A stretch of DNA of 36,375 nt from the NCBI GenBank assembly GCA_012518215.1, contig JAAYSV010000028.1, positions 1-36,375 of the forward strand. Reading direction: 5' to 3'. Shown here one piece after another: positions 1-36,375 of the stretch (position 1 is the first letter of the stretch; each line of letters opens with the position of its first letter). A program made the translations under genes and the position numbers. Below the pieces are notes generated by a model. The model worked only from the letters and a program-made list of their open reading frames with translations, had not been told where the DNA came from and searched no databases. Origin of the DNA: Bacillota bacterium. GTDB taxonomy: Bacteria > Bacillota > Dethiobacteria > DTU022 > PWGO01.

Positions 1-21
1 AGGCGATAACCTCGTCGTTAG

Positions 22-920
22 GTATCCACGGCTGAAAGGCCGTGGCTCCATTGAAGGCGTTGTAAGATAGACGGTCGGAAGCGCCTTTTCGTGTATCCAC
101 GGCTGAAAGGCCGTGGCTCCATTGAAGCGAACGGTTGGAGGGCGAACTCTACCTGACCGAGCAGTGTATCCACGGCTGAAAGGCCGTGGCTCCATTGAAG
201 CCGAACGAGGCACTGAATACACATAAAACCTTTGCCCCCGTATCCACGGCTGAAAGGCCGTGGCTCCATTGAAGCATGGCACTCATGCCACATCTGCCAC
301 GCAGGGGGTTGGTATCCACGGCTGAAAGGCCGTGGCTCCATTGAAGCGGAAAAGACGAAATGCCGTTTAACGTCGATGAAGGTGTATCCACGGCTGAAAG
401 GCCGTGGCTCCATTGAAGCGATGAAATACCGCCGATCAGCAGCCCCGATTCCCGTGTATCCACGGCTGAAAGGCCGTGGCTCCATTGAAGCTATCTACTC
501 CAACCTTTCTGACACCGGCCACACGGCGTATCCACGGCTGAAAGGCCGTGGCTCCATTGAAGCAAGGAGGGGCATTGTTGAGGTCGCTGTGTTGGAGGAT
601 CGTATCCACGGCTGAAAGGCCGTGGCTCCATTGAAGCTAATCGTAGAGCAGTCGCTCTACCTGACCGAGCAGTGTATCCACGGCTGAAAGGCCGTGGCTC
701 CATTGAAGCATACCCGCTGCCCCGCGGCCAACTCCCACCGCAACACCGTATCCACGGCTGAAAGGCCGTGGCTCCATTGAAGCGACGAGCACAAAGCGGA
801 ACGCTATGTGGAGGCCACCCGTATCCACGGCTGAAAGGCCGTGGCTCCATTGAAGCAGGTTAGGGGTATCGTATCTTCTAGGGGTTAGATGTGTATCCAC
901 GGCTATGGCTCGATTCAGGC
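22..920 (+). CRISPR. CRISPR array, 12 intact repeats plus one decayed repeat
   Basis: Twelve copies of a 36-nt repeat (begins GTATCCACGG, ends CCATTGAAGC) start at 22, 93, 166, 240, 312, 384, 456, 528, 602, 674, 748 and 821. They are identical except that the first ends in G instead of C. Each contains a perfect 7-bp stem (CCACGGC/GCCGTGG) around a TGAAAG loop. Spacers are about 35-38 nt. The 3' end ATTGAAGC resembles the ATTGAAAC crRNA 5' handle of type I and III systems, so the array is probably transcribed on +. A thirteenth repeat at 893-920 lacks 8 internal bases and has several substitutions, which marks the leader-distal end. Bases 1-21 may be part of another spacer, so the array may extend left of the window and no leader can be seen. 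Spacers 2 and 9 share their last 19 bases. Confidence 0.98.
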
Positions 921-937
921 GATTCGGCTCAATGAAG
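921..937 (+). repeat. Partial decayed CRISPR repeat 3' end
   Basis: Directly after the decayed thirteenth repeat, the sequence CGGCTCAATGAAG resembles the repeat 3' end TGGCTCCATTGAAG. It looks like a second relic at the array terminus, supporting decay from this end. The match is short, so it is only suggestive. Confidence 0.4.
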
Positions 938-1044
938 AAAAAGTATTGGTCCGAAGTACCGTGGGAAATTCCTGTCGAAAGTGGTTGCAACACTCTAACC
1001 AGGGCGGATAAAACTGTTCATATTTTGATAATATAACCAATAAT

Positions 1045-1073
1045 TTGAAATATCTTGCTATATATCCTATAAT
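1045..1073 (+). promoter_or_regulatory. Candidate sigma-A promoter of the cas operon
   Basis: TTGAAA (1045-1050), a 17-nt spacer and TATAAT (1068-1073) lie in a very AT-rich stretch between the array and the first cas gene. Transcription from here would give a leader of about 170 nt before the ATG at 1250. The rest of 938-1249 shows no gene, but it carries an imperfect direct repeat (934-960 and 1158-1186) sharing GTCCGAAGTACC. Confidence 0.55.
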
Positions 1074-1249
1074 ATGACGTATATAAAGTTTGATAAACCC
1101 ATGCTTTATAATTGGTTTCTAAAATTCTGCAGAATGTTGGTCGGGTGCATGGCTGCTGAAGGAAAAGATAAACAGTCCGAAGTACCAAAAGATTGGTCGT
1201 TGTGGGATATGGAACCCAAGATATAGTATGTTGATGGGGGTATTGGTAT

Positions 1250-2308
1250 ATGCATACAGTAAAAATTGAGACTTTGACACCCTTATGGACCGGCAATTCA
1301 AAGGGAAGTGGTGAAAACTTGAGGGAAACAGGAATTATCGGTAGTCTGCGCTGGTGGTACGAAATCCTTGTGAGAAGTTTCGGTGGGAATGTTTGCGATC
1401 CTACTAGCGGCAATTGTAAAGACAAAAATCGCTGTGACGTATGTGAACTTTTTGGATGTACGGGTTGGGGACGCAAGTTTAAACTTGAGATAAATACTCG
1501 GGAAGAAGATATAGAATACATTGATGGTATAAACGTATATTCGCAAAGAAAAAAAAGGGGAAAAAAACAAAAAAGGCCTTTCAGCGGTATTGCAACAAAG
1601 AACAAACGGCACATAACATTAAATTTTATTCCGTTGAAAGAAGTATCTCCTGTCGAATGGTGCCGATTGAAATGTACTTTGAAATTTATTGCAGAATATG
1701 GTGCCCTGGGAGGGCGTATTTCTCAAGGCAATGGGGTAATCAGGATTGTTAATAACAGTTTTGAAAATCTTGATTGTTCCCGTGTTAAAGGTAAAACCAA
1801 TGTTAAGAACAGTGGAAGAAATGGCCAATCAGTCTATAGCCTGGAGAATTTTGTTATCTGGAAGTTCAAAATCAGTTTTACAGCAGCGGTAGAAGATCTT
1901 CTGAAGGAGAAAGCTTTTCCCCTCATAGATGATAAAAATTACGCTGAAATGAAAGAAGTATGGAATAACTGCCACATGCTGCCTATAGGTTTTCATGTAA
2001 GGGATGCTATACGCCCAGTTGTAAAAAATCATCACAATAACCACTATGATTTGGTCGGAAAAGGCGGTAGAGGTTCTCGAATATTTGTATCTCACGGTTA
2101 TCAAAATGACGAGGATGAAAGTATGGAGTTCAGGGTTTTTGGTTTTTTTGAAAAGGGAGAGGAAGAAGTGTGTGAAGAAATAAAAAACTGTATTTCAAAT
2201 TGGCTTTCAGCGTATTTGGTTGCCCACGAAAAGGGATTTGACATTAAAGAGATAAATCCGATTTCCAAAGAAACGGGGAGGGAAATAATTGAAAGGGGAA
2301 TCATCTGA
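1250..2308 (+). CDS. cmr1: Cmr1-like RAMP protein, type III CRISPR effector
   Basis: This encodes a 352-residue RAMP-superfamily protein resembling Cmr1, the subunit at the head of Cmr-type effector complexes that bind crRNA and target RNA. The N-terminus reads TPLWTGN followed by ETGIIGSLRWWYE (about 10-38), which is the Cmr1 signature. Five cysteines at 49, 56, 62, 65 and 70, ending in CELFGC, could bind a metal. A glycine-rich loop (GALGGRISQGNG) typical of RAMPs follows mid-protein. The ATG at 1250 is preceded by a GGGGG ribosome site about 9 nt upstream. A run of A8, G4, A7 and A6 near 1549-1575 encodes a Lys/Arg-rich stretch. It is the first gene of a six-gene cas operon; the next gene starts 1 nt after its stop. 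The family call is firm; the exact subtype is inferred from the neighbours. Confidence 0.88.
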   Translation: MHTVKIETLTPLWTGNSKGSGENLRETGIIGSLRWWYEILVRSFGGNVCDPTSGNCKDKNRCDVCELFGCTGWGRKFKLEINTREEDIEYIDGINVYSQRKKRGKKQKRPFSGIATKNKRHITLNFIPLKEVSPVEWCRLKCTLKFIAEYGALGGRISQGNGVIRIVNNSFENLDCSRVKGKTNVKNSGRNGQSVYSLENFVIWKFKISFTAAVEDLLKEKAFPLIDDKNYAEMKEVWNNCHMLPIGFHVRDAIRPVVKNHHNNHYDLVGKGGRGSRIFVSHGYQNDEDESMEFRVFGFFEKGEEEVCEEIKNCISNWLSAYLVAHEKGFDIKEINPISKETGREIIERGII

Positions 2309-2309
2309 T

Positions 2310-3224
2310 ATGACCCATGTATATGATAATTGCCTTAATTCAATAAAAAACATCAAATCTTGCAATGATTGGAAGAGAGAAGAAAAAGAGAAGGAGAAAG
2401 GCAAAAGGAGGAAAAACCGGTCTGATAAGCAATGGATAGAAAAATGGATCCAAGATCAGTTTATCAAACCGCTGAAAAACAATTTTAACCAACCCGGCGG
2501 GAAACAGGTGCAATCCGGAAGATTTTACCCTCAATTTGATAAAAAACACTCTTCTTTTCCCCGGAACTCGGTTCATATCAGAATAATAAAGTTCACTCTG
2601 AAAAAGCCATATATCAGCAGGGATGACCGTATATTTTACGTTAAAAAAGATAAATTCCATGAAAATCCCATTGTCAGGGACAAGCTCACCGGATTTCCCA
2701 TGGTAAAGCCCACTACCTGGAAAGGCCATCTTCGATATGCTGCAGAAAAGGTTAAGGCAGAAAACAACAAAAAAGAAATTATAGATCGTCTCTTCGGTAC
2801 AGAGAATAATCGTGGAAGGCTTCATTTTTTCCCCACTTTTTTTGATCATGATCAGAAACCTGAGGGTGTTATTACGCCGCTAAGCAGAAAAACGAGAACT
2901 CCACTCCGGGGCCGGGGCCCTATTATGTTTGAGAAGGTAGGGGGCGGTGCAGAAGCCGAGTTGCACCTTTTTTATTTCCCCTACCCGAAGGGTGCAAATT
3001 ATACCAGTGACGAGGTAGGGGAAGATCTTGCCCTGCTGGCTGAATCCCTCAAACTTATGTTTTATACCTATGGTTTTTCGGCCAAGAAATCTTCAGGTTA
3101 TGGGGTAGTTAACAGGTTGCAAGATGGTCAAATCGAGGTTATTCCGGATAATTTCAAAGAGCATTTCAGGGTTTTGTATGACGACCAGAACGGAGCAGGG
3201 GGAGGTGGCCCAGATAACAAGTGA
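2310..3224 (+). CDS. Cas7-group RAMP protein (Csm3/Cmr6-like)
   Basis: A 304-residue RAMP protein, probably a crRNA-binding backbone or cap subunit of the effector. Residues 120-142 (NPIVRDKLTGFP followed by PTTWKGHLRY) match the RDPLTG...PGSSLKGxLR segment of Csm3/Cas7 proteins. A C-terminal AKKSSGYG (about 258-265) is the glycine loop. An Asp pair at 105-106 (SRDDRIF) is a possible RNA-cleavage site, but this is a guess. The N-terminal 45 residues are highly charged (KREEKEKEKGKRRK) and not RAMP-like. I chose the ATG at 2310 because AAGGGG lies 11 nt upstream and it directly follows the cmr1 stop; a TTG at 2289 is an alternative. Its 3' end overlaps the next gene by 47 nt. Its position suggests the Cmr6 role, but the motif looks Csm3-like, so I leave the symbol open. 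Confidence 0.85.
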   Translation: MTHVYDNCLNSIKNIKSCNDWKREEKEKEKGKRRKNRSDKQWIEKWIQDQFIKPLKNNFNQPGGKQVQSGRFYPQFDKKHSSFPRNSVHIRIIKFTLKKPYISRDDRIFYVKKDKFHENPIVRDKLTGFPMVKPTTWKGHLRYAAEKVKAENNKKEIIDRLFGTENNRGRLHFFPTFFDHDQKPEGVITPLSRKTRTPLRGRGPIMFEKVGGGAEAELHLFYFPYPKGANYTSDEVGEDLALLAESLKLMFYTYGFSAKKSSGYGVVNRLQDGQIEVIPDNFKEHFRVLYDDQNGAGGGGPDNK

Positions 3225-6200
3225 TAGTGCAGGAACTATACGCCAAAAAATAAAGGAGAAACGGGAACCGATTTTGCTAGGAGAGATCGGTGCTCTTCTT
3301 CATGATATCGGTAAATGCCGCGGTGATTTTGTGGAGCAGAAGTCAGTGGAAGGGAAAGAAGGTGTTGCACGGCATGAAAGTATCGACGATTTTCTCGACA
3401 GGCAGTTGATTGACTTATTTAAAAGAATTGAATTTGATTTGGAAATAAAGCATAAAGATTCCAGTGTTGAGACCGTCAGTTCAGATATTTATGAACTTGT
3501 TACAGAACACCATAGTCGAAGTGAAACCAATCTTCTGGTAAAACTGTTACAACAATGTGATCGCCTTGATTCCGCCGATGACAAGGGTATAATTCGCAAA
3601 AAGCAGCCCAGGGGCAACGTTGTAATCAGCACCCCCTTTGGCTGTGCCAGGGAGAAGATCAATTTTTGTTGCCTCGATACACGATTACAATACTTGGAAC
3701 GGAAGCTTTTCTCGATTATTGATAGATATGTAGAAGGGGGTGAGATGTCACTCCAGGAGTTCCGGAAGCAGGTAATGGATGATATTCATATAGCGTTCTC
3801 CCATGCCTTGGGGGAGACAAGGATTCCGGCCAACGATGTCACGTTGTGGGATCATTCCTACTCCACCGCTTCCCTCTACAAGACCCTTCTCTGCCAGGCT
3901 GCCCTGGACGGGAAAATCGCTGAGGATGATTTGAAATGGCGGCTTTTTGGAATATTCTGGGACGGGGAGGGTTTTATCGATAAAGGAAACAAGGTTGCCG
4001 ATATACTGGAACGCAAAAAAATAATTGATGAAGTCCATGATAAATTGAAGGAAGAATTCGAGGTCGATTCTCCGGTGGGGAATGCAGTTTACCAGGACAT
4101 CAACGGAATTATCTTCACCTTCCCCTCTCTTGCAAAGGATGCCATACAGTTGGCAGAAGAGTGTTCGGATGTCGGCTGGGATATCATCCTGGAAGAAAGC
4201 CAGAATGAGCTATGGCCGTTCTTTACCCTGAGCGAAGCTCGCCGCAGCATGACCATGATCAGCTGGATCCTTGATCTTGCAGAAGAGAAGCGGAAGATAC
4301 CGAAGATGAGTCCGGCACTGTTTGTTGAGGACGATGACAGGGGAAAAAAGTGGGACAGAAAATGGCTTGGTCAAAACAAAAACGGTATAAACGCTATACT
4401 ATCCGGCGATATCGAGGGGGAAAAAGAGATATGCCCTGTCTGCAAAATCAGGCCCAAGGAAAGGTCCGGGGAGACATGTGCAGTTTGTGGTGAAAGAAGG
4501 GGCGGGAGATTAAATAAATGGTTGAAAGAAGATAGGTCGGGAACCATCTGGTTAAGCGAAGTGGCAGACGAAAATAACAGGATTGCCCTGCTTGGCTTGA
4601 ATCTCGGCCTGAGAAATTGGCTCGATGGTACTACGATAAGTACGATCTATTCTCAGACATTTGAGGATTGGTATAAAAATAAAAAGATGAATACTAAAAA
4701 GATGAAAGATTTATTAAATAAAATAGAAGCAGAACGAGAAGGATTACGTGAAAGCAACTTGCAGGAATTTGCTCTGTGTCTGATAGAGAAATACTTGGTC
4801 CCGAAGGACCGTAATATAGAGGATGCAGCCCTGATTTTCAATACTTTTTTTGAAGATCTTTCCGTGGGCGGAAAAACATTTGAAAAAGCCTGGGGAAATT
4901 TCTGCAAGAAGCTCCCCGATAAAAACCCGGAGACCATACTGGCCACATTGTTTACCCAAAATTCATCCCCGGCGCGTCTCTTCAGAATATGGAAAGAGGC
5001 GAAAGAGTTCTGGGACCTGGTGCTGCAACGATGTATGTCGGGACACGGAGAAAGTTGGCAGCGACTCAGTTTCAAGGTAGAAACAGTAAACAATGAACTT
5101 GAAAAGAATACACCTTATATTTTCAGGTTTAAAATTCTTGAGCCTGACAATCTGCTTGTTCTACATGTAGCTGATGGTCAATTTCTGACCATTGAATCCC
5201 TGCATAAATTTAAAATGATGAAGAAAACCGGAGAAGCGGAAACCGAGGGTAAGGAAATTAAAGGTATGGCAGCAGTAGAAAAAGCGTTGGAGGAGCGAAA
5301 TTTAAGGAGCATAGAAGAAGAGGAAAATCCTGAAAAATCCATCAATTTTGATTCTAAAGAAGTTCCGAAAAAAGTTCCGAAAGTTGAAAATGTCGAAAAG
5401 GAACATTATTTTCCCCATATCGAGATTCTCAACACGCCCCTGCTATTTCAAGTTATCGTTCCGGCGCAGGAAGCAACAAACATTCTGAAAGAGATAGATA
5501 AACTTTTCAATGAACGATTCAAGATGGTTACCGGCAAACTTCCCTTGAATGCAGGGCTCCTGGTTGCCAATAGAAAATTCCCCTTATATCTTCTGCTCGA
5601 GGCGGGAAGAAAAATCTTGCGCGAGAGAAACTTTCAGAAGCAGACATTATTGGACCCTTGGTGGGACATAAGCGAACAGGATGAGTTTCATCGTCATTAC
5701 CCACTGGGGAGACTTTCTCCTGACCGAAGCATGTATTATTTGAATGAACTGGCACCCCTGGCAAAAGGAAAATCTTATGCCTTGTATCCCGGTTATTTTG
5801 ATTTTGACCTGATCAAAGGAGGCGGGGATTGCCGCAAGCTGGTCTATAAAAATAGGAAACGCACGCATGGCGAATATCTGCTTCTATCAAACCGTCCCTG
5901 TTATTTCTATCAGTTCGGCAAGATGATTGATTTGTGGGAAATTCTTGAAAACAACCTCTCCGTGTCTCAGATTCAGTTCATCAACGAAGCCATCAGTTCT
6001 AAAAAACTGGAGTGGCGGAATATTGAAGATCGAAGCAAAGATGATGTTCTGCAGATCTATGCAAAAAGAGTTTTGCTGGATGCGTTTGGAGGAAAATGGC
6101 CGAAACTTTCCGAAGAAACCCGGAACTTCATCTTCAGTGTACTACAGAATAATCTTTTGCTGGATACGATTAATTTGTTTCAACAGACCATCAAGGAAAA

Positions 6201-6261
6201 CGGAGGTAAAAAAGCAAATGAAATCATATCAGTATCGTCGGTATCACGCTCTATGCCTTGA
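3178..6261 (+). CDS. cas10: Cas10-family large subunit with degenerate cyclase site (Csx11-like)
   Basis: A 1027-residue large subunit of a type III effector. An N-terminal HD domain is intact: LLHDIGK with H42-D43, then EHH at 110-112 and CDRLDSADD near 127. This predicts metal-dependent ssDNA cleavage. A zinc ribbon follows (C419, C422, C434, C437). Two palm-like regions are recognisable, around 'NRIALLGLNLGLRNWLDG' and around 748-815 (LLFQVIVPAQEA then GKLPLNAGL and FPLYLLLEAGR). Where Cas10 enzymes carry GGDD just before this segment, the sequence is NTPL (752-755), so cyclic oligoadenylate synthesis is unlikely. The size, intact HD and lost GGDD fit Csx11, the Cas10 of type III-C; this assignment is from memory of the family. 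The ATG at 3178 has CAGGG 6 nt upstream; an in-frame ATG at 3124 would overlap the upstream gene further. Its 3' end overlaps the next gene by 44 nt. Confidence 0.88.
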   Translation: MTTRTEQGEVAQITSDSAGTIRQKIKEKREPILLGEIGALLHDIGKCRGDFVEQKSVEGKEGVARHESIDDFLDRQLIDLFKRIEFDLEIKHKDSSVETVSSDIYELVTEHHSRSETNLLVKLLQQCDRLDSADDKGIIRKKQPRGNVVISTPFGCAREKINFCCLDTRLQYLERKLFSIIDRYVEGGEMSLQEFRKQVMDDIHIAFSHALGETRIPANDVTLWDHSYSTASLYKTLLCQAALDGKIAEDDLKWRLFGIFWDGEGFIDKGNKVADILERKKIIDEVHDKLKEEFEVDSPVGNAVYQDINGIIFTFPSLAKDAIQLAEECSDVGWDIILEESQNELWPFFTLSEARRSMTMISWILDLAEEKRKIPKMSPALFVEDDDRGKKWDRKWLGQNKNGINAILSGDIEGEKEICPVCKIRPKERSGETCAVCGERRGGRLNKWLKEDRSGTIWLSEVADENNRIALLGLNLGLRNWLDGTTISTIYSQTFEDWYKNKKMNTKKMKDLLNKIEAEREGLRESNLQEFALCLIEKYLVPKDRNIEDAALIFNTFFEDLSVGGKTFEKAWGNFCKKLPDKNPETILATLFTQNSSPARLFRIWKEAKEFWDLVLQRCMSGHGESWQRLSFKVETVNNELEKNTPYIFRFKILEPDNLLVLHVADGQFLTIESLHKFKMMKKTGEAETEGKEIKGMAAVEKALEERNLRSIEEEENPEKSINFDSKEVPKKVPKVENVEKEHYFPHIEILNTPLLFQVIVPAQEATNILKEIDKLFNERFKMVTGKLPLNAGLLVANRKFPLYLLLEAGRKILRERNFQKQTLLDPWWDISEQDEFHRHYPLGRLSPDRSMYYLNELAPLAKGKSYALYPGYFDFDLIKGGGDCRKLVYKNRKRTHGEYLLLSNRPCYFYQFGKMIDLWEILENNLSVSQIQFINEAISSKKLEWRNIEDRSKDDVLQIYAKRVLLDAFGGKWPKLSEETRNFIFSVLQNNLLLDTINLFQQTIKENGGKKANEIISVSSVSRSMP

Positions 6262-7144
6262 CCCGGTTCACATTGGCGCGGGCGGGTACAGGCTGGGCAG
6301 GGTGGATAATACGATTGTTCGTGAACCGGCAACGGATTTGCCCAAGATTCCGGGAACATCCCTGGCGGGAACTATTCGTGCCTACACCACCATAGCCCTG
6401 AGAGAAGATGCTGCTGCAGAACCTGGGAACATGACAGAGGAAAAGGAGAAAAAAGTTTCGGAGAGGATAATTCGTTATTTCGGTGACACGGACATACAGG
6501 GCATGGTGCGCTTCCATGATGCAGAGATTGTATTGTTCCCGGTGGCATCCATCAAAGGCACGGTATGGATAACGACCAGAAGACTCTGCGAGTATTGGAT
6601 GAACGGGAAAACAGATGATCTGCCCGGAGATCCGGGAAATAAGGCATGTATCATTAAATGGGATGGGACAGAAAAACCTGGTAAATTTAATCTGGGTTGG
6701 TTGTTGCTCGAAACAGCAGGCGAAAGTGAGATAGATTTTGAATTTCTCCCCTCGGGTATCATTGAAAGGATTGCCATCCTCCCGGATCGTCTTTTCTCCG
6801 GTATCGTAAATGACAATCTTGAAGTGCGGACATCGGTGAAAATTGATCCCGAAACCGGTGCTGCTGAAAAAGGGGCCCTCTTTACCTATGAAGCCATACC
6901 CCGCGGAACGGTACTTGGCTTCAAGATCATAGTCAATTCAAGGGACAAAGACGAAACAAATGGGGCATTAAATTCAATCGAAAAATGCTTTCCTTACCTG
7001 GAAATCCTGGGTGTGGGCGGTATGGGAACACGGGGTTTCGGGCGGATTCAGGTGGAACCGTTGGATTCATATACTGAAAAAGTAACCGAACAATCTGGCT
7101 CGGGTGTAGAGAAGGACTGCGGAGAAAGGGGTGGTGGGCAGTGA
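6218..7144 (+). CDS. cmr4: Cmr4-like Cas7 backbone RAMP
   Basis: A 308-residue RAMP that probably forms the repeated backbone along the crRNA and cuts target RNA. The N-terminal half has DPVHIGAGGYRLGRVDN followed by REPATDLPKIPGTSLAGTIR (15-54), the Cmr4/Cas7 signature. D30 sits where Cmr4 carries its catalytic Asp. A C-terminal GVGGMGTRGFGRIQV (about 265-279) is the glycine loop. The ATG at 6218 has GGAGGT nine bases upstream and begins inside the 3' end of cas10. The next gene starts at GTGA overlapping its stop, indicating translational coupling. Cas7 identity is well supported. The Cmr4 name is by best resemblance, because III-C loci use Cmr-like names loosely. Confidence 0.87.
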   Translation: MKSYQYRRYHALCLDPVHIGAGGYRLGRVDNTIVREPATDLPKIPGTSLAGTIRAYTTIALREDAAAEPGNMTEEKEKKVSERIIRYFGDTDIQGMVRFHDAEIVLFPVASIKGTVWITTRRLCEYWMNGKTDDLPGDPGNKACIIKWDGTEKPGKFNLGWLLLETAGESEIDFEFLPSGIIERIAILPDRLFSGIVNDNLEVRTSVKIDPETGAAEKGALFTYEAIPRGTVLGFKIIVNSRDKDETNGALNSIEKCFPYLEILGVGGMGTRGFGRIQVEPLDSYTEKVTEQSGSGVEKDCGERGGGQ

Positions 7145-7524
7145 TCAACCTTGATTTTTACTGTATGCAATATGGGCAGAAGCTGGGTATGAGGAAAGAA
7201 GGCAAATCAAAAGAAAAAAAACAACACGAAAATAATATCAGGGATGCTCTGGCCGTATTGACTGAAGACGGGGTATATGCCATGTTTGTCTGGCTTGAGT
7301 CCAAAAAGTTATCCGAAATCCGAGTGGGCTTGAGGGAACTTATGAGTGACGCAGAGATAAAAAAATATCTTTTAAACGGAAAAAATTTAGGCGAAGAATT
7401 TGACGAGTTTTGCGAAAACTTGCAAGAAATTGCCCGGGACCTGGACAAGTTGCTTTTTCTCAAAAAGATTCTGGAGCGGACTTTGACCTATGCGCTTTAC
7501 CATGCCAAAACAGAAGCGGGGTGA
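7141..7524 (+). CDS. cmr5: Cmr5-like small subunit (Cas11)
   Basis: A 127-residue, charged, predominantly helical protein. Small size, the segment DALAVLTEDGVYAMFVWLES and its position directly after cmr4 match the Cmr5/Cas11 small subunit, which lines the target strand in type III complexes. It starts with GTG overlapping the previous stop by 4 nt (GTGA), with GGGGTGG just upstream. The next gene overlaps its own stop in the same GTGA manner. Sequence conservation in this family is low, so the call rests partly on gene order. Confidence 0.78.
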   Translation: MINLDFYCMQYGQKLGMRKEGKSKEKKQHENNIRDALAVLTEDGVYAMFVWLESKKLSEIRVGLRELMSDAEIKKYLLNGKNLGEEFDEFCENLQEIARDLDKLLFLKKILERTLTYALYHAKTEAG

Positions 7525-8552
7525 TCCTTTTGGTTGAAGATGGCTGCAAGTGGGATGGAATAAAACTAACCTATCGGTTGCAGGGCCACCTGCATATAGG
7601 ATATCTGCCCAGAGGGGGTACGGTGGTGGCGCATACGAGGCGCTACCTGCCCGGCAAAAACTTCTGGGGGGCGGTTACAAAACGGGCAACCGAATATCTA
7701 TTCCCGGAGCCCGAAGGGAAAGATTACGGAAGCATCGGAGAGAAGATCAAGAAATACTTTCGCTTCTCATATTTTTATGTAACCGAAAATGGCCTGATCT
7801 ATCCCCCCCTTTTTACCGATGAGGGTTTGGTTTATGGATCCGGATCCGGCTCGAAGATGACCGAAGGGCAATTTGAATACAGGTATATAGGCAACAGGGT
7901 GTCCACAGAAATAGATTCTGGTACCGGAACGACTATGGAAGGATCGCTCCATGAAATCGAATACATCAAAAAAAGATATAGAAACGCCAGGGGAAACATC
8001 AAAAATACCGAGGTAAGCGGTTGTGTGTGGGTCAAGAAAGGGGCGAGGCTTCCTGACCGTGAAAATTCTTCGGATGTTGCCATTGAAATATCCGATGAAG
8101 GGATATTTATCAAAGCCCCCTATCAATCGGCGAAATGCAATTTGCTCGATGAGATTTCAATCGGTGGGGAGCAGAATTACGGGTTCGGACGGATTGAAAT
8201 TGTAAAAGTGGAGAAGGAAAAAGAGTTGACCGGAAGGTATTCTCTGTCCGAAGAGGGAGTGAATGTTTCTTTGTCTTCCGGGGAGCATATCCTCGCACAT
8301 GTTCCTTGCAACAAAAATTTATCCGATGTTTGTTTTTGCGGCGATATAGAACTTCTGGGCGGCCGCGAGTATGCTGCAGGTAAAAAACGGTTTGGAAAAC
8401 CGGGAGCCCGGATTGTAACGCCGCAATATCATTTTGCACCCGGTAGCAGGCTGTTCCGCAGAAACAATGATGGGGCCAAGATGGATTTTGAATTGCAATA
8501 CGATGGGACCATGAATTTGGTTAGACGGGAAATCGAAGAAAGACCGAGGTGA
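7521..8552 (+). CDS. Divergent Cas5-like RAMP protein, last gene of the effector operon
   Basis: A 343-residue RAMP protein. Near residues 214-225 it has GGEQNYGFGRIEI, a classic RAMP glycine loop, and near the N-terminus RLQGHLHIGYLPRGG. In the Cmr-like gene set the missing member is the Cas5/Cmr3 subunit that holds the crRNA 5' handle, and in type III-C Cas5 is described as extremely divergent. I therefore infer that role, but the residues do not prove it. I chose the GTG at 7521 because it overlaps the small-subunit stop by 4 nt exactly as at the previous junction. The C-terminal third (after about 240) shows no motif I recognise. It is followed by a strong hairpin at 8591-8616. Confidence 0.72.
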   Translation: MILLVEDGCKWDGIKLTYRLQGHLHIGYLPRGGTVVAHTRRYLPGKNFWGAVTKRATEYLFPEPEGKDYGSIGEKIKKYFRFSYFYVTENGLIYPPLFTDEGLVYGSGSGSKMTEGQFEYRYIGNRVSTEIDSGTGTTMEGSLHEIEYIKKRYRNARGNIKNTEVSGCVWVKKGARLPDRENSSDVAIEISDEGIFIKAPYQSAKCNLLDEISIGGEQNYGFGRIEIVKVEKEKELTGRYSLSEEGVNVSLSSGEHILAHVPCNKNLSDVCFCGDIELLGGREYAAGKKRFGKPGARIVTPQYHFAPGSRLFRRNNDGAKMDFELQYDGTMNLVRREIEERPR

Positions 8553-8590
8553 CGATCGTTTCTGCGAAAGTGCAGATGCCTTTATTTGTA

Positions 8591-8616
8591 CCTGACGGCC
8601 GGATACGGCCGCCAGG
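8591..8616. terminator. Hairpin between convergent genes, probable terminator
   Basis: An 11-bp stem with one mismatch (CCTGACGGCCG / CGGCCGCCAGG) and a GATA loop lies between the last cas gene (+) and the 91-residue - strand gene. GACTTTTCT follows on + after 7 nt, so this is an imperfect rho-independent terminator for the cas operon. Confidence 0.5.
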
Positions 8617-8629
8617 CTGTGAGACTTTT

Positions 8630-8905
8630 CTAGTTCAAGAGATCTTCTTCAAGAAGGCCCATATTGATGGCAATTTTCCTGAAAAGCATGTCTATCCAGG
8701 CCGAGAGGGATATCAGAAATGACAGGGCGACTGCCTCGTAAGATAATCTTTTATTTTTGTAAGCTTCTTCTATGACGAAGGCTATATCCATCGACAGGTC
8801 GTGGCTTTGTGTTACAATTTCAGGCTTTTCGGATGCTTTCTTCGCAATTTGCAATGCTCTATCCAGATTGATCCGCATTTCTTCTTCATCTATCAACAGT
8901 TCCAT
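8630..8905 (-). CDS. Hypothetical 91-residue protein
   Basis: I do not recognise this protein. It is acidic at the N-terminus (LLIDEEEMR), looks largely helical, and has one hydrophobic stretch, YEAVALSFLISLSAWIDMLF (about 55-75), which could be an amphipathic or membrane-associated helix. The ATG is preceded by AGGAGGAGG four bases upstream, one of the stronger ribosome sites in the window, so it is probably expressed. It runs convergently to the cas operon, and its stop is 78 nt from the last cas gene. No CARF, HEPN or nuclease motif is visible. A link to the CRISPR system is possible only by proximity. Confidence 0.7.
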   Translation of the reverse strand: MELLIDEEEMRINLDRALQIAKKASEKPEIVTQSHDLSMDIAFVIEEAYKNKRLSYEAVALSFLISLSAWIDMLFRKIAINMGLLEEDLLN

Positions 8906-9316
8906 CTATCCTCCTCCTTTCCGTTGAATTTGATTGCCTGCCCCATTTCCTTCTGCCGGGGAGCTCTCCCTTTCTGTGGTTTGTTCTGCCGTTACGGTAG
9001 CAACATTTGTTGCAAGTGATGGGGTCGGTCGGCGGGGGGGCATCTTCTTCCGCATGGCCCGCAAGAAGTCGGTCTGGCCGAAGTGATGTCGTCATGTTGT
9101 CTGTCAAATCATCCCGGGTTTGCAGAGTGAAGAAGGTATGGCGGGAAGTGAAACGGGGACAGGTGTTGCTCGATTTACCCCCCATATATATTACTCATAA
9201 AACAGACAAAAGCGGAAAAAAAACGAAGAAATAAAATAATTTGACCGATGCCGTGTCGGCGTTCTGATTTTCGGGAGCGTTGCCCGCGACCGGAAGGCTG
9301 TGGCCGGATGGGGTAC
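8906..9316. other. Intergenic region without recognisable gene
   Basis: A 411-nt gap between the orphan 91-residue gene and the flavodiiron terminator. It has an A-rich stretch at 9195-9240 but no open frame with a ribosome site, no clear promoter and no repeat that I can support. Confidence 0.5.
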
Positions 9317-9344
9317 AAAACAGGGGGGCAGTCAAGCCCCCCTG
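9317..9344 (-). terminator. Rho-independent terminator of the flavodiiron gene
   Basis: A perfect 9-bp GC stem (CAGGGGGGC / GCCCCCCTG) with a 6-nt loop. Read on the - strand it is followed by TTTT, and it lies about 110 nt past the flavodiiron protein stop. Confidence 0.72.
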
Positions 9345-9350
9345 TCAAGG

Positions 9351-9386
9351 GTGTTCGCGGCTGAAGGGCCGTCGATAGATTGAAAC
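9351..9386 (+). repeat. Solo diverged CRISPR repeat
   Basis: A single 36-nt sequence starting GTGTTCGCGG and ending GATTGAAAC. It aligns without gaps to the array repeat at 27 of 36 positions by my count, including the central CGGCTGAA.GGCCGT core and the ATTGAA.C handle. There is no second copy beside it, so this is an orphan repeat. It lies on the far side of the cas operon, inside the 3' untranslated region of the flavodiiron gene. Confidence 0.8.
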
Positions 9387-9452
9387 GGCATGGCCGTGAT
9401 CCAGCATGCCGTGGGTGCAGGCGTATCCGGGTTTCCATTTCCCGGTTTCCGG

Positions 9453-10640
9453 TTAAAGTTTCTGCACGAAATTCTTCCCGTATTCCCGGCAGCGTTGCAG
9501 GGCTTCCCTGTCGGGGTTCCACATTTCTCTGATTCCCTCGTCGACGACGGTGGCCCCTGCTCTGTCAAGCGCCTCGGAAATCAACTTGACACTTTCGCCG
9601 CTCCATCCGTAGCAGCCGAAGGCGGCGGCTTTCTTGTTCCTGGGTTTGAGGCCCCTGATCATCTCTATCATTCCGGTTACCGAGGGAAGCATGCCGTTGT
9701 TGACTGTCGGCGATCCTACCAGGTATGCTTTGGATCTGAAGATCTCGGTGAAGATATCGTTCTTGTCATTTCTGCCCATGTTGTACTGTTTCACCGTCAC
9801 TTCCCCGTCCGCTTCTTTTATGCCGGCGGCGATGGCTTCGGCCATCTTCCTGGTTCCTTCCCACATGGTGTCGTAGATGATAGTGATCTGGTTCTCCTGA
9901 TAATTATCTGCCCAGGCCATGTACCGGTTCACGATTTGCAGCGGGTCCTCCCTCCATATAACCCCGTGGCTGGGGCAGATCATGTTCACGGGCAGGTTGA
10001 GACTCAACACTTCTTCGATCTTCCTGGTCACCAGGGGGCTGAAGGGGGTCAGTATGTTGGCATAGTATTTGATCGCTTCCTGGTATAGTTCCGCTTTGTC
10101 CACACGGTCGTTGAACATCATTTCTGTTGCGTAATGCTGTCCGAAGGCATCGTTGCTGAAGAGGATATTCTCGCCGGTCATGTAGGTGAACATGCTGTCG
10201 GGCCAGTGCAGGAATCTTGCTTCCACGAAGATCAATTTGCTGTCGCCAAGATCGAGAGTATCTCCCGTCTTGACCTCGACGAAATTCCAGTCCTGATGGA
10301 AATGCCCCTTGAGGGATTTCACGCCGTTCCCGGTGCAGTAGATCGGCGTGTCCGGTATTTCCTTCATCAGTTCCTCGAGCCCGCCGCTGTGATCTATCTC
10401 TGCATGGTTGGCAACGATGTAGTCGATCTCGTTCAGGTCTATCACTTTTTTCAGGTTCTGCACGAATTCACGGGCGAAAGGTTTCCATACGGTGTCGATG
10501 AGCACATTCTTTTTGTCCCGCACCAGAAACGCATTGTAGGTGGAACCACGATGCGTCGAGTATTCCTCTCCATGAAATTTTTGCAATTCCCAGTCCACTT
10601 TACCCACCCAGGTAACTTTCTCGCTGATCCTGTGTTTCAC
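9453..10640 (-). CDS. Flavodiiron protein (class A; NO/O2 reductase)
   Basis: A 395-residue soluble enzyme that reduces O2 to water or NO to N2O, protecting anaerobes. The N-terminal metallo-beta-lactamase-fold domain carries the complete diiron set: H79, E81, D83 and H84 (NHAEIDHSGG), H145 (FLHWPDSM), D164 (SNDAFGQH) and H225 (CPSHG). The C-terminal flavodoxin domain begins at about 251 (ITIIYDTMWEGTRKMA). There is no rubredoxin extension, so an external electron donor is needed. The start is GTG at 10640 with AGGAGGT 6 nt upstream; the frame stays open further upstream but lacks family similarity there. It is followed by a hairpin terminator and a solo CRISPR repeat. It lies 200 nt downstream of the acyl-CoA synthetase on the same strand. 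Confidence 0.95.
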   Translation of the reverse strand: MKHRISEKVTWVGKVDWELQKFHGEEYSTHRGSTYNAFLVRDKKNVLIDTVWKPFAREFVQNLKKVIDLNEIDYIVANHAEIDHSGGLEELMKEIPDTPIYCTGNGVKSLKGHFHQDWNFVEVKTGDTLDLGDSKLIFVEARFLHWPDSMFTYMTGENILFSNDAFGQHYATEMMFNDRVDKAELYQEAIKYYANILTPFSPLVTRKIEEVLSLNLPVNMICPSHGVIWREDPLQIVNRYMAWADNYQENQITIIYDTMWEGTRKMAEAIAAGIKEADGEVTVKQYNMGRNDKNDIFTEIFRSKAYLVGSPTVNNGMLPSVTGMIEMIRGLKPRNKKAAAFGCYGWSGESVKLISEALDRAGATVVDEGIREMWNPDREALQRCREYGKNFVQKL

Positions 10641-10840
10641 AAAAACACCTCCTCGAATGATGAAGATTGATTTTACGGCACCTTCAATATATCTTATTTG
10701 CCCCCGCCTGTATACCCGCAGTTTCCATGTTTTTCCGCCTGCTGTTTGCCCCGCGGGGCAGAAGGTTGCCGATGCAAAGCAGGCCTGCGGGCAGACTTCA
10801 ACCGCTTCCGGGAGCGCCTCCGCCTGCCGCAACAGTTTGT

Positions 10841-12916
10841 TTAGCGTCTCCCGATGTTTGCGGCATGGTGATACATGGCAGAGAGGGCCTTCACGGCCTC
10901 CTCCGGTGTGGCATAGACCGGAAACCCGGCCTGCTCCAGGGCGATCACCTCATCGATGGCAAATTCCTTGCAGGGGACACACAGAAGGATGGGCTTGCCC
11001 CGGAAGTCGGTCTGTTGCAGTTGTTCCAGATATGTTTGCAGTATCTCCGCCTGGATGATGGCGATGAAGCTGCCGATATCTTCACTCTGCACGCCGATCT
11101 CGATGATGTCCCGCAGCTGTCTGGCATGAAGGTCGAAAGTGCAGTCAACGGGATTCTGGGGGCCCACGAACGGCGGCAGGATTTCTTTCAGGCGGCGGAG
11201 GGTGTGCTCATCCGGCGCGGCCAGTTTCATCCCGCTCAGCGAAAGGGCATCGGCAGAGGCCACTCCCCAGGAACCGGTGTAGGAGATGACCATCACCCCG
11301 TCGCCGGAAGGGAGGGGTTGCCTGGAAAAAGCCCTGGCCAGCCCGAACATATGCTCGTTGTCCTCCGCCCTGATGATCCCCGTTTGCCTGAAAGAGGCGT
11401 CATAGATCAGGTCGTTTCCCGCCAGGGAGGCGGTATGTGAGGAGACCGCTTTCTTGCCTGCTTCCGTCCGTCCGGATTTCAGGATGATTATCGGTTTGCG
11501 GGGAGTGATCTTGCGGGCCACCTCGATAAACTTCTGCCCGTCCTTCACGTCTTCCAGGTACATGCAGATCACTTCCACATGATCGTCCTCGCCCAGATAT
11601 TCCAGGATGTCGGTCTCATCGGTGTCGGTCTTGTTGCCTATCGTGGCCAGGATGGCGAAATCCATGGTATGGCGCATTCCCCAGAGCATGCCGGCGACGT
11701 ATACTCCCGCCTGGGCGATCAGCCCGATATTCCCCCGGCGCAGTTCACCGACTATCCCCAGAGATTGAACCATGCGGTGATGGGTATTGATGATGCCGGA
11801 GCAGTTCGGCCCCACGAAGCGGCAATCGTGGGCTGCGGCCAGTTCCCGCAATCTTTCCTCGATGTCTCTGCCGCTTTCGCCGGTTTCGGCAAATCCGGCC
11901 GATTCGATGATGATATGCTTGATTCCTTTCTTGCAACATTCTTCAAACGCCTTGACCGTGTGAGCTGCGGGGACGAGGATTATCGCTGCATCGACCGCTT
12001 CCCTTATCTCATGCACATCGGCCACCGCCGGAACTCCCTGGACGGTTTCCGCCTTGATATTGACGGGATAAAGCTTGCCCGCGAAACCGTGTTCCAGCAG
12101 GTTGTTGAAGACATTCCAGCCCAGTTTCCCCGGGGTGTTGGAAGCACCCACGACGGCCAGGCTGTCGGGGTAAAAGAAGGGGTGCAGGTCGGCTGCCTTG
12201 CCTTTTGCGGGCAACCGGGTTTCGCCCGAATCCGCTTCTTCAAGGAAGATGCGCGCATCGACGACCGTGTTTCCCTCGTCATAGAGGAAGACCGGATTGA
12301 GATCGACCTCCTTTATCTCCGGGTGGCGGGTTACCAGCCCGGAAATCCTGTGCAGGAGCTGTTTCAAGGCCGGAAGATCGATCGACGTGCCCCGGTAACC
12401 CGCAAGCAGGGTGTAGCCCCGGATTTCCCCGATCATGGCCTCGATATCAGTTTCCGTCACCGGCAATATCCTGAAGGAGACATCCTTGAGTACCTCGACG
12501 AAAACACCGCCGAGGCCGAACATGAGAGCCGGACCGAAGGTGGGATCCTTGCTCACGCCGATGATCGCTTCCAGCCCCGGGGGTGCCATCTTCTGCACGG
12601 CGACACCGACCATATTCTTGCCGGCAAAGGCGGTTTCGATCCCGGCAAAAGCGTCTTCCACCTCGGCGGCATTCTGCAGGTCAAGTTTTACCCCGCCCTC
12701 ATCGGATTTGTGGACCACTTCGGGGGAGAGGACCTTCAAGACGACCGGATAGCCGATGCGGCCACTTGTTTCCACGGCTTCTTCGGCAGAACGGGCCACG
12801 GAGGCGCCGGTGGTGGAGATACCCAGCTCCTCCAGAATACTCTTGCACTCGTGTTCCATGAGGTAAGTTCTATTTTCGTTTCTGGCCCGGCCGATAATAT
12901 TTTTCCATGATTTCAT
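10841..12916 (-). CDS. Acyl-CoA/acetyl-CoA synthetase (ADP-forming), fused beta-alpha
   Basis: A 691-residue enzyme of the NDP-forming acyl-CoA synthetase family, which converts acyl-CoA, ADP and phosphate to acid, CoA and ATP. Residues about 20-235 are the ATP-grasp (beta) domain, with GYPVVLKVLSPEVVHKSDEGG. From about 245 comes the alpha part, with a CoA-binding Rossmann domain (VVGASNTPGKLGWNVFNNL) and the phospho-histidine motif SSHTASLAG at H494. The domain order is beta then alpha, the reverse of the usual alpha-beta fusion. The ATG at 12916 has GAGGG nine bases upstream; another ATG three codons earlier is too close to that site. A good promoter lies upstream at 12975-13002. Substrate (acetate, propionate or branched acids) cannot be read from the sequence. 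Confidence 0.92.
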   Translation of the reverse strand: MKSWKNIIGRARNENRTYLMEHECKSILEELGISTTGASVARSAEEAVETSGRIGYPVVLKVLSPEVVHKSDEGGVKLDLQNAAEVEDAFAGIETAFAGKNMVGVAVQKMAPPGLEAIIGVSKDPTFGPALMFGLGGVFVEVLKDVSFRILPVTETDIEAMIGEIRGYTLLAGYRGTSIDLPALKQLLHRISGLVTRHPEIKEVDLNPVFLYDEGNTVVDARIFLEEADSGETRLPAKGKAADLHPFFYPDSLAVVGASNTPGKLGWNVFNNLLEHGFAGKLYPVNIKAETVQGVPAVADVHEIREAVDAAIILVPAAHTVKAFEECCKKGIKHIIIESAGFAETGESGRDIEERLRELAAAHDCRFVGPNCSGIINTHHRMVQSLGIVGELRRGNIGLIAQAGVYVAGMLWGMRHTMDFAILATIGNKTDTDETDILEYLGEDDHVEVICMYLEDVKDGQKFIEVARKITPRKPIIILKSGRTEAGKKAVSSHTASLAGNDLIYDASFRQTGIIRAEDNEHMFGLARAFSRQPLPSGDGVMVISYTGSWGVASADALSLSGMKLAAPDEHTLRRLKEILPPFVGPQNPVDCTFDLHARQLRDIIEIGVQSEDIGSFIAIIQAEILQTYLEQLQQTDFRGKPILLCVPCKEFAIDEVIALEQAGFPVYATPEEAVKALSAMYHHAANIGRR

Positions 12917-12974
12917 GTTGTTCATCCCTCTTTTTCTGTGAAAATGGTAAATGTTCTGGCAATAAATATTTTCT

Positions 12975-13002
12975 ATTATATCAAAATCTGGAAGGGGTGC
13001 AA
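12975..13002 (-). promoter_or_regulatory. Sigma-A promoter of the acyl-CoA synthetase gene
   Basis: On the - strand TTGCAC, a 16-nt spacer and TATAAT lie about 60 nt upstream of the start at 12916. Confidence 0.65.
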
Positions 13003-13383
13003 GGGAGAGCCCCGATGTTTTACTTCCGGGTGCGGGGCGGGAGGTTCTTTCCACCTTGCGGGAAAGGGCCCGGCATGACGGGCCGGAAGGTTCGCGATAC
13101 TCCCTGTTCCCGTTGCGAGGGAATCCCATTTCAAAGCTGCCGCGGAATGTCCAATTCATGTTGCGACCGTTGAATGGCAGCCAGCAATGCTGCGGGGGAG
13201 CGGGGCTCCCGGAACAATTGGCGCCGGGGCGGGCAACTCGGGGCAGGATCCGGGCCGTCTCCTTTGGGGCCCATTCCTGCCGTATCGAGGCAGAAGGGAG
13301 ATGGACACTGTCGCACACTCTGTTCAGGAGTCTTTTACAGGATAAACATTCTTGCCCGGAGGAAAAAATGCGATGATCCCCGG
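13003..13383. other. Intergenic stretch, nothing recognised
   Basis: About 380 nt between the synthetase promoter and the amidotransferase terminator. It is GC-rich. I see no gene with a ribosome site and no RNA-like structure that I can support. Confidence 0.5.
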
Positions 13384-13425
13384 AAAAAGGGCCGGCCACG
13401 AATGAGAATCAAAAAGAACGGCCGG
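13384..13425 (-). terminator. Possible terminator of the amidotransferase gene
   Basis: On the - strand a 6-bp stem CCGGCC/GGCCGG with a long 22-nt loop is followed by CCCTTTTT, shortly after the stop at 13434. The long loop makes this uncertain. Confidence 0.42.
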
Positions 13426-13433
13426 AAATGATT

Positions 13434-14204
13434 TTAGCGCAGGGTAACTCCGGCCCGGCGTAAAAAATTGAGCAGAAGATTCTTGCCATCGGTTTTGCGC
13501 CCCGAGAGTTCGGGATGAAACTGAACCCCGTAAATTTCTTTCTCCCGGTGCCGCATGATCTGCACGCGGCACTTTTCACTGGAGCCGAGGAGGTCAAAAT
13601 CCACGGGCATGGCCTTCACTTCCTCACCGTGCCAGTTGAAAGCGGTGATCGGGCTTTCCATCCCCTGCAGAATGGGATCATCCAGTAGCAACTCGATTTC
13701 GGTGTAGCCGTTTTCCTGGTATCCCATCGGTGCCACCAGCACCCCGAAGGCCTGGGCAATTATCTGAAGGCCGCCGCAGACACCGAAAACGGGCAGGTCG
13801 GTTTTTCCGAGAAAGCTGAATGCCGGTTCCAGGTCAGCAGGGTCATAATCGGTCCAGGGGGCAGTCTGCCCGGAAATCAAGATGCAGACGGGATCATTTT
13901 GCATTATCCGTGCTTCGTCAGCCAGCGGGTAGTGGATGACATCGATATTGACATCTGCCAGCTGTGTAACAAAATCGGCCAGGCAGTATGCCGGATTCAT
14001 GATCAGGTTCTTCTCCGGCGGTGTATACATGGGGTCGATGATGACCACGGTCTGCTTCTCCGGAACGATCTCCGCCGGCCGCCAGAAGAGGCCCCGGATC
14101 ATCTGCCAGCGTAAAAAGTCGGTAGCCCAGATCAAAATGATGGCGGCAGCCAGAAAGATGAGTATCCAGATCACTGTTTTTTTTCGCCGTGCTGTTCTTC
14201 CCAT
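13434..14204 (-). CDS. Membrane-anchored class I glutamine amidotransferase-like protein
   Basis: A 256-residue protein with a basic N-terminus (RTARRKK) followed by one hydrophobic helix at about 11-30 (VIWILIFLAAAIILIWATDF), then a class I glutaminase fold. The nucleophile elbow GVCGG gives C143, and the second motif YGVQFHPE gives H230 and E232, so the Cys-His-Glu triad is complete. The helix suggests a membrane tether. Most class I amidotransferases are cytosolic and paired with a synthase domain, and none is fused or adjacent here, so the acceptor reaction is unknown. A gamma-glutamyl hydrolase-type activity is an alternative. The ATG has AAGGAGG seven bases upstream. Confidence 0.85.
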   Translation of the reverse strand: MGRTARRKKTVIWILIFLAAAIILIWATDFLRWQMIRGLFWRPAEIVPEKQTVVIIDPMYTPPEKNLIMNPAYCLADFVTQLADVNIDVIHYPLADEARIMQNDPVCILISGQTAPWTDYDPADLEPAFSFLGKTDLPVFGVCGGLQIIAQAFGVLVAPMGYQENGYTEIELLLDDPILQGMESPITAFNWHGEEVKAMPVDFDLLGSSEKCRVQIMRHREKEIYGVQFHPELSGRKTDGKNLLLNFLRRAGVTLR

Positions 14205-14358
14205 AGAATTTCCTCCTTGATCATCAAAATATGAAAGGGCGGTTATCGCGTTGCCATCGGTGGAAACAGGTCATGGCGAAAATATCGATAACCGCTGCCC
14301 ATGTAGAAAACCGCTCCTTAATTTTGAAATATCGCGGGATGCCGATGTTTCTTCTTCT

Positions 14359-14730
14359 TCATGGATCCATGAGAGTCATGTAGATTGTGTTTCCCTCTTT
14401 CATGCCTTTTACCAGTTCACAATGGCGTAGAACGGAAAAATGTTTTTCCAGTTCTTTCTGTTCCATCTTGAATTCTTCGGCTATCTGTTCCCGGGTTGCC
14501 CTGCCATGTGTCTGCAGGTATTCGTAGATTTTTTTCTGTACCGGCAGGAGCCCTTCAGTGCCTGTCTGGCCAAGTTTATCTCTGGTCAGCCTGGCCGAAC
14601 GCACGGCCATGGGATCGCAGGTTTTGAGTTCGCTGGCAGCCTCGATGTAGCAGTCCTCACATAAAACCTGCCCGGCGTGTTTGAATACTTCTTCCTCGGA
14701 AAGCTCCACTCCGCATTTTTCACAAAGCAT
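14359..14730 (-). CDS. Zinc-finger plus winged-helix regulatory protein
   Basis: A 123-residue protein with an N-terminal treble-clef/LIM-like finger (C3, C6, C24, C27: CEKC...CEDC). A C-terminal winged helix-turn-helix follows (VQKKIYEYLQTHGRATREQIAEEF... to the end), resembling ArsR/MarR-type small DNA-binding domains. It is probably a transcription regulator that senses metal or redox through the cysteines. I chose the ATG at 14730 because GGAGGG is 7 nt upstream; the frame extends 13 codons further without such support. It is divergent from the DUF5320/MOSC genes, with promoters for both directions in the shared gap, so it may control them. That link is inferred. Confidence 0.78.
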   Translation of the reverse strand: MLCEKCGVELSEEEVFKHAGQVLCEDCYIEAASELKTCDPMAVRSARLTRDKLGQTGTEGLLPVQKKIYEYLQTHGRATREQIAEEFKMEQKELEKHFSVLRHCELVKGMKEGNTIYMTLMDP

Positions 14731-14814
14731 CGGTTTTCCCTCCACTTCCGGCCCGGGGGGGCGGATCACGACCTGTTGGTACAGGGTGAAAAATGTTTTC
14801 CTGCTGGCAAGAAT

Positions 14815-14843
14815 ATTGTAAATTAATAAATTAATGCTGTCAA
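14815..14843 (-). promoter_or_regulatory. Sigma-A promoter of the zinc-finger regulator
   Basis: On the - strand TTGACA, 17 nt and TACAAT lie about 85 nt upstream of the ATG at 14730. Confidence 0.65.
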
Positions 14844-14970
14844 ATCAGGCCGTTTCCCCGGGGGAGGCAATTTCAGGGGCATGGAGGGGGACTTGCTGAT
14901 CATCGGGAAAATTCCTTGCCATGATAAAAACTTTCCGGCACGGATGAAAAAATCAAGAAAACATTTCCTG

Positions 14971-14984
14971 CAACACAGGTGTTG
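14971..14984. promoter_or_regulatory. Inverted repeat, possible operator
   Basis: CAACACAGGTGTTG is a perfect 6-2-6 palindrome lying between the two divergent promoters, about 33 nt upstream of the -35 box at 15017. It is a candidate binding site for the divergently encoded winged-helix protein. Confidence 0.32.
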
Positions 14985-15016
14985 AAAAATTGCGGGGAAA
15001 TTGTGTTGCGCGTACG

Positions 15017-15044
15017 TTGACAAATGTTCGCGACGGGGTATAAT
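15017..15044 (+). promoter_or_regulatory. Perfect consensus sigma-A promoter for the DUF5320/MOSC genes
   Basis: TTGACA (15017-15022), a 16-nt spacer and TATAAT (15039-15044) match the consensus exactly. The promoter lies about 65 nt upstream of the first small gene. Confidence 0.78.
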
Positions 15045-15113
15045 AGTAATAGGTATATACCCATAACATCAGGATTGGGATGGGACAGTATCGTGCAGAG
15101 GGGAGGTATGAAG

Positions 15114-15314
15114 ATGCCAGGTTATGATGGAACGGGTCCGTCAGGAGGCGGGCCGATGACTGGACGGGGACGTGGCCTCTGCGTAACTCCATCGCGGAGA
15201 AGAAGGGCTTTTTCCCCGCGGTATGGTCCTGACCGTTTCTACGGTCGGCCGCGCCTGGGCCTCGGAATGAGAAGAGGCATGGGAGGAAGGTACGCACGCA
15301 GACGTTGGTGGTAA
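15114..15314 (+). CDS. DUF5320-type small Gly/Arg-rich protein
   Basis: A 66-residue protein beginning MPGYDGTGPSGGGPMTGRGRG, the hallmark of DUF5320 proteins. These commonly sit with NifX-like, MinD-type and MOSC genes in anaerobes and have no known function. The C-terminal half is Arg/Tyr-rich with a single Cys at 23. The ATG at 15114 has GGGAGG 7 nt upstream; an ATG at 15108 is too close to that site. A paralog follows at 15390. Confidence 0.78.
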   Translation: MPGYDGTGPSGGGPMTGRGRGLCVTPSRRRRAFSPRYGPDRFYGRPRLGLGMRRGMGGRYARRRWW

Positions 15315-15389
15315 TTTACCGTCGATGTGGAGCAAAATAGATGATGGAGAACAGCGGAAGATCCGCAGATCAAACGAAGGGGGGCAGCA

Positions 15390-15662
15390 ATGATGCCAGG
15401 TGGAGATGGAACAGGCCCGCGGGGCTTTGGTCCCAGAACGGGAAGGGGAGCCGGATTCTGTTCCGGCTATGCATGGCCGGGATATGCCGCTCCGTGGCCC
15501 CGGCGCAGGTTCTGGGGTTATGCTTACCCTGGACCCCGATATTTCCCCGGGGGATACGGCGATGAAAAAGAGGCTCTCAAACAACAAGCTGAATTCCTGA
15601 AGGATCAGATCGGGGCGCTGGAAGCCAGATTGAAGGAGATCGAGGGCGAGGAAGGTAAATGA
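15390..15662 (+). CDS. DUF5320-type protein with C-terminal coiled coil
   Basis: A 90-residue paralog of the previous gene. MPGGDGTGPRGFGPRTGRG is followed by an aromatic Pro/Tyr/Trp-rich middle and a charged helix (about 57-87, DEKEALKQQAEFLKDQ...) with heptad spacing that suggests a coiled coil for self-association. AAGGGGGG lies just upstream of the ATG-ATG start (15390 or 15393). The role is unknown. The conserved N-terminus suggests binding a partner or ligand shared with the first protein. Confidence 0.78.
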   Translation: MMPGGDGTGPRGFGPRTGRGAGFCSGYAWPGYAAPWPRRRFWGYAYPGPRYFPGGYGDEKEALKQQAEFLKDQIGALEARLKEIEGEEGK

Positions 15663-15695
15663 TATCGGTTGCCGTACCGGTCATGGAGGATAGTG

Positions 15696-16145
15696 ATGAT
15701 GTGTAGCTCCGGAGGGTGTGTGCGGGCGGTTTGTTCGTCTGCCGCGCGCGGAATACCCAAGAAGGATAAAGAAGAAGGTTATCTTCTGCAGGGCCACGGT
15801 CTGCAAGGTGATGCTCATGCCGGCAATGATGGCAGGCAGGTGAGCATCCTTCTGGAACAGTATGTCGAACCTGTTTCCCGGCAGCTGGGCTATGTGCCTG
15901 CGCCGGGAAGCTTCGCCGAAAATCTGCTGGTCGGCGGCCTGCCGGAAGACGGCCTGGGCCGGGGAACCGTGCTGAAAGTCGGAGAAGCAGTCGTTGAAAT
16001 CACAGCTATCGGCAAGGACAGTACGGCCGAGCATACGTATTCCTTCGAGGGCTACAGTTTGCTGGCAGAGAAGGGGTTGTTCGGACGGGTGATAGAAAGC
16101 GGCCTGGCCAGAACCGGGGATGCTGTGATCATCCTGAAAAAATAA
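15696..16145 (+). CDS. MOSC-domain protein
   Basis: A 149-residue stand-alone MOSC domain (molybdenum-cofactor sulfurase C-terminal type). Supporting segments are RGIPKKDKEEGYLLQGHGLQGDAHAGN, then PGSFAENLLVGG and GLGRGTVLKVGEAVVEIT. Such proteins are thought to handle sulfur or cofactors through a conserved Cys; early cysteines lie in MCSSGGC and VCSS. GGAGGA at 15685-15690 precedes ATG-ATG (15696 or 15699). It is the last gene of the DUF5320 unit, and a T-rich terminator follows. The physiological substrate is unknown. Confidence 0.85.
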   Translation: MMCSSGGCVRAVCSSAARGIPKKDKEEGYLLQGHGLQGDAHAGNDGRQVSILLEQYVEPVSRQLGYVPAPGSFAENLLVGGLPEDGLGRGTVLKVGEAVVEITAIGKDSTAEHTYSFEGYSLLAEKGLFGRVIESGLARTGDAVIILKK

Positions 16146-16167
16146 AGAACCGGATACCCTGGAATGG

Positions 16168-16205
16168 AAAGAACCGTTACAAGAGTGGCAGCGGTTCTTT
16201 TTTTT
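16168..16205 (+). terminator. Rho-independent terminator after the MOSC gene
   Basis: A 9-bp stem AAAGAACCG/CGGTTCTTT with a 15-nt loop runs into eight T residues, 23 nt after the MOSC stop. Confidence 0.85.
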
Positions 16206-16437
16206 CAATACATGTTCCTGTCCGCCGGGCTTCTGCTGAAAGTGAAGCATGTTTGTACAACGGGCGGCTTCATTCTTTACTCACAGATGCCTGCAGGAAG
16301 AGGCCCGTTGAACAACAATGATAAAACCCGGGGGAGAGCGGTCGGATATTTTTTCCCGGATGGGAATCCCGTGCCTCCGTGAAAACCTGGTTGTTGTTTC
16401 CTCCAAAAATTTGTTGTTTCAAACAGGAAGCAACATC

Positions 16438-17718
16438 ATGCAGGTAGAACTTATTAACGGAGTGGATATGCAATTTTACAACAACAATCATTGTCTTTCC
16501 TGTCGGCTGCAGCCGCAGGAAATGGAGGTGAGGGTAATTTCTTACGAACTTTTTTCACGCTATCCCTTTCTGGAGAAACACATGCCACGGGTGGAGCTGG
16601 GTAGATGGCCCACTCCACTGGAACCGTTGCCGGAACTGTCAAGCCACCTGGGCGGGCCGCCCCTTTTGATCAAACGGGATGATCTGGCACATGCCGGATA
16701 TGGCGGCAACAAGGTCAGAAAACTGGAACTGATCTTTGCCGATGCCAGGCGCAAGGGGAAGAAAGAGATCATCACCTCGGGAGGACTCGGCTCACATCAT
16801 ATCCTTGCCGTGGCGGCACTGGGCAGCGAGGTGGGTTTATCAACACAGGGCCTCTTTGTCTGCCAGCCGGTCAATGATCATGTACGTGCCAATCTTCTCA
16901 TGGACCATGCCTACGGAACCAGGATGCATTTCACGAAAGATTATGTGGGAACGGCCCTGGGCTACATCAAGCTCTACCTGATGGGGATGCTCCGGGGACG
17001 GGCACCCTATATTCTGATGCCCGGGGGATCATCCCCGCTCTCCACCATCGGCTATATCAATTGTGTCCTGGAGTTGCAACGTCAGCTGGAAGAACAGGGG
17101 TTGCCTGATCCGGCAGCCATCTTTGTTCCCGCGGGGACCGGCGGGACCGCTGCCGGGCTGCTGGCCGGGCTGGCGCTGGCGGGGATGAAGACAGATCTTC
17201 ATGCTGTGCGGGTGGTGCAGCCCTTCATGCTCAAACCGGCCGGTATCGTGAAAATGGCCAGGCGTTCCCTGCGCCTGCTTGCCAGGTGGGGGGTGGACAT
17301 CGGGTCCGCGACAGAAACGCTGGCCGGGCGGCTGCGGCTCGAGGGAGACTATCTGGGTGAAGGTTACGGTTTTGCAACCCCCGAGGCGGAAGCGGCCCTT
17401 GAATTGGCCGCTGGCCGGGCCAATCTTCGCCTCGAAGGTTGTTATACTGCCAAAGCGATGGCCGCTTTGATCGATTACTGCCGCGACAGGGGCATCGGGG
17501 AAGGATCCGCCCCGGTGCTTTTTGTCAACACCTACAGTTCCACGCATCATGACACAGAAGTTGCGTCAGATTATCATGCCTTGCCGCCGGAATTCTGGTG
17601 GTGCTTCGAATCGGCACCGCGGCAGTGCCGTTGCGGACTGAGGAAACAGAACCGTTCTTTCTGCGAGGCTGTCCATGCCGGGCGCATGGATGAAAACTTC
17701 GGCAGAAAACTGCCCTAG
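16438..17718 (+). CDS. PLP enzyme, ACC deaminase/D-cysteine desulfhydrase family
   Basis: A fold-type II PLP enzyme of about 426 residues. LIKRDDLAHAGYGGNKVRKLE contains the PLP lysine (K92 with this start). SGGLGSHHILAVAALG and the phosphate-cup loop VPAGTGGTAAGL complete the signature of the 1-aminocyclopropane-1-carboxylate deaminase/D-cysteine desulfhydrase family, which makes ammonia plus 2-oxobutyrate or H2S plus pyruvate. Which substrate is used cannot be decided here. The C-terminus after about 380 carries an unusual Cys-containing tail (CFESAPRQCRCGLRKQNRSFC). The start is uncertain: ATG 16438 has AGGAAG 7 nt upstream, while ATG 16468 and 16522 are alternatives closer to where family similarity begins. 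It stands alone, after a terminator. Confidence 0.88.
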   Translation: MQVELINGVDMQFYNNNHCLSCRLQPQEMEVRVISYELFSRYPFLEKHMPRVELGRWPTPLEPLPELSSHLGGPPLLIKRDDLAHAGYGGNKVRKLELIFADARRKGKKEIITSGGLGSHHILAVAALGSEVGLSTQGLFVCQPVNDHVRANLLMDHAYGTRMHFTKDYVGTALGYIKLYLMGMLRGRAPYILMPGGSSPLSTIGYINCVLELQRQLEEQGLPDPAAIFVPAGTGGTAAGLLAGLALAGMKTDLHAVRVVQPFMLKPAGIVKMARRSLRLLARWGVDIGSATETLAGRLRLEGDYLGEGYGFATPEAEAALELAAGRANLRLEGCYTAKAMAALIDYCRDRGIGEGSAPVLFVNTYSSTHHDTEVASDYHALPPEFWWCFESAPRQCRCGLRKQNRSFCEAVHAGRMDENFGRKLP

Positions 17719-18434
17719 AAGGGGGTAGTGTTTTCGGAGAGTATTTCTTTCTCATCTTGATTGTATTGTACTATCCGGTAAATAAATTATTTCAATACGT
17801 TTTTCCGCTGTTCCGGGGAACTGTGTACAATTTGACTGAACCTCCGGACATTCCCCGATTCCCCGGCAGGATGCAGGCAGGGTGTCGGATACGAATTGTA
17901 GAATTATTTGACAGAACGGCTTGACATGACACACCTTACCTGCTTTACTAAAAAAAAGATTTGGGAATGGAAAATGAAATGGATGGCATATCCCGTGATT
18001 TTTGACAGGGATGCAGCAGAAGCGGCATGTTGCCGATGCCCGGGTTGGCCAGTTTTCCGGCCGGGGCATCTCGTGCCGGGGTAACATCACAGATCGGGCC
18101 CTGGGGGGGTGAAATTTGTTTTCCAATGAAATCCGCGGCGATTCATACCGGGAAAAACAGCGGGGAAAAGGAATTCCTGCAAGAAGATAGCATCCATGGC
18201 CGCGGATCGTTGCAGGTTGCGGTTACATGAGTGCCACGGGAGTGCGGGGTTGTCCGGGCATCCTATACCCGTCCGGAACTGCTCTTGCATCGGTGGCACG
18301 TTCGATATGCCGGTAACTGCAAGGTTGGTCATTTCCGGATTGCAGGATTGTCTGAAGTGAAAAAAAGGGCGTTCTCCGGTCGGGCCCCGGGATTCCGATC
18401 GGTCATCGCTCATGATCATCAAGGAGGAAGAAAG
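17719..18434. other. 716-nt intergenic region, nothing firmly recognised
   Basis: Two TTGACA boxes (17908-17913 and 17921-17926) are present, but neither has a good -10 at the right spacing. The frame of the downstream flavoprotein is open back to 18231 but has no ribosome site there and no family similarity. No tRNA, riboswitch or strong hairpin with a T-run is evident. Confidence 0.45.
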
Positions 18435-19811
18435 ATGAAACAAACAGATTTGCTGGTGATTGGAGGAAGTGCAGGGGGGATTTTAACCGCTACCATGGCG
18501 AGGAAGGCATACGGGGAGAGTCTGAAGATCACTTTGATCCGTGAAACCGAGACGGTCATGGTACCGTGCGGCATACCTTACATCTTCGGGACTCTGCGCG
18601 ATTTGAAGAAGAATATTATTCCGGATACCATGCTGAAAAATGCAAATGTCGACCTGATAATCGACACGGCTTTGAACATAGACAGGGAAAACAAGACAGT
18701 GGAGACCGGGGACAATGGTGTTGTAGGTTACAAGAAGCTGGTCGTCGCCACCGGTTCACTCCCCATAATACCGACATTTATCGAGGGATATGATCTGGAG
18801 AACGTCTTCCCCATCACGAAGGATGAGGTCTACCTGGGTAAAATTTTCAACGAACTGGAATCTGCCCGCAATGTTGTTGTCATCGGGGGAGGTTTCATCG
18901 GCGTTGAATTTGCAGAACAGATAAGGAAACTGGGGAAGGATGTCACGCTGGTTGAAATGGCAGAAGCATGCCTGTGGCAGGCATTCGACAGGGAATACAC
19001 GGACGACATTGAATCGCTGATGAAGGACAACGGCATCAAGGTGATGACGGGCACCAGGGTGAAAAGAATTCTTGGCGATAAATCCGTGGAGGCCGTTGAA
19101 ATTGACGGCGGAGAGAAGATCCCGGCTGACCTGGTAATTCTGGGGCTGGGGATGCGCCCCAATGGCCTTATTGGCCAGGAAGCCGGCCTGGAGATGAACG
19201 CCAAGGGCGCCATCGTGGTCGATCAGTACATGAGGACCAGCGATCCCCATATATTTGCTGTCGGCGACTGTGCAGAGAAGAAATGTTTCTTCACGGGGAA
19301 AGATGTGCCATTGCTGCTGGCCTCCACCGCGGCCATGGAAGCCAAGATCGCGGGCAGCAACGCGTTCCAGTTGAGGTTGATCCGCGCCAACAAAGGGACG
19401 ATAAGCACGTTTTCCACGAAGATGTTCGGCAAGACATTTGCGGCAGCCGGCCTCACGGAAGCCAGGGCAAGGCAGGAAGGGTTCTGCATCATGGTCGGTG
19501 AATTCAAAACCATGGACCGCCACCCGGGCACCTTGCCCGATGCCCAGGAAGTGAATATCAAGCTGATCTTTTCCAGATGTTCGGGCATCATCCTTGGCGC
19601 TCAGATATCCGGCGGGAATACGGTTGCCGAGATAATAAATATCCTGAGTCTGGCCATCCAGAAAGACTTCACGGCAACCGAACTCAATACTTTTCAGGCG
19701 GCGACCCATCCCCTCGTTTCGCCATCGCCCATCGCCTATCCCATAAATGCTGCCGCCATGAACGCCATCGCCACCAACTGCAACCATCTCAACGAGGGCC
19801 TGGTGATCTGA
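18435..19811 (+). CDS. FAD-dependent pyridine nucleotide-disulfide oxidoreductase (CoA-disulfide reductase/NADH oxidase-like)
   Basis: A 458-residue flavoprotein. The FAD-binding GGSAGGILTA motif is at 10-19, a single redox cysteine C45 sits in VPCGIPY, the NAD(P)-binding motif VIGGGFIGVEFAE is near residue 155, and the second FAD motif DPHIFAVGDCAE is near 270. One Cys rather than CxxxxC places it with CoA-disulfide reductases, NADH oxidases and peroxidases, which reduce CoA disulfide, polysulfide or O2/H2O2. The C-terminal dimerisation domain is present. ATG 18435 has AAGGAGG 9 nt upstream. It ends before a strong terminator, so it is probably monocistronic. The substrate cannot be assigned by sequence alone. 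Confidence 0.9.
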   Translation: MKQTDLLVIGGSAGGILTATMARKAYGESLKITLIRETETVMVPCGIPYIFGTLRDLKKNIIPDTMLKNANVDLIIDTALNIDRENKTVETGDNGVVGYKKLVVATGSLPIIPTFIEGYDLENVFPITKDEVYLGKIFNELESARNVVVIGGGFIGVEFAEQIRKLGKDVTLVEMAEACLWQAFDREYTDDIESLMKDNGIKVMTGTRVKRILGDKSVEAVEIDGGEKIPADLVILGLGMRPNGLIGQEAGLEMNAKGAIVVDQYMRTSDPHIFAVGDCAEKKCFFTGKDVPLLLASTAAMEAKIAGSNAFQLRLIRANKGTISTFSTKMFGKTFAAAGLTEARARQEGFCIMVGEFKTMDRHPGTLPDAQEVNIKLIFSRCSGIILGAQISGGNTVAEIINILSLAIQKDFTATELNTFQAATHPLVSPSPIAYPINAAAMNAIATNCNHLNEGLVI

Positions 19812-19930
19812 TTTCCGGCAGTGCGAGAAGTTGCCAGACGGCTGGCGGGATCTGAAAACGGCGCTGCCGATGAGAGGCAGCAGTTTGTTCTGAACAGGAC
19901 AGAATGTATTGTTGTTTTGCTCAATTCCAT

Positions 19931-19967
19931 GCCCCCCGGTACCACTTCACGGGGGGCGTTTATTTTT
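19931..19967 (+). terminator. Rho-independent terminator after the flavoprotein gene
   Basis: A perfect 8-bp stem GCCCCCCG/CGGGGGGC with an 11-nt loop, followed by GTTTATTTTT. Confidence 0.88.
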
Positions 19968-19984
19968 GCTACCCGGGCAATATA

Positions 19985-20009
19985 ACCCGGGAAGTCGGTA
20001 CTTCCGGGT
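19985..20009. terminator. Hairpin near the end of the CoA-transferase gene
   Basis: ACCCGGGAAGT/ACTTCCGGGT pairs with one bulged G around a CGGT loop. It lies 39 nt past the CoA-transferase stop on the - strand, but only TATATT follows it there, so termination is uncertain. Confidence 0.38.
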
Positions 20010-20047
20010 GCAACACCCTGTTTTCCCCGATATCTGCGGTCATGGTT

Positions 20048-21886
20048 CTAGCGGATAAAATAGCGCTCGGGATCCAGATATCGCAGACGGGTCAGTTCCT
20101 CCACTGACGGTGGTGCCATTGCTTCAAGTTCCGGCTGAAGTTGCAACTCCCAGCCGCATTGCTCCCTTATCTTCCGGATGCTTTCTTCCCCGGAACTGCC
20201 GGGTTGCTGCATGTATGCGGCGAGCTTGAGGATACCATCGGCGGGGTCTTTGCGAAAGAGGCCATACTGCGAGACGAGCGTCGTCACTCTAGTGCCCGGT
20301 GAGGTGATGAAAGGCACTTCTTCCACGAAGCGATGCGGTGCCTGTTCGGCGACGACAACAATCTCGGCCGCCGTCGAGGCGACATCATTGCCTCCGCCGG
20401 AGCCGACCAGGTACAACGAGGCGGCAGGAACTTGCGATGAATTGATGTTGCCCCTGCAATCGATCTGTGCTGCCCCGAGCACCCCGAGGCAGCTTCCCGG
20501 GTTGCCGCTGACAAAACAGCCAAGGGTGTGCAGAACATCGGTATAGAGTTGGCCGGTCGGAAAATTGCGCAGGGCGAAGACGAAAGAATCCCCGGGCAGG
20601 GGGATGAAACCGTGGAGGCCGATCTCTGCCAGCAGGTCGGTCTGCTTCCCTTTTTCCAGGAGGCTGTAATAGGCCAGCCAGCTGGCCATATGGGAGGCAC
20701 CGACACCGGCCAGGATACTGGCATGGTCATCTTCCATGATCATGCGTTCGATCTCCCGCCCGGCCAGGACGATCATCTGTTCCGCCGGCGTGAACGACAG
20801 CGCCGAATCTTTTTCCACAACAGTGTTTTCTGCAATTTCTTCTCTTTCAGGCGAGTTTTCCCGGCCCGGATCTTTCCCGTCTTTGTCATCTTTCAGAAAA
20901 TGAAGTGGCCAGGCATCGAGGGGGAGTTTCCCCTTCAGGGCCAGGAGCCGTTCAGTCCCCAGTTTGGCCAGGTAACTCCGGTGGTCGGGGCAACCCAGAA
21001 CCCATTCATCCAGCCAGGCTCGATATTTTTCGGTGCTGCGGCTGGCGCGACGGGCTTCCATGATGAAGGGGCGGTCCTCGGCGTAGCCCTGCATTTCACC
21101 GCGGTGGGGGAAATGGTGATGCCCGGAGGGGTGAGCCCCGTAAGGGGCCTCCACGACGGCGCGGACCGCCGCTGCCGGAATGCGTACATGCTCCCGGTAG
21201 CGGGATAGTTCCGCGGCGCTGACGATCTTCTCCACGGTGACGATGGCCCCTTCGCGGGCTGCGAGTGCGCCGTACATGTTGCCGACGAGGGGCATGTTCA
21301 GGATCGTATTTCCCTCCGGATCGGCCAGCCAGCCGTGGATCAGGCTCAGGTCGGGGTGAAGCGCTTTTACCAGGCCGATCTCTTCACCACCGAAGGGATC
21401 ACTGGTCATGGTGAAATCGTCCAGGCCCGTGGCCAGCGAGCTGCCGATCAGCGAGCGGGTGGGGAAGAAAGGGAGGCCCATGGCTCCCGCTGCAAGGCGT
21501 TGGGTCAGTGAGAGCATGCTCCATTCCTCCAGCTCGACCTCGCCTTCGGCAAACGCTTTCTGGATTAGGGGGTTGGGGGCGGGGAAGGGATAGGAATCGC
21601 CCATGTAGGAAGCTATCACTTTTTTCACCAGCCCACCGGCCAGAAAAGGGACCAGGTTGGTGCAACTGCCGCCGTAAGTGATGAAGGTGAAGGCGGGATC
21701 TGTACCCCAGAATTGCCTGACGATCTCGTAGAGCTGGGCCATCGGATAGCCGATTCCGCAGCCGACTTGCAACGCGAAACCGGGCCGGACCATTTTCCGG
21801 ATCGCCTCCGCCACGGTCATCACCTTTTCTCCGCTCCCGTCCCCGCTTCTTTTCAGTGCTTTCTCCACCCATGGTAAATGTAACAT
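20048..21886 (-). CDS. Fused two-domain CoA-transferase (GctA-GctB-like)
   Basis: A 612-residue family I CoA-transferase with both subunits on one chain. The N-terminal half resembles the alpha subunit (GGSCTNLVPF, PLIQKAFAEGEVELEEWSML, TSDPFGGEEIGLVKALHPDLSLIHG). An acidic linker at about 335-370 (DDKDGKDPGREN...) is followed by the beta half, whose LLAEIGLHG holds the probable catalytic Glu (E421), then GSGGGNDVAS. The enzyme moves CoA between acids such as glutaconate, 3-oxoacids or acetate; the substrate is unknown. Most relatives are two separate proteins. ATG 21886 has AAGGAG 8 nt upstream; an ATG six codons earlier overlaps that site. Together with the synthetase at 10841 and the transferase at 24430 it supports acyl-CoA fermentation. 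Confidence 0.87.
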   Translation of the reverse strand: MLHLPWVEKALKRSGDGSGEKVMTVAEAIRKMVRPGFALQVGCGIGYPMAQLYEIVRQFWGTDPAFTFITYGGSCTNLVPFLAGGLVKKVIASYMGDSYPFPAPNPLIQKAFAEGEVELEEWSMLSLTQRLAAGAMGLPFFPTRSLIGSSLATGLDDFTMTSDPFGGEEIGLVKALHPDLSLIHGWLADPEGNTILNMPLVGNMYGALAAREGAIVTVEKIVSAAELSRYREHVRIPAAAVRAVVEAPYGAHPSGHHHFPHRGEMQGYAEDRPFIMEARRASRSTEKYRAWLDEWVLGCPDHRSYLAKLGTERLLALKGKLPLDAWPLHFLKDDKDGKDPGRENSPEREEIAENTVVEKDSALSFTPAEQMIVLAGREIERMIMEDDHASILAGVGASHMASWLAYYSLLEKGKQTDLLAEIGLHGFIPLPGDSFVFALRNFPTGQLYTDVLHTLGCFVSGNPGSCLGVLGAAQIDCRGNINSSQVPAASLYLVGSGGGNDVASTAAEIVVVAEQAPHRFVEEVPFITSPGTRVTTLVSQYGLFRKDPADGILKLAAYMQQPGSSGEESIRKIREQCGWELQLQPELEAMAPPSVEELTRLRYLDPERYFIR

Positions 21887-22017
21887 CTGTAGAACTCCTT
21901 CCATCTTGATCTTGGCCGGCTGGCAGGTCAAGTGGAAGGAAAGAGGCGGAAGGATCTGTTGCGTTGCCGGTTATTTTTTGCAGGTGTACGAACTGAAAGG
22001 ATTCCGGGCCGGATCGG

Positions 22018-23109
22018 TCAGGTTTCTTCCCCGGCCGGATCCTGACCATTATTATTGTTATTCATGTTGCGGACGTAATAATGATAGAAAAGCACCTTGA
22101 CAATGGCAGCCAGAGGGACCGAAATGATGATCCCTATCACCCCGGCCAGATATGAGCCGCCCACAACCAGGATGATGACTGTCAGAGGGCTCAGATCCAC
22201 CGCTTTGCCCAGAAATATCGGGGTAAAGAGGAAGGAGTCGAGCGCCTGTACCACCAGATAGATGGCAATTATCAGCAGGAAGTGGGGGGTGCCCGGTGCA
22301 AAGCTGACCAGTATGGCCGGGATGGCGGCCAGAACCGGGCCGATCACAAGGATTATATTCAGCAAGCCGGCCAGCACACCGAGAACCAGGGGAAAGGGCA
22401 GGCCCACGATGGAGAGAGCGAAACCGGTGAGTACCCCCACCAGGATACTTTTGGCCATGGTTCCTCTTATATAGGCCCCAACTTTCTCGTTGATCACCGA
22501 GAAGAGATGGCGGACGTTGTCACGGTATTTTTCGGGGAAGATGAGGTAGAATTCATGGCCGGCATCTTTGGCAAAGAGAAGCATGTAAAGGATCATGAAG
22601 ACAACCATGATCACGGCCCATACGCCTGCAAAAAAGCTCATGGAAAACGAACTCAGATTGGAAAGGATATTCTGCAGGTGCGTGGGGATCTGTTCCACGA
22701 AGAGAGAAAAATAGGCGGTGATATTCTGAGATATCTGCAGATTGTAACGTGACTCGAATACCTCGATACGTTCGATGATATCGTTGATGAACGGCACCAG
22801 GTCTTCCGAGGTGAATTTGATAAAATGGGAGATGTCCTCGGCTATCCCGGGGATCAGAAAATATATGAAAAGGCCGATGCCGATCAGGATCAAGGAGAAA
22901 GCCCCGATTGCCGAAACGGCATAGGGTATACGGGTGCTGGCCAGAAAATTCACCAGGGGCAGGATGACATAGACCAGCAGGAAAGCAATCATGATCATCG
23001 CCAGCAGCGGCAGTATCTGGTATATGATCCAGGCCGAAACTGCCACTATCAGGGCTGCTATCCAGAAGCGGAAAGCAAACTTCCACTCGTTTTTCGACTG
23101 TATCAACAT
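22018..23109 (-). CDS. AI-2E family (PerM/YdiK-type) membrane transporter
   Basis: A 363-residue integral membrane protein with about seven to eight hydrophobic segments. It starts with a helix pair (FWIAALIVAVSAWIIYQ..., LAMIMIAFLLVYVILP) and has the family segments GLPFPLVLGVLAGLLNIILVIGP and VDLSPLTVIILVVGGSYLAGVIGIIISVPLAAI. The family (DUF20) includes an AI-2 exporter and Na+/H+ antiporters; the substrate here is unknown. ATG 23109 has AAGGAGA 9 nt upstream. A 7-bp hairpin (CCGGGGC/GCCCCGG, 23133-23170) lies just ahead of it on the - strand and could affect expression. It is divergent from the DAP dehydrogenase gene. Confidence 0.9.
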   Translation of the reverse strand: MLIQSKNEWKFAFRFWIAALIVAVSAWIIYQILPLLAMIMIAFLLVYVILPLVNFLASTRIPYAVSAIGAFSLILIGIGLFIYFLIPGIAEDISHFIKFTSEDLVPFINDIIERIEVFESRYNLQISQNITAYFSLFVEQIPTHLQNILSNLSSFSMSFFAGVWAVIMVVFMILYMLLFAKDAGHEFYLIFPEKYRDNVRHLFSVINEKVGAYIRGTMAKSILVGVLTGFALSIVGLPFPLVLGVLAGLLNIILVIGPVLAAIPAILVSFAPGTPHFLLIIAIYLVVQALDSFLFTPIFLGKAVDLSPLTVIILVVGGSYLAGVIGIIISVPLAAIVKVLFYHYYVRNMNNNNNGQDPAGEET

Positions 23110-23271
23110 GAAATGTTCTCCTTTTTGATGTGCCGGGGCGTGGGCCCTGCAACCCTTGTCCCGGCCCCGGTGGTGCTGCTTTCCGACATCAACTTCCGTT
23201 TTATTTGCCAAAATCATTATAATTGATTTAAACTATAAAGCAAAGTGATATTTGTTCGAACGGGGTGAATC

Positions 23272-24273
23272 ATGAGCGAGCGGATCAGGGTGGGGATAGT
23301 CGGTTACGGGAATCTGGGAAAAGGTGTGCGGAAGGCGCTTTCGCGGAATGATGATTTCAAACTGGAGGCGATCTTCACGCGCAGGGATCCGGCGCGCATG
23401 GCCATTGATGAGGGGGGAATCGCTGCCGGGGCGAAATTCGTTCCGCTGTCCGATGTGCACGATCATGCGGGAGCGATAGAGGTGATGATCCTCTGCGGCG
23501 GGTCGGCCGCCGATCTGCCCGAACAGGGGCCTGCGCTGGCAGCACTTTTCAACACGGTGGACAGTTTTGACAACCATGCACGGATTCCTGTCTATTTTGA
23601 TCGGATCGATAAAGTGGCTCGTGGGGCAAACACGTTGAGCCTTGTTTCGGCCGGCTGGGATCCGGGGTTGTTTTCGTTGAACCGGCTTCTATCTGCCTGC
23701 CTTCTCCCCGGCGGGATGAGCCACACTTTCTGGGGCAAGGGGGTCAGCCAGGGCCATTCGGATGCCATCAGAAAGGTGGAGGGGGTCAGGGATGGAATCC
23801 AGTATACCATTCCGCTGCAGGAAGCCCTGGAACGGGTGCGCAGGGGAGATAATCCGCATTTGACCGCTGCCGAAAAACACCGACGCCTCTGTTTTGTTGT
23901 TCCCGAAAAAGATGCTGACCTGAAGATGATCGAGAGCTCTATCAAGAAGATGCCCGCATATTTTGCCGATTATGAGACCGAGGTGCATTTCATCTCTGCG
24001 GAAGAGCTGAAAAGGGAACATGGCGGCATGCCCCACGGCGGCATGGTCATCGGGACAGGTACGACCGGGGAGGCCGGGCATCGGCAGAGAATCGAGTTCG
24101 GGCTGAACCTGGAGAGCAATCCCGAATTTACGGGGAGTGTCCTCGTTGCCTACGCCCGGGCGGTTCACAGGTTGTCCGGGGAAGGCCGGAAAGGCGCTCT
24201 CACCGTCTTTGATATACCTTTTGCTTATCTTTCTCCCTGCCCGGCATCCTGGCTGAGGAAAGAATTGCTGTGA
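23272..24273 (+). CDS. ddh: meso-Diaminopimelate D-dehydrogenase
   Basis: A 333-residue NADPH enzyme that makes meso-diaminopimelate from tetrahydrodipicolinate and ammonia in one step, for lysine and peptidoglycan synthesis. The N-terminal Rossmann motif is VGIVGYGNLGKGV. Family segments include ILCGGSAADLPEQGP, NTVDSFDNHARIP, SAGWDPGLFSLNRLL, FWGKGVSQGHSDAIRKVEGV and GTTGEAGHRQRIEFGL. Length matches the family. GGGGTGA precedes the ATG. It is convergent with the CoA-hydrolase gene and divergent from the transporter, so it is probably transcribed alone from the AT-rich region near 23200-23250. Confidence 0.95.
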   Translation: MSERIRVGIVGYGNLGKGVRKALSRNDDFKLEAIFTRRDPARMAIDEGGIAAGAKFVPLSDVHDHAGAIEVMILCGGSAADLPEQGPALAALFNTVDSFDNHARIPVYFDRIDKVARGANTLSLVSAGWDPGLFSLNRLLSACLLPGGMSHTFWGKGVSQGHSDAIRKVEGVRDGIQYTIPLQEALERVRRGDNPHLTAAEKHRRLCFVVPEKDADLKMIESSIKKMPAYFADYETEVHFISAEELKREHGGMPHGGMVIGTGTTGEAGHRQRIEFGLNLESNPEFTGSVLVAYARAVHRLSGEGRKGALTVFDIPFAYLSPCPASWLRKELL

Positions 24274-24429
24274 TCCCGGATATCCCGCGCATGATTTTCA
24301 AGGCAAGGGTGCGGGTGGAGCATGTCATGGCGTTGCCCCGCCCACTGCCGGTGGTGCAAAAACCCTCCAGGGAAAGCAAGCAATAAGGTTCCTTGCCGGG
24401 GTTCTGGTTTGCAATGGCCGATTCTTTCA

Positions 24430-26379
24430 CTACTCGTCTTCGAAAAGCCCGGCTCCGAAAGGCAGGCTCTTCAGATAACCTTCATCTATAAAACGCTGCA
24501 GATTGTCGGCGATCTTTTCCGGGTAGTTTTGACGGTACTGCGATGGAATCTCGTAATCCGAAGGTAGTTTACGGGCTGCCTTGGCTTCATCAACCAGCTG
24601 CTGCTGGAAACGGGAGTCGGCGATATTGATCATGGCAGCGATCACCTCTGCATCGGTTTTACCCCGGATGTGGGCAATGCCGTATTCGGTGACGATGATA
24701 TCTCTCAGGTAGCGTGGCACCGAACAGACCCCATAATTGTAAACGATGTTGGATCGGTCTTCCCGGGCATGGTTCCTCGTGCTCCGGACCATCATGATCG
24801 CCCTGCCCCCGGGAACGGCATGGGCCATGGAGACAAAATTGTACTGCCCGCCTATTCCGCTGATGGTGGTGCCATTTTCAAGTTGCTCGGAGACGATCCC
24901 CCCGTAAACATTGGCCATCATGCCGGTATTTATAAAACGGGCGTCCTTTCTCTGCAGTGCTCTCAGTTCTTCACCGCCATAGAGTTGGTTTACCTTGTTG
25001 ACACCTGACATCTCGAATTGTTGCCTCTCTTCCTCGCTCATATCCCGCAATGCCTTGTAGAAGGAACGGGGGCCGATATAGAAAGCACCGAGGATCACAT
25101 GGCTCCCAAGCATCCTGTCGCCGATCAATTCTCTGATCCGGAGCCTGTTTTTCGAGGATCTAAGGTCTGTATCGTAGTGGTTGCCGTCACTATCGGTAAT
25201 GGCATCATCCTTCATGGAAAGGCCCTGTTTCAAGATGCCGAATTTCGTGAGAAAAGCGAAATCCCTGGGAGTCAAAACGGGACAGACCGCTTCCATTTCG
25301 ATCAGTGTATCGATGATATCTTCGGGGATACTGTCGGCAGACAGTTTGTTTTCATTGATCAGTTGCATGAGCGGGATGCTGTTGAATACTTTTCGTTTGA
25401 GTATCCCGTTACGGTAGAGGGGGACGAATGGATCCACGAACATTTCCGAGGAGCCGTAAAGGCCCTGTTCGAGCGGCTCATGGCCTCCACAGGTGGCGAT
25501 CAGGTCTCCGTACCTTTTCAATGTGCCCGTCTGTTGCAAGATTTCCCGGTAAACCTTGTTGTTTTTCTGGCGCAATATCAAACTGGAGGCAAAAGCATCC
25601 CCGAGGGCGCCGATACCTACCTGCAAGGTACCGCCATCCTTGATCAAGGTGCTGACGTAAATACCGATCATGTGTTCGGCCAGTTTGATCTCCTCTTTGG
25701 GGGTGCCAAAGAGCTCGTAGTCGAAATAATCTCCTTGCAGGACACAATCATAAACCTCCGGGTCTGTCAGGGCATCCCCGTACATGAAAGGTACATTCTT
25801 GTTGACCTCGGCGACGGCGAATACCTTTTCACCCCGGGCTTTCTTCTTCGCAAAGCCTTCCAGGATCTCGATCCCGAGGTCGGTATTGCAGCCCATCGAA
25901 ATCGTCATCCGGCCGTCGATCTCCCGGCAGCTGGCCAGCTGTCCGAACATGTTAAGCCCCATGTCAAAGGCATCCCGTGCCATGTGCGTGTAATTCGAAC
26001 TGATGTATTTTTGCTGGGCATCGGGCAGGTTTATGTAGGCGCCCGCTTTATGATAAAACTCGTAAACCTCCACATTGTCGGGTTTTGTTCCTGCACGGTA
26101 GTCGACCATGTAGTCAAAGTCCGGGGTTCCCCTGAATGCCTTTTCCAGCGCGCTTCCCTTCTCGCTGCAACCGGGGGGTTTTTCAAGGGCCAGTGCGGAG
26201 ATGATCTTCAGGTTGATTTCCGGGTCTTCCTTGGCCCGCCTGTAGAGCTCATTGATGAGCCGGATCGGTTTTCCCAGGGCGAGCGGCATGGCGAAGATGA
26301 TTTTTTTACCAAGATGTTTTATAGCTTCGTCCACGCATTTACGGACGTCATCATATTCAGCGTCGGAAACGTTTTTCAT
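24430..26379 (-). CDS. Acetyl-CoA hydrolase/transferase family protein
   Basis: A 649-residue member of the acetyl-CoA hydrolase/4-hydroxybutyrate CoA-transferase family. It has the N-terminal segment KIIFAMPLALGKPIRLINELYRRA, then GTLQVGIGALGDAF, a probable catalytic Glu in YGSSEMFVDPF, and the C-terminal family motifs GIGGQYNFVSMAHAVPGGRAI and IIVTEYGIAHIRGKTDAE. It would transfer CoA between short-chain acids (for example acyl-CoA plus acetate). It is roughly 200 residues longer than Cat2-type enzymes, with the extra length in the middle (about 310-440). AGAGGG precedes the ATG, and a good promoter lies at 26422-26451. Exact substrate unknown. Confidence 0.9.
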   Translation of the reverse strand: MKNVSDAEYDDVRKCVDEAIKHLGKKIIFAMPLALGKPIRLINELYRRAKEDPEINLKIISALALEKPPGCSEKGSALEKAFRGTPDFDYMVDYRAGTKPDNVEVYEFYHKAGAYINLPDAQQKYISSNYTHMARDAFDMGLNMFGQLASCREIDGRMTISMGCNTDLGIEILEGFAKKKARGEKVFAVAEVNKNVPFMYGDALTDPEVYDCVLQGDYFDYELFGTPKEEIKLAEHMIGIYVSTLIKDGGTLQVGIGALGDAFASSLILRQKNNKVYREILQQTGTLKRYGDLIATCGGHEPLEQGLYGSSEMFVDPFVPLYRNGILKRKVFNSIPLMQLINENKLSADSIPEDIIDTLIEMEAVCPVLTPRDFAFLTKFGILKQGLSMKDDAITDSDGNHYDTDLRSSKNRLRIRELIGDRMLGSHVILGAFYIGPRSFYKALRDMSEEERQQFEMSGVNKVNQLYGGEELRALQRKDARFINTGMMANVYGGIVSEQLENGTTISGIGGQYNFVSMAHAVPGGRAIMMVRSTRNHAREDRSNIVYNYGVCSVPRYLRDIIVTEYGIAHIRGKTDAEVIAAMINIADSRFQQQLVDEAKAARKLPSDYEIPSQYRQNYPEKIADNLQRFIDEGYLKSLPFGAGLFEDE

Positions 26380-26421
26380 TTTTACAATCTACCCTCTTTC
26401 TGTATTGGTTCACACGAATCA

Positions 26422-26451
26422 ATATTAGCAATTTTTGTGCAAATGTGTCAA
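26422..26451 (-). promoter_or_regulatory. Sigma-A promoter of the CoA-hydrolase/transferase gene
   Basis: On the - strand TTGACA, an 18-nt spacer and TAATAT lie about 45 nt upstream of the start at 26379. Confidence 0.6.
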
Positions 26452-26832
26452 CTTCAAAAGGCGGTGATTGTATGAAGTTTCGGGGATATATTCAGGCAAG
26501 ATAAGAAAAGGATCTTCCAACAGTTCAATTCATCGCTATATTATTTTATATTATTTTATAAATTTTGGTACTCTTTTATGTCAGCTTCGTTCATGGCAAG
26601 CATGGCATTTTACAGGTGTATCCTTGATATGTCATCATATTCAGCATGATACAATTGCAAGCAGCACCCGATTCCGGCGGGGGAAAGGATGGGTAAAATC
26701 GCAAAAAAATCTTCAATCCGGGCAGACGGGCAGGAGATAAACACATTGCAAATATGGTCCAAATTATTTTTGTGTATTCTTTCCGATCGTGATCGTTATT
26801 GTTTCCTGCATGGATGCCGGGTAAATCAATCC
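26452..26832. other. Intergenic stretch between divergent units, nothing recognised
   Basis: About 380 nt, AT-rich around 26540-26570, where ATATTATTTT is repeated in tandem. No gene, RNA structure or further promoter that I can support. Confidence 0.45.
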
Positions 26833-26862
26833 TTGACAAATTATTTTGTTATAGTGTATAAA
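26833..26862 (+). promoter_or_regulatory. Promoter of the iron regulator and feo genes
   Basis: TTGACA (26833-26838), an 18-nt spacer and TATAAA (26857-26862) lie 36 nt upstream of the regulator ATG. Confidence 0.7.
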
Positions 26863-26863
26863 T

Positions 26864-26881
26864 AGTTAAGTATGCCTAACT
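26864..26881. promoter_or_regulatory. Probable DtxR-type operator
   Basis: AGTTAAGTATGCCTAACT is an imperfect palindrome (6 of 7 arm bases pair) directly after the -10 box, across the likely transcription start. It resembles the TTAGG...CCTAA form of DtxR/IdeR boxes, suggesting that the adjacent regulator represses its own unit when iron is plentiful. Confidence 0.55.
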
Positions 26882-26897
26882 TATGGAGTTGATGGTG

Positions 26898-27320
26898 ATG
26901 AGCCCATTGCCTATGAGTGCAGCGATGCAGGATTACCTGGAAGAAATTCTGATTCTTTCCGACCGGCTGGAAACAGTTCGGGTAACCGATATAGCCGAAA
27001 GGCTGAAGTTGACCAAAGCCAGTGTCAGCCAGGCGCTGAATCAGTTGCGTGAGCAGGGCTTGATTACACAGGATCGTTACGGTCCGGTGGAATTGACGGA
27101 GCTCGGGCGTTACTATGGGCAGGTGGTCAAACGTCGCCACGAGGTGTTGCGCAGTTTTCTTACCGAGGTTCTGGGACTGGATCTTCGGACTGCGGAGAAA
27201 GATGCTTGCCAGATGGAACATGCGGTCAGCAGCGAGACGATCGAGCGGCTCGTGGATTTTCTGATCGAAGGCGGCTATTGCAGCGGTTTCAATGATGTTG
27301 AAGAACTCAAGCCTGATTGA
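26898..27320 (+). CDS. DtxR/MntR-family metal-dependent repressor
   Basis: A 140-residue regulator with an N-terminal winged helix (VRVTDIAERLKLTKASVSQALNQLREQGLI, about 27-56) and a metal-binding dimerisation domain, but no SH3 domain. The metal site is D12 and E15 (MQDYLEE), H81 (RRHEVL), and C104, E107 and H108 (DACQMEHAVS). Aligned to known members, C104 matches the Cys of iron-sensing DtxR (EACRWEH), whereas D12 matches the Asp of manganese-sensing MntR (MEDYIEQ), a mixed set. Its place before feoAB argues for iron. I chose ATG 26898 because GGAG lies 9 nt upstream; ATG 26892 and 26883 are less well spaced. A palindromic operator overlaps its promoter. Confidence 0.9.
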   Translation: MSPLPMSAAMQDYLEEILILSDRLETVRVTDIAERLKLTKASVSQALNQLREQGLITQDRYGPVELTELGRYYGQVVKRRHEVLRSFLTEVLGLDLRTAEKDACQMEHAVSSETIERLVDFLIEGGYCSGFNDVEELKPD

Positions 27321-27394
27321 AAGTCCCGATAACGGAAATCGGGCAGAGTGATCACGATCAATTTATATCATATCAATGAGGGGAGTAACTGGAT

Positions 27395-27634
27395 GTGGTT
27401 TCTTTGGTAGAAATGAAAACAGGTCAGTCAGGTCAGATCAAACGGATTTATGGCGGTCATGGTATGGTTGCAAGGTTGCAGGCGCTTGGCATTCATCCCG
27501 GGAAGAAGGTTACCAAACTGAGTGCCGTATTCAATAAAGGGCCTGTCGTTCTGGAAATAGATCGTTCCCAGGTTGCTCTCGGCTATGGCCAGGCCAACAA
27601 TATCTTTGTAGAAATAGAAACTCGGAAGGGTTGA
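27395..27634 (+). CDS. feoA: FeoA ferrous iron transport accessory protein
   Basis: A 79-residue SH3-like FeoA domain: KTGQSGQIKRIYGGHGMVARLQALGIHPGKKV, then GPVVLEIDRSQVALGYGQANNIFVE. It assists FeoB in ferrous iron uptake at the cytosolic side. The start is GTG 27395 with GAGGGGAG about 10 nt upstream; the ATG at 27413 is possible. It lies 75 nt after the regulator (a small CCCGAT/ATCGGG hairpin falls in the gap) and 4 nt before feoB. Confidence 0.92.
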   Translation: MVSLVEMKTGQSGQIKRIYGGHGMVARLQALGIHPGKKVTKLSAVFNKGPVVLEIDRSQVALGYGQANNIFVEIETRKG

Positions 27635-27638
27635 GATT

Positions 27639-29498
27639 GTGCCAAAGACCATGGTGTTGGTGGGCAACCCCAATGTAGGGAAAAGTGTAATATTTTCGCA
27701 GTTGACAGGGACACGGGTGGTGATCTCCAATTATCCCGGAACCACGGTCGAGTACACCCGTGGGCAGTTGCATACGGGCGGACAGGCCTGGGACGTATTC
27801 GATGCTCCGGGAACATACAGCCTCGAGCCAACTTGCCGTGCGGAGAAGGTTGCTGCCGATCTGGTGGATTCGGCTGACGTGGTGGTCAACGTTGTCGATG
27901 CGACCAATCTTGAACGTAATCTTTATCTGACCGGGCAGCTCCTTGAGCGGGGTGTCCCCTTGATAGTTGTGCTGAACTTGATCGATGAAGCGGCCCAGAA
28001 AGGGATTGACCTTGACATCCCCCGTCTGCAGGAGTTGCTTGGTGTTCCCGTGATCCCCACGGTGGCGATCAGCGGAAAAGGGTTGCAGGAACTGGTGGCG
28101 GCCTTGCCGGATGCCGGACGGGGAACCGGAGAACCAATGTCTCCTGAAGAGCGCTGGGTGTGGATCGGTTCGATTGTGAAGCGTGTACAGCAGGTGAAGC
28201 ACCGCCATCGGACCTGGCTGGAAGCTCTGGAACTGGCCAGCATCCGTCCGCTGACCGGAATTCCCATTGCTGCCGCGGGCCTTTACCTCGTCTTCAAAAT
28301 AATAATTGGTTGCGGGGAATTGATTGAAGATCTGCTGGTCAAATATTTCTTCGAGCCGATTTACCTGCCTCTGCTCGGTTATCTGGGGCAGTGGATCGGT
28401 GAGGGCAGATTGTGGCATGGCCTGCTGATCGGCAATCTTTACAACGGGCAGATCCACCTGGAGGAATCGATGGGGCTGCTCAGTACCGGTGTTTTTGTTG
28501 TTTTTGGTATTGTCCTGCCTTACCTGCTCATGTTCTACCTGGTTCTGGGCTTCCTGGAGGATTGCGGGTATCTGCCCCGCCTGGCCGTGATGTCAGATCG
28601 GATCATGCACCGTCTGGGATTGCACGGTTTCGCCGTGATCCCCATGCTGCTCGGTTTTGGTTGCAACGTGCCGGCAGTACTGGCGGTCCGCAATCTTGAG
28701 AGCAGGCGGGAGCGCCTGATTGTCAGCACCATGTTGGCGATTTCCATTCCCTGCGCCGCCCAGATGTCGATGATAATCGGCCTGGTTGGCCGCCATGGAG
28801 GTGCCTATCTCGGGGTTATCATTGCCATGCTCTTTCTGATCTGGGCGGTGATCGGTTTGTTGCTTGATCGTTTTCTGCCGGGGCATACTCCTTCCATGAT
28901 CGTGGAAATTCCACCTTACAGACTGCCAAGTTTGAAAGCTCAGCTACAGAAACTGAATATGCGCCTGAAACATTTTTTTGGTGAGGCGCTGCCTTTCATT
29001 TTCCTGGGGATCCTCCTGGTCAACATCTTGCATCTTGCAGGAGTGATAGGCGTTCTGGCCAATGTGTTTGCACCGGTTTTCCAGGGGCTTTTTGGCTTGC
29101 CCAAGGAGGCGGTTTCCACGTTGCTGGTAGGTTTTTTGCGCAAGGATGTGGCCGTGGCCATGCTTCTTCCCCTGGGGTTGACAGCGCGGCAATTTGTCAT
29201 CGGTGCCACCGTGCTGGCCACCTATTTCCCTTGCGCTGCCACCTTTGTTGTTCTGGTCAAGGAATTGGGTATCAGGGATATGGCTGTCTCCCTGGGGATG
29301 ATGTTGCTCGTATCCACTGCAGCGGGGACGGTACTCAACCTCCTGCTGGGGACCGTGCTGTCACCAACGTACCTGGCTTTGCTTCTGGCCGGGTTGGGTA
29401 TACTATTGTTGATTCTATGCGGCGGCAGTTCCGAACGGCGGGAAAATATTGGAGGCAAGAGATTGGCTTCAAAAATCGTGCAAAGGGGGAATCGATAA
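27639..29498 (+). CDS. feoB: FeoB ferrous iron transporter
   Basis: A 619-residue Fe2+ permease with an N-terminal G domain. G1 is GNPNVGKS (9-16), G3 is DAPGTYSL and the switch region is SNYPGTTVEYTRG, followed by a helical spacer and a membrane domain with two Gate regions. The first includes YLPRLAVMSDRIMHRLGLHGFAVIPMLLGFGCNVPAVLAVR with its conserved GCNVP cysteine. The second includes GFLRKDVAVAMLLPLGLT and TYFPCAATFVVLVKELG. It is shorter than the enterobacterial form, as is common in Firmicutes. GTG start with GGAAGGG 8 nt upstream. Its stop overlaps the next ATG by 1 nt (TAATG). Confidence 0.96.
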   Translation: MPKTMVLVGNPNVGKSVIFSQLTGTRVVISNYPGTTVEYTRGQLHTGGQAWDVFDAPGTYSLEPTCRAEKVAADLVDSADVVVNVVDATNLERNLYLTGQLLERGVPLIVVLNLIDEAAQKGIDLDIPRLQELLGVPVIPTVAISGKGLQELVAALPDAGRGTGEPMSPEERWVWIGSIVKRVQQVKHRHRTWLEALELASIRPLTGIPIAAAGLYLVFKIIIGCGELIEDLLVKYFFEPIYLPLLGYLGQWIGEGRLWHGLLIGNLYNGQIHLEESMGLLSTGVFVVFGIVLPYLLMFYLVLGFLEDCGYLPRLAVMSDRIMHRLGLHGFAVIPMLLGFGCNVPAVLAVRNLESRRERLIVSTMLAISIPCAAQMSMIIGLVGRHGGAYLGVIIAMLFLIWAVIGLLLDRFLPGHTPSMIVEIPPYRLPSLKAQLQKLNMRLKHFFGEALPFIFLGILLVNILHLAGVIGVLANVFAPVFQGLFGLPKEAVSTLLVGFLRKDVAVAMLLPLGLTARQFVIGATVLATYFPCAATFVVLVKELGIRDMAVSLGMMLLVSTAAGTVLNLLLGTVLSPTYLALLLAGLGILLLILCGGSSERRENIGGKRLASKIVQRGNR

Positions 29499-30301
29499 TG
29501 ACTGAAACACAAAATTCTGCAGGCGGAGGCGGCGCGGCTTCCCATCGTCCGGAAAAACTGGGGCAGCCGGAACGGAGCCACATCCGCCATGTTGTCGCCG
29601 TGATGAGCGGAAAAGGAGGGGTCGGGAAATCATCGCTCTCTGCATTGCTGGCGGTTTCCCTGGCCCGGGAAGGTTATCGGGTGGGGCTTCTTGATGCCGA
29701 TATCACCGGGCCAAGTATCCCCAAACTGTTTGGCCTTGACCGACAACCGGCGGCGGTGAATGGAAAGATATCTCCGCCGGAAACGGAACTGGGCATCAAG
29801 GTGATCTCACTCAACTTGCTTCTGCCGCGTGAAGATGATCCGGTTATCTGGCGGGGGCCGTTGATCGGGGGTGCGGTGAAGCAGTTCTGGACCGATGTAC
29901 TGTGGGGGGAAATCGATTACCTGGTGGTGGATCTGCCGCCGGGAACGGGGGATGCACCGCTAACCGTGATGCAGTCATTGCCCCTTGATGGCATGCTTAT
30001 TGTCACCTCGCCGCAGGATCTGGCGGTCATGGTTGTGAAAAAAGCGATCAAGATGGCAAGGATGATGAAAGTGCCGATCCTAGGCATGGTGGAAAATATG
30101 AGCGGCCTCATCTGCCCGCATTGCGGCAAACCCATAGAGCTGTTCGGTGCGAGCCAGGCCGAAAAGGTGGCGGAGGAGATCGGAATCAGGTTGCTGGGGG
30201 TAATCCCGCTGGATCCGGAACTTTCCCGCCTGGGAGACCGCGGCGAGATCGAGAAGTATCGGACAGAAATTTTCAAGGATATTCCGGCACTGTTGGAATA
30301 A
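29498..30301 (+). CDS. Mrp/NBP35-family Fe-S carrier ATPase
   Basis: A 267-residue P-loop ATPase of the Mrp/ApbC/NBP35 family that carries [4Fe-4S] clusters to target proteins. The deviant Walker A SGKGGVGKSS is at 37-46, followed by DADITGPSIPKLFG, PPGTGDAPLTVMQ, and the family segment VENMSGLICPHCGKPIELFG whose CxxC holds the shared cluster at the dimer interface. The first 30 residues are a Gly/Ala/polar tail with no domain. ATG 29498 has AAGGGGGA upstream and overlaps the feoB stop, so it is translationally coupled with iron uptake. Confidence 0.93.
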   Translation: MTETQNSAGGGGAASHRPEKLGQPERSHIRHVVAVMSGKGGVGKSSLSALLAVSLAREGYRVGLLDADITGPSIPKLFGLDRQPAAVNGKISPPETELGIKVISLNLLLPREDDPVIWRGPLIGGAVKQFWTDVLWGEIDYLVVDLPPGTGDAPLTVMQSLPLDGMLIVTSPQDLAVMVVKKAIKMARMMKVPILGMVENMSGLICPHCGKPIELFGASQAEKVAEEIGIRLLGVIPLDPELSRLGDRGEIEKYRTEIFKDIPALLE

Positions 30302-30344
30302 CGACAGGCCTGGGTATGATGCAAAAAGAAAGGAGGATGAACAC

Positions 30345-30713
30345 ATGAAATTGGCAATATGTGCACAGGATGAGGGTCTGGAGGCATCGGTGGATCAGCG
30401 CTTCGGGCGTTGCCCCTATTTTGTGATTGTCGACTCTGAAACCGGCGAGGTTGTGAAATCGGTACCTAACAGTGCCGCAACCGCTGCCGGAGGTGCAGGC
30501 CCACAGAGCGCCCAGCAGCTTTCACGGGAGGGTGTGGAAGCGGTGGCCCTGGGCAATGTCGGCCCCAACGCTGCAGCTGCTCTCAAGGCTGCGGGTATTT
30601 CTATCTATGGCGGCATTGATGGAACGGTCGGGGATGCCTTGCAACAGTTCCGCGAAGGCAAACTTTCGCCCGTGAGTGGGCCCACGACAGATTCACATCA
30701 TGGAATGCCGTAA
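30345..30713 (+). CDS. NifX/NifB-C-type dinitrogenase cofactor-family protein
   Basis: A 122-residue single-domain protein of the dinitrogenase iron-molybdenum cofactor family, with MKLAICAQDEGLEASVDQRFGRCPYFVIVD and AVALGNVGPNAAAALKAAGISIYGG. Family members bind Fe-S or cofactor precursors. No nitrogenase genes are in the window, so this is more likely the general Fe-S variant found beside MinD-type ATPases. AGGAGG precedes the ATG, and the gene lies 43 nt after the Mrp gene. A paralog follows after 15 nt. Confidence 0.9.
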   Translation: MKLAICAQDEGLEASVDQRFGRCPYFVIVDSETGEVVKSVPNSAATAAGGAGPQSAQQLSREGVEAVALGNVGPNAAAALKAAGISIYGGIDGTVGDALQQFREGKLSPVSGPTTDSHHGMP

Positions 30714-30728
30714 AAAGGAGGATGTGTT

Positions 30729-31091
30729 ATGAAGATTGCCGTTGCTACGGAGAACGGATTTGTTGCGCAACACTTCGGGCACTGTTCCACGTACACCCTG
30801 TTTGAAATTGCAGACAAAAAGATTGTCGGCAAGGAAGTTATCGATAATCCGGGGCACCAGCCCGGCTTTCTGCCCGGCTTCCTGGCCCGGTTCGGTGTCA
30901 CCTGCATCATTGCCGGGGGTATGGGGCAGCGGGCGATAAATCTTTTCGAAGAACAAAATATTGATGCTATCGTCGGTGCAGCCGGTGCGGTGGAAGATGT
31001 GATTGCCGATTATCTATCCGGCAATCTGCAGGTTGGAGAAAGCTTCTGCGATCACAGCCGCGGTGGCGGAGGACACTGCGGGGGGCATTAA
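30729..31091 (+). CDS. NifX-like protein with C-terminal Cys/His/Gly tail
   Basis: A 120-residue paralog of the preceding gene: MKIAVATENGFVAQHFGHCSTYTLFEI, TCIIAGGMGQRAINLFEEQNIDAIVGA. It ends in a metal-binding-looking tail, FCDHSRGGGGHCGGH (about 106-120), with two Cys and three His. The tail suggests metal or Fe-S handling, but its role is not known to me. AAGGAGG precedes the ATG. Confidence 0.9.
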   Translation: MKIAVATENGFVAQHFGHCSTYTLFEIADKKIVGKEVIDNPGHQPGFLPGFLARFGVTCIIAGGMGQRAINLFEEQNIDAIVGAAGAVEDVIADYLSGNLQVGESFCDHSRGGGGHCGGH

Positions 31092-31249
31092 GCCTCACGT
31101 GGCACCGGGCTGTCACAGGTGAAGTGTGTCCGAAAGCAGGTAATGAAAGCGAAATAAAATGGTCGGGAGAAACATAGCACCATGCATCTGGAAAGGGGAC
31201 GGTGATTTTTTCTCCGTCTCCCGTTCCGGGTGAGAAAGGAAAGATTGGC

Positions 31250-32110
31250 ATGATTATTGCTATTGCCAGCGGCAAGGGCGGGACGGGCAAGACCACAGTG
31301 GCTGTCAATCTGGCCCTGGTCCTGGCAGGGGAGACAGAATTGAAGTTTCTTGATTGTGATGTTGAAGAACCAAATGCGCATCTTTTTTTAAGGCCGGAGT
31401 TGAAAGATTCTGAACCTGTATCTATCCCGGTTCCCCGTGTGGATCTTGAACGTTGCAATTACTGCGGTACCTGCGCCGAGGTCTGCGCTTTCAATGCAAT
31501 CATGGTCGGGAAGGAGACGGTCCTTGTTTTTGAAGAACTATGCCACGGTTGCGGCGGATGTGCCTATTTCTGCCCGGAGAAGGCGATCGAGGAGGTCGAT
31601 CGCCCCATCGGTGTTCTTGAAAGCGGTGTTGCTGGCGAAATTGCCTTTGTCCACGGCAGGTTGAATCCGGGGGAGGCACTGTCGCCGCCGCTGATCAAGG
31701 CAGTGAAGGAGAAAGCTGACCCCGAGATACTGACGATCGTTGACGCTGCGCCGGGCGCTTCCTGTCCGGTGGTGGAAGCAATTCAGGGCAGTGATTACTG
31801 TCTCCTGGTCACCGAACCGACTCCTTTCGGCCTCAATGACCTGGCCATCGCCGTGGAACTGTTACAAAAATTGAACTTGCCGGGTGGAGTGGTGATCAAT
31901 CGCACCTTCGGTGATGAGAGCGAAAAAAAGATCGAGTCTTACTGTAGCCAGAATGGGGTTCCCATTCTCCTGAAGATGCCCTGGGACAAGGAGCTTGCTT
32001 CCCTTTATGCCCGGGGTGAACCGGTGGTAACTCACCTGCCCGCATGGCGGGATATATTTGTCGATCTGGGTCGGCGGATCCTGGAAGATGAAAGGAGGGT
32101 CCGGAAATGA
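31250..32110 (+). CDS. MinD-superfamily ATPase with 2x[4Fe-4S] ferredoxin insert (first copy)
   Basis: A 286-residue P-loop ATPase of the MinD/Mrp type with a bacterial ferredoxin domain inserted after the first strand. Walker A is GKGGTGKTT (8-16). The ferredoxin cysteines are C69, C72, C75, C79 and C98, C101, C104, C108 (two CxxCxxCxxxC sets), and the ATPase resumes with VDAAPGASCPVVEAI. Such proteins are found in tandem next to NifX-like genes in anaerobes and are thought to act in Fe-S or electron-transfer chemistry; the target is unknown. ATG 31250 has AAAGGA 9 nt upstream. Its end overlaps the next ATG by 4 nt. Confidence 0.92.
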   Translation: MIIAIASGKGGTGKTTVAVNLALVLAGETELKFLDCDVEEPNAHLFLRPELKDSEPVSIPVPRVDLERCNYCGTCAEVCAFNAIMVGKETVLVFEELCHGCGGCAYFCPEKAIEEVDRPIGVLESGVAGEIAFVHGRLNPGEALSPPLIKAVKEKADPEILTIVDAAPGASCPVVEAIQGSDYCLLVTEPTPFGLNDLAIAVELLQKLNLPGGVVINRTFGDESEKKIESYCSQNGVPILLKMPWDKELASLYARGEPVVTHLPAWRDIFVDLGRRILEDERRVRK

Positions 32111-32973
32111 AAGAAATTGTCGTTATCAGTGGCAAGGGGGGCACGGGTAAAACCACGTTGATGGCTTCCTTTGCCGTACTTGCCGGGGGCGAGGCGGTGA
32201 TGGTTGATGCCGATGTGGATGCAGCCAACCTGAGTCTGGTTCTGACACCGCAGCAGCTGGAGAGCCACCCTTTCATTGCTTCCAGCATAGCTGTACTCGA
32301 CAGGGAGCTCTGCACGGAATGTGGGCTTTGCCGTGAATTGTGTCGCTTCGATGCCATTTCGGAAAACTATGAAATCGATCCCATTTCCTGTGAGGGATGT
32401 ACAGTCTGCAGCCGGGCCTGTCCGGAAGAGGCTATCGAAATGAAGGAGGTTGTTTCCGGGCACTGGTTCCTTTCGCAGACACCCTATGGCAAGCTGATCC
32501 ATGCCCGCCTGGGCATAGCCGAAGAAAATTCAGGCAGGCTGGTCACCCTGGTCCGGAACGAGGCCCGCAAACTGGCTACAGCCGAAGAGAAAAAATTTTT
32601 GCTTACCGACGGGCCGCCGGGGATTGGCTGTCCGGTGATCGCCTCCCTGTCCGGGGCAAACCTGGCTCTGATTGTTACCGAGCCGACCGTTTCCGGGATT
32701 CATGATCTGAAACGTGTCCTTCAGGTCTGCCGCCATTTCAATGTTCCCGCTGCGGTCTGCATCAACCGCTGCGATCTCGATGAGGACAATTCGCGGGCCA
32801 TAGAGTCCTACTGCCGTGAAGAGTCCGTGGATGTGATCTCCAGGATCCCCTTTTACCGGGAAATTACCGAGGCTCTGGTCCAGGGGAAACCGGTGGTCAA
32901 CTTTACCTCGGGTCCGGCGGCGGACGACATTGCTTCCTTGTGGCAGAAAATTTCTGTATATGGCGACCAGTGA
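32107..32973 (+). CDS. MinD-superfamily ATPase with 2x[4Fe-4S] ferredoxin insert (second copy)
   Basis: A 288-residue tandem paralog of the previous gene. Walker A is SGKGGTGKTT (8-17), DADVDAANL follows, and the ferredoxin insert cysteines are C69, C72, C75, C79 and C95, C98, C101, C105. Then come TDGPPGIGCPVIASLSGA and VTEPTVSGIHDLKRVL. The 4-nt overlap with the first copy suggests the two proteins work as a heterodimer made in equal amounts; this is an inference. AGGAGGG precedes the ATG. Confidence 0.92.
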   Translation: MKEIVVISGKGGTGKTTLMASFAVLAGGEAVMVDADVDAANLSLVLTPQQLESHPFIASSIAVLDRELCTECGLCRELCRFDAISENYEIDPISCEGCTVCSRACPEEAIEMKEVVSGHWFLSQTPYGKLIHARLGIAEENSGRLVTLVRNEARKLATAEEKKFLLTDGPPGIGCPVIASLSGANLALIVTEPTVSGIHDLKRVLQVCRHFNVPAAVCINRCDLDEDNSRAIESYCREESVDVISRIPFYREITEALVQGKPVVNFTSGPAADDIASLWQKISVYGDQ

Positions 32974-33033
32974 GGTTGTGACAAGGGTGGCCAGACAAAT
33001 TCTGATGGCTTTTGAAGAAGGAAGGATGAAAGG

Positions 33034-33879
33034 ATGACTGCCGAAATCAAGATTACCACGATCTGTGAAAACAGTGCATTGCATCCCGGCCTGCTCGGGG
33101 AGCATGGGCTGTCCATGTTGCTGGAGGTGGGGGGGCGGAAGATTCTCTTCGATACCGGAGCCGGTGCCACCCTGGCCGGCAATGCGGCAGCCCTGGGATT
33201 GGATCTCACCGCTCTGGATGCGGTCGTTCTGAGCCACGGGCATTACGATCATACGGGGGGGCTGAAATGGGTTCTTGAATCACAAGTTTCTTCCAAATTG
33301 CCTGTACATGCTCACCCGGATGCATTGGACGAAAAATACATATTGCTTCCGGAGATGACACCGAGATATATCGGCGTACCCTGGAAGCGCACGGAGATGG
33401 AGGCACTGGGGGCAGAATTCCACCTGAGCAGGGAGCCGGTGGATCTGGGTGATGGCATCACCATTACCGGAGAAATTCCCCGGACCTCATCGGCTGAAGG
33501 GCTGGTCTCGCCTTTCGTGGTGAAAGAAGGCGAAGGCTTCACCGAGGACCTCCTCCTTGACGACCAGGCCCTGGTGATAGAAAGCAGTGTGGGTATTATC
33601 GTTATGCTGGGCTGTTCACATTCCGGGTTGATCGATACACTGCAGCATATTCTTTCTGTAACCGGGGAACGGCGGATTTATTCTTTCCTGGGAGGGACCC
33701 ACCTTCTTCACACACCCGATGATCATCTGGAACGGATAATTGATGAGATGCAGCAATTTCAGTTGGAGATGGTCGCTCCCTGCCATTGCAGCGGCCCCAG
33801 GGCCATTGCTGCCATGCAGCAGGCTTTCGGGGAGAAGTGCCTGGATCACCGGGCCGGTAGTATATTCGAATTTCCATGA
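33034..33879 (+). CDS. Metallo-beta-lactamase-fold hydrolase (COG1237-like)
   Basis: A 281-residue metallo-beta-lactamase-fold protein. The metal motif LSHGHYDHTGG gives H68, H70, D72 and H73, with further ligands likely in LGCSHSGLIDTL and in LLHTPDDH. The N-terminus (ITTICENSALHPGLLGEHGLSMLLE) is typical of the COG1237 group, sometimes annotated as a dihydropterin/RFA-P synthase-related protein. That annotation comes from an archaeal relative and may not hold here. It closes the Fe-S gene set, 60 nt after the second MinD-type gene, with AAAGG before the ATG. No clear terminator follows. Confidence 0.87.
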   Translation: MTAEIKITTICENSALHPGLLGEHGLSMLLEVGGRKILFDTGAGATLAGNAAALGLDLTALDAVVLSHGHYDHTGGLKWVLESQVSSKLPVHAHPDALDEKYILLPEMTPRYIGVPWKRTEMEALGAEFHLSREPVDLGDGITITGEIPRTSSAEGLVSPFVVKEGEGFTEDLLLDDQALVIESSVGIIVMLGCSHSGLIDTLQHILSVTGERRIYSFLGGTHLLHTPDDHLERIIDEMQQFQLEMVAPCHCSGPRAIAAMQQAFGEKCLDHRAGSIFEFP

Positions 33880-33898
33880 CAGGTCATCTCCGTCGACA

Positions 33899-34048
33899 AG
33901 CATAACGTTTGCCCTGGCCCGAGATTCCTCGCGGCGCTATCCTTTCATTCCGGTGTTATCATTTCCACGTCATTTTTCTCTGTTGCTTTATATTAGCGTT
34001 CTTGTTAAAGAGCGCTTGCTCGGAATGGCAGGGGGGGAGGGCGCCGCA
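33899..34048. repeat. Intergenic repeat module A, copy 1
   Basis: About 150 bp, beginning AGCATAACG, with CGAGATTCCTCGCGGCGCTA early and GCTTGCTCGGAATG late, ending GCGCCGCA. It closely matches 35960-36107 in the same orientation. Its two ends, read in reverse complement, resemble the start of module B (TGTCATTCTGAG...CGAAGAATCCCC), so A is an inverted, longer relative of B. Confidence 0.82.
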
Positions 34049-34112
34049 GGCGACCGAGGAACCCCCTCCTTATGTACCCCTTACCCTACTGCCAGAGAAA
34101 AAAAAGGTACAA

Positions 34113-34268
34113 CCTGTCATTCTGAGAGAGCGGCTGTAGTTTGCCGCGACCGAAGAATCCCCTCCTCGAACAGACCCTACTACCGGCATAAACTGGTTCC
34201 TAGGTTTTATCTTTTCCCCGTACGGACATGTTGGCGTCAGCGACATGGAGTGAATGGTTGCCATAGCC
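34113..34268. repeat. Intergenic repeat module B, copy 1
   Basis: It begins CCTGTCATTCTGAG, passes GCGACCGAAGAATCCCCTCC and ends with a conserved block through GTTGGCGTCAGCGACATGGA to CCATAGCC. The first half recurs at 35855-35958 and the second half at 36217-36306. It contains no gene. Confidence 0.82.
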
Positions 34269-34453
34269 AAGCACGAAAAACTCTTGACCAAAAATATTTC
34301 GCCAGACCCTCTTAAAAGGATTATCCATATCGATGATAGAATTAGATTGGATTGGGGGAATATAGGGAATATTCTGCAGATGCCAATTATGCCGCCGACT
34401 TTGTAATCGTCCATGAAAAACACGATGTCGGCAATATTCACCGGAGGCAAAGA

Positions 34454-35698
34454 ATGGAAAAAGGAAAAATAATAGGGAGCAGGGACAAGAAACATGGCAG
34501 AACCGCTCCCGGAAATGCACGCCCCTCCTTTCGAGAAACGACGCGCTCGCTGTTCATGGAGCCGGTGGATATTTCCCCCACCGGATTCAAACCACCCCGC
34601 ATCGATGAACTGGATTTACTTCGGGGCTACGCCATCTTCGGGTTTATCATCTATCATGTAGTGTTGATTCTCGGTTCTGAAACTGTAGTCGATGATTCTT
34701 TACTGGGTTTTATGGCCTTTGTACTTTTCTGGCCGATAGGAGGAAAAGCTTTTTTCCAGATCGGCATCGGCATCTATCTGGTATATGCCCGTTCCTCCAC
34801 ACGGACACTTGTCAAACGGGGTTTGGCTATATTAGCTGCCGGCTATGCCCTCAATATGGTGCGCTTTCTGCCCGTCATCGTTGGGATCTTGCGGGGAACG
34901 CTGGTCATGGAAGACTTTCCCCTTTTCCGCAATGTTGGTGACATCATTTTTTGTGCAGATATCTTCCAGTTTGCAGGTCTGGCCTTCCTTGCCTATGCTC
35001 TGATCAGGAAACTGTTTCGCGGAATGGTCAAGCCCATTCACTGGATATATATGTCCCTGGGGGTAATTCTGATCTCGCCTTTCCTGGCCCCTCTGCTAAC
35101 CGGAAATATCCACATCGACCGTTTCCTGGAACCACTCTGGGGTTACGGCAAACATATCTGGTTCCCCTTCTTCCCGACCTTCTGCTACACACTGCTGGGG
35201 GCAATGTTCGGCTGCATGCTTATCAAGATCAAGAGTTTCCGCAATCATGAGCTGAGCTTCATGATCCTTTCCACCCTGACCTTCGCACTGGGCATCCTCT
35301 TGACCGATTTTTTTCGTCAGCCCTCCGCTTCTATCTATTTCAAAATACTCGGCCCCGATTTTGTCTATGATTCGCCGGAAGTCTTCATCAAGGTCATGGG
35401 CTACACGACGTTCCAGCAAGCAATTGCCGTATGCCTGAACCTGTATGTATCCAAAAATATCATCTTCAGGTTCTACCGTTACATGAGTTACAACATCACC
35501 GCAATCTTCGTCTGGCAGTGGATCATCATCGGCTGGATTACCGGCATCTACTTCCGTGCCTTCTGGCAGCAGAACGTGACGGAATGTGTGGTGGTAATCG
35601 CCATCACTACGGTGCTTGCCATTATTCTTACCGAACTGACCAAGAAAATCGGGAAGGGGATGAAAAACCGGGCACCGCGCAAGGAAAACCCTGCCTGA
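34454..35698 (+). CDS. Multi-pass membrane acyltransferase-like protein (DUF1624/HGSNAT-like)
   Basis: A 414-residue membrane protein with about ten hydrophobic helices. After a 45-residue basic, polar N-terminus it begins RIDELDLLRGYAIFGFIIYHVVLIL, the RxxxxDxLRGxA signature of DUF1624/acyltransferase-3 type proteins that move acyl groups across the membrane to sugars or polymers. The acceptor is unknown. ATG 34454 has GGAGG 7 nt upstream; a second ATG 34 codons later (MEPVDISPTG) is possible. It stands alone, with repeat modules A and B on its left and B, A and B on its right. Confidence 0.8.
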   Translation: MEKGKIIGSRDKKHGRTAPGNARPSFRETTRSLFMEPVDISPTGFKPPRIDELDLLRGYAIFGFIIYHVVLILGSETVVDDSLLGFMAFVLFWPIGGKAFFQIGIGIYLVYARSSTRTLVKRGLAILAAGYALNMVRFLPVIVGILRGTLVMEDFPLFRNVGDIIFCADIFQFAGLAFLAYALIRKLFRGMVKPIHWIYMSLGVILISPFLAPLLTGNIHIDRFLEPLWGYGKHIWFPFFPTFCYTLLGAMFGCMLIKIKSFRNHELSFMILSTLTFALGILLTDFFRQPSASIYFKILGPDFVYDSPEVFIKVMGYTTFQQAIAVCLNLYVSKNIIFRFYRYMSYNITAIFVWQWIIIGWITGIYFRAFWQQNVTECVVVIAITTVLAIILTELTKKIGKGMKNRAPRKENPA

Positions 35699-35854
35699 AG
35701 CCCTGCACGGCCACTTGTGGAAAGATGTTTGCCCTGAATCTCCACGCGTTACCCGCACCACGATAAACGGAAATTATTTCTTCCGGGTGCATATTTTTGC
35801 TGGAGTTCATTTACTTCCATAGCAATGATAGAGGGGGAGAGCCGTTTGTATTAT

Positions 35855-35958
35855 ACTGTCATTCTGAGGGAGCCCTTTTTTTGGGGCGACCGAAGAATCC
35901 CCTCCTCAAACACACCTTACCACCTGCCTAAACTGGTTCCTGGTCTTTTATCCCCGTA
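35855..35958. repeat. Intergenic repeat module B, copy 2 (first half)
   Basis: ACTGTCATTCTGAGGGAGC, then GGGGCGACCGAAGAATCCCC, then AAACTGGTTCCTGGTCTTTT, matching the first half of 34113-34268. It runs directly into module A copy 2. Confidence 0.8.
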
Positions 35959-35959
35959 A

Positions 35960-36107
35960 AGCATAACGCCTGCCTCTGCCCGAGATTCCTCGCGGCGCTA
36001 TTCTTTCACTCCGGTGTTACCGTTTCTACATCATTATTCTCCATAGCTTTATGTTGGTGTTTTTATTAAACACCGCTTGCTCGGAATGACAGGGGGGGGG
36101 CGCCGCA
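35960..36107. repeat. Intergenic repeat module A, copy 2
   Basis: A direct, diverged copy of 33899-34048 with the same start, CGAGATTCCTCGCGGCGCTA block, TTGCTCGGAATGACAGG and GCGCCGCA end. The length agrees to within 2 bp. Confidence 0.82.
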
Positions 36108-36216
36108 CTCCTTCCCCGGTATTGTGCCATTCCACACGACTGTCTTTCCAGTACTGTCATTCCATTGACATAACCATATACCTATCTCCTGCCCGTTGTA
36201 GTGAAAAGTGTCCTAC

Positions 36217-36306
36217 CTGCCATTCCTAAACTTTTTCCTGGTCTTTATCTTTTCCCCGTACGGATATGTTGGCGTCAGCGACATAGAGTGAATGGTTGCC
36301 ATAGCC
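36217..36306. repeat. Intergenic repeat module B, copy 3 (second half)
   Basis: It matches 34187-34268 closely through the block with CCCCGTACGGAT and GTTGGCGTCAGCGACAT. A fresh module B start (CTGTCATTCTGAGGG) lies at 36361-36375, so the repeat family continues past the window edge. Otherwise 35699-36375 holds no gene. Confidence 0.8.
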
Positions 36307-36375
36307 GGTGAAGGCGAGGAAGCGAAACGGGACTGCCGACGTGATGTGACAGTGTATTACCTGTCATTCTGAGGG

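Follow-up and report, generated by a model that had tools for sequence, protein, structure and literature searches.

Two spacers of the CRISPR array at the left end of the window, the whole 36,375-nt stretch of Bacillota DNA that was analysed, are identical over one half and differ in the other. Judged by homology, spacer 2 was acquired in the ordinary way, from the coding strand of a phage gene encoding an SbcC-like ATPase. Spacer 9, on the other hand, may be a composite that received its non-PAM half by copying from a spacer 2–like unit; for this reading, which is drawn from the assembly of one draft genome, the chances appear evenly balanced. Models of array evolution usually treat spacers as whole units that are gained, lost, or duplicated. 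A spacer joined from two halves would, if true, break this whole-spacer rule, and such joined spacers would be one source of those that match no known virus. That arrays in general form new guides by recombination inside spacers, with one part copied through the flanking repeats and the resulting crRNA never having been contiguous in any invader, is a tentative generalization to which we give somewhat less than even credence. If spacer 9 is ordinary, what remains is a III-C operon adjoining an I-G–style array, one spacer of which can serve DNA targeting and not the recognition of the phage transcript.

Architecture of the array and its shared spacer end

The array is broken at the left contig end, and the window opens inside it (Table 1). 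The genome assembly is a draft of 61 contigs. The degenerate repeat copy on the right marks the trailer; hence, the leader is located past the left contig end, and the crRNAs are read on the + strand. The repeat folds into a hairpin (fold z = −3.2) that is followed by CTCC and ATTGAAGC. Its final C is the apparent first base in 11 of 12 spacers (the first of the 12 repeat copies ends in G), and with this C counted as part of a 36-nt repeat, spacers 2 and 9 proper have the lengths listed in Table 1. Copies of the repeat in the whole genome are confined to this array, and the same repeat was found in none of 60 relatives.

The 19-nt end that the preliminary description reported for spacers 2 and 9 is exact (CTCTACCTGACCGAGCAGT). 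In both spacers, it forms precisely the 3′ end abutting the downstream repeat, and the identity covers the adjoining repeat as well. The first halves, described as differing, have only 5 of 18 positions in common, and both spacers are indeed open in one + frame ending in LYLTEQ. In a type I array, the 3′ end of a spacer, next to the downstream repeat, is the non-PAM end; this is the end at which spacers 2 and 9 are identical. The next longest run common to any two spacers of the array comprises 8 nt, and the 19-mer occurs at 8 places in 257 Gb of genome contigs, on which grounds chance sharing was rejected. These 8 matches lie in other genes, and the sequence preceding them agrees with the first half of spacer 9 at ≤8/18 positions. 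The 19-mer is contained in Oscillochloris genes (L128, L129, L131, L132) that by eye resemble the start of Cas1 (MATLYLTEQ).

Table 1. Features of the array and the adjoining effector operon, in positions of the window
Feature	Position	Strand	Description
CRISPR array	22–920	+	36-nt repeat GTATCCACGGCTGAAAGGCCGTGGCTCCATTGAAGC in 12 copies, followed by a degenerate 13th (893–920)
Spacer 2	128–165	+	37 nt without the C of the repeat; by homology, a piece of a phage gene for an SbcC-like ATPase, coding strand
Shared 19-mer in spacer 2	147–165	+	Encodes LYLTEQ
Spacer 9	637–673	+	36 nt without the C of the repeat; candidate composite spacer
5′ half of spacer 9	637–654	+	No source match found
Perfect 7-bp inverted repeat	643–660	+	GTAGAGC-AGTC-GCTCTAC, across the spacer 9 junction
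Direct repeat in spacer 9	646–652 and 667–673	+	GAGCAGT
Shared 19-mer in spacer 9	655–673	+	
Type III-C effector operon	1250–8552	+	PADLOC and Pfam matches; ORF starts not refined
cmr1	1250–2308	+	III-C operon gene
cmr6	2289–3224	+	III-C operon gene
cas10c	3124–6261	+	III-C operon gene
cmr4	5927–7144	+	III-C operon gene
cmr5	7141–7524	+	III-C operon gene
cmr3	7410–8552	+	III-C operon gene

The phage target gene of spacer 2

One contig in IMG/VR (L013) contains the exact 19-mer, located inside a gene for a 663-aa SbcC-like ATPase (phrog_77, E 2e-88) that adjoins recT. The conserved motif of this gene is LYLTEQFIR, and spacer 2, which matches the conserved stretch, reads E-R-L-E-G-E-L-Y-L-T-E-Q. 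Over its full length, spacer 2 agrees with L105 and L023 at 33/38 positions, with L123 at 31/38, and with L013 at 30/38, and 0 of 100,000 shuffles fit the nucleotide profile of the gene as well as it does. The source phage at full identity is absent from the collections searched. The earlier proposal that the common part stems from homologous phage genes thus stands for spacer 2, which fits the gene from end to end.

The strand of spacer 2 is the coding strand in all homologues; its crRNA therefore cannot pair with the phage mRNA. For spacer 2, the type III use that the preliminary description made dependent on the coding strand is contradicted herewith, and the sense orientation fits DNA targeting by a type I-G system rather than III-C transcript recognition, as far as strand and homology tell. 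In 52 of 84 homologues, the site of spacer 2 is preceded on its 5′ side by TTT or TTC; this count, made on homologues and for a single spacer, fits the TTN PAM of I-G without proving it. The remaining spacers of the array have only chance-level matches to phages. Several homologues read TTATCC after the spacer 2 site (window 165–172), near the repeat start GTATCC, which is probably chance.

The first half of spacer 9 and its possible origins

The 5′ half of spacer 9 begins with TAATCGTAGAGCAGTCG and, aligned at the common core, reads L-I-V-E-Q-S. When scored with a nucleotide profile built from 73 homologous prefixes, this half is at shuffle level, with 10–17% of its own shuffles scoring as well. 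An unbiased set of homologues was formed by genes retrieved with the core peptide LYLTEQF[IV]R alone, 28 of which have a readable prefix. Herein, residue −6 is E and residue −4 is L or M in 28/28 genes; spacer 9 has L and V at these positions. Among homologue pairs with a core identity of ≥14/19, none has a prefix identity of ≤5/18; spacers 2 and 9 combine 19/19 with 5/18. VEQS (−4 to −1) resembles a sequence found in some homologues, namely LEQE.

Several other sources of this half were considered. Exact searches of IMG/VR for the first half and the junction gave no match, and the first half has no match in the 398 genomes of the phylum or in the own genome, which was thereby rejected as a source. 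For spacer 9, known phages and plasmids yield weak, chance-level matches only, and the best hit of its 5′ half elsewhere in the phage loci (14/18) approximates the chance expectation in 1.3 Mb. Distant homologues were rejected as donors of the odd prefix because their core diverges as well. For a tRNA origin of GTAGAGCAGTCG, no cloverleaf was seen by eye.

With re-sampling of one protospacer site, the pair has in common that two spacers of one array carry sequence from one conserved phage gene. Known re-samplings, however, are alike over the whole spacer. In the array of G017, which has 85 repeats, five spacers come from one site, are alike over their full length, and differ by point changes or one-base slips; spacers 2 and 9, in contrast, are identical in one half and unrelated in the other. 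In four arrays with ~3,600 spacer pairs altogether, no second pair of this half-shared kind was seen. In addition, Cas4 makes a precise cut at the PAM end of I-G spacers, and trimming of the non-PAM end shows no preference for sequence (PMC10504553). Samples taken repeatedly at one PAM should therefore agree at the PAM end and vary at the other; in spacers 2 and 9, it is the non-PAM end that is identical. For spacer 9, the part of the earlier proposal that invoked re-sampling is not supported: its 5′ half is at shuffle level, no homologue has such a prefix, and real re-samplings are alike throughout. The G017 locus (L179, G017:C30, 9406–15045), a large array with five one-site spacers and a clean example of repeated sampling, also contains duplicated blocks at 9765–9987 and 11055–11277.

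Duplication and rearrangement inside arrays affect ~3% of spacers, and recombination between arrays is reported to be rare (PMC11472070). The case resembles such events in the presumed copying between units through repeat homology. Whole spacers are moved in the known events, whereas spacers 2 and 9 have half a spacer in common (19 of 36–37 nt). In the composite reading, the 19 nt together with the adjoining identical repeat would have been copied from a spacer 2–type unit into another one, older and unrelated to it. Local conversion or a template switch anchored in the 36-nt repeat would be the most likely route; the recombination itself, and which way the copying went, are inferences. Copying through the repeat would account for a tract that ends exactly at it without coincidence, and thus jointly for the boundary that both spacers share, for their perfect identity up to it, and for the first-half misfit. 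Against this speak the junction, which is without microhomology, and the requirement of a non-homologous second end for a conversion that stops inside a spacer. The total length of spacer 9 is normal, the VEQS/LEQE likeness points the other way, and neither a parent of its first half nor a donor–recipient intermediate was found. A literature search for hybrid, chimeric, mosaic, or composite spacers found none.

The main rival, which is the view of the preliminary description, holds that the same site was sampled twice, independently, in related phages to give spacers 2 and 9. Spacer 9 would then have been taken up in one contiguous piece from a phage outside the collections, with an SbcC-like gene that is mosaic or highly divergent immediately upstream of LYLTEQ; this is a real possibility that we nevertheless rather doubt. 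It draws on the frame of spacer 9 staying open (LIVEQSLYLTEQ), on GAGCAG (EQ) being in register with the EQ of some homologues, and on the mosaic nature of many phage genes, and the partial VEQS/LEQE match keeps it alive. Moreover, one site has been sampled repeatedly in the array of a relative (G017), and for spacer 2, too, the collections contain no source phage at full identity. The prefix is conserved in 28/28 unbiased homologues, however, and where homologues diverge more strongly, the core diverges too; the shared boundary would be a coincidence, and degenerate searches of IMG/VR for E-x-[STC]-LYLTEQF and E-Q-[STC]-LYLTEQ gave no match.

A sequencing or assembly artefact, that is, a chimeric read or a misassembly around the repeats, is suggested by the fragmented assembly and the array being broken at the contig end. 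We regard it as improbable, since a misassembly swaps units at repeats and makes no junction in the middle of a spacer, and extension would fail on a chimeric read whose 3′ end is mismatched. Very improbable, finally, is a self-templated synthesis of the first half from the core itself by fold-back and slippage. The 7-bp inverted repeat at the junction and the 7-nt direct repeat of spacer 9's own end each occur in ~0.7% of shuffles and jointly in 0.005%, and the hairpin of spacer 9 is the longest among the 12 spacers. Yet the two repeats overlap and were picked afterwards, spacer 12 carries a 7-nt direct repeat as well, GAGCAG may simply reflect homology, and CTAATC is left without explanation.

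Cas systems around the array

The genes downstream of the array form a III-C effector module consisting of Cas10c (match 3.5e-198) and cmr1, 3, 4, 5, and 6. Cas10c carries an HD motif (residue 60) but lacks the GGDD cyclase motif; hence, no cyclic oligoadenylate signalling is expected. An inactivated cyclase is described for III-C (PMC12669027), and in this respect, as in its gene content, the module resembles this subtype. Unlike in III-C use, the crRNA of spacer 2 is in the sense of the phage gene and thus useless against its mRNA. Among the scanned proteins neighbouring the operon, no cas1, cas2, or cas6 was found.

The genome contains two cas1 genes. The first belongs to a I-B cas1/cas2/cas4 set that adjoins its own 20-repeat array on contig C19. 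The second is part of a complete I-G operon on C55 (L036, G000:C55, 256–9538), where I-G models detect all six components, namely a cas4-cas1 fusion, cas2, csb2 (cas5-cas6), cas7g, cas8g, and cas3, with cas4-cas1 and cas2 running toward the contig end. This operon is probably the missing cas partner of the array. In I-G systems, the repeat is cleaved 4 nt after the hairpin base, which results in an 8-nt handle (PMC9638904), and the array repeat exhibits the same order of hairpin, 4 nt, and 8-nt handle ATTGAAGC. In G061, a genome of the same order, an array follows the I-G genes after ~200 bp, and its repeat also ends in ATTGAAGC.

The array thus resembles type I-G (formerly I-U, with a Cas4-Cas1 fusion) in its 36-nt hairpin repeat, its 8-nt handle, and the complete operon present in the genome. 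It differs in having III-C effector genes at the far end and a contig break where a physical link to the I-G genes would be expected. C55 and C28 both end at the expected place, and the assembly does not contain a join between the array and the I-G genes. Most likely, going by repeat form and gene content, it is an I-G array with its cas genes across the contig break and the III-C genes at the far end, and the neighbouring III-C genes may also use the crRNAs of this I-G–style array. A Cmr1-like gene lies near the I-B locus (L035, G000:C19, 6993–13170) and possibly belongs to a second type III module.
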